A stretch of DNA of 64,000 nucleotides. Origin: Acidobacteriota bacterium (GTDB lineage Bacteria > Acidobacteriota > Terriglobia > Terriglobales > Acidobacteriaceae). Position 1 is the first letter of the stretch. Every line of letters starts with the position of its first letter. The notes beneath the pieces are model-generated. The model ran no database searches and had not been told where the DNA came from. It was given only the letters and a program-made list of their open reading frames with translations. Of the stretch, positions 1 through 64,000 are shown one piece after another. Both the position numbers and the translations under genes were made by a program. The stretch spans positions 1 to 64,000 of the forward strand of contig JAJXZT010000048.1 of the NCBI GenBank assembly GCA_021779935.1. The letters run 5' to 3'.

Positions 1-57
1 GCTGCCAAAATGCTGCCAAGCCGGGAGGGGGAGGGTGCCACAAGTTATTGATTTAAT

Positions 58-133
58 TGGTGGACCTGGTCGGGATCGAACCGACGACCTCTTCCATGCC
101 ATGGAAGCGCGCTCCCAGCTGCGCCACAGGCCC
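58..133 (-). tRNA. tRNA-Ala (anticodon GGC)
   Basis: On the minus strand the segment folds as a cloverleaf. The 7-bp acceptor stem pairs 127-133 with 62-68 and includes one G-U pair. The discriminator A is at 61 and CCA is encoded at 58-60. The T arm carries GGTTCGATCC. The anticodon loop ATGGCAT is closed by CTTCC/GGAAG and gives anticodon GGC. Confidence 0.95.
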
Positions 134-302
134 ACACACAAGCAGGCGTCGCGAGCACTGCACGCGACAAATTCATTCTCTCGCAGCCCGGCGGTTGCCG
201 TCAAATGTTCCACCTTCGGAACAGATTACGAATTATCAATCCGACACGGATCACGGCCTCACAATCCGCAGGCAAATAAATCTCAAGCGGAGGAAACTCC
301 CC

Positions 303-1274
303 ATGGCTGAGCAGACGGCGGACGGACAAGTGAACGTGTTGTCAATCGACGGCGGCGGCGTGCGAGGAATCATTCCCGCATACATACTCAACTACATTAC
401 TGAAAAAACACAAAAGCCGATGCACGAACTCTTCGATGTCATCGCCGGTACATCGACAGGCGGAATCATCGCGCTCGGATTGGGGATTAACCGCAAGGGA
501 ACCGATAAGCCGTACACACCAGCGGACCTGCTTGATTTATACGTGTCGAAGGCGGCCAAGATTTTTCCAAAATCGATGTTCTCGAAGATGAAGATGATAT
601 TCGGGCCGAAGTATTCTCCGGCGCCGCTGGAAGACATCCTTGCCGACTACTTTCCCGATCCGGTGCAGATCAAGGACGCGGTCGTGAAGCTGGTGATTGC
701 CAGTTTCGACCTGATATCGCAGCAGCCGTTTTTCTTCAAGAGCGAACCGCGCGGCAGGGACATGACCGATTGGCCGGCGCAACTCGTGGCGCGTGCGACT
801 TCGGCGGCGCCGACATTTTTTCCGCCAAAGCTGGTGACACATGGCGAGCCGTCACTGTCGTATGCATTTGTCGATGGAGGTGTGTGCGCGAACAACCCTG
901 CCATGGCGGCCTACGCGGAAGCGCGCCGGGTGTACGGAACGGAAAGACCAGTTTATGTGCTGGCGGTGGGCACCGGCGACCGCCATGATCCCATCAACTA
1001 CAAGGCCGCCGAAGGCTGGGGGTTGCTGGGATGGGCAAATCAACTGGTGCCGCTCTTTATGGACTCCGTGAGCGAGGCGGTGGACTACGAGTTGAGCTGG
1101 AGCATACGCGAATACTTCGACCGCTTGCAGTCGCCACTCGATATTGCAAGTCCGGAGATGGACGATGCGTCGCCGGAAAACATCGAGCGCCTGAAGCAAC
1201 AGGCGCAGACTTTCATCAGTAAGAACGAAGAAAAGATCGACGGCATCTGCGTGAAACTGCTGCGGCGCAACTGA
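303..1274 (+). CDS. Patatin-like phospholipase
   Basis: A 323-residue protein of the patatin family, predicted to hydrolyse acyl esters of lipids with a Ser-Asp dyad. The oxyanion motif DGGGVRG is at residues 16-22, the nucleophile elbow GTSTG at 49-53 (Ser51), and the catalytic DGG at 191-193 (Asp191), in the usual order and spacing. I see no signal peptide, so a cytoplasmic location is likely. ATG at 303 is chosen over upstream in-frame starts because AAGCGGAGGA lies just before it, and because the upstream reading frame runs through the antisense of the tRNA-Ala gene. The family is certain; the substrate is not. Confidence 0.9.
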   Translation: MAEQTADGQVNVLSIDGGGVRGIIPAYILNYITEKTQKPMHELFDVIAGTSTGGIIALGLGINRKGTDKPYTPADLLDLYVSKAAKIFPKSMFSKMKMIFGPKYSPAPLEDILADYFPDPVQIKDAVVKLVIASFDLISQQPFFFKSEPRGRDMTDWPAQLVARATSAAPTFFPPKLVTHGEPSLSYAFVDGGVCANNPAMAAYAEARRVYGTERPVYVLAVGTGDRHDPINYKAAEGWGLLGWANQLVPLFMDSVSEAVDYELSWSIREYFDRLQSPLDIASPEMDDASPENIERLKQQAQTFISKNEEKIDGICVKLLRRN

Positions 1275-1280
1275 TGACAG

Positions 1281-1442
1281 CTAGTCCTCCCCGCCAGCAT
1301 CGTCGATGCGACCCGTCTTGTAAGGACAGTTGCGGCAACCATTGCCGCAACAGTAGCCACGCTTCAGCAGGTATAGCGCGGTGAAGACCATCAGGCCATT
1401 TTCGTCGAAATAGAAGTCTTCGCCTTCGCGGGGCATTGGCAT
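1281..1442 (-). CDS. DUF5522 family small cysteine-rich protein
   Basis: A 53-residue protein, too short for most ORF finders. It reads MPMPREGEDFYF at the start and contains KRGYCCGNGCRNCPY, the four-cysteine signature of the DUF5522 family, which suggests metal binding. A second Met at residue 3 is an alternative start. It begins 4 nt after the stop of the DUF71 gene on the same strand, so the two are probably co-transcribed with lhr upstream. No function is established for the family. Confidence 0.8.
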   Translation of the reverse strand: MPMPREGEDFYFDENGLMVFTALYLLKRGYCCGNGCRNCPYKTGRIDDAGGED

Positions 1443-1446
1443 GTCG

Positions 1447-2142
1447 TTAGCTTTTTGTCATGGCTGGCGATGCGGAGAGTTCGAAGTCCGCGAAGGCGAA
1501 TCCATCACGCACGACTGTCTCGCCGGGCCGCATGTCAAGCGGCTGCGAAAACATGGGACCGGCGTAAACACACGTGTGGAACTCGCCGTTCTCGCCGCAT
1601 GGATCAACGGACGGATTTAGATCGGAAAGAAAACTCTCATCGAAGTCGCGTCCAGCGAACGACGCGGGAAGAACTTTCGTATCGACGCACACAATTTTTG
1701 CGCGAAGGCCAGAGGCCTGCATTTCTCGCGCAAGTTGCGCCGTTGGAATCTGCCAGAGTGGAAACAGCGGCTCGAGTCCCGCGCCAGTCATCTGACGTTC
1801 CCGGTAAGCACGCACATCGGAAAGGAAAAGATCGCCAAAGGCAATTGCCTCAATACCCGCGTTCGCTGCGCGTGCGCAAGCAGCGTGCATTTGCGATTCG
1901 TAAATCTCATTGGAGCAAGGCCACGGCAATGGGATCGTCCAGAGCGGAAGGCCCGCGGCATCTGCCTGCGCTTCAAGCACGGCGCGGCGAGTGCCATGCA
2001 TTGCAACACGATCGAATTCCGAATTGAGAGTAGTGAGCAGGCCGCAGATTTCGTACTCGTCCGCGCGCTGAAGACAGTGGAGCATCCACGCGCAGTCTTT
2101 GCCGCTGCTCCAGGAAACAAGAATACGTCTACGTGACTTCAT
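1447..2142 (-). CDS. DUF71 / ATP_bind_4 family adenine nucleotide alpha-hydrolase
   Basis: A 231-residue protein with an N-terminal PP-loop: SSGKD at residues 12-16 after a hydrophobic strand (RILVSW). This is the signature of the adenine nucleotide alpha-hydrolase superfamily. The rest matches the MJ0570/DUF71 group, which is related to the ATP-binding half of diphthine-ammonia ligase: FGDLFLSDVRAYRE, then a C-terminal CGENGEFHT motif. Bacteria lack diphthamide, so the substrate is unknown. ATG at 2142 puts the PP-loop at the usual distance from the start. It lies 48 nt downstream of lhr and 4 nt upstream of the DUF5522 gene. Confidence 0.85.
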   Translation of the reverse strand: MKSRRRILVSWSSGKDCAWMLHCLQRADEYEICGLLTTLNSEFDRVAMHGTRRAVLEAQADAAGLPLWTIPLPWPCSNEIYESQMHAACARAANAGIEAIAFGDLFLSDVRAYRERQMTGAGLEPLFPLWQIPTAQLAREMQASGLRAKIVCVDTKVLPASFAGRDFDESFLSDLNPSVDPCGENGEFHTCVYAGPMFSQPLDMRPGETVVRDGFAFADFELSASPAMTKS

Positions 2143-2190
2143 CGAAGGATGTCCACCCACATGGTGTTGGGGACAGCATACCAAACGCGT

Positions 2191-5100
2191 TCATAGCGTA
2201 GCTTCGCGAATTGGCGTGGTGTGCGAGTCGTTGCGATCAATGAATACGCCATCGCGGAAGGTGACGGTGCGTCCGGAGATTGCCGGGACACGCTCGCCGG
2301 GAACGAGGATGCCGACGAGATTAAGCGGATCTGCGGCGGAGATGGTGATGGTTTCTCCGTTGGGCTCAACGTGCTTAATTTCGCGTACGGACTCGACGGC
2401 GACGGGCAGTGCAAATTGTTCTCCGATGAAGCCGGCGACAAAACGGCCACCGCGAATTTCTCCGCGATCTTCAAGACGGCGGAAGGCAACCTGCAATTCG
2501 CGCCAGCGCGGCACACTGGTTTCGCGCGCGAGCAGTTCGCGGAAGACGATACCGTAACGATGCAGGAGCATCCAGCAGGTGGCTTCGATCATGCGGCTGT
2601 GAACCGTGTCTTCGCCGGTGTAGAGCAGCGACCAGCGTCCGGCGGCGTGGCGCGGACGCGCAGTGCGCGCAGAGCCTTGTCCGGCGCGGCGTTTGGGATC
2701 GATGAGTGAGCGGAGATTATCGAATCCATCAGCGGTGACGAAGCCGGCGGCAACTAGTTCCCAGAGGCCGGTTTCGATTTCCGATTTCAGTTTTTCAGTA
2801 CCGCGCACAATGTCTGCGAAGAACGAAGCACCACGGCGACGCAGGAAATCAAGCACTTCGCGCGCAACAGGACTGAGGCCGCGCTCCTGCTCAGACTGCT
2901 CGCCGTGCTTGCGCGGCTGCATCCAGTCGCACTCCTGGCGCATGAAAAACGTGACGGGAGCGACGCTGGTGGGGACGACACGGCGGGTTCGTTCGCCGCT
3001 GTCGTCGAGCGTTGCGGGATGCGGCGAGATGCGGCCCCAGCCAACGGCGCCGGTGAGACAGAGCTGATCGAGCTGCGCGGGATCGTAGTCGCGCACGCGG
3101 CGCGCGATGATTTGACGCTCCCATGCATTGGCGGAAATTTCGAAGCCCTGGAGCTGAAAAATAATTTCGTGGAGGCCGCGCTCGCCGGAGAGTTGGGTGC
3201 CGGGGGCGACGTGTTGCCAGCGGAGGAGCCAGCGGACGAACTGGGAGGGCGTGACAGGCTCAATTTGCCTGCGTAAAACGCCCAAAGTGAGGCGATGGAT
3301 GCGAGCGAGAAGACGACGGTCGCACCACTCCGTTACTTTCTGTCCAGTAGCAAGGGAGTTATCACGATAGGTGCCTCGCAAGATACTGCCGGTTGATTCA
3401 AGGCGCAACAGAGAAGCGCCGACGAATGACTCGGTGAGACCGAGGAGTTCGGAGATCTCAGGGGCGGTGATGGGACCGGTGTGCTGGAGCCATCCGAGGA
3501 GGGAACGGTCGAGAATTGCTTCCACGGAACTGCAGGTTCCTCGACTCGAACTCGCATCCGCGGCTTCGCCGCGTTCGGGCGCGAGTTCTCGCTCGGAATG
3601 ACAAGCAGGGAAGAGCGATTGGAAGTCGGAGAGGCGCTCGGTGGCGGTCCAATACGCGCGGTCGCCGAAGTGAAAGACGGAGGCGCGGCCTGTAGATAGA
3701 AGAATGTCGATATATGGCTTCCATTTATCGTGGAAAAGCTCCCATCCGCCGAGCGCGATGGGGACGGGAAGGACGATGACGGTTTGAAGGAGGTCGTGGA
3801 GTTCGTCGGCGTCGCGAATGTCGGGGCGCACTTCCTCCTGTACCTGCTGGATGGCCACGGGGTCGAGACGTCCGACTTCCTGGAGGACACTCTCGGGCAG
3901 AAGGCGGCGGAGAGTGACGGCACGGGCGCGGCGCTCTTCGAGCGGAGCATCATCGAGGAAGGCGTAAGGGTTCGCGTTGAGAATTTCGTGGGAGAACTGC
4001 GAAGGCACAGGCGTATCAACGGAGAGAGTCTTGATGGCGCCGGAGGCGATGCCGTCGAGGACGCGACGCAGGCCGTCGATGTCCATGGCCTCGTGCATGA
4101 CATCCTTCATGACTTCACGGACGAGGGGATGGTCGGGGAGTTGAATGTCGCCTTCGATGTTTTCCTGGCAGGCGGCAACGTCGGGAAAGACGGAGGCGAG
4201 AAGATCGTCCGACCTCATGCGCTGAATTTGCGGTGGAACTTTCTTGCCGCCCTGGAAGCGAAGAAAGGCGAGCGAACGGTTGGCGTCCCAGCGCCAGCGG
4301 GTGGCGAAGATAGGCGAGCCGGTAAGGACGGCCTGCTGGAGAACGTCGTAAACGGATTCGGTCTGGAGGAAGTGAAAGACGTCGGAGAGCGGAAAGCTGT
4401 GCTGCTCGGCGAGCGCGATATTGAGACCGTTGTCGGTGGCGGCAGCCTGGAGTTCGAAGTTGAACGAACGGCAGAAGCGCTTGCGTAGCGCGAGTCCCCA
4501 GGCCTTGTTGATGCGTCCCCCAAACGGCGCGTGGATGATGAGCTGCATGCCGCCGCCTTCATCGAAGAACCGCTCGGCGATGATCGTCTGCTGGGTGGGG
4601 ACATCGCCAAGAACGGCGCGGCCTTCAAGGATGTAGGAAATTATCTGTTCGGCGGCAGAGGAGTCGAGGCCACAGTCCTGCATCAGCCAAGCGCGGCAGG
4701 CGTCCACCTCTGGCGACGAGGGGAGAGAGCGGACAGAAATTGCTGATTGCTGATTGCGGATTGACGATTGATTTTCGAATTTTCGAATTGCCGGATTTTC
4801 GGATTTGAATGGCGAAGAAGACGATTGTTCGATGGTGATGGGTGATGTGTTGGGCAAGCGTTGGCTGATTTCGTGGCGGAGATCGGCGACCTGCAACGAA
4901 AGTTCATCGGTGCGAGAAGGGGCTTCGCCGCGCCAGAAGGGAATGTCAGGCGGAGCGCCGTGCGCATCCTCGACGAGAACGCGTCCGGAGTTGGTCTCGA
5001 TGCGGCGGATGCGCCACGAAGTGTTGCCGAGGAGCATGATGTCGCCGGCGATGGATTCGGTGGCAAAGTCCTCATCGACGGTGCCGACGGTGATGCCTTC

Positions 5101-6744
5101 CGGCATGGATACGACGGTGAACAAAGCCGTCTCGGGGATGGCTCCGCCGCTGGTGATGGCGGCGAGGCGCGCTCCACGGCGGCCGCGCAGACGATGGTTT
5201 ACCTGATCGCGATAGAGATAGGCACCGAAACGGCCACGACGAGCGGAGATTCCTTCGTCCAACATGACGAGCACGCTGTTGAAGTCTTCACGCGAGAGCG
5301 AGCGATAGGGCCATGCGCGACGAACGGTGTGGAAGAGTTCGTCCTCATCCCACTCTTCGGCGGCACAGGAGGCGACGATCTGCTGGGCGAGGATGTCGAG
5401 CGGAGCTTCAGGAACGATGAGGCGGTCGAGGTCCTGCTGTCGAATGGCGCGGACAAGAGCGGCGCATTCGAGAAGCTCGTCGCGGGTGGTGGCGAAGATG
5501 CGGCCCTTGGGGACGGCTCCGCGCCAGTGTCCGGCGCGCCCGATGCGCTGAAGGGCGACGGAAATGGAACGGGTGGAGCCGATCTGAATGACAAGATCGA
5601 CGAAACCGATGTCGATGCCGAGTTCGAGCGAGGCGGTGGCGACAAGGACGCTGACCTGGCCGGTCTTGAGGCGGTGCTCGGCGTCGAGACGGAGCTTGCG
5701 CGAGAGGCTGCCGTGATGGGCGGCCACCTTGTCCTCTCCAAGGCGCTCGGCGAGGCGATGAGAGGCGCGCTCGGCCAGGCGGCGGGTGTTGACGAAGACG
5801 AGCGTGGAGCGATGTTGCGCGGAGAGGGCCACGATGCGCTCGTAGATTTCGTCCCACATTTCGTTGGTGGCGATGGGGCCGAGTTCGGATGCAGGCGTTT
5901 CAATGGCGAGATCGAGTGCGCGGTGGGAGCCGACGTTGACGATGTGGACGGGCGACGGCGGGGCCGATCCGGCAAGGAAGTTGGCGACGAGCTCGATGGG
6001 CCGCTGGGTGGCAGAGAGGCCGATGCGGACGGGAAAAATTGCTGATTGCTGATTGACGATTGACGATTGATTTTCGGATTCAACAGCAAAAGACTCGCCG
6101 CGGGCTTCGGCGCATTGGCGCTGGTAGTCGAGGACGAGGTGGTCGAGGCGGGCAAGGGATAACGCCAGGTGAGTGCCGCGCTTGTCGTCGGCGATGGCGT
6201 GGATTTCGTCGACGATGACGGTGTTGACGTGGCGGAGGATGTCGCGGCTCTTGCCGGCGGTGAGCAGGATGTAAAGCGACTCGGGCGTGGTGACGAGAAT
6301 GTGCGGCGGCGTCTTGAGCATGGTGCGCCGCTCTTTGGCGAGCGTGTCGCCAGTGCGGACGGCGGTGCGGATGGTGGGCATGAGAAGGCCGCGTTCGCCG
6401 GCGAGCGCCTGGATTTCGCCGAGAGGGATTTCGAGGTTCTTCTGGATGTCGTTGCCGAGGGCCTTGAGCGGCGAGATGTAAAGAACTTCGGTGCAGTCGC
6501 GGAGTTCTCCGGCGAGCGCCTTGCGAACGAGACGGTCGATGCAGGCGAGGAAAGCCGCGAGGGTTTTGCCGGAACCGGTGGGTGCGGAGATGAGAGTGGT
6601 GTGTCCGGCAAGGATGTGCGGCCAGCCGGAAATCTGCGGCTCGGTGGGCGTCCCAAAGCGCGCGAGAAACCAGTCGCGCACGAGTGGATGTGCCCAGGCG
6701 AGCGAGGCGGACTCGTCTTCGGAAATGGTGTGCAACTTCCCCAC
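2191..6744 (-). CDS. lhr: Lhr-type large ATP-dependent helicase
   Basis: A 1517-residue superfamily 2 helicase, close in length to E. coli Lhr. The Lhr core has Walker A APTGSGKT at residues 54-61, Walker B DEIH at 179-182 and motif III IGLSATQRP near 240. Motif VI is LQRIGRAGH. A long C-terminal region of winged-helix type modules follows. Lhr proteins unwind RNA:DNA and DNA in repair contexts. Three stretches look like in-frame intrusions of dispersed repeats, at residues about 221-236, 646-669 and 1046-1073. The first two encode nearly the same peptide (SSIVNQQSAI and SSIRNQQSAI). The frame stays open across all three, so the gene is probably functional. Confidence 0.93.
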   Translation of the reverse strand: MGKLHTISEDESASLAWAHPLVRDWFLARFGTPTEPQISGWPHILAGHTTLISAPTGSGKTLAAFLACIDRLVRKALAGELRDCTEVLYISPLKALGNDIQKNLEIPLGEIQALAGERGLLMPTIRTAVRTGDTLAKERRTMLKTPPHILVTTPESLYILLTAGKSRDILRHVNTVIVDEIHAIADDKRGTHLALSLARLDHLVLDYQRQCAEARGESFAVESENQSSIVNQQSAIFPVRIGLSATQRPIELVANFLAGSAPPSPVHIVNVGSHRALDLAIETPASELGPIATNEMWDEIYERIVALSAQHRSTLVFVNTRRLAERASHRLAERLGEDKVAAHHGSLSRKLRLDAEHRLKTGQVSVLVATASLELGIDIGFVDLVIQIGSTRSISVALQRIGRAGHWRGAVPKGRIFATTRDELLECAALVRAIRQQDLDRLIVPEAPLDILAQQIVASCAAEEWDEDELFHTVRRAWPYRSLSREDFNSVLVMLDEGISARRGRFGAYLYRDQVNHRLRGRRGARLAAITSGGAIPETALFTVVSMPEGITVGTVDEDFATESIAGDIMLLGNTSWRIRRIETNSGRVLVEDAHGAPPDIPFWRGEAPSRTDELSLQVADLRHEISQRLPNTSPITIEQSSSSPFKSENPAIRKFENQSSIRNQQSAISVRSLPSSPEVDACRAWLMQDCGLDSSAAEQIISYILEGRAVLGDVPTQQTIIAERFFDEGGGMQLIIHAPFGGRINKAWGLALRKRFCRSFNFELQAAATDNGLNIALAEQHSFPLSDVFHFLQTESVYDVLQQAVLTGSPIFATRWRWDANRSLAFLRFQGGKKVPPQIQRMRSDDLLASVFPDVAACQENIEGDIQLPDHPLVREVMKDVMHEAMDIDGLRRVLDGIASGAIKTLSVDTPVPSQFSHEILNANPYAFLDDAPLEERRARAVTLRRLLPESVLQEVGRLDPVAIQQVQEEVRPDIRDADELHDLLQTVIVLPVPIALGGWELFHDKWKPYIDILLSTGRASVFHFGDRAYWTATERLSDFQSLFPACHSERELAPERGEAADASSSRGTCSSVEAILDRSLLGWLQHTGPITAPEISELLGLTESFVGASLLRLESTGSILRGTYRDNSLATGQKVTEWCDRRLLARIHRLTLGVLRRQIEPVTPSQFVRWLLRWQHVAPGTQLSGERGLHEIIFQLQGFEISANAWERQIIARRVRDYDPAQLDQLCLTGAVGWGRISPHPATLDDSGERTRRVVPTSVAPVTFFMRQECDWMQPRKHGEQSEQERGLSPVAREVLDFLRRRGASFFADIVRGTEKLKSEIETGLWELVAAGFVTADGFDNLRSLIDPKRRAGQGSARTARPRHAAGRWSLLYTGEDTVHSRMIEATCWMLLHRYGIVFRELLARETSVPRWRELQVAFRRLEDRGEIRGGRFVAGFIGEQFALPVAVESVREIKHVEPNGETITISAADPLNLVGILVPGERVPAISGRTVTFRDGVFIDRNDSHTTPIREATL
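3524..3606. repeat. Family F repeat-like insert inside lhr (TCATTCCGAGCG type)
   Basis: On the minus strand it begins with CATTCCGAGCG and ends with GAGGAACCTGCAG. It encloses a GC hairpin, CGCGGC-TTC-GCCGCG on the plus strand. The layout resembles TCATTCCGAGC...GAGGAACCTG dispersed elements known from several bacterial genomes. It is read in frame in lhr as a low-complexity stretch with HSERELAPERGEAADASSS. No second copy is visible in this window, so assignment to a family relies on general knowledge. Confidence 0.55.
4738..4807. repeat. Family A repeat (TGCTGATTG...TGACGATTG), in frame in lhr
   Basis: AT-rich sequence built from tandem near-repeats: TGCTGATTGCTGATTG, CGGATTGACGATTG, then TTTTCGAATTTTCGAATTG and a TTTTCGGATTTG tail. 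The core is shared with copies at 6037 and 8525. Its base composition is clearly lower in GC than the flanking helicase codons. Confidence 0.8.
6037..6082. repeat. Family A repeat, second in-frame copy in lhr
   Basis: Contains TGCTGATTGCTGATTGACGA followed by TTGACGATTGATTTTCGGATT, almost identical to the copy at 4738 and in the same orientation. It encodes the lhr peptide ENQSSIVNQQSAI directly before motif III. Confidence 0.8.
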
Positions 6745-7155
6745 GAAGGAATTGTACGGCGGGAATGGAGTTTCGCCAATTGTTCGCTGGGAATGGTGCT
6801 GGGTGTTAGGTATTAGGCGTTAGGAAAGGCAAAGACAAGAGCGGTGGAGCTAAGAGAGGAACCGTGGCAAGCAATAAGCTACAAGAATAAGCTACAAGTA
6901 AGAAGCGAAGGCAACAACAGCAGCAGCAAAAACAACTACCCCACTCAGGCAAAGGCGGCCTGAACGGAGCACCCGGAGGCATCGTGGACAATGGGGCGGC
7001 CCGTTTTGGCCAGGAATGGGTCGTGGCGTGTTAAACGTCTGTGAATTCAAGGGGTGGAGTGGTTCAAAATTAGAAGGTTGCATGTAGAGTGAGGCTGAAG
7101 GGCAGATCACACACACTACACCGTCCGGGATGGACGGCAACGAGGAATTTCCCCG
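6745..7155. other. Intergenic region between lhr and pstS (411 bp)
   Basis: No gene is seen here. It must hold the divergent promoters of lhr and pstS. Most of the left half is repeat debris: a TTAGG-type run at 6803-6823, AAGCTACAAG-type repeats at about 6864-6900, and a family C element at 6930-6980. A small inverted repeat, CCGTCC-GGGAT-GGACGG, lies at 7121-7137 just before the pstS ribosome-binding site. I found no convincing pair of Pho-box repeats. Confidence 0.7.
6930..6980. repeat. Family C hairpin repeat, copy 1
   Basis: Starts with AACAACTACCCC and ends with GGAGCACCCGG. It contains the inverted repeat CAGGC...GCCTG. The ends match copies near 10828, 14107 and 15196, while the stem sequence differs. 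Confidence 0.65.
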
Positions 7156-8211
7156 ATGAAAAAGATTCTTTCTATGCTTGCAGCGGCGGCGCTGGTGGGC
7201 GCGCTGACGTTCGCCGTCAGTTGCAATTCCAATTCGTCGAAGCCGTCGGCTTCGGAGAGCAACCACATCACGGGAGCGGGCAGCACGTTCGTTTACCCGA
7301 TCATGACGAAATGGATTGAGCAGTTCCAGCAATCGAACCAGGGCGTACAGATTAACTACCAATCAATCGGCAGCGGCGGCGGTATCCAGCAACTGAAGAA
7401 GGGGCTGGTGGACTTTGGCGCGAGCGACGCGGCGCTGAGCGACGATCAACTGAAGACGATGCCTGCGCTGGTGCAGATTCCAGAGAGCGCTGGTCCGGTG
7501 TGCATCACATACAACCTGCCGGAGTTGAAGCAGCCGCTGCACCTGACGGGCGCGGCGCTGGCGGGCATCTACCTGGGCACGGTGAAGACATGGCACGATC
7601 CGCTGATCACGAAGTCGAACCCGGGCGTGAAGCTGCCGAATACGGCAATCGTGGTGGCGCACCGTTCGGAAGGCAGCGGCACGACGAATATTTTCACGAC
7701 CTATCTCTCAACGGTGAACCCGGAATGGAAGCAGAAGGTGGGCGCGAATATCAGCGTGGAGTGGCCGGTTGGACTGGGCGGCAAGGGCAGCGAAGGCGTG
7801 ACGGGCATTGTGAAGCAGACGCCGGGCGCAATTGGCTACGTGGAACTGAACTACGCGACGGAGAATAATCTGCCGGTGGCGGCGATGGAGAACAAGGCCG
7901 GCCAGTGGATTCTGCCGAGCGCGGAGTCGGCTTCAGCGGCAATCGACGCAGGGAAGGACCTGCTGGCGAAGGACGTGCGGACGCCGATCGTGGATCCACC
8001 GGCAACGGCAAAGACGGCGTACCCGATTTCGGGCATGACGTTCCTGCTGGTGCCGACGCAGTTCAAAGACCCGGCAAAGGGCGCGATGGTGAAGAAGTTC
8101 GTCTCGTACATCATCACGGACGGACAGGGCTTCTCGAATGGACTGCATTACTCGCCACTGCCGCAGTCAATTGTGACGGTGGACCAGCAGTTGCTGGACA
8201 AGATTCAGTAA
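7156..8211 (+). CDS. pstS: Phosphate ABC transporter substrate-binding lipoprotein PstS
   Basis: A 351-residue periplasmic phosphate-binding protein. The N-terminus is a lipoprotein signal peptide with a lipobox ending at Cys23 (AVSC). The PstS signatures follow: GAGSTFVYPIMTKW near residue 40, then IGSGGGIQQL, FGASDAAL and the phosphate-loop sequence RSEGSGTTNIF. It would deliver phosphate to PstCA-PstB in the inner membrane. GAGGAA lies 9 nt before the ATG. No pstC, pstA, pstB or phoU gene is nearby, and a terminator follows directly, so the gene is transcribed alone. Confidence 0.95.
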   Translation: MKKILSMLAAAALVGALTFAVSCNSNSSKPSASESNHITGAGSTFVYPIMTKWIEQFQQSNQGVQINYQSIGSGGGIQQLKKGLVDFGASDAALSDDQLKTMPALVQIPESAGPVCITYNLPELKQPLHLTGAALAGIYLGTVKTWHDPLITKSNPGVKLPNTAIVVAHRSEGSGTTNIFTTYLSTVNPEWKQKVGANISVEWPVGLGGKGSEGVTGIVKQTPGAIGYVELNYATENNLPVAAMENKAGQWILPSAESASAAIDAGKDLLAKDVRTPIVDPPATAKTAYPISGMTFLLVPTQFKDPAKGAMVKKFVSYIITDGQGFSNGLHYSPLPQSIVTVDQQLLDKIQ

Positions 8212-8232
8212 GAGAATAGATAGAAAGTAATC

Positions 8233-8268
8233 GAGCGGGGGCTGAGGCTCCCGCTCTTTTATTTTGCG
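8233..8268 (+). terminator. Rho-independent terminator of pstS
   Basis: Inverted repeat GAGCGGG...CCCGCTC followed by TTTTATTTT, starting about 20 nt after the pstS stop codon. Confidence 0.85.
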
Positions 8269-8280
8269 CGCAAGAAAAGA

Positions 8281-8487
8281 TCAGGCGAGGCGGGTGAGAA
8301 GTTCGCGGCCGATGCGCTGGAGTTCGCCAAACTGGCGCTGGTATTCGACGAAGAGACGGTTGAGCTCGAGCGAATGATCGGCGTCGAGATGGGCGCGGAG
8401 CATCATGTCGCGCAAGTGGACAGGGTTGGGAAGAATGGCCTCTTCCTTGAGTTCGTCGAGCGCGGTGTTGGGATCGTAGTGGTACAT
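8281..8487 (-). CDS. Small hypothetical protein (68 aa)
   Basis: A 68-residue, mostly helical, charged protein without a signal peptide or membrane segment. Its middle reads HLRDMMLRAHLDADHSLEL. I do not recognise a family. It is supported by a strong ribosome-binding site (GAGGAG, 6 nt before the ATG) and by TATAAT at 8511-8516 on the minus strand as a candidate -10 box. It lies between pstS and kdsD. The spacer upstream of it is occupied by family A repeat sequence, so its promoter may partly derive from the repeat. Confidence 0.65.
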   Translation of the reverse strand: MYHYDPNTALDELKEEAILPNPVHLRDMMLRAHLDADHSLELNRLFVEYQRQFGELQRIGRELLTRLA

Positions 8488-8524
8488 GGGAACTCCTCGG
8501 GGATTAGGACATTATAACGGCGGG

Positions 8525-8586
8525 ATTGTCGATCGCTGATTGCTGATTGACGATTGGAAAAGGACGAAGTACGAAGTACGAATGAA
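8525..8586. repeat. Family A repeat plus GAAGTACGAAGTACGAA unit
   Basis: Contains GATCGCTGATTGCTGATTGA then CGATTGG, matching the family A core seen twice in lhr. It is followed by a tandem GAAGTACGAAGTACGAA. It is the only intergenic copy in the window and lies between the 68-residue gene and kdsD. Confidence 0.75.
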
Positions 8587-8603
8587 AGACGGTGCGGAAG
8601 AAG

Positions 8604-9590
8604 CTAGACCATTTCGGTGCCCCAGAGGTCGTGGAGGTGGATGATGCCTTCTAGGCGGTTGTCGGAGGAGACGACGGCGAGCGAGGTGATCTTCCGCTGC
8701 TCCATGAGGTCGAGGGCCTGCGCGGCGAAGGCGTCGGGCGGGATGGTGCGCGGATTGGGTGTCATGCATTCGCCGGCAGAGAGGTCGAGGATGTCCTTGC
8801 CGTGGCGTTCAAGGAGGCGACGGAGATCGCCGTCACTGATGATGCCGACAAGCCGGTCGCCTTCGACGACGGTGGTGATGCCGAGTTTCTTGCGCGACAT
8901 TTCATAGATGACATCCAACATGCGGGTTTGCGGAGTGACGCGAGGAACGGCGTCGCCGGTGTGCATGAAGGCAGAGACACGCGAGAGCTTTTTGCCGAGC
9001 TTGCCGCCGGGATGAAGATTGGCGAAATCCTCTTCCTTGAAGCCGCGCTTTTCGCTGAGCGCGACAGCGAGAGCGTCACCGAGGGCGAGCATGGTGGTGG
9101 TGGAGGCGGTGGGGGCGAGTCCGAGTGAACAGGCTTCCTTGGCGATGGAGCAGTCGAGCGCAACTTCAGCGGCCTGCGCGAGCGAAGACAGGTGGCAGTT
9201 GGGCGGGTAGAGCTGGTCTCCCGAGAAAGTGATGAGCGGGACGCCGAGACGCTTGATGGTCGGAAGAAGCTCGAGGATTTCGGCGGTTTCTCCGCTGGAA
9301 GAGAGGGCGAGGACGACGTCGCCACGGGCAATCATGCCAAGGTCTCCGTGGAGCGCTTCGGCGGGATGAAGATAGAGAGCCGGGGTTCCGGTGGAGCTGA
9401 GAGTGGCGGCGATTTTGCGCGCGATGAGTCCGCTCTTGCCCATGCCTGTGACGACGACGCGTCCCGAGCAGGAGAAGAGGAGATCGAGGGCACGATGGAA
9501 ATCGGAGGCCATGGGACCGGCAATGCGGTCGGCAAGACGACGCAAGGCCTCGGCTTCAATGCGAACAACGTTTTCACCAGTGCTGTTCAT
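8604..9590 (-). CDS. kdsD: Arabinose-5-phosphate isomerase (KpsF/GutQ family)
   Basis: A 328-residue protein with an N-terminal SIS sugar-phosphate domain (GRVVVTGMGKSGLIARKIA, then the ALSSSGET loop) and a C-terminal pair of CBS domains. It interconverts ribulose 5-phosphate and arabinose 5-phosphate, the first committed step to Kdo for lipopolysaccharide. ATG at 9590 gives the normal family N-terminus; the upstream extension looks spurious. kdsA lies about 4.6 kb away on the same strand, so the Kdo genes are close but not one operon. Confidence 0.92.
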   Translation of the reverse strand: MNSTGENVVRIEAEALRRLADRIAGPMASDFHRALDLLFSCSGRVVVTGMGKSGLIARKIAATLSSTGTPALYLHPAEALHGDLGMIARGDVVLALSSSGETAEILELLPTIKRLGVPLITFSGDQLYPPNCHLSSLAQAAEVALDCSIAKEACSLGLAPTASTTTMLALGDALAVALSEKRGFKEEDFANLHPGGKLGKKLSRVSAFMHTGDAVPRVTPQTRMLDVIYEMSRKKLGITTVVEGDRLVGIISDGDLRRLLERHGKDILDLSAGECMTPNPRTIPPDAFAAQALDLMEQRKITSLAVVSSDNRLEGIIHLHDLWGTEMV

Positions 9591-9631
9591 GAACGAAGAG
9601 ATGGTAGCAGGGGAAGGGCGCTGGGAGGAAG

Positions 9632-9790
9632 CCGTTAGCAATTAGCTGTTAGCTCTTAGCCAAAGAAGGGAAAGCTACTAAGCTGCTGAGCCGCTGAAGC
9701 TGCCGAACAAAGACACAAGCAAAGGCTGCCAGTTTCGAGTTTCGAGAAACGGATTACCACGGAGGTCACGAAGGAACACGGAGGAAAAGC
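9632..9790. repeat. Composite repeat spacer (families D, B-partial and a GGAGG unit)
   Basis: Holds a TTAGC-type run (CCGTTAGCAATTAGCTGTTA...) at 9632-9664. This is followed by AAGCTGCTGAG-type repeats at about 9673-9725 and the family B lead TTTCGAGTTTCGAG at 9736-9750. It ends with ACCACGGAGGTCACGAAGG at 9756-9774. Parts recur at 14073 and 15085. No gene is seen. Confidence 0.65.
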
Positions 9791-9863
9791 AAAAGACAGC
9801 CCCGGATGAGTGCAGATTGGAGTCTGTATGTAATGGACCTCGGCATGGGATGCCCGCCAAGTA

Positions 9864-10733
9864 TCAGCAACTTGATCCTCCGCCGGAAAAGACGAGTGTC
9901 AGGCGGCCGTTGCGGATGCCGTAGACGTGGAAGATCTGGGATTCAGGGTCAGTGATGGATGTGATGAGGAATTCGCGTCCGTTCTTCAGGCGGATTGCGC
10001 CGAGTACGCGTTCGTTCTCGTCCTCTATGTCTTGCTTCCAATAAAGGACGTGGAAGCGATCTTGGCGCATAGCGCCGATGGTGAAGATTAGCTTCAAGTT
10101 GTCATTAATTGGGTCGGCGATATCCGAGAAAGCCCGTTGCACAACGAACAGATTCTGGCCTTCCAGACGCAAGGAAAAGATTCGCAACTGCTCGGTGGAA
10201 TCGAGTTTCTTGGGGACGAGGACAGTGAGCGCCTTGCGAATAGCTGCACTTTCCGCGTGGGTCAGCAGACGGGGAGGCGAGCTCTCGGCGAAGAAGGGGG
10301 TGGAGCCGGCGGCTATGGCGAACTTTTGGATGGAAGGGCCTGAGTAGGTTCCGGTTCCGGTGTAGCCATAGCATTCGTCCAGTTTTGTGGGAGTGGCGTG
10401 CACGGTAGCGCCCCTGCCATCGGCGCTGATCACGGTGTAGATATGCGGTTTGCTCAGGTAATCGCGCTCGAACTGACGGCAAGGTTTGGGATTGTTGGAA
10501 GAGCAGGGCAAGGCAATCCATTTTCCATCTTGCGTGAGACGAGCGATGGGTTCGACTTGGACGGTGCCGGGACGAGTCCAGCCGCTGCCGGAGATTCCTC
10601 CGGTGAGCATGGCCGTGTCGCGGGAAACGGCGGCCAGCATGATTCCCTCGTCCTTTGGAATTGGTCGAGCGGGATGCTGCGCGAAGGCAGTCAGGGATAC
10701 TCCGAGAAGCAGGCACGACCATAGGCGTCTCAT
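9864..10733 (-). CDS. Secreted protein of unknown function (289 aa)
   Basis: A 289-residue protein with a cleavable signal peptide (MRRLWSCLLLGVSLTAFAQ). I recognise no domain family in the mature part. It contains a GYTGTGTYSGPSIQKF stretch, a charged middle, and a C-terminal region with repeated beta-strand patterns ending FSGGGSSC. It is divergent from the M20 peptidase and flanked by repeat spacers on both sides. Confidence 0.7.
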   Translation of the reverse strand: MRRLWSCLLLGVSLTAFAQHPARPIPKDEGIMLAAVSRDTAMLTGGISGSGWTRPGTVQVEPIARLTQDGKWIALPCSSNNPKPCRQFERDYLSKPHIYTVISADGRGATVHATPTKLDECYGYTGTGTYSGPSIQKFAIAAGSTPFFAESSPPRLLTHAESAAIRKALTVLVPKKLDSTEQLRIFSLRLEGQNLFVVQRAFSDIADPINDNLKLIFTIGAMRQDRFHVLYWKQDIEDENERVLGAIRLKNGREFLITSITDPESQIFHVYGIRNGRLTLVFSGGGSSC

Positions 10734-10827
10734 GTGTCCGCGATTCCTCCGGGGAGAGGCAGTGATTTACGCGCACTACTTTACAGGCAGAGGAGGGTGG
10801 AGCGAACAGTTTTGTTTAGGGTAGAGC

Positions 10828-10866
10828 AAAGACCCCGCCTTAGCGGAGCTAGGGCATGGCACCCGA
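10828..10866. repeat. Family C hairpin repeat, copy 2
   Basis: Reads AAAGACCCCGCCTTAGCGGA and then GCTAGGGCATGGCACCCG. It has the family C layout of ACCCC at the left and GGCACCCG at the right around a short imperfect inverted repeat. It lies about 50 nt upstream of the M20 peptidase start. Confidence 0.55.
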
Positions 10867-10913
10867 CCGTGGTATCTTCTTCGGACGAAATATCAAAGGT
10901 GGGGAGTCAATTT

Positions 10914-12080
10914 ATGGACGCAAAAACAGGGGCGCGGGAGCGCTTTGATTCCGTACGCGATGGGATGGTCGAACTCAGCCATCGCATTCACGCACATCCT
11001 GAGCTGGCGTTTGAGGAAGAGAAGGCGTCGGCGTGGTTGTGCGAGTTGCTGGATGAGGCAGGGTTCAAGGTAGAGAAGGGGATTTGCGATCTGGCGACGG
11101 CGTTTCGCGCTCGCGCCGGGTCGGGGCCACTTCATGTGGCGATCTGCGCCGAATACGACTGCCTGCCGGGAATCGGCCACGCGTGCGGACACAACATTAT
11201 CGCCGCGTCGGCAGTGGGCGCGGCGCTGGCGGCGGCGAAGGTGGCAGACGAGGTGGGACTGACGGTTACGGTGATCGGCACACCGGCGGAAGAAGTGGGC
11301 AACGCAGGTGGGAAGATTCTGATGCTGGAGCGCGGCGCATTTGACGGCATTCATGCGGCGATGATGGTGCATCCGGCGCCGTTTGACCTGCTGCGGGCGA
11401 AGATAATCGCCGCATCGATGTTCGACGTGCATTGCACGGGGAAAGAATCGCACGCCTCGGCGTTTCCGGAGCTGGGAGTGAATGCGGCGGATGCACTCAC
11501 CGTTGCGCAAACGGCGATAGGGCTGCTGCGCCAGCATATCCGCTCCACGGATCGAATCCACGGCATAGTGACGAACGGCGGCGCGGCTCCGAACGTAGTT
11601 CCGGCGCATACGTCGGCGCGGTACATCATTCGCTCGGAGACGCTGGATCAGCTTGCGGAGTTGCAGCCGAAAGTGCATCGCTGTTTCGAGGCGGGAGGAT
11701 TGGCGACGGGCGCGAAGATCGAAATCACGGGCGGCGACAAGCCATACGCCGAGATGAACCACGACGAGGCAATGGCGGATTTCTACCGCAAGAATTCCGA
11801 GGCGCTGGGACGGCCGTTCCCCGACCTGGGAGAGTGGAACACGCGTCCGACGGGCTCGACCGATATGGGCAACGTTTCGCGGGCGATGCCGTCAATCCAT
11901 CCGATGATCGGGATCAAATCGTTGCCCGCCGTGAACCACCAGCCGGAATTCACCGCGCACTGCATCACGGAAGACGCAGACAAGGCGCTGATCGATGGCG
12001 CGCTCTCGATGGCGTGGACCTGCATCGACATGGCGACGGATGAGGGAGTGCGGGAGAGATTGATGGCGCGAAAGAACTAG
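10914..12080 (+). CDS. M20 family metallopeptidase / amidohydrolase
   Basis: A 388-residue M20D-type amidohydrolase. The first metal-binding block AEYDCLPGIGHACGHN is at residues 79-94. The GTPAEEVGN block with the catalytic Glu pair follows, then MMVHPAP and a dimerisation domain. The sequence most resembles aminoacylase and aminobenzoyl-glutamate hydrolase B-like members; the substrate cannot be decided from sequence. ATG at 10914 gives the usual family N-terminus after GGTGGGGAG. No signal peptide is present, so it acts in the cytoplasm. Confidence 0.9.
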   Translation: MDAKTGARERFDSVRDGMVELSHRIHAHPELAFEEEKASAWLCELLDEAGFKVEKGICDLATAFRARAGSGPLHVAICAEYDCLPGIGHACGHNIIAASAVGAALAAAKVADEVGLTVTVIGTPAEEVGNAGGKILMLERGAFDGIHAAMMVHPAPFDLLRAKIIAASMFDVHCTGKESHASAFPELGVNAADALTVAQTAIGLLRQHIRSTDRIHGIVTNGGAAPNVVPAHTSARYIIRSETLDQLAELQPKVHRCFEAGGLATGAKIEITGGDKPYAEMNHDEAMADFYRKNSEALGRPFPDLGEWNTRPTGSTDMGNVSRAMPSIHPMIGIKSLPAVNHQPEFTAHCITEDADKALIDGALSMAWTCIDMATDEGVRERLMARKN

Positions 12081-12097
12081 TTGGGATGTCTCGAAGG

Positions 12098-12190
12098 AAG
12101 TTTCGAGTTTCAAGTTTCGAGTTTCGAGAAAAAGCGAAGACCCCACCCTCTCGCGAACGGCACGCGAGAAGGGTAGGGAACGAAGAGAAG
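12098..12190. repeat. Family B hairpin repeat, copy 1
   Basis: Lead of TTTCGAG/TTTCAAG units, then AAAAGCGAAGACCCCACCCT. The hairpin CTCGCG-AACGGCA-CGCGAG and AAGGGTAGGG follow, ending with GAACGAAGAG. The CCCT and AGGG blocks extend the stem. Confidence 0.85.
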
Positions 12191-12206
12191 TATGGGAGAC
12201 TAAGGA

Positions 12207-12950
12207 ATGGCTGTGGATGTGAGGGCGCTCCAGGTTTCTTCCGTACTTTTCTTTGCGACGCTTGTGCGATCGACGTTCGGGTTTGGCGAAGCTCTATTCG
12301 CGGTGCCGCTGCTGGTGCTGGTGATACCCGTACAGGTTGCCGTGCCGGTCGCGGCACTGGTGTCGGTTACGGTGGCGCTGATTGTGGTGATGCAGGACTG
12401 GAACAAGATTCACGCGCGCAGTGCGGGATGGCTGGTGCTATCGACACTGTTCGGAATACCGCTGGGGCTGCTGCTGTTGAAGACCGTAGCGGAGCCTGTG
12501 GTCAAAGGGATTCTGGGAGTTGTCATCCTGACCTTTGCGACTTATCTGCTGGCGAACCGCAACCGTCACGAACTCAAAAACGATCGGCTGGCGTGGATAT
12601 TCGGGTTCAGCGCGGGAGTGCTGGGAGGCGCGTACAGCATGAACGGGCCGCCGCTGGTGATTTACGGTTCGCTGAGGCGCTGGTCCCCGCAGCACTTCCG
12701 GGCAACACTGCAAGGATATTTTCTGCCGGCGAGCCTAATGGTCGTGGTCGGCTACTGGATTACGGGCCTGATGACGCCGGCGGTTACGCGATATTACCTA
12801 CTGTCGTTGCCGGGGATTCTGGTGGCAATCTTCGTGGGACGCGCGATCAATCACCGCATGGACGCGCGGCGCTTCCTGACGTGGCTTCACGTGGGACTGG
12901 CAGTGATCGGGGCGGTTTTGCTGGTGCAGGGGATACGGGCCAGGTACTAG
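12207..12950 (+). CDS. TauE/SafE family sulfite/organosulfonate exporter-like permease
   Basis: A 247-residue polytopic membrane protein with about eight hydrophobic segments in two similar halves. Each half begins with the family pattern: SFLR-like FFATLVRSTFGFGEALFAVPLL near the N-terminus and FSAGVLGGAYSMNGPPLVIYG in the middle. Family members export anionic organosulfur or related compounds across the inner membrane; the substrate is unknown here. The gene is bracketed by two family B repeats, so it is probably transcribed alone. Confidence 0.88.
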   Translation: MAVDVRALQVSSVLFFATLVRSTFGFGEALFAVPLLVLVIPVQVAVPVAALVSVTVALIVVMQDWNKIHARSAGWLVLSTLFGIPLGLLLLKTVAEPVVKGILGVVILTFATYLLANRNRHELKNDRLAWIFGFSAGVLGGAYSMNGPPLVIYGSLRRWSPQHFRATLQGYFLPASLMVVVGYWITGLMTPAVTRYYLLSLPGILVAIFVGRAINHRMDARRFLTWLHVGLAVIGAVLLVQGIRARY

Positions 12951-12951
12951 T

Positions 12952-13035
12952 CTCGAGTTTCAAGTTTCAAGAAAAAGCGAAGACCCCACCCTCTCGCGAA
13001 CAGCACGCGAGAAGGGTATGGCACGAAGAGAAGAA
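12952..13035. repeat. Family B hairpin repeat, copy 2
   Basis: Nearly identical to the copy at 12098. It has a TCGAGTTTCAAGTTTCAAG lead, CCCCACCCT, the stem CTCGCG-AACAGCA-CGCGAG and AAGGGTATGGCACGAAGAG. The two copies flank the TauE/SafE gene as direct repeats about 850 bp apart. Confidence 0.85.
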
Positions 13036-13080
13036 AGTCGCAAGCGAATATCCCGCACGGCTGCGTAGCGCGGTGTGTGG

Positions 13081-13278
13081 CTATTCGGGCTTTTTGGTCT
13101 CGCTGGGAGGCGCCGCAGTGGCGGCGGGAGCAGGGTCGCCACTCATGCTCTTTTTGAATTCGCGAATTCCATCGCCGAGGCCCTTGCCAAGTTCGGGGAG
13201 CTTCTTTGGGCCGAAAACGAACAGGGCGATGATGAAAATCACCAGTAAATGCATGGGTTCAAAAAGGCCGTCAAACAT
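13081..13278 (-). CDS. tatA: Twin-arginine translocase subunit TatA/TatE
   Basis: A 65-residue protein with an N-terminal membrane helix (HLLVIFIIALFVF, residues 10-22). The TatA hinge FGPKKLPELGKGLG is at 23-36, followed by an amphipathic helix and a short Pro/Ala-rich charged tail. TatA forms the pore of the Tat system that exports folded proteins. ATG at 13278 is preferred because the longer reading frame adds a non-family leader. No tatB or tatC gene is adjacent. Confidence 0.92.
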   Translation of the reverse strand: MFDGLFEPMHLLVIFIIALFVFGPKKLPELGKGLGDGIREFKKSMSGDPAPAATAAPPSETKKPE

Positions 13279-13434
13279 GGAAAATACCTCGACTCGCCTG
13301 TGATGGTAGGCGCAAACGAGATTGCACGCCATGGCCCATTAGTGTGCGGCAACGTGGCACTGGCCGGCAAGAAGGTTGGCGGGTGTCCGGCTGCGTATCG
13401 TAGGATAGGAAATCTGACTTAGCGGAGGAACGGA

Positions 13435-14073
13435 TTGAAGCGGATTCGGGGTGTTGCGGTGCTGTGTCTACTGCTGGGGTTTGGCGGATTTGCGTTCGGA
13501 CAGGGAAACAACGCGGCGCAGTTGAAACAATGGTCGAAAGAATATGGGTTCACGGCGGAGTTTTCGCCGAATTCGCCGAACCTGATCGGGCAGACAACGG
13601 GGCGGAGACTGTTCGATCTGGAAGGACAGTTCTCGTGGGTCCTGCTGACGTCGAAGCACACGGCGCTGAAATACGTGGGCGAAATCGTGCCGATGGCGAT
13701 CATCCATCAGCGAGCGGAATATTACCTGGACAAGAACGGGAAGACGGTCGGGTACCAACCGGCGGGCTTTACGTACGCAGCGGGAGTGAACCCGCTGGGA
13801 TTGCAACTGAATTTCCGTCGCGGGCATAAGTGGCAACCGTTTGTGGATGGACGCGGCGGGTTGCTGTACTTCACGAAGCAGGTGCCGGTTCCGGATTCGT
13901 CACAGTTCAACTTTACGTTCCATTGGGGCGGCGGCATCCAGGTGTTTACGGGGAAAAAGTCGTCGATCAGCTTTGGATACCGGTTCCATCATCTGTCGAA
14001 CGCGGAGACGGCGACGAGGAATCCGGGAGTGGATTCGAATATGATTTTCTTTGGGATGGCGTGGGGGAAGTGA
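13435..14073 (+). CDS. PagL-like lipid A 3-O-deacylase / acyloxyacyl hydrolase family protein
   Basis: A 212-residue outer-membrane beta-barrel with a signal peptide (cleavage after FAFG-Q). It begins at TTG 13435, 5 nt after GCGGAGGA. The C-terminal strand carries GYRFHHLSNA, the His-x-Ser signature of PagL-type deacylases, then NPGVD and a terminal strand ending FFGMAWGK. PagL removes the 3-O-linked acyl chain of lipid A in the outer membrane. The acidic member of the triad is not certain: Asp rather than Glu is seen in NPGVD. Deacylase activity is inferred. Confidence 0.75.
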   Translation: MKRIRGVAVLCLLLGFGGFAFGQGNNAAQLKQWSKEYGFTAEFSPNSPNLIGQTTGRRLFDLEGQFSWVLLTSKHTALKYVGEIVPMAIIHQRAEYYLDKNGKTVGYQPAGFTYAAGVNPLGLQLNFRRGHKWQPFVDGRGGLLYFTKQVPVPDSSQFNFTFHWGGGIQVFTGKKSSISFGYRFHHLSNAETATRNPGVDSNMIFFGMAWGK

Positions 14074-14175
14074 AGCTCTTAGCTGTTGGCTATTAGCTCT
14101 TAGCAAAAACAATATCCCCACGTTATCGGCCAAAAGAGGGCCGCGAACGTGGGGCACCCGCATGGGGCATCCGCA
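14073..14175. repeat. Family D run and family C hairpin repeat, copy 3
   Basis: 14073-14110 is a TTAGC-type run (AGCTCTTAGCTGTTGGCTAT...) like that at 9632. 14107-14160 is a family C element whose long stem pairs CCCCACGTT with AACGTGGGG and contains a nested CGGCC...GGCCG. It ends with GGGGCACCCGCATGGGGCAT. It sits between the converging PagL-like and kdsA genes and could act as a bidirectional transcription stop. Confidence 0.75.
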
Positions 14176-14218
14176 TAGTTTCAGATCCAAGTTCAAATCC
14201 AACGAAAACTGAATATGG

Positions 14219-15022
14219 TTAGTGCGCGGCCCTGTGCACGGCCAAAAGCTGCGTGAGGACGGCGCGGAGATGCTTGAGGTCGAGAGCATTGGCGCCGTCG
14301 GACTTGGCGTAGGGCGGATTGTCATGGACTTCCATGAAGATGCCGTCAACACCGGCGGCGACGGCGGCACGGGCGAGCAGGGGGATGAACTGCGGCTGTC
14401 CGCCGGACTGTTCGCTGGCGGAGGGAAGCTGGACGGAGTGGGTGGCGTCAAAGACGACGGGCGCGAACTCGCGCATGATGGCGAGGGAGCGCATGTCGAC
14501 GACGAGATTGTTGTAGCCAAACGAAGAGCCGCGCTCGGTGAGGAAGACGCGCTGGTTGCCGCTCTCGCGGACCTTGAGGACGGCGTGACGCATGTCGGAG
14601 GGGGCGACGAACTGTCCCTTCTTGACGTTGACGGCGCAGCGGGAGCGTCCGGTGGCGACGAGAAGATCGGTCTGGCGGCAGAGGAAGGCCGGAATCTGAA
14701 GGACATCGACGACTTCGGCGGCAGGCGCAACCTGCGAGGCGTCGTGGACATCGGTGAGGACAGGAACGCCGACGGTTTCCGAAATGCGGCGCAGGATGCG
14801 AAGTCCTTCGGTAAGTCCGGGGCCGCGATAACTGCGAAGAGAAGTGCGGTTGGCCTTGTCGAAACTGGCCTTGAAGATGTACGGCACGTTCATCTCGCGG
14901 GCGATGGAAGAGATGGCAGAGGCCATCATGAGCGCGTGATCCTCGCTCTCAATGACACAAGGACCGGCAATGAAAAACAGATCGGGTCCACCAACAGTGA
15001 CGGATTGAATTTGAAAGGGCAC
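14219..15022 (-). CDS. kdsA: 3-deoxy-8-phosphooctulonate synthase
   Basis: A 267-residue Kdo-8-phosphate synthase, which condenses arabinose 5-phosphate with phosphoenolpyruvate. Family signatures are FIAGPCVIES near the N-terminus, FKASFDKANRTS, PVLTDVHDASQ, LQIPAFLCRQTDL, NVKKGQF, TERGSSFGYNNLVVDM and a C-terminal EVHDNP. The Cys in AGPCVIES fits a metal-dependent form. With kdsD it provides the Kdo pathway. pyrG lies upstream on the same strand, but a 230-bp composite repeat separates them. Confidence 0.95.
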   Translation of the reverse strand: MPFQIQSVTVGGPDLFFIAGPCVIESEDHALMMASAISSIAREMNVPYIFKASFDKANRTSLRSYRGPGLTEGLRILRRISETVGVPVLTDVHDASQVAPAAEVVDVLQIPAFLCRQTDLLVATGRSRCAVNVKKGQFVAPSDMRHAVLKVRESGNQRVFLTERGSSFGYNNLVVDMRSLAIMREFAPVVFDATHSVQLPSASEQSGGQPQFIPLLARAAVAAGVDGIFMEVHDNPPYAKSDGANALDLKHLRAVLTQLLAVHRAAH

Positions 15023-15256
15023 GGGATAAAGCTAAAGCAACAAGCAGCAAGCCGCAAGCGGCAAGCAAAACAACCGACGGACGCGGAGGTCGCAGAGGGA
15101 AGTTTCGAGTTTCAGGTTTCGAGTTTCGAGCAAAAGCAAAAACCCCACCCTGTCGCGAACAGCGCGCGACAAGGGTAGGGCACAAGAAGAACAACAGCAA
15201 CTACCCCGCCCAAGCAGAGCTTGGACGGGGCACCCGAATACGGAGTTTACGGACCG
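15023..15256. repeat. Composite repeat spacer between pyrG and kdsA (families B and C)
   Basis: Several modules lie head to tail. An AAGCAACAAGCAGCAAG-type run is at 15040-15070, and ACGGACGCGGAGGTCGCAGAG at 15076-15098 resembles the unit near 9756. A family B element at 15100-15190 has the stem GTCGCG-AACAGCG-CGCGAC. A family C element at 15196-15236 has CCCCGCCCAAGC-AGA-GCTTGGACGGGG. No gene is seen. Confidence 0.8.
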
Positions 15257-18164
<2,908 letters not shown>

Positions 18165-18170
18165 AAGACA

Positions 18171-18240
18171 GTTTCGAGTTTCAGGAAAGCCCCCCCTCTC
18201 GCGAACGGCGTGCGAGAAAGGTAGGGCACGAAGGCAGAGG
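18171..18240. repeat. Family B hairpin repeat, copy 4
   Basis: Short copy with a GTTTCGAGTTTCAGG lead, CCCCCCCT, the stem CTCGC-GAACGGCGT-GCGAG and AAAGGTAGGGCACGAAGG. Confidence 0.8.
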
Positions 18241-18273
18241 AATCCGGTTTATGATGGGACGCGGGAGAGCATT

Positions 18274-18732
18274 ATGCGGAAATTCATACTTATCGCTCTA
18301 GTGCTATCGATGTGCGTGCCGCTGTTGGCGCGGAAGAAGAAAGACGTTGGAAAAGACTGGCCGTCGGCGAAAGTGCTGGACGTGAAGACACAGGACTTGA
18401 CGTCGGCGAGCTACAGTCCAACGGACAACCGGGCGACATCGATGTCGGGACAGCAGATGACGCCGATTTCGAACGGCGGAGCGTTTACAAGCGCGCCAAC
18501 ACACTTCATCCGGTACAACGTGGTTCTGGATGCAGGCGATGAACTGCTCTACATCACGCGCGACCGGGAGGTCACGTTCGACCAACCGGAACTGAAAATC
18601 GGCTCGGAGATCAAGTGGAAGTCCCAAGGGCCGAAGGCGGTGGACATCATCGACGGCAAAGGCAAACGGATGGAGTTCCAATGGGTGAAGCGAGTGAAGA
18701 AAGATAGTGCAGCGGTACAGGAGAAGAAATAA
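18274..18732 (+). CDS. Secreted protein of unknown function (152 aa)
   Basis: A 152-residue protein with a signal peptide (MRKFILIALVLSMCVPLLA) and a beta-rich mature part. It contains DELLYITRDREVTF and EIKWKSQGPKAVDIIDGKG, the kind of short-strand pattern seen in many small acidobacterial secreted proteins. No family is recognised and no catalytic motif is visible. It follows the 324-residue secreted protein with a repeat between them. Confidence 0.7.
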   Translation: MRKFILIALVLSMCVPLLARKKKDVGKDWPSAKVLDVKTQDLTSASYSPTDNRATSMSGQQMTPISNGGAFTSAPTHFIRYNVVLDAGDELLYITRDREVTFDQPELKIGSEIKWKSQGPKAVDIIDGKGKRMEFQWVKRVKKDSAAVQEKK

Positions 18733-18765
18733 CAAAGTCGCGAGTCACGAGCCGCGAGAGAAGGA

Positions 18766-18795
18766 TGGCCGCGCCGGAGAGCGCGGCCAAATTAT
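18766..18795. terminator. Bidirectional terminator between converging genes
   Basis: Perfect 9-bp inverted repeat TGGCCGCGC-CGGAGA-GCGCGGCCA at 18766-18789 followed by AATTATTT. It lies between two converging genes. Confidence 0.8.
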
Positions 18796-18805
18796 TTGCT
18801 GAGGA

Positions 18806-19156
18806 CTACTGCGGCTTCTTCTTCGTTTGAGATGCCGCCTTCGTCTTGTCGGCAGCGGCTTCGCGGGCTTCGGCGGCGGGAGACTCGATGGAATCCTCGA
18901 TGACGGCTCCGGTATAGGCGTCGATGTTGACCTCGTGAATGGCGGCGGCAGTTTGGATATCGAACGAATAGATGAGCTTGCCGTGTTCCTTCTCAAGCTC
19001 CTGACTCTTGATGACGCCGGGTTGCTTGGCCAACGCCTTCTCTTTCGCCTGGGCCATGGTGATTTTTGCGGGCTTGCGAGGCGCGGGCTTGGATGTCTGC
19101 GCAACAAGCGGTGTGGCTAGAAGAACTCCAGCCAAGAAAACGAATGTGAGCTTCAT
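18806..19156 (-). CDS. PepSY-domain secreted protein
   Basis: A 116-residue protein with a signal peptide (LTFVFLAGVLLATPLVAQ) and one PepSY-like domain. The pattern is MAQAKEKALAKQPGVIKSQELEKEHGKLIYSFDIQ, then EVNIDAYTGAVIED, which matches the PepSY strand-helix-strand fold. The C-terminal tail is Ala/Lys-rich. PepSY domains often modulate peptidases or serve as periplasmic accessory modules; no partner gene is adjacent. ATG at 19156 is chosen because it starts the signal peptide and follows AAGGAG with 5 nt spacing. Confidence 0.85.
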   Translation of the reverse strand: MKLTFVFLAGVLLATPLVAQTSKPAPRKPAKITMAQAKEKALAKQPGVIKSQELEKEHGKLIYSFDIQTAAAIHEVNIDAYTGAVIEDSIESPAAEAREAAADKTKAASQTKKKPQ

Positions 19157-19303
19157 GTGGTTCTCCTTATGAGGAACGGTGAGGCGAAGGTAGAAGAGCA
19201 AAGGTTAGAGGCGGCTGAAATGGAGGGAAGGTTGGCAGGTCCGAAGGTCTAAAGGCAAAAGCAAAGGCAAAAACAGGAATTAAGAGTGGGGCAGCGAGGC
19301 GGG

Positions 19304-20422
19304 TTACGAGAGGATGCCGTATTGGGCGATGCTGACGTTGTCGCGGGTAGTGTTCTTGACGGCGTACATCATTTCGTCGGCCTGACGGATGATTTCATGG
19401 GCGGTCTTGGCGTCTTCGGGATAGGTCGCAACGCCCATGCTGGCGCGGATGTTGAGATTGAGGCCGTCTCCCTTGAGGAAAGTGCCGGTGCGGAAGACAT
19501 CGCGCAGGCGGCGGGCGACGACCAAGGCGGCTTCCTTGCCGGTTTGCGGAAGAAGGACGACGAATTCATCGCCACCGTAACGGAAGGCGTAATCGATGAG
19601 GCGCAGGTTGGACTTGATGGTGTAACCGATCTCGTTGAGCAAGCGGCTGCCGACGAGGTGTCCGTGCGTGTCATTCACGGTCTTGAAGTGATCAAGATCG
19701 AGGAAGAGGACGGTGAATTCGTAACCGAAGCGAGCGGAACGGTAGACCTCAGACTCGAGCGTCTTGTAAAGATGACGCGCGTTGTAGAGGCCGGTGCAAT
19801 CGTCGGTGATGGTGAGTTCCTGGATTTTTTCGACGGCGCGCGCGTTGTCGATGGCGATGGCGGCGTAGTCGGCGAGCGCCTGGAGAATCGCCATTTCATT
19901 TTCGGCAAAGCCCTTCATGTCAACATTGATGAGCTGCACGACGCCGAGAGCGCGATGCTTGGAGACAAGAGGGATGCAGATGATGGAACGAGTCTTCCAG
20001 CGAGTCATCTCATCGATGCGCTTGGCGAAACGCGGATCGGTGTAGACATCGGGGACGACGAGAGGTTCGCGATGCTTGGCGACCCATCCGGCGATGCCTT
20101 CGCCCATCTTGAGACGGACGGCCTTGAGGGACTCGGCGGCGTCACCGACGGCGATGGCGAAATAGAGTTCGTCGCTGGCCTCGTCGACCATGAGCAGGGA
20201 CCAGGTGTCCGGCTGGAAGTACGCGGAGATCTTGTCCATGATGGTTTGGAGGACGGAGTCGAGGTTCAGCGAGGACGTGAGCGCCTTGGCGACGTCGTGA
20301 AATATGCTGAGTTCTTCGAGATATCGTCCGTATCCTGCGTCCGACGCCTCGTTGAGCATTCTGCGACTCCCGTTGAAGCCCCAATCCTTTTGGAGAGGGA
20401 TACGAATGGCGCGTGCGGGCAT
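19304..20422 (-). CDS. GAF-GGDEF diguanylate cyclase
   Basis: A 372-residue signalling protein with a GAF sensor domain (about residues 45-185) and a C-terminal GGDEF domain with an intact RYGGDEF active site. Four residues separate it from RLID, which matches the RxxD inhibitory I-site, so the enzyme should make cyclic di-GMP and be product-inhibited. No membrane segment is seen. MLNEAS at 20359 is an alternative start. A PilZ protein, a possible c-di-GMP receptor, is encoded about 8 kb away at 28103. Confidence 0.92.
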   Translation of the reverse strand: MPARAIRIPLQKDWGFNGSRRMLNEASDAGYGRYLEELSIFHDVAKALTSSLNLDSVLQTIMDKISAYFQPDTWSLLMVDEASDELYFAIAVGDAAESLKAVRLKMGEGIAGWVAKHREPLVVPDVYTDPRFAKRIDEMTRWKTRSIICIPLVSKHRALGVVQLINVDMKGFAENEMAILQALADYAAIAIDNARAVEKIQELTITDDCTGLYNARHLYKTLESEVYRSARFGYEFTVLFLDLDHFKTVNDTHGHLVGSRLLNEIGYTIKSNLRLIDYAFRYGGDEFVVLLPQTGKEAALVVARRLRDVFRTGTFLKGDGLNLNIRASMGVATYPEDAKTAHEIIRQADEMMYAVKNTTRDNVSIAQYGILS

Positions 20423-20548
20423 TATACGGCGTATTACTTGCCAGAGCCACCCGGTTACCGTACGTGTACTATCCTTGGGGCGCAGGGCGTTAGTGTCAAG
20501 TACCTGAAAGTACTCAGGCTACCGGCAATTTCGTATTTGGCTTTTTGT

Positions 20549-20577
20549 TTGACTTGGGTAGATGGGCTACCTATCAT
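20549..20577 (+). promoter_or_regulatory. Sigma-70-type promoter of the RodZ-like gene
   Basis: TTGACT at 20549-20554 and TATCAT at 20572-20577 are separated by exactly 17 nt, about 45 nt upstream of the start codon. Confidence 0.65.
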
Positions 20578-20627
20578 GCGGCGAAAGAACTTTATAAAAG
20601 AATTAAGACCCCTGGACAGGAGTGCCC

Positions 20628-21482
20628 GTGGGCACATTTGGCGATAAGTTGAAGCGTGAGCGTGAGATGCGCGCAATCACGCTGGAGGAAATAGCGGAGG
20701 CTACAAAAATTGGAACGCGGGCTCTCCGCGCGCTGGAAGAAGAACGCTTTGGGCAACTGCCGGGCGGGATCTTTAACAAAGGATTTGTCAGGGCGTACGC
20801 GAAATACCTGGGACTGGACGAAGAACAGGCGGTGGCGGATTACCTGGTGGCATCTGGCGAGCAACCGGAAGGAAACATCTCGTTGACAGAACTCTCCCAA
20901 CAGATGGAAGCGGCGCGGGAACGGGAACGCGACGAAGAGAGACGGCGGCGGAGACCACATCCGTTGGTGGTTATGCTGATCGTGATCGTGGTTATTCTTG
21001 GCGCGGGGTATGGAGGGTATACCTGGTACAACGAGCGCAAGGCTGCCAAGGCGACGGAAAATCATGTGGCGGAAGTTGTAAAGGAAACACCGAGCCAGCC
21101 AGCACAGGCGCCGATCGAAAAGCCGGCGGTGACGGAGACTCCAGTTGCGCCAACAGCGGCGACGCCCACCCCGGCGGCTCCAAACTTGGGGACCCAGGCG
21201 ACGGAAGCACCGATTACGGTGACGCTGAAGGCGACGGGACGGGCGTGGATCTCGGTGACGGCGGATGGAAAATTGATTGCCGAAGAGACGATGGATGCGA
21301 CGAATCCCAAGATGAGCGATTTGACGGTGCACGCCAACGAAAAGCTGGTGTTGATCGTAGGCAATCCGGGCGGCGTGCAGGCATGGTTCAACGGCAAACC
21401 GATTGAAGCGCTGGGAACGGAAGGCCAGAGAAAGTCGATTACGTTTACACCTGCCGGAATTGAAAATAACCCGCCGCAGTAA
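20628..21482 (+). CDS. RodZ-like membrane protein with N-terminal HTH
   Basis: A 284-residue protein. It has an N-terminal Cro/C1-type helix-turn-helix (residues 1-70, with ITLEEIAEATKIGTRALRALEEERF), a basic juxtamembrane patch RRRRP, and one membrane segment (VVMLIVIVVILGAGYGGYTW). A Pro/Ala-rich linker and a C-terminal DUF4115-like beta domain follow. This is the RodZ layout, which links MreB to the cell envelope in rod-shaped cells. GTG at 20628 is preferred over GTG 20622 because AGGAG at 20618 is then correctly spaced. Confidence 0.85.
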   Translation: MGTFGDKLKREREMRAITLEEIAEATKIGTRALRALEEERFGQLPGGIFNKGFVRAYAKYLGLDEEQAVADYLVASGEQPEGNISLTELSQQMEAARERERDEERRRRRPHPLVVMLIVIVVILGAGYGGYTWYNERKAAKATENHVAEVVKETPSQPAQAPIEKPAVTETPVAPTAATPTPAAPNLGTQATEAPITVTLKATGRAWISVTADGKLIAEETMDATNPKMSDLTVHANEKLVLIVGNPGGVQAWFNGKPIEALGTEGQRKSITFTPAGIENNPPQ

Positions 21483-21646
21483 ATCCATTCCCATGGGGGA
21501 ATGGGCAATTCGCTGCCAATAGATGCAACTCAGTCCCGGGGAATTGCAGACACCGTTGTGCCAAGGTACACTTTGTAAAGCCAAAATCAGGCTAATGTAG
21601 CCGCTCGAACGTACGTGTTTTCGAGTATGAGTGAGGAGGAACTGGT

Positions 21647-22825
21647 TTGTCGTCAAAGAACCGTTTTTTGTTTACTTCGGAGTCGGTAACAGAGGGTCAT
21701 CCAGACAAGATTGCCGACCAGATTTCCGATGCGATCCTGGATGCCTGCTTTGAGCAGGATCCTTACAGCCGCGTAGCTTGCGAGACACTGACGGCCACGG
21801 GGTTGGTGGTGATCGCCGGTGAAATTACAACGAAAGCGTACGTCGACTTCCAGTCGCTGGTGCGTGGAGTGGTGGCGTCGATTGGATACGACAACGCGCT
21901 TTACGGCTTCGATTCGAACACATGCGCGGTGATCTCCAGCATCAACAAACAGTCGGGCGATATCGCGATGGGCGTGGACACGGGCGGCGCCGGAGACCAG
22001 GGCATGATGTTCGGCTATGCGTCGAACGAAACCCCTGAGCTGATGCCGGCGGCGATTGCGCTGGCGCATAAGCTGACGATGAAGCTGACGGAGGTTCGCA
22101 AGAGCGGACTGCTGCCGTACCTGCGTCCGGACGGCAAGAGCCAGGTGACGGTGGAGTACGACGAGAATCACAAGCCGGTCCGGGTGGACGCGGTGGTGAT
22201 CTCGACGCAACACGCGGAGACGGTTTCCAACGAAGACCTGCGCGCGGACATCCTGAAGCACGTGATCCAGGCGACGATTCCGGCGAACCTGCTGGACCAC
22301 GACACGAAGTATCACATCAACCCGACGGGCCGGTTCGTGATCGGGGGACCGATGGGCGACACGGGACTGACGGGCCGCAAGATTATCGTGGACACGTACG
22401 GTGGCATGGGACGTCACGGTGGCGGCGCATTCAGCGGCAAGGACCCGACGAAGGTCGACCGCTCGGCGGCGTATATGGCGCGCTACATTGCGAAGAACAT
22501 TGTGGCGGCAGGATTGGCGGACCGTTGCGAAGTGCAACTGGCGTATGCGATCGGCGTGGCAGAGCCGGTAAGCGTGCTGGTGGATACGTTCGGCACGGGC
22601 AAGATCGAGCGCGAGAAGCTGCAGGAGATTGTGCGCAAGACATTCCGCCTGACGCCGAAGGCGATCATGGAAACGCTGAATCTGCGTCGTCCGATCTATC
22701 GCAAGACGGCAGCGTATGGACACTTCGGACGGAACGATCCGGATTTTACGTGGGAAGCGACCGACAAGGCCGCAGCGCTGCGTGAAGCCGCAGGCCTGAA
22801 GGGCGCGGCTGTAGCGAAAAACTAA
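21647..22825 (+). CDS. metK: S-adenosylmethionine synthetase
   Basis: A 392-residue methionine adenosyltransferase, making S-adenosylmethionine from methionine and ATP. Seen are [20 protein letters not shown] at the N-terminus, [12 protein letters not shown], and the P-loop-like [19 protein letters not shown]. The start is TTG at 21647, 6 nt after GAGGAGGA. The next gene on the strand is ahcY, which forms the other half of the methyl cycle. I looked for a SAM riboswitch in the 160-nt leader and found no match to its conserved core. Confidence 0.97.
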
Positions 22826-22864
22826 AACACCCGCCGCGACACAGAGCGGGGCTGGAAGCTGGGT

Positions 22865-22889
22865 GAAGGCGCGCGAGCTGCGCGCCTTC
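22865..22889 (+). other. Strong intercistronic hairpin between metK and ahcY
   Basis: Perfect 10-bp GC-rich inverted repeat GAAGGCGCGC-GAGCT-GCGCGCCTTC with no T-run after it. It could be an attenuator, an RNA-processing or stability element, or part of a metabolite-sensing leader for ahcY. Confidence 0.6.
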
Positions 22890-22935
22890 GCCACGAAAGA
22901 AACAATTTCATGGGGCGAAGGTAAAGCAGGAAGGT

Positions 22936-24210
22936 ATGTCGACAACGGCGCAAGTTCCTTCTGACGTCAAGAATCTCGACTTGGCTGACGCAGGCAAGAA
23001 GCGCATCGATTGGGCGAACCAGTCCATGAAGGTGCTGCAGATTATCCGTAAAGAATTCATCAAAAACCAACCACTGGCCGGCATACGCATTGCGGCGTGC
23101 CTGCACGTGACGGCGGAAACGGCGAACCTGGCAATTACGCTGCGTGACGGCGGAGCCGACGTGGTGCTGTGCGGATCGAATCCGCTCTCGACACAGGACG
23201 ACGTGGCGGCTTGCCTGGCGCGCGATTACGGAATCCGCGTGTTCGCGATCAAAGGCGAAGACCACGACACGTATTCGCACCACATCATGTCCGCACTGGA
23301 CCACAAACCGCACATCACGATGGACGACGGAGCGGACCTGGTGACGACGGCGCTGACAAAGCGCGACGACGTGGTGGAAGGAATCCTGGGCGGTACGGAA
23401 GAAACCACTACGAGCGCGATCCGTCTGCGGGCGATGGCGAACGAAGGCGTGCTGAAGTATCCGATCATCGCGGTGAGCGACGCGGACACGAAACATCTCT
23501 TCGACAACCGCTACGGCACGGGGCAATCGACGGTGGACGGCATTGTGCGGGCGACGAACATCCTGCTGGCTGGAACGAAGTTCGTGGTGGCCGGCTACGG
23601 ATGGTGCGGACGCGGACTGGCGATGCGGGCACGCGGGCTGGGAGCGGAAGTGATCGTGACGGAAGTTGACCCGACGAAGGCCCTGGAAGCCGTGATGGAC
23701 GGGTTGCGCGTGATGTCGATGGAAGAGGCGGCAAAGATCGGCGCCGTGTTCTGCACGGTGACGGGTAACAAGAACGTGTTACGGCGGGAACATTTCGACC
23801 AGATGAAGGACGGAGCAATCGTCGCGAACTCGGGACACTTCAACGTGGAAATCGATATCGAAGCGCTGGAGAAGATGTCGAACTCGAAGCGGACGACGCG
23901 GAACTTTGTCGAAGAATACTCACTGAAGGACGGACGCAAGATCAACCTGCTGGGCGAAGGGCGGCTGATCAACCTGGCTGCAGGCGAGGGACATCCGGCG
24001 GCAGTGATGGACATGAGCTTCGCAGGCCAGGCGCTCTCGGTGGAATACATGGTGAAGAACCATGCTTCGCTGGAGAAGAAGGTTTACAGGGTTCCGGAAG
24101 AGCTGGACACGCGAGTGGCGCGGCTGAAGCTGGAATCGATGGGAATCAAGATCGACCGGCTGACGCACGAACAGGAAGAGTACCTGGCGGGGTGGTCGGA
24201 AGGGACGTAA
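22936..24210 (+). CDS. ahcY: Adenosylhomocysteinase
   Basis: A 424-residue S-adenosylhomocysteine hydrolase, which splits S-adenosylhomocysteine to adenosine and homocysteine with bound NAD. Seen are [23 protein letters not shown]-like [12 protein letters not shown], the NAD-binding [16 protein letters not shown] and a C-terminal tail with a terminal Gly-Thr instead of the more common Tyr end. AGGAAGG precedes the ATG. It lies 110 nt after metK, so the two are probably one transcription unit. Confidence 0.96.
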
Positions 24211-24212
24211 AG

Positions 24213-24262
24213 AAGTTTCGAGTTTCTGGTTTCAAGTTTCAAGCAAAAACAAAAGAGTAAGT
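24213..24262. repeat. Family B lead sequence, partial copy
   Basis: Contains AAGTTTCGAGTTTCTGGTTT, then CAAGTTTCAAGC and AAAAACAAAAG. This is the lead of family B without the CCCCACCCT hairpin part. It sits directly before the ahcY terminator. Confidence 0.7.
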
Positions 24263-24266
24263 TTCA

Positions 24267-24302
24267 AGGAGGGCGTCCAAAAAGGCGCCCTTTTGATTTT
24301 TA
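24267..24302 (+). terminator. Terminator of the metK-ahcY unit
   Basis: GGGCGTC-CAAAAA-GGCGCCC stem with one G-T pair, followed by TTTTGATTTTT. Confidence 0.85.
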
Positions 24303-24326
24303 CGGAAGGGCCCGAACAGAAGCAGT

Positions 24327-24905
24327 ATGCTTTCCAGCATGGCGAAGACGAGATATGAAGCGCTGTCGGCGGAGAACTGGGCGGACTTTGAACGGCTGTT
24401 TGGCGAGCGGGGCGCGTGCGGCGGATGCTGGTGCATGTCGTGGCGTCGCAAGAGCAAGGAATTTCGCGCCGGATCTGGCGCAGGCAATAAGCGAGCGATG
24501 CGCACACTGGTGAAAGCCGGACGGCCGACGGGAATCCTGCTCTACAAAGACGACGAGGCGGTGGGATGGTGCTCGGTTGCGCCGCGGGAAGAGTTCGTCA
24601 GGCTGGAAGGCTCGCGGGTGTGGGCTCCGGTGGACGACAAGCCGGTGTGGTCAGTGTCGTGCTTCTTTGTAGCCAAGCCGTATCGCAGCCAGGGAGTGTC
24701 GGTGGAGCTGCTGAAGGCAGCGGTGGCGTTCGCAAAAAAGAACGGGGCAAAGATCGTCGAAGGGTATCCGCAGGATTTGAAAGGAAAGAAGCTGCCGGAT
24801 GCGTTCGTGTGGACAGGGTTGCTGGGAAGCTACGAGAAGGCAGGATTCGCGGAAGCGGCAAGACGGTCGCCGGGGAAGCCCATTATGAGGAAAGTGGTGA
24901 GGTAA
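24327..24905 (+). CDS. GNAT family N-acetyltransferase
   Basis: A 192-residue acetyltransferase-fold protein. The N-terminal region has the GACGGCWCMSW motif found in one GNAT subgroup. The acetyl-CoA site is the VSCFFVAKPYRSQGVSVELL block, with RSQGVS filling the RxxGxG/A position. It probably acetylates a small molecule or protein in the cytoplasm; the substrate is unknown. MAKTRYEAL at 24339 is an equally plausible start, since neither has a clear Shine-Dalgarno. It is transcribed separately from ahcY because a terminator intervenes. Confidence 0.82.
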   Translation: MLSSMAKTRYEALSAENWADFERLFGERGACGGCWCMSWRRKSKEFRAGSGAGNKRAMRTLVKAGRPTGILLYKDDEAVGWCSVAPREEFVRLEGSRVWAPVDDKPVWSVSCFFVAKPYRSQGVSVELLKAAVAFAKKNGAKIVEGYPQDLKGKKLPDAFVWTGLLGSYEKAGFAEAARRSPGKPIMRKVVR

Positions 24906-24939
24906 GGGTTGGAGGCGTCGGCGACAGTAGAAGGTTCCG

Positions 24940-25028
24940 GGAGTTTCGCAGGTTTCGAACGCAAAGACAAAAGCAAGAACAAACATCCCCATCCTGTCGC
25001 GAAAAGCGCGCGACAAGGGTAGGGCGCA
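24940..25028. repeat. Family B hairpin repeat, copy 6
   Basis: Degenerate lead (GGGAGTTTCGCAGGTTTCGAAC), AACATCCCCATCCT, the stem GTCGCG-AAAAGCG-CGCGAC and AAGGGTAGGGCGC. It shares the G-C version of the stem with the copy at 15100. Confidence 0.8.
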
Positions 25029-25107
25029 ATCACGCCAATCTTCTCAATGCTCAGGGTTGGGCACGCGAATGGCGGTTCAAGATGGAAGGAGGGCGGCCAA
25101 ACCATTT

Positions 25108-26598
25108 ATGATGACTGCGGTTGGGGTGGACATGAAACACATAGCAGATTGGGCGTTGAATACGGCGGCGGTTCGCGGAGCCACGTATGCCGAGGCGCGC
25201 GTGGTGGATGAACGCAATCGCGCGCTGGGAACGAAGAACGGCAAGATCGGCACGGCAGGCGAGTCGGAGTCGATGGGCGTGGGAATCCGCGTGATTGCAG
25301 ATGGCGCGTGGGGATTTTCCGCGACGGAAGAGCTGACAAAAGAAGGCGTGGAACGCTGCGCGGCCGAGGCGGTGGCGATTGCAAAGGCGTCGGCGAAGGT
25401 GAAGTCGCAGGAGTTGCGGCTGGTGCCGGAGAAGGCGGCGAAGGTGGACTGGACGTCGCCGTGCAGGATCGATCCGTTTACGACGTCGATGGACGAGAAC
25501 CTGGAACTGCTGACGAGGATCGACGCGACGCTGCGCGCGGTGGAAGGCGTGACGCTGGCGGAGACAAACCTGAACTTCCGTCGCTATGAACAATGGTTCT
25601 ACAACACGGACGGATCGGAGATTCACCAGACACGGACGGTGACGGGCGCGGGATACGCGGCCTATGCGTTTGCCGGAAACGAGTTGCAGAAGCGGTCGTT
25701 TCCGAACTCGTTTGGCGGACAGTGGCAGAACAAGGGCTACGAGCTGATCGAAGAGTTGAAGCTGCTGGAAAACGCGCAGCGGATTGGCGAGGAATGCGTG
25801 GCGCTGCTGAAGGCTCCGCAGTGTCCCGAGGGACGGTTCGACATCATCCTGGATTCGTCGCAACTGGGATTGCAGATTCATGAGTCGATTGGGCATCCGA
25901 TTGAGCTGGATCGCGTGCTGGGATACGAGGCGAATTTCGCGGGGACGAGCTTCCTGACACTGGAGAAACTAAACCGGCTGCGCTATGGCAGCGAACTGGT
26001 GAACGTGGTGGCCGATGCAACGGAAGCGCACGGACCGGGACTGGGAACATTTGCATATGACGATGAAGGCGTGGAGGCACAGTGCGTGCCGATTATCACG
26101 CGCGGGGAGTTCACGGGATACCTGTCGTCGCGCGATACGGCGGCGATGATAGGGAGGGAACGCTCGGGCGGCAACATGCGGGCGGAGAGCTGGAATCGCG
26201 TGCCAATCGTGCGCATGACGAATATCAGCATACGTCCGGGAGAAAAGCCGTTGAGCCCGGAAGAACTGATTGCAGGGATGGACGACGGAATCTACATGGA
26301 GACGAACCGCTCGTGGTCGATCGATGACAAGCGCTATAACTTCCAGTTCGGATGCGAAGCGGGATACGAGATCAAGGGCGGGAAGCTGGGACGGCTGCTG
26401 AAGAATCCTTCGTACTCGGGCATCACGACGGAGTTCTGGAATTCGATGGAAGCGATCTGCTCGCGCGAACACTGGACGCTGTGGGGGACTCCCAACTGCG
26501 GCAAGGGACAACCGCAACAAGTGATGGGCACGGGGCATGGGGCGAGTCCGGCGCGGTTTAAGCAGATAAGCGTGGGTGCAGCTTATAAAGGGAAGTGA
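25108..26598 (+). CDS. tldD: Metalloprotease TldD
   Basis: A 496-residue TldD-family zinc metallopeptidase, which acts with TldE on peptides or modified-peptide precursors. The catalytic HExxxH (HESIGH) is at residues 258-263, and a conserved GRSGGNMR-like stretch and RMTNISIRPG follow. AAGGAGGG lies 14 nt before the ATG; ATG 25132 after GGGGTGGA is an alternative. The stop overlaps a GTG of the tldE reading frame, so the pair is co-transcribed and probably forms the usual heterodimer. Confidence 0.93.
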   Translation: MMTAVGVDMKHIADWALNTAAVRGATYAEARVVDERNRALGTKNGKIGTAGESESMGVGIRVIADGAWGFSATEELTKEGVERCAAEAVAIAKASAKVKSQELRLVPEKAAKVDWTSPCRIDPFTTSMDENLELLTRIDATLRAVEGVTLAETNLNFRRYEQWFYNTDGSEIHQTRTVTGAGYAAYAFAGNELQKRSFPNSFGGQWQNKGYELIEELKLLENAQRIGEECVALLKAPQCPEGRFDIILDSSQLGLQIHESIGHPIELDRVLGYEANFAGTSFLTLEKLNRLRYGSELVNVVADATEAHGPGLGTFAYDDEGVEAQCVPIITRGEFTGYLSSRDTAAMIGRERSGGNMRAESWNRVPIVRMTNISIRPGEKPLSPEELIAGMDDGIYMETNRSWSIDDKRYNFQFGCEAGYEIKGGKLGRLLKNPSYSGITTEFWNSMEAICSREHWTLWGTPNCGKGQPQQVMGTGHGASPARFKQISVGAAYKGK

Positions 26599-26618
26599 CT
26601 GGACGGAGTGAGTGGGGA

Positions 26619-28010
26619 ATGCTGAACAAAGAACGAGCATACGAACTGTTTGAACGGGCGAGAAAGTTTTCGTCGGCGGACGATGTGGAAGTGTTGATTG
26701 GCGGCGGGAAGAGCGCGCTGACGCGGTTTGCGAACAACACAATTCATCAGAACATGGCCGACGAGAATTACGACATATCAGTGCGAGTGCAGTTCGGCGG
26801 GAAGACGGCCCGGGCGAGCACGAACAAATTTGACGACGAGAGCCTGCGGCGGACGGTGCTGGCGGCGGAGCGGCTGGCGAAAGTGCAGGAGGAAGACGCG
26901 GACCTGCTGCCGATGTACGCGCCGGAAGGAGAACCGGCGAGCGATGTGGTGCTTCCGCAACGGCGGTTTGCGGAGACGGCGGCGATTGGACCGGCAGAGC
27001 GCGCGGAGGCCGTAGGGAAGATGGTGGACGTGGCGCGGCGCTTGAAGCTGAACTCGGCTGGAGTCTATGCGGTAAACGATGCCGCGGATGGAATCTTCAA
27101 TTCGCGCGGCGTGGCCAGATGGCATGAACAGACGCTGGCGGAAGTGTCAGTGACGATGACCGCGGAGAACTCGTCGGGCTGGCAGAAGGCGAACGCTCCG
27201 GACGTGCGCGAGTTGCAGCCAGCGATGCTGGCGGAAATCGCAGCGAAGAAAGCGGTGGAGTCGGCAAACCCGAGAGAGATGGCAGCGGGGAAGTACACGG
27301 TGATCCTGGAGCCGGCGGCGGTGCTGGACCTGGTGGGATTCGCGTTCTGGGATTTCGGCGGATTGGCGCTGCTGGATCAGCGATCATTTTTGAATAATCG
27401 CTTTGGCAAGCAGGTGTTCGGAGAGAACATCACGATCCGCGACGATGTGTATCATCCGTTGCAGGCGGGGGCGGCCTTCGACGCGGAGGGTGTGACGCGG
27501 CAGAGGGTGGAACTGGTGCGCAATGGCGTGGTGAAAGACCTGGTGTATGCGAGGGGCACGGCGGAGCGGATACGAAAGTCGGAGTTCGCGGCCCAACTCG
27601 GAACGGTGAAGCCGACGGGACACGGTTTCGCGCTGCCGAACGAGATGGGAGAGGCTCCACTGAATATCGTTTTTGAACTGGCGGAGGGAGTCCAGGCGAA
27701 GAGCGTGGAGCAGATGGTGTCTGAAACGGAACGCGGAATCCTGGTGACACGGCTGTGGTACATACGCGAAGTCGATCCATACGAAAAAATGCTGACGGGA
27801 ATGACCCGCGACGGTACGTTCCTGGTGGAAAACGGAAAGGTCAAGGGCGGTGTGTTGAATTTCCGGTTCAATGAAAGCGCGTTACATATGTTAAGCAACG
27901 TTGTGAGCTTCGGAGAGCCGGTAAGGGCCAGCGGGGAAGAGTCGTTCGATATGGTAGTACCCGCAATGAAGGTCCAGGAGTTCAACTTTACGGAGGTGAC
28001 AAAGTTTTAA
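26619..28010 (+). CDS. tldE: TldE/PmbA family protein
   Basis: A 463-residue partner of TldD. It lacks the HExxxH metal site, as expected for TldE/PmbA, which supplies a non-catalytic half of the heterodimer. It contains NNTIHQNMADENYDISV near the N-terminus and the typical GVLNFRFNESALHML near the C-terminus. ATG at 26619 follows GTGGGGA. A GTG at 26595 that overlaps the tldD stop is a weaker alternative. Confidence 0.92.
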   Translation: MLNKERAYELFERARKFSSADDVEVLIGGGKSALTRFANNTIHQNMADENYDISVRVQFGGKTARASTNKFDDESLRRTVLAAERLAKVQEEDADLLPMYAPEGEPASDVVLPQRRFAETAAIGPAERAEAVGKMVDVARRLKLNSAGVYAVNDAADGIFNSRGVARWHEQTLAEVSVTMTAENSSGWQKANAPDVRELQPAMLAEIAAKKAVESANPREMAAGKYTVILEPAAVLDLVGFAFWDFGGLALLDQRSFLNNRFGKQVFGENITIRDDVYHPLQAGAAFDAEGVTRQRVELVRNGVVKDLVYARGTAERIRKSEFAAQLGTVKPTGHGFALPNEMGEAPLNIVFELAEGVQAKSVEQMVSETERGILVTRLWYIREVDPYEKMLTGMTRDGTFLVENGKVKGGVLNFRFNESALHMLSNVVSFGEPVRASGEESFDMVVPAMKVQEFNFTEVTKF

Positions 28011-28102
28011 GAATGAAGGCTTTGCGGACAAGTGGTTACCGATACTTTTGCGCGGTACTTTCGTAATATTGACGCTGAGAAGTGCGGGCGTAGACTGAAA
28101 CC

Positions 28103-28420
28103 GTGGCATTCAGCACTTCTATTAACGACCTGCGGAGCTCAGTGCGATTCCCACTGCAACTGCCGGTGGCAGTGCGGACGTCGCAGGTGGAGCATGAGGC
28201 GGAGACGAGCAATATCTCCGCTGGTGGCGTTCTGTTTTATACCAAGTGCGAGTTGGCAACCAACAGCACGATCGAGTTCACTATCTACATGCCTGGTGCC
28301 ATCCTAGGATCACCAAAAGATATACTGGTGAATTGTAGCGGCCGCGTGGTACGCTGCACCCCGAGTGATGATCGCTGGGCAGTTGCGGCGGTCATCGACG
28401 AATACCGGTTTGAACGCTAG
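28103..28420 (+). CDS. PilZ-domain protein
   Basis: A single-domain 105-residue PilZ protein. The c-di-GMP binding pattern is partly present: a basic N-terminal block LRSSVRFPL (one Arg of the RxxxR pair is replaced by Leu or Ser, depending on alignment) and SNISAGGVLF for the D/NxSxxG block. VVRCTPSDDRWAVAAVIDEY follows. Start is GTG 28103. It lies 27 nt upstream of the response-regulator gene, so the two are probably co-transcribed. Confidence 0.85.
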   Translation: MAFSTSINDLRSSVRFPLQLPVAVRTSQVEHEAETSNISAGGVLFYTKCELATNSTIEFTIYMPGAILGSPKDILVNCSGRVVRCTPSDDRWAVAAVIDEYRFER

Positions 28421-28447
28421 GACCGGCAACTTCGGAGATGACGGGTA

Positions 28448-29266
28448 ATGGTGAATCCCGCCCACGAACCGAACCGAATCGAAGAGCATCCCACAGAAAC
28501 AACGCCTGAGGCCGCGCTGCGCATTATCCTGGCCGACAGCGAGCCAATCTTCCGCGTGGGAATGAGGAAGATTTTTGCGCTCGAAGACGACATAAGGGTG
28601 GTGGCGCAGGCGGAAACGCCGGCGCAGGTGACATCGTCGATCGCGAAATTTGCCGCCGACGTGCTGCTGTTCGAAACCATATTGAGTTCGAACCCGGCCG
28701 AGACGGTGACGGAGATACTGGCACAGTCTCCTTCGCTGAAGATCATCCTGATTGTTCCAGAAATGAGCGAAGAGGAGACGGTGGAATACCTGCGGCGCGG
28801 TGTGCGAGGAATCGTCACGCGTTCGATTGCGCCGGACCTGCTGATCAAGTGCATCCGGAAGGTAGCAAACGGGGAGACCTGGCTGGATAACCGCGGCGTG
28901 AACTGGGTGATTGAGGCCTATCGCGCGCAAGCCACGCAACTGACGAACCCGCGGTCGAGGGTGCGGTTGAGCAACAAGGAGTTGATGATTATTTCCGGCG
29001 TGACGCAGGGCCTGCGTAACAAGGACATTGCGCAGGAGGTGGGCACGACGGAGCAGGTGGTGAAGAATTACCTGCGGAAGATTTATGACAAGCTGGGCGT
29101 GTCCGACCGGCTGGAACTGGCGCTGTACTGCATGCATCACCGGCTGCTGGAGAACTTCAAGAAGGAAGCCGATGGGAGCATCACGCCGAACAGTATGTCA
29201 GTGAATTTGGCCCCGGTGGCGAAACCGCAAGAGTCTGCGGCGAATCCGCTGGCGCCCCGTAAGTAG
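28448..29266 (+). CDS. NarL/LuxR-type response regulator with atypical receiver
   Basis: A 272-residue protein with an N-terminal receiver-like domain (about residues 22-140) and a C-terminal LuxR-type HTH (LSNKELMIISGVTQGLRNKDIAQEVGTTEQVVKNYL pattern). The receiver deviates at key sites. The phospho-acceptor Asp position aligns with Glu in DVLLFETIL. The acidic pair is reduced to ADSE in ILADSEPIF, and the conserved Lys aligns with Arg in GIVTRSI. Such receivers often work without phosphorylation. No histidine kinase is adjacent. Confidence 0.88.
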   Translation: MVNPAHEPNRIEEHPTETTPEAALRIILADSEPIFRVGMRKIFALEDDIRVVAQAETPAQVTSSIAKFAADVLLFETILSSNPAETVTEILAQSPSLKIILIVPEMSEEETVEYLRRGVRGIVTRSIAPDLLIKCIRKVANGETWLDNRGVNWVIEAYRAQATQLTNPRSRVRLSNKELMIISGVTQGLRNKDIAQEVGTTEQVVKNYLRKIYDKLGVSDRLELALYCMHHRLLENFKKEADGSITPNSMSVNLAPVAKPQESAANPLAPRK

Positions 29267-29287
29267 GCTCAAAGCAGAAGACGATTG

Positions 29288-29318
29288 AAGCGCGGAGAGG
29301 GAATCCGCGCTTTTGCTT
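29288..29318 (+). terminator. Terminator after the PilZ-response regulator unit
   Basis: GCGCGGA-GAGGGAA-TCCGCGC stem at 29290-29310, followed by TTTTGCTTT. Confidence 0.85.
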
Positions 29319-29405
29319 TGCGATGGATTTCCACAGCGCCGGACGCGCGACGGAAAACGCACGTTACGTTACAATGGAAGAGCCCGCCTAGCTGTATTCC
29401 CAAGC

Positions 29406-29495
29406 GGAGAGATGGCCGAGTGGCTGAAGGCGCACGCTTGGAAAGCGTGTTTAGGGGAAACTCTAACGTGGGTTCGAATCCCACTCTCTCCGCCA
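29406..29495 (+). tRNA. tRNA-Ser (anticodon GGA)
   Basis: Class II tRNA with a long variable arm. The acceptor stem pairs GGAGAG(A) with (T)CTCTCC. The anticodon loop TTGGAAA is closed by CACGC/GCGTG and gives GGA. The variable arm is TTTAGGGGAAACTCTAA, the T arm carries GGTTCGAATCC, the discriminator is G29492, and CCA is encoded at 29493-29495. Confidence 0.96.
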
Positions 29496-29630
29496 GACTT
29501 CCTTATTCTTCTACAGAGCATTCCTGTATGCCATTACTCCCAAGTTCAGGGCAGATCATGGGCGCAACAGCCGTGTATGGAAGGAGCGGCTGTCTGGAGA
29601 CAGGTGTTCCCCTTTCCGAATTCCACTTTT

Positions 29631-29948
29631 TCAGGCGCAAGACGGAGGCTTGGACAGGCCGGCCAGTTTGCAGGCTCCGTTGACGGGGCCGGAGGGGAAG
29701 AGGTCGTAAAGCTGCTGAAGCGTGAAGCCAGTTTCTTTGCAGAGTTTACGCGCCAGCGGGACCGAGTTGTTTTCCTGCCAGTAGCTCCGCATGTAGTGCA
29801 CCACTTTCCAGTGGTCTTCGGTCATGCCGGCAATACCTTCGGTAGTGGCGAAATCACATGCCACCTCTTCGTTCCAGGCTTCAGGCGATTGCAGAAACCC
29901 GTCTTCATCCACTTCGTACTTATGACCACGAATCTCAATGACCGGCAT
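29631..29948 (-). CDS. DsrC/TusE family sulfur-carrier protein
   Basis: A 105-residue DsrC-family protein. The C-terminal arm GACKLAGLSKPPSCA has both redox cysteines, Cys93 and the penultimate Cys104, with exactly ten residues between them. This is the arrangement of true DsrC trisulfide/persulfide carriers; TusE proteins of tRNA thiolation keep only the last Cys. The N-terminal helices (EDHWKVVHYMRSYWQEN) also match. The gene lies 55 nt downstream of a cysteine desulfurase-like gene on the same strand, so sulfur probably enters from cysteine. No dsrAB or tusBCD genes are in the window. Confidence 0.92.
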   Translation of the reverse strand: MPVIEIRGHKYEVDEDGFLQSPEAWNEEVACDFATTEGIAGMTEDHWKVVHYMRSYWQENNSVPLARKLCKETGFTLQQLYDLFPSGPVNGACKLAGLSKPPSCA

Positions 29949-30003
29949 TCTTCACGTCACCCTTGAACTTGCTTTGGTCGACGATAAATATCGCATGTAT
30001 CCA

Positions 30004-31218
30004 TTAGTTCGATACGGCGGGCGCTCCCGCGGCCGGCCGCGAGCGGCGCGTATCGAGCCAGCGGCTGATGGCCTCCACTCCCTTGATCGTGGCGTCGATT
30101 TCCTCCTCGGTATTGAATGCGCCGATGGAGAAACGCACGGAGCCATGAATATTTGCGGTGCCGAGCTGTTCGTGAACCAGCGGAGCGCAGTGCAGGCCGG
30201 TGCGCGTGGCGACGCCATGATCGACATCAAGCATCACGCCGACATTCGCGGCGTCCATTCCATCGATATTCATCGATACAGTAGAGAGATGATCTTCCAG
30301 CGATTCGCAGCAATAGACGCGAACCTTGTCGATCTTGCGCAGGCCATCGACGAGCCTGCGAGCCAGTTTCATCTCGTGGGCGTAGACATTACCGATCCCT
30401 TTTTCGTCGAGCCACTCCTGTCCGGCCCAGAGAGCCGCGATCCCCACCATGTTTGGCGTGCCGAACTCCATGCGCCACGGATATTCTTCGATGTGGTACG
30501 GATCGGCCGAGCGCACGCCGGTGCCGCCGGCGCGGGTGCGTCGCAGGTTGACGTGCTTGCGGATGCAGAAGCCACCAATCCCCATGGCTCCCATCAGGGC
30601 CTTGTGCCCGGTAAAGACGAGCACATCGACGTTCATCTCCTTCATGTTGATGGGAATGACGCCGGCGGTCTGCGCGGTGTCAATGACGAAGGTGATGCCG
30701 CGTTCGCGGCAAATCCGACCGATTTCCGCGATGGGCTGAATCGTCCCGATGACGTTGGACCCGTGGTTGACGATGACGGCACGGGTGTTCCCGCGGATCG
30801 CCTTGCGGATGGCATCGGGTTCCACGAAGCCTTGTGTGTTGAACGGAATGTACGTGGCCTCAACACCTTCTTCGCGGACGAGATGGTTTATTGGGCGAAT
30901 GACCGAATTGTGTTCCAGGTTCGTCGTGATGACATGATCGCCACGCGACAGCAGGCCCGGAATGACGAGGTTCATGGCGTCGGTTGCGTTGTATCCGAAG
31001 CAGAGACGTTCGGGAGCGTCCACGTCGCCACCGAAAAATTTGGTGAGGCGGGCACGCAGCCTGTCGAGCAGCGATCCGGCCTCCTGCGCAAGGTCGTAAC
31101 CGCTGCGTCCGGGATTTACGCCGGTCGAGCGATAGAAATCCAGCATGAAGTGGTAAACATTTTCAGGTTTCGGCCAGACCGTTGCAGCATTATCAAGATA
31201 AATTAATGGGCGCTCCAT
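30004..31218 (-). CDS. Cysteine desulfurase family protein (class V aminotransferase)
   Basis: A 404-residue PLP enzyme. The N-terminus YLDNAATVWPKP, the HNS motif in TTNLEHNSVIRP, the PLP Lys in VFTGHKALMG and the putative catalytic Cys in RTGLHCAPLVH match the IscS/SufS-like desulfurase subgroup often annotated only as a cysteine desulfurase family protein. It would release sulfur from cysteine as an enzyme persulfide. ATG at 31218 follows GGAGGG. A TTG in frame at 31230 overlaps that ribosome-binding site and is rejected as the start. DsrC follows directly. Confidence 0.92.
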   Translation of the reverse strand: MERPLIYLDNAATVWPKPENVYHFMLDFYRSTGVNPGRSGYDLAQEAGSLLDRLRARLTKFFGGDVDAPERLCFGYNATDAMNLVIPGLLSRGDHVITTNLEHNSVIRPINHLVREEGVEATYIPFNTQGFVEPDAIRKAIRGNTRAVIVNHGSNVIGTIQPIAEIGRICRERGITFVIDTAQTAGVIPINMKEMNVDVLVFTGHKALMGAMGIGGFCIRKHVNLRRTRAGGTGVRSADPYHIEEYPWRMEFGTPNMVGIAALWAGQEWLDEKGIGNVYAHEMKLARRLVDGLRKIDKVRVYCCESLEDHLSTVSMNIDGMDAANVGVMLDVDHGVATRTGLHCAPLVHEQLGTANIHGSVRFSIGAFNTEEEIDATIKGVEAISRWLDTRRSRPAAGAPAVSN

Positions 31219-31370
31219 GCGTCCCTCCAATGGGCACCTAAATTTTAGGACGCTGAGGTGTGAAGGTACATCCCGGAGATTAAGCGAGACGAACGTTTCA
31301 CTTCACAATGTCAGGAGTGGCCTGCCGAAAACCTAATGTGGGTGAAGAATCGGATCAGTCTCCGCGCAGG

Positions 31371-31868
31371 CTACTCCTGGCGACGTCCGGAAACTGATTT
31401 CGGGTCCTTGACACGAGGCTTGACTGGCGCCCAGGTGAGGGGCGACGAAAGGATCATGGAAGTGGTGGTTGCGACGTAGGGCATCAGCGAATCAATGGCA
31501 TATTCCAGGTGGTTGATGTTCTCCACCGCGACGCGGATGACAAACGATTCGGAGCCGGTAACGCGGTGACACTCCAGCACTTCAGGGCATCGCGAGATGA
31601 GCTCGACGAACTTGGAAAGTTTTTCGCCGACGACATTCACGCGGATAAATGCCTGTACCGGATAGCCGACTTTTCCGGGATCGATCTGCGCGCGGTAGCC
31701 CACGATGACGCCTGCATCCTCAAGCCGGCGGACACGCTCCGCGACGGCGGGAGTCGAGAGGCGCACGCGACGGCCAAGTTCGGCAAACGGAATGCGGGCA
31801 TTGTCCTGGATGTGTTCCAGTATCTTCCAGTCAATCTCGTCCAGCGAATAGCCAGGAGTTCTGCTCAC
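31371..31868 (-). CDS. Lrp/AsnC family transcriptional regulator
   Basis: A 165-residue regulator. The N-terminal winged HTH begins SLDEIDWKILEHIQDNARIPFAELGRRVRLSTPAVAERVRRLEDAGVI, and the C-terminal RAM/AsnC ligand-binding domain has VLECHRVTGSESFVIRVAV. Such proteins sense amino acids. It stands alone, with its target unknown; the downstream desulfurase-dsrC pair on the same strand is a candidate. Confidence 0.93.
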   Translation of the reverse strand: MSRTPGYSLDEIDWKILEHIQDNARIPFAELGRRVRLSTPAVAERVRRLEDAGVIVGYRAQIDPGKVGYPVQAFIRVNVVGEKLSKFVELISRCPEVLECHRVTGSESFVIRVAVENINHLEYAIDSLMPYVATTTSMILSSPLTWAPVKPRVKDPKSVSGRRQE

Positions 31869-31998
31869 GGTGCGTCCTCTCGTCTAAAAGTTTGTGGAAC
31901 TAGGAGTGTACTCTGCAAAGCCGTCAACAGGGAAGATGGTAAACAAGGCGGCGGTCGCGGATTCACGCAGATCGGGCAGCCCCACCGCATGACATGAA

Positions 31999-32043
31999 GC
32001 ACTCCACCTTTGCTTTGCCATCGGCCTTGCAAAGGTGGAGTGC
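31999..32043. other. Perfect 15-bp inverted repeat
   Basis: GCACTCCACCTTTGC at 31999-32013 is repeated in inverse at 32029-32043, with a 15-nt loop. It lies between the Lrp/AsnC promoter side and the 3' end of the M1 aminopeptidase gene, 20 nt from that stop codon. It could stop leftward transcription, but no T-run follows on that strand. The GTGGAGTGCTCCG edge loosely recalls family C ends. Confidence 0.7.
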
Positions 32044-32063
32044 TCCGAAATCGCCGCGACGCT

Positions 32064-34631
32064 CTAGTCGGGAAATTTCTGCCTGATTTTCACTGTGCGA
32101 TCCAGCTCGTCCACCGATTGCAATATCTTCAGGCGCAGGTCCTGGTCGAGATGACTTGTGTTGAGGAAGTAATACACCTGCTTCTGCGCCTCCGGAGATT
32201 GCTGCCCGTCAATGAAAGCATCAAGCCAGGCGACCAGGAAGAAAATCTTCCGGTCGCGCTTGATCTGCGGCAGCGCCTCGAGCGAAGGCTTGAGATAAGG
32301 CTCGGTGAGAGCGGACTGGTTCCAGTAATTGAAAGCGCCCAGGCTCTGCTGAATCCAGTCTTCCTGGCGAGTGGGATCGTGGAGGTAATCGTTGAAGTAC
32401 TTCTTCTTTGTCGCCGCATCGGGACGGGCGGCCTCGGCAACGTAGGCGAACTTGAGCGCTTCTCCGCCCTTGTCGCGCTGCTGTTCCGCGCGGAAGATGG
32501 CGTTCGCGTCCGGATCGTTGAGCGCGATCAACGTCGTCACCAGGTTCCAGCGATCGAGCGAACGAAGCTGCACGCCGGGGATGGCGAGCTTGCCGTCCAG
32601 CAGCTCTTTCAGGTCGGCACGGCCTTTTTGCGTTTCGGCCACCGCGCGCAGTCCGCGGAACCAGACGATGCGCAAACCCTGTTCCGGCGAATGCACCATG
32701 CGATCGGCGGCGAGGTTCTCCATGGCGGGCACGAACTGGCGACGCGTCGCCGGGTTCACGTAGCGATGCATTGCGGTGACGGTTCGAGCGATCAGGCTCT
32801 GGGTCAGCGACTCGTCGGTTTCCTTGGGAAGCAGTCGCACGGCAAGCGCAATGTAATCGCGGGGAGCTAGCTCCGCGACGCGCACGGAATCCCACAGCGA
32901 TCCCCACAGCAGAGTGCGCCGGAAGATGTCGTGCGTCTGGCCGAGTTCACGCATCACGACGGGACGGCTGCGCGAGTCGAGCAGGAAGCGTCCATATGCG
33001 TAGTCCTGATCATTGGCGAAAACATATTGCGGGCAGCGCGCGCCGACGAGTTGCCGAACGGATTCAGACTTCGTGTTGAGCTCCACGCGCCGGCGCAGCG
33101 GCTGGACGTTGCCATAGCTGAGGACGACTTGCGTGGCGATGGGCCAGATTCCGCCCTCGTCGAGAACATCGTGCTGCGAAAGCGTGAAGCTGGAGAGCCG
33201 CCCGCTGCTGCATTGCCATGCGACGTCGACCTGCGGCATGCCGCGGTGGCGAATCCACATGTCGGCCCACGTCCCGAGCGAGCGTCCGGAGACGCGCTCA
33301 AAGGCATGCACAAGATCGTTCCAGTTGGCGTTGCCGTATGCGTGTTCCTTCAGGTAAAGGCGCAGGCCGTCGCGGAACTTCGTCGGGCCAAGAACATAAT
33401 CGAGTTGCTTGAGCACGCCGGGCGCCTTGGAGTAAACGATGGCACCATAAGCGGATTTTGCATCCTTGAGATTCGGAATGTCCTGGTAAATCGGCGTCGT
33501 GCCCTTGGTGGAGTCGATGGCGTAGGCGGCGGGCTTGATGCTTTCGTAGAAGCGCTTCCAGACATGATCCTGCGGGCGGATGTCATCGAGCGCCTTGTAG
33601 TCCATGTATTGCGCGAAGCCTTCCTTCAGCCAGAGATCGTCGAACCAGCGCATGGTGGTGAAATCGCCGAACCACTGATGCGTGAGTTCGTGCAGCACAA
33701 GGATGTCGCGTCCGAGAAGATCCGTGTGTGTCGGCGCCGTGCGGAAGAGCACCGACTGCTCATTGAGAAACGTCGCTCCGGCGTGCTCCATGCCGCCGTA
33801 TGGGAAACCGGGAATAAGCACCATGTCGTACTTGGGAAATGGAAATGGCTGCGCAAAATAATTCGAGAGATACGTGATCCCCTTCGCGGCAATCTCCTGC
33901 ACCTCCGGCGCTTCGGTTTCCGCCCGCTTGAGCTGCGACTTGCGGACATAGAGTCCCGGGAGGCCGGGCGTGTCGTGCACTTTTCGGAACGGTCCGGCGG
34001 CGAACGCGAAAAGATACGTGCTGATGGGATGCGTCTCTCCGAAAACTGTCCGCGTCGCCGCACCCAGCGATTCATGCGAGGCGGCGTCGGTGTTGGAGAT
34101 AACCGTCCAGTCGCTGGGCGCCGTGAGAGTGAGCGTGAAACGGCCCTTCAGGTCCGGCTGGTCAAAACACGGGAACGCCATGCTGGCGTCCATCGGGACG
34201 AAGAGCGTGTAAATGTATTCCGAATTGTCGTCGCGATCTTCGAAGCTGGTGATCGGCTTTCCCGCCGGTGCGACGTGCGAGGTGAACTCGACCTTGACCA
34301 CATTTTCTCCAGCCACCAGCTTCGCGGCGGGCAGCTCGATGTGTCCGTTATCGATGACCGCAGGCACCGAAGCGCCATTCACGGTCAGGCTGCCGATGGA
34401 CCCATCGCGGTAGTCGAGCAGCACCGGCACCGGGGCTTTCAGCGTGAATCGCAGCTCTTCGCTCCCAGCCGTCGTGGATGCATGCGGCGTGAGAGTGAAC
34501 GACACGCGATAACGCAAACCGGAAATTTCGGTGGCGCGTTCGCGCGCCAGTTCACGTGGAATTCCAGCCGGGGCTGATGCATATGCGAACGAAACGGAGC
34601 AGAGGAGGAAGAAGATTAGTCGGAGGCGCAT
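32064..34631 (-). CDS. M1 family aminopeptidase (secreted)
   Basis: An 855-residue zinc aminopeptidase. A signal peptide (LRLIFFLLCSVSFAYASA) is followed by the M1 N-terminal beta domain. The substrate-binding loop reads GGMEHAG where the family consensus is GAMEN. The zinc site is HELTHQWFGDF plus LKEGFAQY, which is intact. A long helical C-terminal domain follows. It should release N-terminal residues from peptides in the periplasm or outside the cell. ATG at 34631 begins the signal peptide; the longer frame upstream has no family sequence. Confidence 0.92.
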   Translation of the reverse strand: MRLRLIFFLLCSVSFAYASAPAGIPRELARERATEISGLRYRVSFTLTPHASTTAGSEELRFTLKAPVPVLLDYRDGSIGSLTVNGASVPAVIDNGHIELPAAKLVAGENVVKVEFTSHVAPAGKPITSFEDRDDNSEYIYTLFVPMDASMAFPCFDQPDLKGRFTLTLTAPSDWTVISNTDAASHESLGAATRTVFGETHPISTYLFAFAAGPFRKVHDTPGLPGLYVRKSQLKRAETEAPEVQEIAAKGITYLSNYFAQPFPFPKYDMVLIPGFPYGGMEHAGATFLNEQSVLFRTAPTHTDLLGRDILVLHELTHQWFGDFTTMRWFDDLWLKEGFAQYMDYKALDDIRPQDHVWKRFYESIKPAAYAIDSTKGTTPIYQDIPNLKDAKSAYGAIVYSKAPGVLKQLDYVLGPTKFRDGLRLYLKEHAYGNANWNDLVHAFERVSGRSLGTWADMWIRHRGMPQVDVAWQCSSGRLSSFTLSQHDVLDEGGIWPIATQVVLSYGNVQPLRRRVELNTKSESVRQLVGARCPQYVFANDQDYAYGRFLLDSRSRPVVMRELGQTHDIFRRTLLWGSLWDSVRVAELAPRDYIALAVRLLPKETDESLTQSLIARTVTAMHRYVNPATRRQFVPAMENLAADRMVHSPEQGLRIVWFRGLRAVAETQKGRADLKELLDGKLAIPGVQLRSLDRWNLVTTLIALNDPDANAIFRAEQQRDKGGEALKFAYVAEAARPDAATKKKYFNDYLHDPTRQEDWIQQSLGAFNYWNQSALTEPYLKPSLEALPQIKRDRKIFFLVAWLDAFIDGQQSPEAQKQVYYFLNTSHLDQDLRLKILQSVDELDRTVKIRQKFPD

Positions 34632-34889
34632 TTCCGCCGGAGTATACAACACCAACCGGCTCATTGTTGAGAGCAACGTTGAGCGCAAGCTTCGAGGCGC
34701 GGCGGCGAATCCACCGCAAGGGCCGGTGAATATGCACTCAAAGCACACACCTTCCTGCCATAACAAACGTTGATAGCCGCCATAAAGACTTTGGATTTCC
34801 CTCGCGCCAGAGGGCCTAGTAAGAAGATAGGAATCAGTTTTTCCATAGCGCGGTAGCAGTGAATGGTTTAGGAGCCCTGAAACTCTAAG

Positions 34890-36329
34890 ATGCGAAGTGC
34901 CTATCTCGGTGTACTGCTGGGAGCCGTGCTGGCCGCAAACTGTCCTTTTGCCGCGGCACAGGCCGTGACTCCCGTGGCTTCGCCTGTTGTGGTTGGCAAT
35001 AACACGCAGGCCGAGCGGATTGCACAATTGGAAGCAAGCGTTGCCAGCGCCAAAAGCTCGGCCGACAACGCATGGATGCTGGTTTGTTCGGCCCTTGTGC
35101 TGATGATGACCGGCCCGGGGCTCGCGCTGTTTTACGGCGGGCTGGTGCGGAAGAAAAATGTGTTGTCCGTGATGATGCAGAGTTTCTCAATGATGGCGCT
35201 GATCACGGTTGCCTGGGGAATCATCCTCTACAGCCTTGTCTTCAGCGGAGGAAATTTCTTCATCGGAGGGTTCCACCACATGTTTCTGCGTGGCGTGGGA
35301 GCGGCTCCCGATGCGGCGTATTCGGCGACGATTCCGTTGCAGACCTTTATGGTCTACCAGTTGATGTTTGCCATCATTACGCCGGCGCTGATCACCGGTG
35401 CATTTGCCGAAAGAATGAAGTTCAGCGCGATGGCCGTATTTCTTGTCCTCTGGTCCATCGTTGTTTATGCGCCCATGGCGCACATGGTCTGGGGCAAGGG
35501 CGGGCTGCTGAACGCAACGCTGGGCGGAAGAATTCCGACGCTCGACTTTGCCGGTGGAACCGTGGTCCACATCACTTCAGGAGTTTCCGCGCTGGTGTGC
35601 GCTCTTTATCTTGGCAAGCGTGTTGGATATCCGCGCGAGCCCATGCCGCCGCACAGCGTGGTGCTCAGCTTTATCGGCGCCTGCATGTTATGGGTGGGAT
35701 GGTTTGGCTTCAACGCGGGCAGCGCACTCTCCGCCGGACCGCTGGCGACCAGTGCATTCGTCGCGACGCAGTTTGCGGCGGCCGCGGCGGTGATTGGCTG
35801 GGGCGCTGCCGAGTGGGTTCATCATGGCAAGCCCAGCGCCCTGGGAGCCATCTCCGGCGCGGTTGCCGGGCTGGTGGCCATCACGCCCGCCGCCGGTTTC
35901 GTCGGTCCCATGGCGGCGATGTTGATTGGTCTGATGGCCGGTGTTTTCTGCTTCCTCATGGTAAGCAAGGTGAAGTCGATGTTCGGGTATGACGATACGC
36001 TGGATGCATTTGGAGTGCACGGCGCCGGCGGAACGCTGGGAGCATTGCTGACGGGAATATTCGCATCGAAGGCCATCAACCCGATCTTTAAGGATGCCGG
36101 AGGTCACGCGCTTGCCGTGGGAGTGATCGACGGGAATTTTCGCCAGTTGTGGAACCAGACAATTGGAGTCGCAATGGCCTGGACGCTCGCCATCGGCGGT
36201 ACGCTGGCGATATTGTTCGCGGTCGATAAACTGATCGGCCTGCGGGTTTCAGTCGAGCACGAGACCGAAGGACTGGACGTCACACAGCACGGCGAAGAAG
36301 GCTATTACTGGGAGACCTCCGCCCGGTAG
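34890..36329 (+). CDS. amt: Ammonium transporter
   Basis: A 479-residue Amt channel. A cleavable signal peptide precedes the 11-helix domain, as in E. coli AmtB. Typical segments are NAWMLVCSALVLMMTGPGLALFYGGLVRKKN, FAGGTVVHITSGVSALV, WVGWFGFNAGSAL and DAFGVHGAGGTLGALL. Together they contain the twin His of the pore (HITSG and GVHG). It moves ammonium across the inner membrane and is blocked by GlnK-type PII. It heads a cluster with glnB 50 nt and glnD about 430 nt downstream. Confidence 0.95.
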   Translation: MRSAYLGVLLGAVLAANCPFAAAQAVTPVASPVVVGNNTQAERIAQLEASVASAKSSADNAWMLVCSALVLMMTGPGLALFYGGLVRKKNVLSVMMQSFSMMALITVAWGIILYSLVFSGGNFFIGGFHHMFLRGVGAAPDAAYSATIPLQTFMVYQLMFAIITPALITGAFAERMKFSAMAVFLVLWSIVVYAPMAHMVWGKGGLLNATLGGRIPTLDFAGGTVVHITSGVSALVCALYLGKRVGYPREPMPPHSVVLSFIGACMLWVGWFGFNAGSALSAGPLATSAFVATQFAAAAAVIGWGAAEWVHHGKPSALGAISGAVAGLVAITPAAGFVGPMAAMLIGLMAGVFCFLMVSKVKSMFGYDDTLDAFGVHGAGGTLGALLTGIFASKAINPIFKDAGGHALAVGVIDGNFRQLWNQTIGVAMAWTLAIGGTLAILFAVDKLIGLRVSVEHETEGLDVTQHGEEGYYWETSAR

Positions 36330-36343
36330 TTTCAGTGCGATGA

Positions 36344-36718
<375 letters not shown>

Positions 36719-36760
36719 TCGGGGTTTGAACTCCCGCACGGCCTGAATGGAATTCTCATT

Positions 36761-39340
36761 ATGTCAGCGGCTTCCAATCTCGCTTTGATCAAGGACACCT
36801 ACGAGCGGGAGTCTGCGCGGATACGCGAACAGTTCATGGCGAGCGGCAGCGGCGCGGAGGCATTGCTGGCCCGCACTGAACTGGTGGATGGACTGGTTCT
36901 GCAATTGTGGAGGACGCACGTGGCGCCCGCGCTGGGAGACTCCGATGCCGTGGCGATGATCGCGATTGGCGGCTATGGACGCGGCGCGCTCTTTCCGCAC
37001 TCCGACGTCGATCTACTCTTCCTTTTCGAGAAGCAGCTTCCAGGGCAGGATTTCAAGGACCGCATCCGTTCGCTCTGCCAGGAGTTGTGGGACGGGCGAC
37101 TGCGCGTCAGCCCCACAACGCGCACACTTGCGGACTGCAATCAATTTCGCACGGACAACGTCGAGTTCAGCATCTCGTTGCTCGATTGCAGGTTCGTCGC
37201 CGGCAGCCGTGAGCTCTTCGATCAACTTCACGACAAGACCATTCCCACGCTCGTGCAGCGTGAATCGCAGACGATTCTGCAGCGGTTGATCGAAGTGAAC
37301 GAAGAGCGCAAGACGAAGTTCGGAAACACGATCTTTCATCTTGCGCCGAACGTGAAAGAGGGCGTCGGAGGTTTACGCGATCATCACCAGGCATGTTGGC
37401 TTGCACTGCTGAAGTCGCTGGCGGACAAGCGAGGATGGACTTCACCTGAAACGGCATTTCCCGACTCACTGCGGGAGAAGACGGCGCAGGCGTTCGAATT
37501 CCTATGCTCGGTGCGGTGCTTCCTCCACTATCAAAACGGCCGCGACGATAACACGCTTTCGTGGGAGGCGCAGGAGATCGCCGCGTCACGCGGCATCGGA
37601 GTGCAGACCGCCGGAGTCGATGCGGCATCGTGGATGCGCGCCTATTTCCGGCACGCGCGCAGCATTGCCTATCTGTCATCGCTGCTGCATGAGCAGGTTG
37701 CCGCCGTGCAGTCGTCGCTCTACCGGCAATTCCGGAACTGGCGCGCACGAGTTTCCAACGCCGATTTTTCAGTGGCAAACGATCATGTCTATTTTCAGCA
37801 ACCGTCGGCCGTGACTGATCCGGACCTGATGTTGCGCGCCTTTGAATTCGTGGCGCAACACGGGATTCCGTTGTCGTGGGCGGCGGAGCGGCGGATGGAA
37901 GAAGCGCTGAGGGACGTGACGCAAAGTCTGGCGCCATACATTGAGTGGTGGCGATATTTGTCGTCGATCCTGGTGAAACCCCATGCCGCCGATGCACTGC
38001 GGACGATGCAGCGGCTGGGAGTGCTTACGCTGATGGTGCCGGAATTTTACGAGATAGATGCGCTGGTGTTGCGCGATCTCTACCACCAGTACACGGTGGA
38101 CGAGCACACCTTCCTGGCGATCGACACGGTGCATCGCCTGCGCGAACCGGAGTCCGATTGGGAGCGTTGCTTCTCCGGTGTGCTGGAGGAGCTGGAAGAT
38201 CCAGCAGTGTTGTTCGCCGCGCTTCTGTTGCACGACGTCGGCAAGGGATTCCCCGGCGAGAATCACGTCACCAGAAGCGCGGAGATCGCGCGGGCCCGGC
38301 TGCAAAGTCTCGGAGTGGCCACGAAGAAGATCGAGACCGTGGACTTCCTGGTGAGCAATCACCTCGCGATGTCGGCGGCGATGAGGCGCGATATCTTCGA
38401 CGCGGAGAGCGTGCGCGAGTTTGCAAACACGGTGAGCACGCCGGAGCGGTTGAAAATGCTGCTGTTGCTGACCTATGCGGACATCAAGGCGGTGCACAAG
38501 GACGCGCTGTCGCCGTGGAAGGCCGAGAACTTGTGGCAGCTTTATATCGCAACGTCAAACCATCTCAACCGTTCCGTGGACGACGACCGCATTCATGCCC
38601 CGGAAGACAGCGAGCAGATTGCACGCATCAAATTGCTGGCTCCACGCCTGGGAAAGCGCCTGCGGCGCTTCATGGAAGGCATGCCGCAGCGTTATCTCGG
38701 ATTGCACTCGGCGGAAGAGATTGCCGCGCACGTGGAGATGGCGGCGCTGGTTTCCGGCAAGAACGTGCAGGTAAAGCTGAACCGTGAAGGGTCGCTGTTC
38801 GAGCTGGCAATCGTCGGCAACGATCGTCCGATGATGTTTGCCAACGTGGCCGGAACGCTCGCCGCGTGGGGCATGAACATCGTCAAGGCGGACGCGTTTT
38901 CCAACGCCGCGGGACTAGTGGTCGACACCTTCTATTTCACGGACAGGTTCAGGACGCTGGAGTTGAATCTCTCGGAGTGGGAGCGTTTCCAGAAAAGCGT
39001 GTGCGATGTGCTCACCGGGTTTCTTCCGTTGCAGGCGTTGATGAGGGGAAGGATGAAGCCTGAAACGAAAGCAGCAAAAACAATCGTGGCGACGAAAGTG
39101 GAATTCAACAACGAGTGTTCTTCTCACAGCACTCTGTTGCAACTGATCGCCACGGATCGCCCTGGTCTGCTGCACAAGGTAAGCACAAGGATTGCCGAAG
39201 AAGGTTGCGACATCCATGTCGCCTTGATCGACACCGAAGGCCAGATGGCCATCGACGTCTTCTATCTCACGAAAGATGGCGAGAAGCTGAGCGCGGAATT
39301 GCAGCGGACGCTGCGGGAGTCGATTCCGCGCGAGCTATAG
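36761..39340 (+). CDS. glnD: PII uridylyltransferase/uridylyl-removing enzyme
   Basis: An 859-residue bifunctional enzyme that adds and removes UMP on Tyr51 of PII in response to glutamine. The nucleotidyltransferase site GGYGRG (70-75) and DVD (82-84) is followed by the GlnD helical domain. The HD phosphohydrolase has [14 protein letters not shown], and two C-terminal ACT domains follow (one starting [14 protein letters not shown], the other [13 protein letters not shown]). All parts look intact. It completes the amt-glnB-glnD cluster; glnA is not in the window. Confidence 0.95.
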
Positions 39341-40690
39341 CTATCGCGTGGCGATCATCAATCCGCTGGGGCCAGGCAGGCGAACCCGTTCCACCTTCGC
39401 GAAGCCTGCGGCTTTCATCCACTGTTCGTACTCTGGTTCGCTGTAGCTGCTTCCAGCTTGTGTTCCCACCAGCATATTCAGCGAGAACAACGCGGCGAAC
39501 TGCGGCGCGGTTTTGTCCGCTTCCAGAATGAAGTCCTGCACGACGAGCCTTCCGCCCGGTGCGAGTGCCGCGCACGCCCGTTGGAAAATCGCGCGGTTCT
39601 GCTCCTCGGAAAACATGTGACATATCGCGTTGAGCAGAACGAGGTCATAGTTTTCGCCGAACGGATCCGTCAGCATGCTGCCGGCGCGAGCGGTGATGCG
39701 GCCGGAGAGACCGGCTTTGCCGATGTAGCTGCGCGTGAGGGGCACAACGTCCGGCAGATCAAGAATGTCAGCGTGCGCGCCCGGGAGTTCGCTGACGAAC
39801 GCGATGGAGTATGCAGCGGACCCGCCGCCAAGATCGAGGATGCGACGAATGCCGTTCGCGGCGACAGCCTTGACCACATGACGTGCGCGCTCTTTCGCGT
39901 TGCGGTCCATGGCGGCTATGAAAGCTTCTGTCCACGAACTGTCAGAGCCACGCTGGCTGACGGAAGTTCCGGCGCGCACGCAGTCCGTAAGAGTGGACCA
40001 GCGATGCCAGATGTGTGCCGTGTGCAGAAGACCGCCGCGCGCATTATCTTTTGATCCCTCGACAAAATAGCGCGAACTGAGAGGTGTGTTGGAGAAGACG
40101 CCGTCCTTCTTTTCCAGCAGCTTGAGACTCACCAGCGAATTCAGCAGCATCTCAGTGGCGCGCGGGTTGGCATTCGCTTTTGCGGCAACCACCTCGGGGG
40201 AGCCGCCATTGCCGACGGCGGTGAACAGGTCGAGTTCGAGCGCAGTGAGGATTGCGCGGCTGGGCATGTAGCCGCGGATCATGTCATTGAGCGGATCGGG
40301 CATGATACCGGCACGGTCGCGCGCCTGCATCATGGCGCGGACGTGGTCGCGATGCTCAAGCGCGGCGGCCTTCATCGCGGGAGCATCGTTCCACACCAGC
40401 CGCGCCACGGGCCTGCCGGAGTGGAGATGCGACTCCACGATTTCGGCAACGTCCTCGGTTTTTACGCCGCGATACCAGGTGCCTTCCGGATAAACGATCA
40501 TCACCGGGCCGTGATCGCAAAGACCCATGCAGCCGCAGGTTGTGACCTGCACGTCGTCGTCGAGTCCCTGCTTGCGCAGTTCCAGGTTGAGCGTGTCGAA
40601 GATGCGCGCAGAACCGGCGGCCGCGCACGACGTTACGCCCTCGGGTTTTTGCTGCGAGCAAACGAATACGTGATGACGGAAGGCTTCCAT
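39341..40690 (-). CDS. Thioredoxin-like [2Fe-2S] ferredoxin fused to an O-methyltransferase
   Basis: A 449-residue two-part protein. Residues 1-90 match a thioredoxin-fold [2Fe-2S] ferredoxin: Cys11 and Cys22 near the N-terminus, Cys54-x3-Cys58 in CGCMGLCDHGPVM, then VYPEGTWYRGV. After a linker, residues about 125-449 form a class I O-methyltransferase of the acetylserotonin/hydroxyindole type. This part has a dimerisation winged helix (SRAILTALELDLFTAVG), SAM motif I ILDLGGGSAAYS and an AICHMFSEEQN block. It reads through in one frame with a good ribosome-binding site (AGGAGA). Substrate and role of the cluster are unknown. Confidence 0.9.
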   Translation of the reverse strand: MEAFRHHVFVCSQQKPEGVTSCAAAGSARIFDTLNLELRKQGLDDDVQVTTCGCMGLCDHGPVMIVYPEGTWYRGVKTEDVAEIVESHLHSGRPVARLVWNDAPAMKAAALEHRDHVRAMMQARDRAGIMPDPLNDMIRGYMPSRAILTALELDLFTAVGNGGSPEVVAAKANANPRATEMLLNSLVSLKLLEKKDGVFSNTPLSSRYFVEGSKDNARGGLLHTAHIWHRWSTLTDCVRAGTSVSQRGSDSSWTEAFIAAMDRNAKERARHVVKAVAANGIRRILDLGGGSAAYSIAFVSELPGAHADILDLPDVVPLTRSYIGKAGLSGRITARAGSMLTDPFGENYDLVLLNAICHMFSEEQNRAIFQRACAALAPGGRLVVQDFILEADKTAPQFAALFSLNMLVGTQAGSSYSEPEYEQWMKAAGFAKVERVRLPGPSGLMIATR

Positions 40691-40744
40691 GCTCTTCTCC
40701 TGCGCAATCGGCGCGTCCCTATTGTCGGCAGGGAAGACCCGTGC

Positions 40745-40768
40745 TGCCGTGACTCACATCACACGGCA
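40745..40768. promoter_or_regulatory. CRP/FNR-like palindrome in a divergent promoter region
   Basis: TGCCGTG (40745-40751) and CACGGCA (40762-40768) form a perfect 7-bp inverted repeat. Inside it CGTGA-CTCACA-TCACA resembles the TGTGA-N6-TCACA operator of the CRP/FNR family. It lies between the ferredoxin-methyltransferase gene and the RNB exonuclease gene, which diverge. Confidence 0.45.
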
Positions 40769-40865
40769 GGGAGCTAAAACTTTTATGCTATTTTCGGAGT
40801 GGCTCATGGGGCCGAATAGCGTCGCGGCATGCTATGTTCTTATTCCGTAGAACTCTTCAAACAAC

Positions 40866-42356
40866 ATGAGCCACTTTAATCGTGCTTCCCGCGTCGACCT
40901 CAGCACCATCGCCAACCAGATCATGATCGAGCACGGCTTCGAGCCGGAGTTTTCTCCAGAAGTGAGGCAAGAGGTGGAGGCGCTCGCTGCGATCCCGCCC
41001 AGAGTTGCGTCCAATGGGGAGATTCGCGATCTCCGCGGACTCTTGTGGTCATCGATCGATAACGATACTTCGCGCGATCTCGACCAGATCGAGTTTGCGC
41101 AACGGCTGCCCGACGGAACCATCAAGGTGCTCGTCGGTATTGCGGACGTTGATACTTGCGCGGCAAAAGACACTGCCATTGATTTGCATGCGGCGAAAGA
41201 GACGACGACGGTTTACACCGGCGTTCTCGTGTTTCCCATGCTGCCCGAGGAGCTTTCAACGGGCGTTACGTCGTTGCTTGAAAACGAAGATCGGCTGGGC
41301 ATCGTCATCGAGTTCGTTGTCAATGGCGACGGCCACATCGGCGCGAGCGATATCTATCGCGCCGTGATTCGCAACAAGGCGCAACTGACGTACAACGCAG
41401 TGGGCACGTGGCTGGAAGGCAACGCCGACGCGCCGGCGAAAGTCGCTGCGTCCAGCGAGTTGCAGCAACAGCTCAGATTGCAGGATGAGGCGGCGCAGGC
41501 GTTGAAACTGGAGCGGTATCGCCATGGCGCCCTGGATATTGAAAGCACGGAAGCGCGTCCGGTGGTGGACGACGGACACATCGTGGACCTGGTGAAAGAA
41601 GAACGAACTCGCGCGTCAGAGCTGATCGAAGATTTCATGATCGCTGCAAACGAAGTGGTGGCGCGCACGCTGGAAGCGAAAAAAGTGTCGTCGATCCGGC
41701 GCGTGGTCAAGACGCCGAAGCGCTGGGATCGCATCGTGGAGTTGGCCGCGCGCCATGACGAAAAGCTCCCCGCGACGCCGGATTCAAAGGCGCTCAGCGA
41801 TTTTCTGACGAGGCGCAAGGCCGCCGATCCCGATCACTTTGCCGACCTGTCGCTTGCGGTAATCAAACTGATGGGCCCGGGCGAGTACGTCCTGGAGCGT
41901 GCGGGCGATCCTCCGCAGGGACATTTCGGCCTGGCCGTCGAAGACTACACGCATTCCACGGCGCCGAACCGTCGCTTCGCCGACCTTGTCACCCAACGCC
42001 TGCTGAAGGCGATGTTCACGAATCAATCGTCGCCATACTCGGACGATGCGCTCGCCGAGGTTGCACGGAACTGCACAGTGAAGCAGGACCAGGCACGCAA
42101 GGTGGAGCGCGAATTGTCGAAGAGAATCGCGGCTACGGTGATGAGCCACCGCATCGGCGAGGAGTTTGACGCGATCGTGAGCGGCGTAACCGCGCACGGA
42201 ACCTACGTGCGCATCCTGAAGCCGCACGTGGAAGGAATGCTGGCGCAAGGACAGCAGGGAGTGGATGTCGGCGACAAGCTACGCGTAAAGTTGATTTCCA
42301 CCGATCCGCAGCGAGGCTATATCGATTTTGCGCGCACGCAGCCTGCTGGAAAATGA
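40866..42356 (+). CDS. RNB-domain (RNase II-like) exoribonuclease
   Basis: A 496-residue protein with a central RNB catalytic domain and a C-terminal S1 RNA-binding domain (EEFDAIVSGVTAHGTYVRIL). It lacks the two N-terminal cold-shock domains of RNase II and RNase R. The active-site block reads SIDNDTSRDLDQIE, with Gln where RNase II has the last Asp of DxDD; the other acidic positions are kept. HSTAPNRRFADLVTQRLL is the conserved C-terminal RNB block. It should degrade RNA 3' to 5' in the cytoplasm. It is shorter than RNase R and closest to the compact RNB family of Deinococcus and cyanobacteria. Confidence 0.88.
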   Translation: MSHFNRASRVDLSTIANQIMIEHGFEPEFSPEVRQEVEALAAIPPRVASNGEIRDLRGLLWSSIDNDTSRDLDQIEFAQRLPDGTIKVLVGIADVDTCAAKDTAIDLHAAKETTTVYTGVLVFPMLPEELSTGVTSLLENEDRLGIVIEFVVNGDGHIGASDIYRAVIRNKAQLTYNAVGTWLEGNADAPAKVAASSELQQQLRLQDEAAQALKLERYRHGALDIESTEARPVVDDGHIVDLVKEERTRASELIEDFMIAANEVVARTLEAKKVSSIRRVVKTPKRWDRIVELAARHDEKLPATPDSKALSDFLTRRKAADPDHFADLSLAVIKLMGPGEYVLERAGDPPQGHFGLAVEDYTHSTAPNRRFADLVTQRLLKAMFTNQSSPYSDDALAEVARNCTVKQDQARKVERELSKRIAATVMSHRIGEEFDAIVSGVTAHGTYVRILKPHVEGMLAQGQQGVDVGDKLRVKLISTDPQRGYIDFARTQPAGK

Positions 42357-42383
42357 AACCCCGGAGCGAAATGCCCCGGGGTT
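42357..42383. terminator. Bidirectional terminator
   Basis: AACCCCGG-agcgaaatgcc-CCGGGGTT inverted repeat at the junction of two converging genes. Confidence 0.75.
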
Positions 42384-42401
42384 GTTACATCGATACCAAA
42401 A

Positions 42402-43745
42402 CTATTTTCCGGCCAACAACTCTTCCGCGGTTTCCATGTCCACCAAACCGTTGCATCCATAGAGGGCCGGCAATACGCGCTCGGGCGGAACCCTGCGACG
42501 CAGGGCCGCGACACGTTCGGTGCCGGAGCGATAGGCCGGCAGGTACATGCGCCCCAGCAGCGGATGCTGTCCCCATGCGCCGGAAAGCTTGTCTGCGCGC
42601 TCTTCGCTCACCAGGAAATCGCGGCGAAGAGTTATCGCGACTTCTTCACGCTTCATGCCTTTTCCCCACGTCAGGTACGACGACTGGTTCTTCGCGTCAT
42701 CCTGCAAGAGCGCGAGCAGCACGCCAATCTGCAAATCCTCGTCGGGCAACTGTTCCACTTCCGTGACGCCATGCGCGATGAGGATTGCGTTGTTGGCGAT
42801 GCCCTCGAACAGTGTTGCCGCGCGTGTGTTCATGGTGAGGACTGATGCCTCGAAGCCGGCGAGCCCGCGGACGTAGAGATTCTGAAGATAGGCAAATGTG
42901 GTGACGTGTCCCGGGACGACCTCGTGGCTGATGAGCTGGTAAAACTCCGGGACGGAGATTTGCAGCGACGCGTTGATTTCGTACGTCGCTTCATATTGCG
43001 GGGAGCCATCCTGGTTGCGAGCGCGTCCCACGTAGTTCATGGAGCCGGAGAACCATGCATCCTTGATCGGCAGGAAATCGATATTGGCGCGCGGGACCTG
43101 CATGAGCTCTTTCGGCAGGTAGGGCGCAAGATGCTTTTCACTGAGGCGATCGTAGTAGGCGATCACCGCGCTGCTCAGGGTTCGCACCGATGCCATGGGG
43201 ATGTTGCGCGCGTGGCGCCATGCATCGACGGCTTGCAGCAGGGAATCCGGCGTCGATGAAGGATGTCCGGCGCGGGCGAGCAACTCGGCGACTCGTTTCC
43301 GTTTGGCTTCCGGCTGCGATGGCTCCGGCGGCCGTCCCGTGGAAGCCTCGACGCATCTCGCGTAAGGGACGGGTGCGCCCTTGCCGAGAATTTCCATGGC
43401 AAGGTCCCACATGACTTCCAGGCAGAGCGCGAGCCCGTTGAGATATTTGCCGCGCAGGCTGGCGACTTTCGCGGCCTCGGCGCGAACTCCCGCGATAGCC
43501 GCTGGAAGGTTGACTTCGCGCAGATAGGCTTCCATTGCTTCGCGATCGATCTGCTTGCCGGACACCCCGCCGGTCGCACGCACGCGTGCCGCCGATGTGG
43601 TCGTGTAAGCGACGGGCAGCGGTTCGTCGGAAAACCAGGAGTCGGCGATGAACCGTCCGGTTCCGGAGGGACACATGACATCGCCGCCCCAGAGGGTGTC
43701 GATGCCGAGGACTGCGTCGGCGATGAATCGGGAAATCTGGTCCAT
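42402..43745 (-). CDS. DUF885 family putative metallopeptidase
   Basis: A 447-residue protein with the DUF885 zinc-site motif HEVVPGH in its middle and a downstream Glu-containing stretch, LFEGIANNAILIAHG. DUF885 proteins are predicted carboxypeptidase-like metalloenzymes with few characterised members. The start codon overlaps the stop of the OPT transporter gene by one base, which suggests translational coupling: the enzyme may act on what the transporter imports. No signal peptide is present, so it is cytoplasmic. Confidence 0.85.
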   Translation of the reverse strand: MDQISRFIADAVLGIDTLWGGDVMCPSGTGRFIADSWFSDEPLPVAYTTTSAARVRATGGVSGKQIDREAMEAYLREVNLPAAIAGVRAEAAKVASLRGKYLNGLALCLEVMWDLAMEILGKGAPVPYARCVEASTGRPPEPSQPEAKRKRVAELLARAGHPSSTPDSLLQAVDAWRHARNIPMASVRTLSSAVIAYYDRLSEKHLAPYLPKELMQVPRANIDFLPIKDAWFSGSMNYVGRARNQDGSPQYEATYEINASLQISVPEFYQLISHEVVPGHVTTFAYLQNLYVRGLAGFEASVLTMNTRAATLFEGIANNAILIAHGVTEVEQLPDEDLQIGVLLALLQDDAKNQSSYLTWGKGMKREEVAITLRRDFLVSEERADKLSGAWGQHPLLGRMYLPAYRSGTERVAALRRRVPPERVLPALYGCNGLVDMETAEELLAGK

Positions 43746-45742
43746 TAAGCCTCCTTATTCTTCTTCATCGACCCGAACCACACATAGAGGCAGAGGGCGA
43801 CAAACATGAGTGCCGAGACCGATTGCGAAATGGGATCGTAGAGGTAGAACGGCGTCTGGATCAGGTCCTCCCTATACCAGGGGAAGAGTCGTAGCGCCGC
43901 GCCGAACACGCCTCCCAGCGCGCCGCCCGCCATCAGTCCCGACGCGATAATCACTCCACGTTCACGAATGCTTCTGCCGTGTTCTCCACCGGTGCGCTCT
44001 GAGCGCTTGTTGAGATAGTGTGCCAGAAACCCCCCAACCAGTGCTGGTGTGTTCAATTCGAGCGGAAGATACATTCCCAGCGCGAAGATCAACGACGGCT
44101 GGCCGAGCATCTCCAGAACGAGTGCGATCATGGCGCCGGCGCCAAACAGAATATATGCGACCGGTTGACGGCTCATGAAGCCCTCAACCAGTTCTTTCAT
44201 GATCGAAGCCTGCGGAGAAGCCAGCACCGGACGCAAGTCGCCGGGCAACGCTTCACCGAACTGGAATGCGCGCGCCAGCATGACGATGGTGAGTCCGGCC
44301 ACGGCTGCCGCGGCAATCACGCCGATGAATTTCGCCTTCTCCTGTGCGGCCGGTGTCGAGCCAATCCAGTAGCCGGTTTTCAGGTCGGTGATTGTCTGTC
44401 CAGAGACCGACAATGCGGTGCAGACCATTCCAGCAATCGCCATGACAAAGAACATGCCGGTTGTTCCGGAGAGTCCGAAGCGAAGCAGGACAACGCACGA
44501 GATGATGATCGTGAGCATCGTCATCCCGGAGACAGGATTGCGCGCCGTGGTGGCGATCGCATTCGCCGCAACCGACGTAAAGAAGAAGGAGAACAATAGC
44601 GTCAGCAGGAGTCCTATCCCGACAACCGTCCACGTCACCGGCAGCCGTCCCAGGAACACGCCCACGCCGATGGCTCCAAGCACTACGCCGAGAAAGATGC
44701 CGATCATTGGAACGTCGCGGTCGGTGCGCTCGGTGTTGTTGGATTCGCCGTGGCGAAAAACGCGCATGGCGATACCGAACGAGTTGGCTACGATCCTCAG
44801 CGATTTGATGATGCCGAAGATTCCGGCCGTGGCAATTGCCCCAACTCCGATGAAGCGCACATAGCTGCGATAAATCTGCACCGCGCTCATGTTGGAGATG
44901 GGTATCGTCCCGGGATAAACCGCGGCGGCAAAGTGTCCGCCGATCATCCAGATCAGCGGCACCAGCACGAAGTTGGAGAGCACGCCGCCGGCGCACAGAA
45001 TCATCGAACTGCGCAATCCCATCACGTAGCCCAAACCGAGGATGAAGCTGATCGCGTCGAAGTTGAAGACCATGCGCGCGCGGTCAGTCAGCGTACGCAT
45101 CACCGGGATGTACTGGAAATCCACGAACTCCTTCCAGACATGGAAGGTGGTGACGAAGAAATCGTAGATGCCGGAAATGGCTGTCGCCTGCAACAGCAGC
45201 TTCGCCTGCGAACCGCCCTTCTCGCCGGTGACGAGGACTTCCGTGATCGCCGTCGCCTCGGGGTAGGGAAGCATGCCATGCATTTCACGCACAAAGTAGC
45301 GGCGCAACGGGATGAGGAAGAGCACGCCCATGCATCCGCCGGCCAGGCCGATGAAGATGGTCTGCACCGGGTGCGGATCGAGGTGGAGGATGTACAGCGC
45401 GGGAAGAGTAAAGATCGCTCCGGCCACCACCGAACCGGCAACGCCGCCGATGCCTGTAATGATCACGTTTTCCAGCACCGTCGAGCGGCGCGAATAAACG
45501 CGTGCGAGTCCGATCGCCAGGATGGAGATGGGGATGGCGGACTCCATCACCTGGCCCACCTTCAGTCCGGAGTAGGCCGAAGCAACGGTGAAGATGATGC
45601 AAAGGAAAACACCCCAGCCGATTGAGCGCGGCGTAAGTTCCTTCATCTTCGCGCTCGCGGGAACGATCGGCGAATAGGTTTCACCGGGCTGTAGGGGCTC
45701 GTAGGCGTTCAGTGGCAGGGACTTTGTTTCGGCCTCATTCAT
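43745..45742 (-). CDS. OPT family oligopeptide/metal-chelate transporter
   Basis: A 665-residue polytopic membrane protein with about 15 hydrophobic segments. Family signatures are ELTPRSIGWGVFLCIIFTVASAYSGLKVG near the N-terminus, EMHGMLPYPEATAITEVL, and NPVSGMTMLT in the second half. OPT carriers of this bacterial branch import oligopeptides or metal chelates with protons. ATG at 45742 follows AGGAGG; the longer frame upstream is not family sequence. It is coupled to the DUF885 peptidase gene. Confidence 0.92.
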   Translation of the reverse strand: MNEAETKSLPLNAYEPLQPGETYSPIVPASAKMKELTPRSIGWGVFLCIIFTVASAYSGLKVGQVMESAIPISILAIGLARVYSRRSTVLENVIITGIGGVAGSVVAGAIFTLPALYILHLDPHPVQTIFIGLAGGCMGVLFLIPLRRYFVREMHGMLPYPEATAITEVLVTGEKGGSQAKLLLQATAISGIYDFFVTTFHVWKEFVDFQYIPVMRTLTDRARMVFNFDAISFILGLGYVMGLRSSMILCAGGVLSNFVLVPLIWMIGGHFAAAVYPGTIPISNMSAVQIYRSYVRFIGVGAIATAGIFGIIKSLRIVANSFGIAMRVFRHGESNNTERTDRDVPMIGIFLGVVLGAIGVGVFLGRLPVTWTVVGIGLLLTLLFSFFFTSVAANAIATTARNPVSGMTMLTIIISCVVLLRFGLSGTTGMFFVMAIAGMVCTALSVSGQTITDLKTGYWIGSTPAAQEKAKFIGVIAAAAVAGLTIVMLARAFQFGEALPGDLRPVLASPQASIMKELVEGFMSRQPVAYILFGAGAMIALVLEMLGQPSLIFALGMYLPLELNTPALVGGFLAHYLNKRSERTGGEHGRSIRERGVIIASGLMAGGALGGVFGAALRLFPWYREDLIQTPFYLYDPISQSVSALMFVALCLYVWFGSMKKNKEA

Positions 45743-45948
45743 TGAGGGACGATCCTCCTGATAGCTGGAAGCCGCGGTGTGCTGCTCGCTTTCCTGCGCG
45801 CAAAAGCGTGACCGTGGCTCTCCTTGGCGCTTTTGCGCCAATGCGGGAGTTCATCATCTGGCACGGAAGTGTGGCAAGTGCGAATGTCACAGAGGTGAGT
45901 GTGGCGAAAAATGGACGATACAGGGGCTTTGCGACGACCTGTTGCGGC

Positions 45949-46350
45949 TTACCCGTCGACGGTGGCGCGCGCTTTCTCTATTTGCACTGGGTTGGCTGCG
46001 GGCGTTGCGCCCGGCACGCTCGCGATCCATGCTCCCATCCGGTTTGCGGCATCGTTCATCGTCGCTAGATTCGAGCCGCGCAGGTAGTGATGAACCAGCG
46101 TGGCCGTGAAGGCGTGGCCCCAGTTCATGTGGCCCCAGGTGTTGCCCTCGGGATTGTATTGATAGAAGAGGTGATACTCGCCCTTATAGAAGACCAGCCC
46201 GTTGGGATCGTTCATGAAGTTCCGCGCCGGCGTGAAGTGGAATTGCGGACGCCAGGGCTGATCGTAGGCATTCTGCGCGAACAACCGCACGCTCGTGGAG
46301 AGCATCGCGCACAGCGCGATAAGTCGGAGTATCGATCGTTTGGGTAGCAT
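45949..46350 (-). pseudogene. Truncated GH32 (fructosidase/levanase-like) gene fused to unrelated sequence
   Basis: The first part is a signal peptide plus the start of a GH32 beta-fructosidase: WRPQFHFTPARNFMNDPNG (with the MNDPNG nucleophile motif), then YKGEYHLFYQYNPEGNTWGHMNWGHA. Family identity stops there, at about residue 85 of a fold that needs about 300 residues for the propeller. The next 48 residues (LVHHYLRGSNLATMNDAANR...) do not look like GH32. I see no remaining GH32 sequence downstream before the OPT gene. It is probably the remnant of a large deletion and cannot be an active fructosidase. Confidence 0.75.
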
Positions 46351-46378
46351 CTTTTTTCTACGCATCTCCCCGAGCGCG

Positions 46379-47161
46379 TTAGCGACCCAGCCCAGCCGCT
46401 TTGAGCGGCTTAAGAATGTTGCTCATGGAGGTGTTGAGATGAGAGAGGCGGCGGAGTTGGTCGAGCGACGGCTCCGGACGGGGGCGGTCAGGACGGGTGA
46501 AATGCGAAAGCCAGATCACCGCACACACGACAAAGGGGATCGCGCCTGCGATTGCAATGGCATCTTTTGTAGGAAGGCTCCAAGAAGAAGCCCAGATGAG
46601 CACAGTGCAAATCAGCTGTCCTGCCCAGTTGACGAGACAGCCATAGGCGATTGCCCGCGTGCGAGGGTTCCACGAAAGCCCGAACAATGCGGCAAAAAAC
46701 ATGACAAAGAGGAACGCCGCCACCACGGCCACGTTGACCACGGTGTCAAGGCTGTAAAAAAACGCCCAGATCGGACTGGCACCGGTCAGAACTCCGCGGG
46801 AAAGATAAAGAGTTATGAGCAGAGATACGACGAGAACAAGACTGGCAATGACAGAGCCAGTGTCGCGCGGTATGGCGTCATAAGGGCGAAAGACGTCATT
46901 GTAAATCTCGCGAATAATCAACATCGTCAAGACCGTTTCAACTACGTCGCTGACGCAGTATGCAGCCAAATAGCCGTTCGGTTGACGAAAATAGACGTAC
47001 ATCATGACCACGGTCTTGGCGCATACGATGCCGAGATACCAGGCGAAAGCCTGATGGGTGCGCCAGGCGCGACGATAAAGGATGAACCCGAAACAGAGCA
47101 GTGCCAGGGCATAGTTCGCGAACCAGAGAAGGATGCGGAATTGTTCGTGGTCTATGTGCAT
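46379..47161 (-). CDS. Polytopic membrane protein of unknown function (260 aa)
   Basis: A 260-residue protein with about seven hydrophobic segments and short loops, followed by a cytoplasmic Pro/Arg-rich tail ending in a helix. It begins HEQFRILLWFANYALALLCFGFILYRRAW. I recognise no family motif. Similar single membrane proteins with this layout are common in acidobacterial genomes. Its stop is 29 nt from the start of the GH32 remnant on the same strand. Confidence 0.7.
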   Translation of the reverse strand: MHIDHEQFRILLWFANYALALLCFGFILYRRAWRTHQAFAWYLGIVCAKTVVMMYVYFRQPNGYLAAYCVSDVVETVLTMLIIREIYNDVFRPYDAIPRDTGSVIASLVLVVSLLITLYLSRGVLTGASPIWAFFYSLDTVVNVAVVAAFLFVMFFAALFGLSWNPRTRAIAYGCLVNWAGQLICTVLIWASSWSLPTKDAIAIAGAIPFVVCAVIWLSHFTRPDRPRPEPSLDQLRRLSHLNTSMSNILKPLKAAGLGR

Positions 47162-47290
47162 GGAATGGGCCGGGAAATTGTAACCCGGTGGGGACCGGGA
47201 TGGAATGATTTACATGATGTGCGCCGGCAGGCGACAGAATCCTGGGTTCAAGTACGGCGTGGACCATCACAATTCGTTAAGATTGAAACA

Positions 47291-48400
47291 ATGGCACGTC
47301 ACTCGTTCATTCGCATTGCAGTTGTGACCGCGGTGGTTTGTTGGTGCGTATTTGCTCATGCGGATCAAGTTGTCCTGAGCAATGGTGACACGATCACCGG
47401 CAAGATCGCCAAAATGGAAAACGGAAAAATTCTGTTCGACACGACCTACATGGGCCGCGTGCAGATTGCCTGGAGCGCGGTGTGGAAAGTGGTGCCTGAT
47501 AAGCCGTTGCACGTTGCGTTCCTGCACGAGGACATGGAAGCGTCGTCGCTGGAGACAGCCGGTGAGGTCACCACTGTTCACACGACGGACGACCGTGCGC
47601 TGGTGTTGCCTCGAGGGACGATTCAGACGTTGCGATCGCAGAAGGAAGAAGCGATGCACAGAGAACTGGTGCATCCGAGCCTGTCGGAATTCTGGACGGC
47701 TTCGGCGGATGCGGGATTGAGCATGGCGCGCGGGAATTCTACGACGACGACCGTGAACGTGGGAGCAAGGGCAGCGAGAGTGACACAGGACCGGCGGCTT
47801 TCCCTGGCATTTTCATCGCTATATTCCATGGCAGGGACTGCCGGCCAAACGCAGACAACGGCGAACGCCATCCGCAGCACGGCTCGTTACGAAATCAACC
47901 TGGACAATCGCTCGTACACGTTTGCGTTTACGAATTTCGATTCCGACCGGGTACAGAAGCTTGATTTGCGCAGCGTGTTGGGCGTCGGTCTCGGTTACCG
48001 GACGGTTCAGAAGAAGAGAATGAACCTGGACCTGTTCACGGGCGCATCGTATGACCACGAAGTGTTTCAGACGGTGCCAATACGGCAGTCGGCGGAGATG
48101 CTGATCGGGCAGGATACGATGTTCCGAATCAATCCGCGCATTTTGGTGGAGCAGAGAATGGCGCTCTATCCAAACGTAACGAAAACGGGTGATTACAGGA
48201 CGTCGCTGGATGTGGGGAGTACGACAAAGCTAAACAGTTGGCTGGGATGGCAATTCTCACTGAATAACGTCTACGTCAGTAATCCTCCGGTGGGGGCGAA
48301 GAATAACGACATGGTCATGTCGACGGGCCTGCGCGTGGTCTGGGGCAAGGAACGTACGTTCCAGCCAAAGTTGAAGCCGATCGAATTTCCGAAAGAATAA
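47291..48400 (+). CDS. DUF481-domain outer-membrane protein
   Basis: A 369-residue protein. A signal peptide (IAVVTAVVCWCVFAHA) is followed by an N-terminal SH3-like module (QVVLSNGDTITGKIAKMENGKI, about residues 26-60). The rest is a C-terminal DUF481 beta-barrel of alternating amphipathic strands (SLAFSSLYSMAGTAG, RSYTFAFTNFDSDRVQKL, VLGVGLGYRTV). DUF481 proteins are predicted outer-membrane barrels of unknown function. ATG at 47291 starts the signal peptide; the much longer reading frame upstream runs antisense through the membrane-protein gene. Confidence 0.85.
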   Translation: MARHSFIRIAVVTAVVCWCVFAHADQVVLSNGDTITGKIAKMENGKILFDTTYMGRVQIAWSAVWKVVPDKPLHVAFLHEDMEASSLETAGEVTTVHTTDDRALVLPRGTIQTLRSQKEEAMHRELVHPSLSEFWTASADAGLSMARGNSTTTTVNVGARAARVTQDRRLSLAFSSLYSMAGTAGQTQTTANAIRSTARYEINLDNRSYTFAFTNFDSDRVQKLDLRSVLGVGLGYRTVQKKRMNLDLFTGASYDHEVFQTVPIRQSAEMLIGQDTMFRINPRILVEQRMALYPNVTKTGDYRTSLDVGSTTKLNSWLGWQFSLNNVYVSNPPVGAKNNDMVMSTGLRVVWGKERTFQPKLKPIEFPKE

Positions 48401-49333
48401 TCAGCAACCACGCAGAAGAGCCGAGCCCCAGTGATAACCGGCACCGAAGCCGGCAAGCACGACGGGCACTCCGCGCGAGAAACCCTTCTGTCGAGACCAC
48501 TCGTGGAGCGCGATGAGCAACGAAGCGGAGGAAGTGTTGCCATAGTGCTCGATATTGGTAAAGAAGCGGGACTCCGCAACACCGAGAACCTTGGCGACGC
48601 GATGCATCAGATGCAGGTTGGCCTGGTGCATGAGGAAGATCGCGACGTCTTCAATGGCAGTGGAAGTTTTGTCGAGCACTTCACGAATGGAGCCGGGAAC
48701 TTTCTCGGTGGAATGCACGATGACGGAGCGGCCACGCATCTGGATCTCTCCACTGCTGTTCAACCAAAGGTCGTCGACATAAGTGCCGTCGGAATGCAGG
48801 ACGGTGGCCTCGATGCGGGCGATGCCCTGGTCGTGGCGCACGAGGCAGGCTCCGGCACCGTCGCCGAAGAGCAGGGCAATGCCGCGATTCAGCGGCGCGC
48901 GATAAGCGTAGGAGGTCATCTTCTCACTGGAGATGACGAGGACGTTGCCGTATTGGCGAGAGAGGGTATCGGCGAGCGCCAGGGCAAAGATGGAACCGGC
49001 ACTGGCCACCGGCACGTCGAGCGCGAAGGTTCCGCGGAGACCGAGTGCGGCGGTAATTTCAGCGGCGGGTCCGGGAAACGCGCGGATGTGAGATCCGCTG
49101 GAGACAAGGACCGCTCCGAGTTCAGAGGCATGCATCCCGGCATTCTGGAGGCAATCCTGCGCGGCGCGCACTCCCATGGAGACTACGGTTTCGTCTTCAC
49201 CGGCCACGCGGCGTTCGAGGATACCAGAAACGTTGGCGATCCAATGAGCAGGCACCGAGAGGCGCTGCGCCAGTTCCTTACTGGTGAGTATTTGTGCAGG
49301 CAAGTAAATGCCAGTGGCGGAGAGAAAACTCAT
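48401..49333 (-). CDS. KAS III-like thiolase-fold protein with Ser at the catalytic Cys position
   Basis: A 310-residue protein of the FabH (3-oxoacyl-ACP synthase III) family by length and motifs: GDGAGACLV in the middle, the active-site His in FLMHQANLHLM and Asn in EHYGNTSSAS. The position of the catalytic Cys (ACSGF in FabH) reads VASAGSI, with Ser111 encoded by AGT. Condensation by the normal mechanism is therefore unlikely; an acyltransferase or hydrolase role is possible. A second KAS III-type gene, with Cys, lies at 63218. It converges with the DUF481 gene. Confidence 0.85.
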   Translation of the reverse strand: MSFLSATGIYLPAQILTSKELAQRLSVPAHWIANVSGILERRVAGEDETVVSMGVRAAQDCLQNAGMHASELGAVLVSSGSHIRAFPGPAAEITAALGLRGTFALDVPVASAGSIFALALADTLSRQYGNVLVISSEKMTSYAYRAPLNRGIALLFGDGAGACLVRHDQGIARIEATVLHSDGTYVDDLWLNSSGEIQMRGRSVIVHSTEKVPGSIREVLDKTSTAIEDVAIFLMHQANLHLMHRVAKVLGVAESRFFTNIEHYGNTSSASLLIALHEWSRQKGFSRGVPVVLAGFGAGYHWGSALLRGC

Positions 49334-49465
49334 TGAGTAGGACGACCCTTCGGGTGGACTGAAGTAACAGGCGAAGTCGCGAAGCTCGGACCAGCAAAGT
49401 AAAACGGCAATTTGGACTCCTCACCGAGGGATGTCTTTATCGTACAAGAGACCGAGGCGGAAACT

Positions 49466-50932
49466 CTACCGGGTTTTGTTGCTGAATTCGAGAACCTGGA
49501 CATGGGAGAAGCGAGCCAGCGAGTGATCGCGGTATTGGAGTTCAAGCCGTCGCATGAAAAATTTGGCATAGACGGGATATTCGGACTCCGGGATGTCGAA
49601 GTCGAAGAGGAGCCAGACGCGGGAGAATCGGGTCGAGAGTTGGTTGATCTGGTTCACATCCGGATGCGCATCAAGCCCGGCGACGGTGAGCGAAGGGGGG
49701 TAGACGATGGTTGGAAATGGAGTTTCCGCCGGCCGTTTGGCTGCGTAGTAGTCGACGGCGAAGCGCGATTGCGGTCCCCAGATGACGAGAGCGTCACCGG
49801 GCTTTGCATTGCCGGCTATGTAAGAAGTTGCCGACCGGTAATCGTTCCACGGAGGTTCGTTGAAGTAGGTACGGAGCCCAAGAATGTTTCCGGCAAGGAT
49901 GACCACCAGCAGCGGTGCGGCAATCCATCGGGGAAGGCGGGTGAGCACGAGGGCCACGCCAAGCAGGAAAAATGGCAGAGCAACAATCAGGTAGCGTGGC
50001 AGAAAACAGGGTTCGAGAAAAATCGAAGTCAGCAGAACGAGGACGACCGGGAGGATTGTGCCGATGATGGGGATACTCATCAGCCAAGCCTTTTCGGAGA
50101 GGCCCTCGCGAAAAAGAGTCCTGGCAAAGAATCCAAGAAGAACAAGGAATACGGCGAGCGAAACAATCAATGGAGTCAATTGCGCGCCGGAAAACTCGTA
50201 GACGAACAACTGAAAGGTCTGGCGAGAGAGCGGAGGAATCCACGAGATCTGCTGGCCGTCGCCGGAGCGGGCGGCAACGGCGAGCGGAAGGCATAGAGCT
50301 GCGACGGACGCAATCGCAAGCACACTCCAGCGGATTCGCCGGTATTGCGAAGGAGCAAAACCGATGCAAACGGCCTGAGCGGCGAATATCAGGACGGCAA
50401 AAAGATGCGTATAAATAGCCGCTGTCGCGCAAACGGCCCACCAGGCGAAATCCGGCCCACGGCCGGAACGGAGTGCGCGAACGTGGAACCACCACGAAAG
50501 GATCAGCAGAAGTACCAGTAGAGGATAGCCGCGAACGTCATGCGAGTAGTGGACGTGAAGGACGCTGACGGAGAGCATCGCCGCCGAAATAATTCCCACT
50601 GCCGAGCCGTAATACCGGCGTCCAAAGAGCGCCAGCAGCACGATGGATACGATGGCTGGGATCACAGAAAACGTACGAAGCCAGAACTCGGAATCACCAA
50701 AGAACATCCAGCCGCGGAGGCCGACGTAGTAGAAGAGCATGTTTGCCTGCTCCCACATGGCGAGCCACATTTCATGCCACGGCAGGCGCGCGAAGCCAAC
50801 GCTGACACCTTCGTCGAACCACAGGCTTCTCTGACCGAGATGCCAGAAGCGGAGGACAGCTCCGGCGGTGGTGATGGCGGCGAGCCATCCCCAGAAGCGG
50901 CGCGAGTCGAGGGCTGCGGAGCGGACGGACAT
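49466..50932 (-). CDS. GT39/ArnT-like membrane glycosyltransferase
   Basis: A 488-residue protein with about 10-12 hydrophobic segments. The first periplasmic loop holds LRFWHLGQRSLWFDEGVSV, with the Asp-Glu pair (FDEG) typical of GT39/GT83 polyprenyl-phosphate-dependent enzymes such as ArnT and PMTs. Such enzymes move a sugar from a lipid carrier to lipid or protein outside the inner membrane; the acceptor is unknown here. A small soluble C-terminal domain ends in EFSNKTR. It is followed on the same strand by the KAS III-like gene. Confidence 0.87.
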   Translation of the reverse strand: MSVRSAALDSRRFWGWLAAITTAGAVLRFWHLGQRSLWFDEGVSVGFARLPWHEMWLAMWEQANMLFYYVGLRGWMFFGDSEFWLRTFSVIPAIVSIVLLALFGRRYYGSAVGIISAAMLSVSVLHVHYSHDVRGYPLLVLLLILSWWFHVRALRSGRGPDFAWWAVCATAAIYTHLFAVLIFAAQAVCIGFAPSQYRRIRWSVLAIASVAALCLPLAVAARSGDGQQISWIPPLSRQTFQLFVYEFSGAQLTPLIVSLAVFLVLLGFFARTLFREGLSEKAWLMSIPIIGTILPVVLVLLTSIFLEPCFLPRYLIVALPFFLLGVALVLTRLPRWIAAPLLVVILAGNILGLRTYFNEPPWNDYRSATSYIAGNAKPGDALVIWGPQSRFAVDYYAAKRPAETPFPTIVYPPSLTVAGLDAHPDVNQINQLSTRFSRVWLLFDFDIPESEYPVYAKFFMRRLELQYRDHSLARFSHVQVLEFSNKTR

Positions 50933-51002
50933 AAGAAGATCAGCTCATCACGAAAAGACGATTTAGACAATCTGACGGACGGCCAGCGACGAACGGGGCC
51001 GG

Positions 51003-52460
51003 TTAATCGATTTCCGCGGCAGCCTCTTTGAGAATGTGCCACGCCTGCTCGATGTCCCTCAACCCGGTGCCGAGATTGCCGATCGCCATACGCAGCACGT
51101 ACCGGCCGTTCAGCTTGGTGTGAGAGAGAAAGACTTTTCCGCCGGCGTTGACACGGTTGAGGATTTCTTCGTTGTCGGCGTCGCTGCCCTTGAAGCGGAA
51201 GCAGACAACCGAGAAGGGCACCGGAGCAACACGTTCCCATGCGGAGTCGCCGTCAATCCACGCGGCGAACTGCCGGGCAAGAGCGATGTGCGAACGGAGA
51301 ATACGCTCGACACCATCGCGTCCGAAATAACGCAGTACAAACCACAGTTTGAGCGAGCGGAAACGATGGCCGAGGGGGACGCCGTAATCCATCAGGTGAA
51401 TGGCGCGCGGGTCCTCGGAGGAACGCAGATATTCAGGAACGAGCGACAAGGCGCGGCGCAGAACGTCAGGACGGCGCGTATAGAAAGCGCTGCAATCGAT
51501 GGGCGTGAGCAGCCACTTGTGGGCGTTGACGACGACGGAGTGCGCGCGAGAGGCGGCGGCAAACTGCTGATGATATTCGGGAAGGATGGCAGCAGCTCCA
51601 CCATAGGCGGCGTCGACGTGCATCCACATATCGAAGGTCTCCGCGATGGAGGCAATCTCGGCGAGGGGATCGATGCTGGTGGTGGAGGTAGTGCCGAAGG
51701 TGGCGACAACGCAAAGCGGCCGCTTGCCGGCATCGAGATCGCGCCGAATGGCTTCTTCAAGAAGATCGGCGCGCATACAGAACGCGGAGTCGGTGCCGAT
51801 CTTGCGGACATTCCTGTGCCCGAGGCCGATGGCAATCGCGCCTTTCTCGATGGATGAGTGCGACTGCTCCGAGGTGTAGACGGTGAAATTGGGTGAGGAA
51901 CCTTCCTGGCGCGCCTCGGGGGCAATCATCTCGCGGGCGGCGATCAGGGCATGCATGCTGCTGGTACTGGCGGTGTCGTAGATGATCCCAAAGAACTCCT
52001 CGGGAAGGCCGATCCACTGGCGAAGCCATGCGAGGGCAACGTGCTCAAGTTCGGCGACGGCGGGCGAGGTGTCCCAATGCAGGCCGTTGGTGTTGAGCGC
52101 GGCGGAGAGCATTTCGCCGAGGATGGCCGGAGTGGAGCCGGTGGTCCCGAAGTAAGCGAGAAAGCCGGGGTGATTCCAGTGCGTGACCGCCGGAATGATC
52201 TGCTGCTGGAAGTCGCGGAGCATGGCATCGAATGGCTCGCCATGCTCGGGAGCCTGCGCGGGCAGGGCGTCAATGAGCGCACCAGGTTTGCGGTCAGGCA
52301 AGACCGGGTACTGGCGCGTGTCGGCGAGATAGGAAGCGATCCAGTCGACAGCTTCATGCGCGGAGTGGCGGAAATCTTCGACGTAAGCGGACCAGTCCTG
52401 GTCCTGCTTGCCCGGGACAGAGAACACAATGCGATCGGAATCAGGTTTGGAGTGCGCCAT
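51003..52460 (-). CDS. PLP-dependent aromatic amino acid decarboxylase family
   Basis: A 485-residue group II decarboxylase. Seen are THWNHPGFLAYFG near residue 90, DTASTSSMHALIAARE, HVDAAYGGAA with the cofactor Asp, and the PLP Lys in VNAHKWLLTPIDC. The HWNHPxFxxYF block and length point to the aromatic L-amino acid (tyrosine, phenylalanine, tryptophan) branch rather than glutamate decarboxylase. The substrate cannot be fixed. ATG at 52460 follows AGGTTCTTCT; the longer frame includes the hairpin of the upstream terminator and is rejected. Confidence 0.92.
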   Translation of the reverse strand: MAHSKPDSDRIVFSVPGKQDQDWSAYVEDFRHSAHEAVDWIASYLADTRQYPVLPDRKPGALIDALPAQAPEHGEPFDAMLRDFQQQIIPAVTHWNHPGFLAYFGTTGSTPAILGEMLSAALNTNGLHWDTSPAVAELEHVALAWLRQWIGLPEEFFGIIYDTASTSSMHALIAAREMIAPEARQEGSSPNFTVYTSEQSHSSIEKGAIAIGLGHRNVRKIGTDSAFCMRADLLEEAIRRDLDAGKRPLCVVATFGTTSTTSIDPLAEIASIAETFDMWMHVDAAYGGAAAILPEYHQQFAAASRAHSVVVNAHKWLLTPIDCSAFYTRRPDVLRRALSLVPEYLRSSEDPRAIHLMDYGVPLGHRFRSLKLWFVLRYFGRDGVERILRSHIALARQFAAWIDGDSAWERVAPVPFSVVCFRFKGSDADNEEILNRVNAGGKVFLSHTKLNGRYVLRMAIGNLGTGLRDIEQAWHILKEAAAEID

Positions 52461-52530
52461 AGAAGAACCTGATTTTAAACCCATGGTTGCGGAAAGAGAC
52501 GCCGTCGGAAGAGATATTGCGGAAGACGGG

Positions 52531-52557
52531 AAAGGGGCTGCCCTTTCGAGCAGCCCC
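52531..52557 (-). terminator. Terminator of the 126-residue secreted protein gene
   Basis: On the minus strand GGGGCTGC-TCGAAAGG-GCAGCCCC followed by TTTCCC, about 35 nt after the stop codon. Confidence 0.7.
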
Positions 52558-52592
52558 TGGGGAGGGCCTACCATGCACGACCCAAAGTGAAA

Positions 52593-52973
52593 TTACTTCA
52601 AGCGCTTTGCCGTCCAAGGGCGCTCGCCCATTCTCATCTTGACGGTTCCGCTCATGCTGTCGCCGTCGACGGTGGCGGAGTACTCCATGGTCATGTCGCC
52701 GCGAGGCGTGGAGCGCTTGACGGTGAAGCTGATCTTGTTGCCATCGACGGTGCCCTCGAAGGGCATTTCGCCGCGCTGGCTCTTGATGGTCCCGCTGATC
52801 TTATTGCCGTCCTGCTGAATGGCGAGCGTCTGCGTCATGGCGCCGTTCCGGCCCTGCATGGACATTTCCCATTTGCCGGCGACGGTTGAGGCTTCATCGG
52901 CGGCGAACGCAGCAGCGGTGAGAAGGAACGTGAGGGAGAGAATGACGGCAAGATACACCGCAAGTTTTTTCAT
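52593..52973 (-). CDS. Small secreted beta-rich protein (126 aa)
   Basis: A 126-residue protein with a signal peptide (KKLAVYLAVILSLTFLLTAAAFAA). The mature part is built from repeated strands of the type GNKISGTIKSQRGEMPFEGTVDGNKISFTV, a small lipocalin-like or similar barrel pattern seen in many acidobacterial secreted proteins. No ligand or partner is known. ATG at 52973 starts the signal peptide. Confidence 0.78.
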   Translation of the reverse strand: MKKLAVYLAVILSLTFLLTAAAFAADEASTVAGKWEMSMQGRNGAMTQTLAIQQDGNKISGTIKSQRGEMPFEGTVDGNKISFTVKRSTPRGDMTMEYSATVDGDSMSGTVKMRMGERPWTAKRLK

Positions 52974-53238
52974 CGAATGCCAGTTCCTTTCGTGCATCAA
53001 ACCCTACAGCCCAATGAAGTCGATTCGCGCTATTCGCAGGCTCGGTCTACCGCCGGATTTCTGCGAGGGGTGCATCGTACGAACGCTGGGATGAACCGCA
53101 GCTTAAGGCCGGACGTGGCGCTACAACTATTGAGGGATGACCTTGCCAGGGCGAAGTCCCGGAGGCTGTGCGCCCCGTCACAGCGAGGGGCGTGCATGGC
53201 TGGGAGAATCGTGATGATGCGGCGGCGGGAGATTCCCG

Positions 53239-53586
53239 ATGCATGAGCTAAGCATAGCCACGGCGATGCTCGACCAACTGGAAGACGAGCTGGCGAAGCG
53301 TCCCGGAGCGCGAATTACGAAAGTTGGAGTGAAGATCGGCGAGCTTTCCGGAGTCGATCCGGAGGCGCTGCGGTTCGGCTTCGAGGCGCTGGTGAAAGGC
53401 TCACACTGGGATCCCCTGGCGTTGGAGATCGAGTACATCCGAAGGCGGCAGAAGTGTCCGCGATGCCAGCACGAGTGGACGGTGGAGCATTGGTCCACGG
53501 AGTGTCCGGAGTGCAGTGACATGGAGACTCTGACACTGGCAGGCGACGAATTGCAGATTGCATTTCTTGAGGTGGACGAGACATGA
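53239..53586 (+). CDS. hypA: Hydrogenase nickel-incorporation protein HypA
   Basis: A 115-residue metallochaperone. The N-terminal MHE gives the nickel ligand His2. The zinc site is CPRCQ plus CPECS, two CxxC pairs in the C-terminal half. It passes nickel to NiFe-hydrogenase large subunits together with HypB. The stop overlaps the hypB start (ATGA), so the two are translationally coupled. No hydrogenase structural gene or hypC-F lies in the window. Confidence 0.94.
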   Translation: MHELSIATAMLDQLEDELAKRPGARITKVGVKIGELSGVDPEALRFGFEALVKGSHWDPLALEIEYIRRRQKCPRCQHEWTVEHWSTECPECSDMETLTLAGDELQIAFLEVDET

Positions 53587-54260
53587 GCAACCAAGTCCCA
53601 ATGGAAAAGAAAGTCCTGAACGAGAACCAGCTAATTGCCAACGAACTACGAGCGAAGTTTCACGAGCACGGAATTCTGTGCCTGAACCTGATCAGCTCGC
53701 CGGGATCCGGAAAGACAACTCTGCTGGAACGCACGCTGGCATCGTTCGAGCCGAAACGTCGCGTGGTGGTCTTGACCGGCGACTTGCAGACGGAGAACGA
53801 TGCGAAGCGGTTAGCACGATTCGGATTCCCGGTGAGGCAGATTGTGACGGGAGGGACGTGCCACCTGGATGCGCGCATGGTGGAGAAACATTTGCAGGAG
53901 TGGCCGCTGGAAAGTTTCGACCTGCTGCTGATCGAAAATGTCGGCAACCTTGTGTGTCCTTCAAGTTATGACCTGGGAGAGAACGCGAAGGTTGTGATCC
54001 TGAGCGTGACCGAAGGCGAAGACAAGCCATTGAAGTATCCGTCCATTTTCTTCAAGTCCGAACTGATGGTGTTGAGCAAGATGGACCTGCTGCCGTATGT
54101 GCCCTTCGATGCAGAAACGGCGAAGCAAAACGCGCGCACGATACATCCGGGCATGGAGATCGTGGAGGTTTCCTGCCAGACAGGCGATGGTTTCCACCAG
54201 TGGCTGAAGTGGATAGAGACGAAGATGGCGACGGTAAAGCAGACAGAAGTCTCGGCGTAA
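53583..54260 (+). CDS. hypB: Hydrogenase accessory GTPase HypB
   Basis: A 225-residue SIMIBI-class GTPase. The P-loop SSPGSGKT is at residues 38-45, then LTGDLQTENDA, the metal-binding GGTCHLDA, and LIENVGNLVCP; SKMDLL provides the guanine-binding NKxD-like block. The His-rich nickel-storage N-terminus found in some HypB proteins is absent. It supplies GTP-dependent nickel insertion with HypA. Overlap with hypA and a terminator straight after it define a two-gene unit. Confidence 0.95.
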   Translation: MSNQVPMEKKVLNENQLIANELRAKFHEHGILCLNLISSPGSGKTTLLERTLASFEPKRRVVVLTGDLQTENDAKRLARFGFPVRQIVTGGTCHLDARMVEKHLQEWPLESFDLLLIENVGNLVCPSSYDLGENAKVVILSVTEGEDKPLKYPSIFFKSELMVLSKMDLLPYVPFDAETAKQNARTIHPGMEIVEVSCQTGDGFHQWLKWIETKMATVKQTEVSA

Positions 54261-54278
54261 GAGAGTTGCAGGCAGACA

Positions 54279-54306
54279 GGCCGCCCAATGTGGCGGCCTT
54301 TTTATT
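54279..54306 (+). terminator. Terminator of hypAB
   Basis: GGCCGCC-CAATGT-GGCGGCC at 54279-54298 followed by TTTTTATTTT. Confidence 0.9.
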
Positions 54307-54366
54307 TTCCGGAGGCGCACACGGCGAGGGATTGCGCAGTTTGCCTCTGAGCAGATAACGTTGACG

Positions 54367-57051
54367 ATGTTCGGAGGCCCCTTGCCGGTCCGGCTTCGTA
54401 TTCGATCCTATTTACCGATCCTTGCAGCGTTGCTGTTGACGGCGGTTTCGCCGGCGCAAGAAAGCCGCACTTCCCCCTGCGCACTTTCCCTTTCGCGCAC
54501 GCAACAACTTCAATGGCAGTTACGCAAGCTCCAGACGACGGCGCGCCTGTTGCACACGACGGCCCATCCAGACGATGAGGACGGCGCGATGCTGACGCTG
54601 GAGTCACGCGGCAAGGGCGTGGATACGATGCTGCTGACGCTGACTCGCGGCGAGGGCGGGCAGAACCGGACGGGAAGCATTCTGTACGACGAGCTTGGCA
54701 CACTGCGTACTCTTGAGTTGCTGGCCTCGGACAAAGTCTATGGCGTAAAGCAGCGGTTTACGCGGGTCGCAGACTTCGGATATTCGAGAAGCGCGAAGGA
54801 GACCTTTGCCAAGTGGCAGGGACACGATGCGGCGTTAGGCGACATGGTGCGCGTGATACGCACGTTCCGGCCCGACGTGATCGTGTCGCGATTCGCGGGC
54901 ACTCCGGCCGACGTTCACGGACAACACCAGGCAGAGGGAATCCTGACGAAAGAAGCATTCCGCTCGGCAGCCGATCCGACAAAGTTTCCCGAGCAGATCG
55001 AAGCAGGGTTGCAGCCGTGGCAGGCGAAGAAACTCTACGTCAGCGTAAGGGCGGGCGAGGACTACACGGTGGCGCTGGACACGAGCGCCACGGATCCGGA
55101 TGTTGGGAAGTCGTACGCGGAGATCGGGCTGGAAGGATTGCGGTGTCAGCAGTCGCAAGGGGCAGGCGCCAGTGGCGCGCGCCGGACGATGCGATATTAC
55201 AAGCTGGTGGATTCGGCGATTCCGGCGACGGTGGAACCGGGCGGACACGAGAGCGGATTCTTTGACGGTATCGATACCAGTTGGCGTGGATTGGCTGCTG
55301 ATCTTGGGGCGGACCAGAAGAAGGTTCCGTGGCTGCGAGACGGACTGATCGTCATCGGACAGAAAACAAAAGAAGCAAACGCGGCAGCGGAGAAAAATCC
55401 GGAAGCCGCGTTTGGGCCGCTATTGGCAGGAAGCGAGGAGTTGTCGGCGCTCGAAGAGAGGCTGAGGCAGGCGGAGGCCGATAATCCGGGCGTAGGCGCG
55501 ATTCGGCGGGCTCTGGACGAGAAAGCAAAGGAGTTCGACGAAGCACTGCGGTTGGCCGCAGGAGTCGATGTCGATGCCACGTTCGACGACAGCACTGCGA
55601 CGCCGGAGACGGCGGGCATGGTGGTTCCGGGGCAGACGTTCACGGCGGTTGTACGAGTAAAGACGAGTTCGAAGATGCCAATGGCGGTCGAATCCGTTAC
55701 GCCGCAAAGTCCCGTGGGATGGCAGTTCGCGATGGAAGGCGTGCCCGCGGACGCGATGAAGCCCGAGGGGTTGAAGTTCGTCATCACAGTCCCGGCCACG
55801 GCGGAATATACGCGACCATATTTTCATCGCGACGATCCTGCAACAGAGGCGATCTACCACCTCGATGATCCACACTATGTGACATTGCCGTTCATTCCGC
55901 CGCCGGTACACTTCACCGTGCGCTATCGCATTGCGGGGTTCGAACGCACCGCTGCCACGGCCGCGACGTTGAATGCAGAGTTCAAGGACAGCGATGGGAG
56001 AGAGGGACGGCGACCGGTAGTGGTTGCGCCGGCGGCTTCGGTGGAAACAAGTGACATGGTGCGCGTAATGCCGGCGTCGACGAATGGGCCGATTGAGTTC
56101 CAGGTGACCGTGCACAGCTACGTCGCACATCTGCATGACGCAGTGGTGACGCTGCACGCGCCGGACGGCTGGACGGTGGAGCCGACGGGACAACCGGTGA
56201 ACCTCGACGGAAAAGGCGCGTCGCGCGCGTTTAAATTCTACCTGTTCCGCCTGACGGCGGGTTTGGGACGGGCTAAGCTGAGGGCACAAGTGCGCTTCAA
56301 CGGCCAGGACTATGACCAGGCAGTGACCGTCCTGACGCGCGACGGACTGGGAACGGGATATTACTACGCGGCGTCTGAGCAGCCGGTAAGCGTGGTGGAT
56401 GTGAAGTTTCCTCACAACGCGATCTACGGATACATCATGGGTGCGGGCGACGAAATTCCACAAGTGCTGCGCGACATCGGAATGGATTTGCGGACGATCA
56501 CGCCGGAAGAGCTGGCAAGCGGCGATCTTTCGAAGTACGCGACCATCGTGCTGGGCGTGCGGGCATATGACGTAAGAACCGATGTGCGGAAATACAACGC
56601 GCGGCTGCTGCACTACGTGGACAGGGGCGGGACGCTGGTGGTGCAGTACAACGCGAACGTCGCCGAATTCAACGCGGGCCACTACATGCCATTCATGGCG
56701 GAACTCGGGAACGAGCGCGTGACGGATGAGGACGCTCCAATGACAATGCTCGACCCGGACGACGACGTCTTCGACTGGCCAAACGCGCTGACCGCGACAG
56801 ATTTCAGCGGATGGGTGCAGGAGCGGGGACTGAACTTCATGCATTCATGGGAGGGAATCTATGAGACACCGCTGGAGAGCGGCGACCCGGGAGAACCTCC
56901 GCTGAAGGGCGGGCTGCTGCGCGGCACGTATGGCCGCGGAACCTATATTTACTGCGCCTATTCATTTTTCCGACAAATGCCGGCGGGCGTACCAGGCGCG
57001 GTGCGGCTGTTTGTCAATATCATGACGTCGCCGAATGAGTGGAGACACTGA
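54367..57051 (+). CDS. Large secreted PIG-L family deacetylase
   Basis: An 894-residue protein with a signal peptide. Its N-terminal third is a PIG-L/LmbE zinc deacetylase: AHPDDE at residues 66-71, TLTRGEGGQNR, and HGQHQ for the third metal ligand. The rest is a long beta-rich region, possibly several Ig-like or NPCBM-type repeats, and a C-terminal block with GVRAYDVRTDVRKYNARLLHYVDRGGTLVVQYN that resembles a flavodoxin-like or GATase-like fold. It probably deacetylates sugar amides outside the cytoplasm. ATG at 54367 is preferred over TTG 54361. Confidence 0.87.
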   Translation: MFGGPLPVRLRIRSYLPILAALLLTAVSPAQESRTSPCALSLSRTQQLQWQLRKLQTTARLLHTTAHPDDEDGAMLTLESRGKGVDTMLLTLTRGEGGQNRTGSILYDELGTLRTLELLASDKVYGVKQRFTRVADFGYSRSAKETFAKWQGHDAALGDMVRVIRTFRPDVIVSRFAGTPADVHGQHQAEGILTKEAFRSAADPTKFPEQIEAGLQPWQAKKLYVSVRAGEDYTVALDTSATDPDVGKSYAEIGLEGLRCQQSQGAGASGARRTMRYYKLVDSAIPATVEPGGHESGFFDGIDTSWRGLAADLGADQKKVPWLRDGLIVIGQKTKEANAAAEKNPEAAFGPLLAGSEELSALEERLRQAEADNPGVGAIRRALDEKAKEFDEALRLAAGVDVDATFDDSTATPETAGMVVPGQTFTAVVRVKTSSKMPMAVESVTPQSPVGWQFAMEGVPADAMKPEGLKFVITVPATAEYTRPYFHRDDPATEAIYHLDDPHYVTLPFIPPPVHFTVRYRIAGFERTAATAATLNAEFKDSDGREGRRPVVVAPAASVETSDMVRVMPASTNGPIEFQVTVHSYVAHLHDAVVTLHAPDGWTVEPTGQPVNLDGKGASRAFKFYLFRLTAGLGRAKLRAQVRFNGQDYDQAVTVLTRDGLGTGYYYAASEQPVSVVDVKFPHNAIYGYIMGAGDEIPQVLRDIGMDLRTITPEELASGDLSKYATIVLGVRAYDVRTDVRKYNARLLHYVDRGGTLVVQYNANVAEFNAGHYMPFMAELGNERVTDEDAPMTMLDPDDDVFDWPNALTATDFSGWVQERGLNFMHSWEGIYETPLESGDPGEPPLKGGLLRGTYGRGTYIYCAYSFFRQMPAGVPGAVRLFVNIMTSPNEWRH

Positions 57052-57231
57052 TGCGGCCGGAGTTCTGCACTCTTGAATCATTAAATCGATAAGTTTCACT
57101 TTCGTTGAAGTGCAGGATACGGTAGTGTGTTCGTCGATGTAGGGATGATTGTTCACCGTTGACGGGCAGCGCCGGGTCGCGCGCCGGACAAGAAGGTGCG
57201 TACGAGTGCAACTGCGGCAGACGGAGATGCG

Positions 57232-58086
57232 ATGATCGAAGGGCCGAACACGGCGGCGGAAGCGCCAAGCTTGATTCGCACGCGCACGCTGCTGGGAACC
57301 CGTGTCGTTTATTACGATCACGGAACGGGGCCCGCGCTGCTGCTGATCCACGGTATGTTCGGCGATCACCTGGACTGGGAGCCGGTTCTGGAGCCGCTCT
57401 CCGCGGAATATCGAGTCATCGCCGTGGACCTGCCGGGATTCGGAGAATCGGACAAGCCCGACGTGGCGTACTCGACCGAGCTCTTCACGGAGATACTGAG
57501 CGAACTGGTGGATGAGCTGGAGTTGCGCGATGTTACGGTGGTGGGGAATTCTTTCGGCGGGGAACTGGCGGCGATCTATGCGGCGACGAAACCGGAACGC
57601 GTACGAGCACTTGTACTGGTTTCCACCGGCGGACTGAATGTGCGCGGCGAGGAAGAGCTGGAGCTGATCGAAAAGAATTTCTGCGAAGCCAACCTGCTGG
57701 CGTTGACTCCGCAATACCACGAGCTGATGTTCAGCCCGATCTTCACCGGCCAGTCGGAATGGCGCGCGAGGTACCTCGAAAAGCAGAATCGAAAACTCAC
57801 GCGACCGGATTACGCGGCCTACGCACGAACGCTGGCACGGTGCATCCCGCTGGCATCGAGGCTCGACATTCGCGGATACCTGCCAAAACTGGATTGTCCG
57901 ACGATGTTGCTGTGGGGCGATAGCGATCGGGTATTTCCTTCGGCGATTGCCGCAGACGCAGTGAAGCAGTTGAAGCACGGGGAACTGCGCATGATTTCCG
58001 ATGCAGGACATGCACCGCAACTGGACAATCCCGCGCACTTCATCGCGCAACTTGATACCTTCCTGGCAACTCACGGAATCGCGTAG
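57232..58086 (+). CDS. Alpha/beta-fold hydrolase
   Basis: A 284-residue alpha/beta hydrolase. The oxyanion block is LLIHGMFGDHLDW. The nucleophile elbow is GNSFGG (Ser), the acid is in WGDSDRVFP, and the His is in DAGHAPQLD. It may act on an ester; the substrate is unknown. ATG at 57232 follows CGGAG with 7 nt spacing; GTG 57196 lacks one. It precedes the TetR cluster on the same strand with a 238-nt gap that holds a palindrome, so it is probably a separate unit. Confidence 0.88.
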   Translation: MIEGPNTAAEAPSLIRTRTLLGTRVVYYDHGTGPALLLIHGMFGDHLDWEPVLEPLSAEYRVIAVDLPGFGESDKPDVAYSTELFTEILSELVDELELRDVTVVGNSFGGELAAIYAATKPERVRALVLVSTGGLNVRGEEELELIEKNFCEANLLALTPQYHELMFSPIFTGQSEWRARYLEKQNRKLTRPDYAAYARTLARCIPLASRLDIRGYLPKLDCPTMLLWGDSDRVFPSAIAADAVKQLKHGELRMISDAGHAPQLDNPAHFIAQLDTFLATHGIA

Positions 58087-58220
58087 GGACGTAAATCCGA
58101 ACGGCAATCGGCTAGCCAGCAGGGTGGAGCGGCCCATTTTCGGGCAGAATCCGCCATGTGCTGATTTTTCTGCTTGACTCACGGTGGCGAGCACACTAAT
58201 TTCATCGCGCCCGTGGAAAT

Positions 58221-58240
58221 GAAAACGAATGACCGTTTTC
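58221..58240. promoter_or_regulatory. Candidate TetR-family operator (7-bp inverted repeat)
   Basis: GAAAACG-AATGAC-CGTTTTC is a perfect 7-bp inverted repeat about 85 nt upstream of the TetR start. A looser relative with AAAAC and GTTTT half-sites is at 58271-58288. The spacing suits autoregulation by the TetR protein. Confidence 0.5.
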
Positions 58241-58324
58241 TTCTTCCGGGTGTGGCGGGGTCCCCAAAGAAAAACAATCGTTCGTTTTTTATTAAACACG
58301 ACATTAAGGACCCGGGAGTCGCGG

Positions 58325-59038
58325 ATGCCGAAGTTGAAGGACCAGGACGTTGAGCGCAACCAGGTGAAGATCGAAGACGCCGCGCTGCGGGTATTCACGC
58401 GGCAGGGATACCACGGTACGTCGGTGCGCGAGATTGCGCAGCAGGCGAACGTGTCGCTCGGCAACATCTACAACTACTACCGGACGAAGGAAGAGATTTT
58501 CGAAAGCCTGGTGCACCGCTATGGGAAGCGGATGGCTAGCCTGCAGCAGCGGGAGTTGATGCCGCTGCTGGGCTCTCTGGAGCCGGACAACCTGAGCAAG
58601 CTTGCGTCCGTGGTGCGGGAGATCGTGTCACGCAACTCCGATTATTGGAGATTGATGTATATCGATGTAGTTGAGTTCGGAAACAAGCATTTTGCCCATC
58701 TATACCAGGATTTCCCCGACCAGTTGAAGCGGATGAACCCGGAGGCATTCGGGAAACTGAAGGCGAACAACGGGATCGACCCGGCGATTGCCTTCGCCGG
58801 AATCTACCTGCAGTTCTTCCTCTACTACCTGGTGGAAACGCTATTCGGCGGTAAACAGCACCTCGGGGTGCCGGAAGACCAGGCCATCGGCCACTTTATC
58901 CGGATTGCAACGGCGGGAGTGGGGAACGGTGGCAGCAGTCGCAATGCGCAGTCGAAGACAGGAGGGACACATGATGCGAAGAATGATCCTGGGGCTGGCG
59001 TGCCTCGCACTGCTGGTGGCACTCGCCGGTCTCGCTAG
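58325..59038 (+). CDS. TetR family transcriptional regulator
   Basis: A 237-residue regulator. The N-terminal HTH contains the TetR pattern IEDAALRVFTRQGYHGTSVREIAQQANVSLGNIYNYYRTKEEIFESLV. The helical C-terminal domain for ligand binding ends around residue 205. The last 22 codons overlap the start of the downstream receptor gene in another frame (about 68 nt). It is probably an autorepressor of the receptor-SDR-KAS III cluster, in the manner of FadR-type TetR proteins; that link is inferred from position. Confidence 0.92.
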   Translation: MPKLKDQDVERNQVKIEDAALRVFTRQGYHGTSVREIAQQANVSLGNIYNYYRTKEEIFESLVHRYGKRMASLQQRELMPLLGSLEPDNLSKLASVVREIVSRNSDYWRLMYIDVVEFGNKHFAHLYQDFPDQLKRMNPEAFGKLKANNGIDPAIAFAGIYLQFFLYYLVETLFGGKQHLGVPEDQAIGHFIRIATAGVGNGGSSRNAQSKTGGTHDAKNDPGAGVPRTAGGTRRSR

Positions 59039-62000
59039 CGGCCAGACGGCCACGACCGGGCAGATTGCCGGAAACGTGGTTGACCCGACGGGAGCGGTAG
59101 TCTCGGGTGCAACGATCACCCTGACGAACGAATCGGGAGTGAAGCGCGAAATCGCTTCCGACGCGACCGGTCACTACGTTTTCCCGTTGCTTGCTCCCGG
59201 CAAGTACACACTGGAAGCCTCAGTTAAGGGGTTCGCGCCCATCAAGATTGCCGACGCCGTGGTGAAGATCACGGAAACGACGGCGATCGACATCCCATTG
59301 AAGCTGGCTTCGGCCGAAGCCCAGACAGTGGAAGTGACAGCGGCGCCGCCGCTGGTGCAGGCAGATGGAGCGACAACCGGACGCGTGATTGAACAGGACA
59401 CGATCCGGCAGTTACCGCTGCCGACGCGCAACTTCCAGCAGTTGCTTACGCTCACGACCGGCACGAGCGGCTCGTTGCAGAACTCCTCGGAGCTGGGCCG
59501 CGGGGACGCGGTGATCAGCGTAAATGGAAACCGCACGACCTCGAACGAAGTCATCATCAACGGCGTGGACGCGAGCTCGATCGGTACCGGCTCGACGCCG
59601 AACCTGGCGGTGCCAGCGACGGACAGCCTGCAGGAATTTATCGTCCAGACGAGCCTCTATGACGCGTCGCAGGGACGCAACACGGGCGGCATCGTGGCGG
59701 CGGTCACAAAGAGCGGCACGGACAAATTCCACGGTAACGCGTATGAATTTTTCCGCGATGACGTGCTCAACGGAAACAACTACTTCCTGAACCAGCAACA
59801 CATCAAGAGACCAGTCTATGAGCGCAATCAATTCGGCGGGACGTTTGGCGGACCGCTGAAGAAGGAACGCGCTTGGTTCTTTGTGTCGTACCAGGGAACG
59901 CGCGAGACGAACGGAACTTCGCTGACGAATTCGCTGGCGACGGTGTTCGTGCCGGGCAACCTGACGAGCGATCGCAGCACGGCGGGGATCAATACGTTCG
60001 CGGCGTCTTATGGACTACCGTCGTTCCTGGTGAGCCCGATCGCCGCGAAGATTCTGCAAGCGAAGCTGGCGAACGGAACGTACCTGTTCCCGTCGTCGCA
60101 GGTTTCCGCAGCCACGAATACTCCGGTGGCGACCACAATCCCCGCGGTGTCGAAATTCCGCGAGGACCAGGGGAACGCGAACCTCGACTTCAAGCTCTCA
60201 AATGCGAACCACCTGTCGCTGAAAGCGTTTGCGGCGAACAATCCTACGACGCAGGCGTTGTATAGCTTTGCGGGAGTCGGGAACGCGCTGCAAACGCCTG
60301 GCTCTCCCACGAGCTTCAACATGCATCAGCGGGTATTCGTCGCGAGCGACACGCACATCATCAACTCCCACATGTTGAATGAAGCGCGCGTCGGCTACAG
60401 CGAAATCTCCGGCAAATTCACGCCCGCAGAGCCGTTCAAGGCATCGGACTGGGGCATCTACAACCCGCTGGGAAACCTGTATGCGGGCGCGCCCACGATT
60501 TCGATTGTGAACATGGTGGACCTCGGACAGTCTCCGCTTGCGGATAACTATTCACAGACGAAGACATACTCATTCAGCGACATGGTGACGTGGACACACG
60601 GGCGCCACACGCTGAAGCTCGGCGGCGACTACAAGCGGCAGGAAGCGAACCTGATCTTCAACGCGTACACGCGCGGGCAAATGTACTTTGCCGACATGAC
60701 GACGTTCCTGATGGGGATTCCACTGCTTTCGATCATGGGGTCGGGCGATCCGGCACGCGACAACCGGGCGAACGACTTCTCGTTTTACCTGCAGGACGAC
60801 TGGCGCGTGAATAACCGCCTGACGATCAATGCAGGCATTCGCTACGACTACTTCGGTCAGTTCTACGACACGAAGGGACGCTTCGTGGAGTTCGATCCGA
60901 CACTGGCGAAAACGGCCACGATAGCGGGAGTGAAAACTCTTACCGCGGGATTCGTGCAGGCCGGAAACGGCAATCTGCCCGGGATTCCAAAGGTGGAGAA
61001 TGGGCTTGCACCGGCGGACGCGAATAATTTCGGACCGCGCATCGGTTTTGCGTTCCGTCCATTTGAAAACGACAACCGGTTGGTGCTGCGCGGCGGCTAC
61101 GGTATCTATTACGACCGTCCCAACGCGCGACTGCTCAACAGCCAGGTATTCAACGCCCCCTATTACACGCTGGCGATGAACATCTTCACGGCCGTGCCAG
61201 GAATCACGATGTATCCGCAGATGGGCGACCCGTTCATCCATGTGCCGCAGCCCTCGGCTTATCCCATCGCATTCAACAACGCGACGGTGTTTCCGTATGG
61301 CGGACCGCCGTGGGTGCTGCCGGGATCGGTGGTTTACAACGGCGCTCCCTTGACGATTCCACTGACCGTGCCGGTCAGTGGGATTTATCCGAACCGCCAC
61401 AAGTTCCGCACTCCTTATGTGCAGCAGTTCAACTTCGGCATGCAATGGGAGATGGTGAATAACCTGATGCTTGACCTCAGCTACGTTGGTTCGCAGGGAC
61501 GCAAATTGTCGCGGCTCCGCGCACTGAACCAGCCGGCAATTCCGGGCGCGGCATTTGCGGGCCCATATTCTCCCGCCATGTCGGCACTGGCGTCGCCGGT
61601 GTTCAGCACGTTCGGAGTCGAGAGCAGCGCGTCGTCCAGCTACAACTCTTTGCAGGCGAGCCTGACGAAGCGCTACTCGAATGGATTGCAGTTCCTGGCG
61701 AGCTACACGTGGTCGCACTCGATCGATAATTATTCGGGCGGCGACGTCAATGACCTGGTAGGACTCTCCGGCAACCAGGCGACGGGTGACTATCGGGCGT
61801 CGTCAGACTTCGACCGGCGGCACAGGTTTGTCGTCAGCTTCGTCTACGATTTGCCGAAGGCGTATCGCGGCGGTTCGCAGGCGCTTGACCGGCTGATGAA
61901 CAACTGGGAGATCGCGGGGATCGGGACAGTGCAGTCGGGCGTGCCGTTCTCCATCCTTGGCGCCTACTCGGCGTTTGCCAACACTTACGCCAACCTGGCT

Positions 62001-62345
62001 CCCGGACGGACGATTGAGTCGGCTAAAAAGAGCGGCGAGACGCAAAGCCGCTTGAATCAATATTTCGACACTTCGGCTTTCGTGGTGCCAACACTTGATT
62101 ATGGAAGCGCGGGAAGAAATATTCTCCTGGGACCGGGACAGAAGAACCTCGACTTTTCCGTGGTTAAGTTCATCCCAATCCGCGAAGGACAGAAGTTCGA
62201 ATTCCGCACGGAGTTCTTTAACCTGTTCAACAACACAAACTTTGCAAACCCGGTGAACATAAAATCGTCAGCCAACTTCGGACAGATCGTGAAGACAGCG
62301 ACGGGACCGCGCGTCATCCAGTTTGCATTCAAGTACAGCTTCTAA
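58971..62345 (+). CDS. TonB-dependent receptor-like outer-membrane protein with carboxypeptidase-regulatory domain
   Basis: An 1124-residue outer-membrane protein. A signal peptide (RRMILGLACLALLVALAGLASG) is followed by a carboxypeptidase-regulatory-like beta-sandwich (residues about 25-120, with GQIAGNVVDPTGAVVSGATITL). A plug-like region (LPLPTRNFQQLLTL, DGVNGNRTTSNEVIING-like) and a large barrel with a terminal strand ending IQFAFKYSF follow. This is the Oar/acidobacterial receptor type, used for uptake of large ligands. ATG at 58971 follows AGGAGGG. No TonB box is obvious. Confidence 0.93.
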   Translation: MMRRMILGLACLALLVALAGLASGQTATTGQIAGNVVDPTGAVVSGATITLTNESGVKREIASDATGHYVFPLLAPGKYTLEASVKGFAPIKIADAVVKITETTAIDIPLKLASAEAQTVEVTAAPPLVQADGATTGRVIEQDTIRQLPLPTRNFQQLLTLTTGTSGSLQNSSELGRGDAVISVNGNRTTSNEVIINGVDASSIGTGSTPNLAVPATDSLQEFIVQTSLYDASQGRNTGGIVAAVTKSGTDKFHGNAYEFFRDDVLNGNNYFLNQQHIKRPVYERNQFGGTFGGPLKKERAWFFVSYQGTRETNGTSLTNSLATVFVPGNLTSDRSTAGINTFAASYGLPSFLVSPIAAKILQAKLANGTYLFPSSQVSAATNTPVATTIPAVSKFREDQGNANLDFKLSNANHLSLKAFAANNPTTQALYSFAGVGNALQTPGSPTSFNMHQRVFVASDTHIINSHMLNEARVGYSEISGKFTPAEPFKASDWGIYNPLGNLYAGAPTISIVNMVDLGQSPLADNYSQTKTYSFSDMVTWTHGRHTLKLGGDYKRQEANLIFNAYTRGQMYFADMTTFLMGIPLLSIMGSGDPARDNRANDFSFYLQDDWRVNNRLTINAGIRYDYFGQFYDTKGRFVEFDPTLAKTATIAGVKTLTAGFVQAGNGNLPGIPKVENGLAPADANNFGPRIGFAFRPFENDNRLVLRGGYGIYYDRPNARLLNSQVFNAPYYTLAMNIFTAVPGITMYPQMGDPFIHVPQPSAYPIAFNNATVFPYGGPPWVLPGSVVYNGAPLTIPLTVPVSGIYPNRHKFRTPYVQQFNFGMQWEMVNNLMLDLSYVGSQGRKLSRLRALNQPAIPGAAFAGPYSPAMSALASPVFSTFGVESSASSSYNSLQASLTKRYSNGLQFLASYTWSHSIDNYSGGDVNDLVGLSGNQATGDYRASSDFDRRHRFVVSFVYDLPKAYRGGSQALDRLMNNWEIAGIGTVQSGVPFSILGAYSAFANTYANLAPGRTIESAKKSGETQSRLNQYFDTSAFVVPTLDYGSAGRNILLGPGQKNLDFSVVKFIPIREGQKFEFRTEFFNLFNNTNFANPVNIKSSANFGQIVKTATGPRVIQFAFKYSF

Positions 62346-62411
62346 CGCATGGCGGGATGCCCGGCGCATGGATCGAAGCGCCGGGCAGCTTTCCGCGGAG
62401 AACAGGACCAA

Positions 62412-63194
62412 ATGAAAGAAACAGGATTGCACGGCAAGGTCGTAATTGTGACCGGCGCCTCCGCCGGCATAGGACGGGCCACGGCGCTGCGCTTCGCGGA
62501 AGAAGGCGCGAAGGTGGCGGCGTGGGACGTGAACGACAAAGCGTCGGGTGAACTGATCCGTGAAATAGAGACGGCGGGCGGAGAAGCTTCATTCCACGCG
62601 GTCAATGTGGCGGATGCAACTGCAGTGCAGGATGCCGTGGCACAGGTCATAGGGAACTGGCATCGGATCGACGTGCTGGTCAACAACGCCGGAATCACGC
62701 GCGATTCGCAACTGGTGAAGTGGAAGGACGGCGCCGTGGCTGCCACGATGACGGACGAGCAGTGGGACGCGGTCATCAACGTCAACCTTAAGGGCGTGTT
62801 CCAGTGCACGCGCGCGGTTGTGCCGGTGATGATCAGGCAGGCAGGTGGAGTGATTCTCAGCGCGTCGTCCGTGGTCGGACTCTACAGCAACTTTGGACAG
62901 ACAAATTACGCGGCGACGAAGTTCGGCGTGATTGGCATGACGAAGACCTGGGCACGCGAACTCGGACGGTACAAGATTCGCGTGAACGCGGTTGCTCCCG
63001 GATTCATCGCCACCGAAATGGTGCGCGCCATGCCGGAGAAAGTGATCGAGTCAATGGTGTCGCACACGCCACTGGGACGCATGGGAGAGCCGTCTGACAT
63101 CGCCAACACATATGTGTGGCTCGCATCCGACCAGGCAGCGTTCGTTTCGGGTGCGGTGATCTCGGTGGACGGCGGCATTGTGTTGGGCACATAA
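62412..63194 (+). CDS. SDR family oxidoreductase (FabG-like)
   Basis: A 260-residue short-chain dehydrogenase. The cofactor motif TGASAGIG is near residue 15, NNAG near 97, catalytic Ser in SASSV and YxxxK in YAATKFG. A PG-x-TE block (PGFIATEM) and a C-terminal DGG follow. It most resembles 3-oxoacyl-ACP reductases of the FabG type. It lies between the outer-membrane receptor and a KAS III gene on the same strand, which suggests a fatty-acyl role. ATG at 62412 follows a weak AGGACC. Confidence 0.9.
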   Translation: MKETGLHGKVVIVTGASAGIGRATALRFAEEGAKVAAWDVNDKASGELIREIETAGGEASFHAVNVADATAVQDAVAQVIGNWHRIDVLVNNAGITRDSQLVKWKDGAVAATMTDEQWDAVINVNLKGVFQCTRAVVPVMIRQAGGVILSASSVVGLYSNFGQTNYAATKFGVIGMTKTWARELGRYKIRVNAVAPGFIATEMVRAMPEKVIESMVSHTPLGRMGEPSDIANTYVWLASDQAAFVSGAVISVDGGIVLGT

Positions 63195-63217
63195 GAACAG
63201 AAAGCAAGGGGACAGAA

Positions 63218-64000
63218 ATGAGCCGCTACGCAACGATAGTTTCCACGGCGCGCTACGCGCCGGAACGGCTGGTAACGAACGACGAAATGCGCGTTCAACT
63301 GCAACACGTGCCGGACTTCGTGGACAAGATGGAAGCAGGGACGGGAATCCGGCAGCGGTGGTATGCGCCGGAAGACTGGGCGACTTCGGACGTAGCATTG
63401 CCAGCAGCAATGTTGGCGCTAAAGCGCGCGGGGCGCAGGCCGGAGGATGTTGACCTGATCGTGTTGGGAACGGATTCGCCGGACTATATCAGTCCCGCGA
63501 CCTCGACGGTATTGCAGGGAAAGCTGGGCGCAAAAAATGCAGGTACGTTCGATGTGGGTTGCGCTTGCGCGTCATTTCCCACGGGACTGACGGCCGCAGC
63601 GGGAATTCTTGCGGCAAACCGGTCGATGAAGACGATTCTCGTCGTGGGTGTGTACCTGATGCATCGGTTGGCGGACCCGAAAGACCCGATGATCTTCTTC
63701 TATGGCGACGGCGCTGGAGCCGCTGTTTTGGAAGCGGATTCGAAGCCGGGGTTCATCAGTTCGGCATTTGCCGCTGACGGAACGTACGCAAAACGCTGGC
63801 TGATTCCATCCGGTGGAACAGTAGAGCCCGCCAGTTGCGAGTCCATCAAGGGCGGACGCACGGTGGTGCGTATGTTCGAGCGCTATCCCCCGGAAGTGAA
63901 TGAGGAAGGATGGCCGAGACTGGTGGTGGAAGCGGCCAGGAATGGCGGATTCCGCGTGGAAGATATCGATATGGCGATCTTTACCCAGGTGCGCAAGCCG
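63218..64000 (+). CDS. 3-oxoacyl-ACP synthase III-like (KAS III), cut at the window end
   Basis: The first 261 codons are present; the 3' end lies beyond the window. It begins MSRYATIVSTARYAPERLVTN, typical of FabH-like proteins. The active site FDVGCACASF has Cys117 at the catalytic position. GDGAGAAVLE follows. The His and Asn of the triad would be in the missing part. AAGGGGACAG precedes the ATG, and the gene follows the SDR gene by 23 nt. With SDR and the receptor it suggests a lipid or acyl-modification cluster under the TetR regulator. Confidence 0.88.
   Translation, partial: MSRYATIVSTARYAPERLVTNDEMRVQLQHVPDFVDKMEAGTGIRQRWYAPEDWATSDVALPAAMLALKRAGRRPEDVDLIVLGTDSPDYISPATSTVLQGKLGAKNAGTFDVGCACASFPTGLTAAAGILAANRSMKTILVVGVYLMHRLADPKDPMIFFYGDGAGAAVLEADSKPGFISSAFAADGTYAKRWLIPSGGTVEPASCESIKGGRTVVRMFERYPPEVNEEGWPRLVVEAARNGGFRVEDIDMAIFTQVRKP

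What the first reader, a model, noticed from the sequence alone, without database searches (positions are those of the whole stretch)
39341..40690. Ferredoxin fused to an O-methyltransferase
One open frame encodes a thioredoxin-fold [2Fe-2S] ferredoxin with all four cluster cysteines (11, 22, 54, 58) followed by an acetylserotonin-type SAM methyltransferase. Methyl transfer of this kind needs no redox cofactor. The cluster may sense redox state or oxygen, deliver electrons to a partner that makes the substrate, or make the enzyme a redox-coupled tailoring step. A CRP/FNR-like palindrome lies upstream, which would fit redox control.
Basis: partly seen in the sequence, partly recalled or inferred. 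Interest (0 to 1): 0.7.

Follow-up and report, generated by a model that had tools for sequence, protein, structure and literature searches.

The report
Iron-sulfur ferredoxin fused to methyltransferase
A bacterium carries one protein that joins an electron-carrying iron-sulfur domain to a methyl-transferring enzyme; the same join recurs in many related bacteria, which suggests, without yet proving, that this methylation is tied to the cell's redox or oxygen state.

Summary
The fusion is real. The 449-aa frame lies on the minus strand (39341-40690): an N-terminal thioredoxin-like [2Fe-2S] ferredoxin, a predicted linker helix, and a Dimerisation/Methyltransf_2 O-methyltransferase. It is no frameshift: 78 of the 80 relatives kept from genome contigs cover both domains, in four phyla (the query was the fusion, so kept loci lean that way). 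In 79 full-length proteins Cys11, Cys22 and Cys58 are invariant; residue 54 is Cys (44) or Ser (35), and all 35 Ser54 proteins carry Cys52, suggesting a relocated ligand. The presumed catalytic His358 is invariant. No gene neighbour is widely conserved. An upstream CRP-type site exceeds chance across the family (7 of 78; shuffle mean 0.255), and half of the like sites in this genome (11 of 22) lie by heme, cytochrome or other redox genes. Best reading: a redox-coupled O-methyltransferase used at low oxygen. Substrate, electron donor and whether the cluster donates electrons, senses or docks are untested. Each half belongs to a known family; five literature searches listed no description of the combination.

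The parts
39341..40690 (-). CDS, 449 aa, ATG at 40690-40688, TAG at 39343-39341; ferredoxin-O-methyltransferase fusion
   Evidence: full-length homologues
40391..40690 (-). thioredoxin-like [2Fe-2S] ferredoxin domain, residues 1-100
   Evidence: PF01257 at residues 6-87; best solved relative Aquifex aeolicus Fd 1f37, E 2.2e-22
40658..40660 (-). Cys11 codon, cluster ligand (by homology)
   Evidence: 79 of 79 full-length family members
40625..40627 (-). Cys22 codon, cluster ligand (by homology)
   Evidence: 79 of 79
40535..40537 (-). Cys52 codon, extra cysteine; inferred ligand in the Ser54 clade
   Evidence: 70 of 79; 35 of 35 of the Ser54 members
40529..40531 (-). Cys54 codon, third cluster ligand (by homology)
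   Evidence: Cys in 44 of 79, Ser in 35 of 79
40517..40519 (-). Cys58 codon, fourth cluster ligand (by homology)
   Evidence: 79 of 79
40298..40390 (-). linker, residues 101-131, with a predicted helix at 103-126
   Evidence: AlphaFold2 model, ten-residue block pLDDT 83-89 over residues 101-130
40061..40297 (-). O-methyltransferase dimerisation domain, residues 132-210
   Evidence: PF08100
39398..39958 (-). SAM-dependent O-methyltransferase domain, residues 245-431
   Evidence: PF00891; fold match 5i2h Z 32.4, rmsd 2.4, 301 residues aligned
39617..39619 (-). His358 codon, presumed catalytic base
   Evidence: 79 of 79; aligns with the His of Plim_1147 (5i2h) and MfnG
40745..40768 (-). perfect 7-bp inverted repeat with a 10-base spacer
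   Evidence: read
40748..40763 (-). CRP/FNR-type operator-like site TGTGA-N6-TCACG
40697..40700 (-). GGAG, likely ribosome-binding site, six bases before the ATG
   Evidence: read from the sequence

Best explanation
A single-chain, redox-coupled O-methyltransferase made at low oxygen. SHOWN by sequence: a genuine, recurrent fusion of a thioredoxin-like [2Fe-2S] ferredoxin with an ASMT/COMT-type SAM O-methyltransferase; cluster cysteines kept in every full-length member examined; the presumed catalytic His and the SAM motif kept; no widely conserved gene partner; an upstream CRP-type site. INFERRED: the C-terminal domain moves a methyl group from SAM to a hydroxyl of a small, probably aromatic or quinone-like, substrate with His358 as base. 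A reduced flavoprotein or ferredoxin donor charges the [2Fe-2S] cluster, and the cluster passes single electrons to the substrate in, or on its way to, the methyltransferase site, keeping it as the phenol or quinol that alone can be O-methylated. The gene is switched on by a CRP/FNR-family, probably oxygen-sensing, regulator, so it works when electrons are in surplus. Electron delivery as against pure sensing is my choice between two close options.
For: Fusion recurs: full length in 3 of 41 genomes (own plus 40 relatives), 8 of 396 genomes of the phylum at E 1e-60, 78 of the 80 loci kept. The ferredoxin part is under selection: Cys11, Cys22, Cys58 in 79 of 79, Cys52 or Cys54 in 79 of 79; mean majority share per column 0.709 for residues 1-100 against 0.693 for 132-449. 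Residues at the known ferredoxin dimer interface (His7, Phe9, Tyr69, Gly55 of A. vinelandii FeSI; PMC8561814, part 1) correspond to H7 (79 of 79), F9 (71), Y67 (79) and G53 (79) (register inferred from the cysteines). Enzyme intact: H358 79 of 79 and aligned with the His of 5i2h and of MfnG, a tyrosine O-methyltransferase by its title. In G070 a free ferredoxin of this clade (69% to the L115 domain) exists together with an unlinked methyltransferase relative; both are absent, at E 1e-15 and 1e-40, from the 8 other genomes of its family, which suits a domain that can act in trans. Regulation.
Against: Two close relatives, L039 (58%) and L040 (54%), have the enzyme without the ferredoxin domain, so the cluster is not needed in every lineage; L039 groups with other enzyme-only proteins and may never have had it, since the tree is not rooted. 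No electron donor, substrate or redox partner could be named; neighbours are not conserved. The model gave no inter-domain error, so the distance from cluster to active site is unknown. The G070 co-occurrence is one case in 9 genomes. The candidate regulator L192 matches the Fnr profile far below its cut-off (54.4 against 228 bits), and its best solved relatives are CRP/GlxR-type (E 5.6e-17) ahead of FNR (best E 2.9e-8). 71 of 78 upstream regions lack the site.
Confidence: 0.38

Rival explanations
1. Redox, oxygen or iron sensor: the cluster never feeds electrons to the substrate; its oxidation state or presence changes the shape or dimer state of the enzyme and so turns methylation on or off.
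For: Methyl transfer needs no electrons. The cluster domain directly precedes the dimerisation domain, joined by a predicted helix. Two relatives have the enzyme without the domain, as one expects of a regulatory part. Gene possibly in an oxygen-responsive set.
Against: The domain is closest to electron-carrier ferredoxins and to ferredoxin domains of HydB and NADH-dehydrogenase-type flavoproteins, not to known sensors; control may already exist at transcription.
Confidence: 0.3
2. Docking or structural module: the ferredoxin fold brings the methyltransferase to a redox enzyme (flavoprotein, hydrogenase or dehydrogenase) or holds the dimer together; the cluster is kept for stability only.
For: Ferredoxin dimer-interface residues are kept (against PMC8561814). 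Plant DGAT3 is a transferase with the same kind of ferredoxin domain whose cluster has no established role; its authors speculate on a reductase activity (PMC6250708 abstract and Discussion).
Against: Strict upkeep of the ligands, with Cys52 present whenever Cys54 is replaced (35 of 35), is more than a fold needs.
Confidence: 0.22
3. Non-methylating chemistry: like RdmB in the same fold family, the protein binds SAM but performs a redox reaction (for example a hydroxylation or reduction) with the fused ferredoxin as electron source.
For: RdmB (1qzz), titled a 10-hydroxylase, is a relative at E 5.9e-11 and a fold match; a built-in electron source would suit such a reaction.
Against: The His at the catalytic-base position (79 of 79) and D386 (78 of 79) are kept, typical of true O-methyltransferases (role of both recalled).
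Confidence: 0.08
4. Artefact: two genes joined by a sequencing or assembly error.
For: None found.
Against: Same junction in 78 of 80 loci from many assemblies; no stop inside the full-length matches.
Confidence: 0.01

Closest known systems
Thioredoxin-like [2Fe-2S] ferredoxins (Aquifex aeolicus Fd 1f37; Azotobacter vinelandii FeSI 5abr; Clostridium pasteurianum Fd)
   Same: Four-cysteine pattern and sequence; 1f37 is the best solved match to the N-terminal domain; dimer-interface residues kept
   Different: Those are free small proteins; here the domain is the N-terminus of an enzyme, and one clade has Ser54 plus Cys52 in place of Cys54
ASMT/COMT-type O-methyltransferases (Plim_1147 5i2h, MfnG 7ux6, human ASMT 4a6d, RedM, PigF)
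   Same: Dimerisation plus Rossmann domain, SAM motif LDLGGGS, His at the catalytic-base position in 5i2h and MfnG
   Different: No solved methyltransferase listed was matched over the ferredoxin part (one search shows the best 60 of 79, stops at E 1e-10). 22ow has about 140 residues before its enzyme part, but the ferredoxin query did not match it at E <= 1
DSYB / MTHB methyltransferase (7wdq)
   Same: Best single-sequence match to the enzyme part, E 4.8e-35
   Different: No His at the position of His358 in the alignment; match does not reach the ferredoxin part; substrate cannot be carried over
Plant DGAT3 (Arabidopsis At1g48300)
   Same: A group-transfer enzyme with a thioredoxin-like ferredoxin domain, shown to hold a [2Fe-2S] cluster (PMC6250708 abstract)
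   Different: Acyltransferase, ferredoxin in the C-terminal region, Cys spacing C-X4-C (PMC6250708 Discussion); unrelated enzyme part
CbiX/SirB proteins of haloarchaea
   Same: Plasmid hits to the ferredoxin domain at 39-41% lie under genes annotated CbiX/SirB N-terminal domain-containing protein, i.e. apparently another fusion of the same ferredoxin domain to a non-redox enzyme
   Different: Chelatase-type partner domain; domain order not examined
Yeast Dre2 / human anamorsin
   Same: Iron-sulfur protein with a SAM-methyltransferase-like domain (seen only as a reference title in PMC11126956)
   Different: Recalled: eukaryotic, other iron-sulfur domain, methyltransferase-like part first, electron transfer for Fe-S assembly; no methylation known
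Ferredoxin domains of HydB / 51-kDa NADH-dehydrogenase-type flavoproteins
   Same: Homologous domain; HydB and NiFe-hydrogenase subunit B show the same GC-X3-C ligand pair (alignments)
   Different: There the domain is part of a multi-cofactor electron chain; here Pfam shows no flavin or other cofactor domain

Membership tests
Thioredoxin-like [2Fe-2S] ferredoxin (PF01257) | Profile match above curated cut-off | tested here: met
   29.9 bits against 24.8
Thioredoxin-like [2Fe-2S] ferredoxin (PF01257) | Four cysteine ligands in the known register | tested here: met
   Cys11, 22, 54, 58 in the window protein, aligned with Aquifex Fd
Thioredoxin-like [2Fe-2S] ferredoxin (PF01257) | Bound [2Fe-2S] cluster | not testable with these tools
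   needs spectroscopy
Thioredoxin-like [2Fe-2S] ferredoxin (PF01257) | Thioredoxin-like fold | tested here: inconclusive
   models are confident, but the fold searches were filled by the methyltransferase part
NCBIfam ferredoxin equivalogs NF041612 / NF041613 | Whole-protein score above curated cut-off | tested here: not met
   81.2 against 150 and 67.5 against 195 bits; not a member of these exact families
ASMT/COMT-type O-methyltransferase (PF00891 with PF08100) | Both domains above cut-off | tested here: met
   101.2 against 22.3 and 48.7 against 25.6 bits
ASMT/COMT-type O-methyltransferase (PF00891 with PF08100) | Catalytic-base His and SAM motif I | tested here: met
   H358 79 of 79; D286, G288-G290 79 of 79; H358 aligned with His of 5i2h and MfnG; that this His is the base is recalled
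ASMT/COMT-type O-methyltransferase (PF00891 with PF08100) | Transfers methyl to a hydroxyl | not testable with these tools
   substrate unknown
BchU bacteriochlorophyllide C-20 methyltransferase (TIGR02716) | Score above curated cut-off | tested here: not met
   65.8 against 276.1 bits
CRP/FNR-regulated gene | Operator-like site upstream, kept in relatives | tested here: met
   TGTGA-N6-TCACA 9 of 10; also 9 of 10 in L049, L050, L051, L060, L065, L070; 7 of 78 against shuffle mean 0.255; 71 of 78 lack it
CRP/FNR-regulated gene | FNR-type consensus TTGAT-N4-ATCAA | tested here: not met
   window region scores 7 of 10; across the family 4 of 78 reach 8 or more against about 2.9 in shuffles
CRP/FNR-regulated gene | Binding by an oxygen-sensing regulator | not testable with these tools
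   candidates L191 and L192 carry an N-terminal Cys cluster; L192 scores below the Fnr cut-off and is nearer to CRP/GlxR structures

The most novel reading that the evidence does not exclude
The fused cluster takes a direct part in the reaction: the enzyme performs reductive O-methylation, reducing a quinone-like substrate one electron at a time and trapping the resulting hydroxyl as a methyl ether, a self-contained redox methyltransferase. In one clade its [2Fe-2S] cluster has also naturally swapped its third ligand from Cys54 to Cys52, or uses Ser54 as an oxygen ligand.
Probability: 0.18. Interest if true: 0.78.

Novelty: new variant of a known kind. Interest (0 to 1): 0.52.

Why it matters
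SAM O-methyltransferases of this class are textbook enzymes that need no electrons. A family found in four bacterial phyla, whose fused members all keep an iron-sulfur site, makes it testable whether methylation can be driven or gated by redox state. The Cys54/Ser54 split also offers a natural series for studying how a protein moves a cluster ligand without losing the cluster. All 80 record titles name metagenome-assembled genomes, many of them labelled bog, fen, palsa or peat, so neither the gene product nor its metabolite is likely to have been seen in culture (inference).

Tried and rejected
Gene-neighbourhood search: mechanical ORFs around 81 loci (80 plus the window), clustered by blastp and single linkage. 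Apart from the gene itself, no family lies within 3 kb in more than 5 of 81 loci. Two of those families come from the same five relatives (one MerR-like by eye, one small protein); one is an M13 peptidase family in five loci on varying sides. A DUF885-like gene and an OPT-transporter gene lie together near the fusion in three loci (window, L068, L076). I rejected a conserved operon or biosynthetic cluster; the ORF caller was crude and many contigs are short.

BchU-like tetrapyrrole methylation: considered because heme genes share the operator-like site and TIGR02716 matched at E 3.3e-18, but the score is far under the cut-off. Left as an open thought.

DSYB-like DMSP synthesis: best single-sequence enzyme match, but the His differs. 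Rejected as an assignment.

Solved two-domain relative: 22ow (461 aa) has about 140 residues before its methyltransferase part, but the ferredoxin query (E up to 1) and the family profile matched only the enzyme part. What its N-terminus is I could not see.

Plasmids: the whole protein matched 277 records, and none of the 20 listed reaches the ferredoxin part (all start at residue 100 or later); two records with at least 80% of the query in one place were counted but not listed, and I did not look at them. The ferredoxin part alone matched 96 records, 15 listed. Phage records and viral contigs were not searched.

One search translated L001, L004 and L036 on the wrong strand, and its alignment is void; redone. 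The regex caught 32 motifs in 37 loci; the misses were not chased. One search printed only one of twelve loci. The fold searches were filled by the methyltransferase domain, so the ferredoxin fold was not tested by structure. The window model gave about 13-18 A rmsd to the other relatives listed by Foldseek but 4.0 and 3.7 A to 5i2h, so its placement of the dimerisation domain against the catalytic domain is not to be trusted; the L115 model aligns throughout.

Literature: seven answered searches. Searches asked about the fusion; none listed a paper on it. One search was weak (11,201 papers, 15 listed); two searches found no paper. I looked at passages of the single hits (PMC11237513; PMC11126956): the passages shown do not describe this fusion. 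Of PMC6250708 I read the abstract and Discussion, of PMC8561814 part 1 of 3; all other papers were seen as listings only. The library is open-access PMC only.

Full report
OBSERVATION. The frame at 39341-40690 is on the minus strand and codes for 449 residues. GGAG stands six bases before the ATG, and the gene ends back to back with a convergent glnD-like gene (36761-39340; GlnD_UR_UTase). An RNB-domain gene (40866-42356) is divergent. Domains: 2Fe-2S_thioredx at 6-87, Dimerisation at 132-210, Methyltransf_2 at 245-431, each above the Pfam cut-off. The best solved relatives are Aquifex aeolicus ferredoxin for the first part (1f37, E 2.2e-22) and SAM methyltransferases for the second. Cys11, 22, 54 and 58 align with cysteines of Aquifex ferredoxin.

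IS THE FUSION REAL? In its own genome (4.49 Mb, 72 contigs) the full protein occurs once, with a separate methyltransferase paralogue (C67, 32%) and a separate ferredoxin (C5, 36%) elsewhere. Of 41 genomes (own plus 40 relatives), 40 have some match and 3 hold the full fusion. Of 396 genomes of the window's phylum searched at E 1e-60, 18 match: 8 over both domains, in five families (f1, f28, f31, f37, f65), and 10 over the enzyme part only. In genome contigs, 232 stretches matched a pattern, 169 encode a relative and the best 80 were kept; 78 of these cover residue 1 to at least 445, and the other two (L075, L113) begin at a contig end. The query was an alignment of fused proteins, with one pattern in each domain, so the kept loci lean towards the fused form and the 89 weaker relatives were not seen. 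Titles place the 80 in Acidobacteriota, Zixiibacteriota (L115, L119, L125, L126), Gemmatimonadota (L120) and Verrucomicrobiota (L127); all are metagenome-assembled genomes by title. Some are probably the same records as loci. A frameshift artefact is excluded.

THE CLUSTER SITE IS UNDER SELECTION. I aligned 79 different full-length proteins: 78 plus the window; L075 and L113 were left out as short. Cys11, Cys22 and Cys58 are in 79 of 79. Residues 52 and 54 are Cys/Cys in 35, Cys/Ser in 35, Ser/Cys in 7 and Thr/Cys in 2: no protein lacks both, and every Ser54 protein has Cys52, although residue 51 varies there (T, A, V, S, E, M). The ferredoxin part is as conserved as the enzyme: mean majority share 0.709 for residues 1-100, 0.693 for 132-449. 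On a tree of the methyltransferase part alone the Cys54/Ser54 state changes once; the Cys54 group is one side of a branch at SH-aLRT 94 (quick method, not starred). So Ser54 with Cys52 is one inherited event, not 35 independent ones. Outside the family, the motif scan found 21 loci (20 genes, one gene fetched twice) with Cys54 and no Cys52, and four from family f26 (L150, L151, L156, L157) reading CGSVGFC, so the relocated pattern exists elsewhere too; whether all these are free ferredoxins was not checked. The solved Aquifex variants 1m2b and 1m2d show Ser in place of the third and fourth ligand (alignments); that they still hold a cluster is recalled. So Ser54 proteins probably still bind a cluster, through Cys52 or the Ser oxygen.

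THE ENZYME PART. D286, G288-G290 of the SAM motif and His358 are invariant in the 79. His358 aligns with the His of Plim_1147 (5i2h) and of MfnG; its role as general base is recalled from COMT-type enzymes. The AlphaFold2 model has mean pLDDT 90.7 and pTM 0.85, with a helix at 103-126 between the domains; a Ser54 member gave 92.1 and 0.79. The best fold match is 5i2h, Z 32.4, rmsd 2.4 A over 301 residues. No inter-domain error was returned, so I claim nothing about how near the cluster lies to the active site.

ENZYME WITHOUT FERREDOXIN, AND A SPLIT. L039 (58% identical over the enzyme part) and L040 (54%) start just before the dimerisation domain, and none of the upstream frames printed shows a ferredoxin by eye (700 bases printed for L039, the 358 bases to the contig end for L040). 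A tRNA-Ser gene lies just upstream in L039. In the unrooted tree L039 groups with seven other enzyme-only proteins (88) and L040 lies among Ser54 fused proteins; L040 may be a loss, while L039 may be a loss or the older state. In G070 the ferredoxin plus linker is a free gene (L129; 69% to the L115 domain), while a methyltransferase relative lies on another contig. In the family of G070 both are present in G070 and both absent from the other 8 genomes at E 1e-15 and 1e-40: one event, suggestive only; 6 of the 9 genomes are at least 90% complete.

CONTEXT AND CONTROL. No neighbour is widely conserved. The upstream site TGTGA-N6-TCACG recurs at nearly the same place in L049 and L050 (69 bases from site start to ATG, 73 in the window; proteins 69 and 68% identical) with a different spacer. 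At least 9 of 10 matches are found in 7 of 78 upstream regions (window, L049, L050, L051, L060, L065, L070), against a mean of 0.255 and a maximum of 2 in 200 dinucleotide shuffles. These seven are not all independent, and 71 of 78 lack the site, so it is not a family-wide feature. The FNR consensus is not enriched. In this genome the perfect palindrome TGTGA-N6-TCACA occurs 19 times against 0 for the reversed control, and TGTGA-N6-TCACRG 16 times against 3; together 22 sites, the window's among them. Next to 11 I found cytochrome bd subunit I, NuoC, two cytochrome c7 genes, ALAD (hemB), CtaA, a pyruvate:ferredoxin oxidoreductase (a divergent DUF1800 gene is nearer), a hydrogenase maturation protease, a cytochrome c assembly gene followed by hemA, URO-D (hemE) and hemL. 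Six others lie by a universal stress protein, DnaJ (site inside the gene), GlyS, Rsm22, a glycosyltransferase and a TPR gene; four (L164, L168, L172, L196) have no named gene. I picked the adjoining ORFs mechanically, and did not test how often random sites fall near such genes. Of five CRP/FNR-family proteins, L191 and L192 have an N-terminal Cys cluster. The Fnr profile matches L192 at E 1.1e-14 but below cut-off; among solved structures CRP/GlxR types score better (E 5.6e-17) than FNR (best E 2.9e-8). A low-oxygen regulon is a fair reading, with catabolite-type control not excluded; that FNR-type proteins use such cysteines is recalled.

MECHANISM. The cluster very likely matters, since selection keeps it while a ligand moved; the enzyme very likely still methylates, since its presumed catalytic residues are fixed; low-oxygen control is plausible. 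The reading I rank first is electron delivery that keeps a redox-active hydroxyl substrate reduced for methylation (0.38). Redox gating (0.30) and docking (0.22) are close behind. The enzyme-only relatives speak for a supporting rather than an obligate role of the cluster.

NOVELTY. Each half is a member of a known family. Transferases or other enzymes carrying this kind of ferredoxin domain are known: plant DGAT3 (PMC6250708), and haloarchaeal genes annotated CbiX/SirB lie under hits to this domain. Yeast Dre2 is an iron-sulfur protein with a methyltransferase-like domain (reference title in PMC11126956). I found no report of this ferredoxin-methyltransferase combination, within an open-access library only. 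I file it as a new variant of a known kind.

Noticed in passing
window 45949-46365, minus strand: A 138-aa frame starts as a GH32 glycoside hydrolase (PF00251 profile positions 1-73 of 307) and then runs into an unrelated end; it looks like a deletion remnant. By eye the end resembles a sugar kinase C-terminus.
   Followed up: partly
window 42402-43745 and 43745-45841, minus strand: A 447-aa protein that matches DUF885 only weakly (E 0.0045, below cut-off) next to an OPT-transporter gene; the same pair lies near the fusion gene in L068 and L076.
   Followed up: partly
window 34890-39340, plus strand: An ammonium-transporter-like protein (by eye), P-II and a GlnD-like uridylyltransferase lie in a row, a nitrogen-control group ending back to back with the fusion gene.
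   Followed up: no
L150, L151, L156, L157 (family f26 genomes): Ferredoxin-type proteins outside this family with CGSVGFC at the third-ligand region, i.e. the same Cys-to-Ser shift.
   Followed up: partly
own genome G000, 19 sites of TGTGA-N6-TCACA: A likely regulon rich in heme-synthesis, cytochrome and respiratory genes with a CRP-type operator, and two CRP/FNR-family regulators (L191, L192) with N-terminal cysteines.
   Followed up: partly
L039 (genome G301), 1303-1392: A tRNA-Ser gene and repeated stretches resembling parts of it (by eye) lie just upstream of the enzyme gene that lacks the ferredoxin part.
   Followed up: partly
L078, L098, L100, L122, L124: A gene family whose L122 member is an M13 peptidase lies within 1.4 kb of the fusion gene in five loci, on varying sides.
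   Followed up: no
plasmid hits H30, H32, H33, H34: In haloarchaeal plasmids the ferredoxin domain matches under genes annotated CbiX/SirB, another apparent fusion of this domain to a non-redox enzyme.
   Followed up: no
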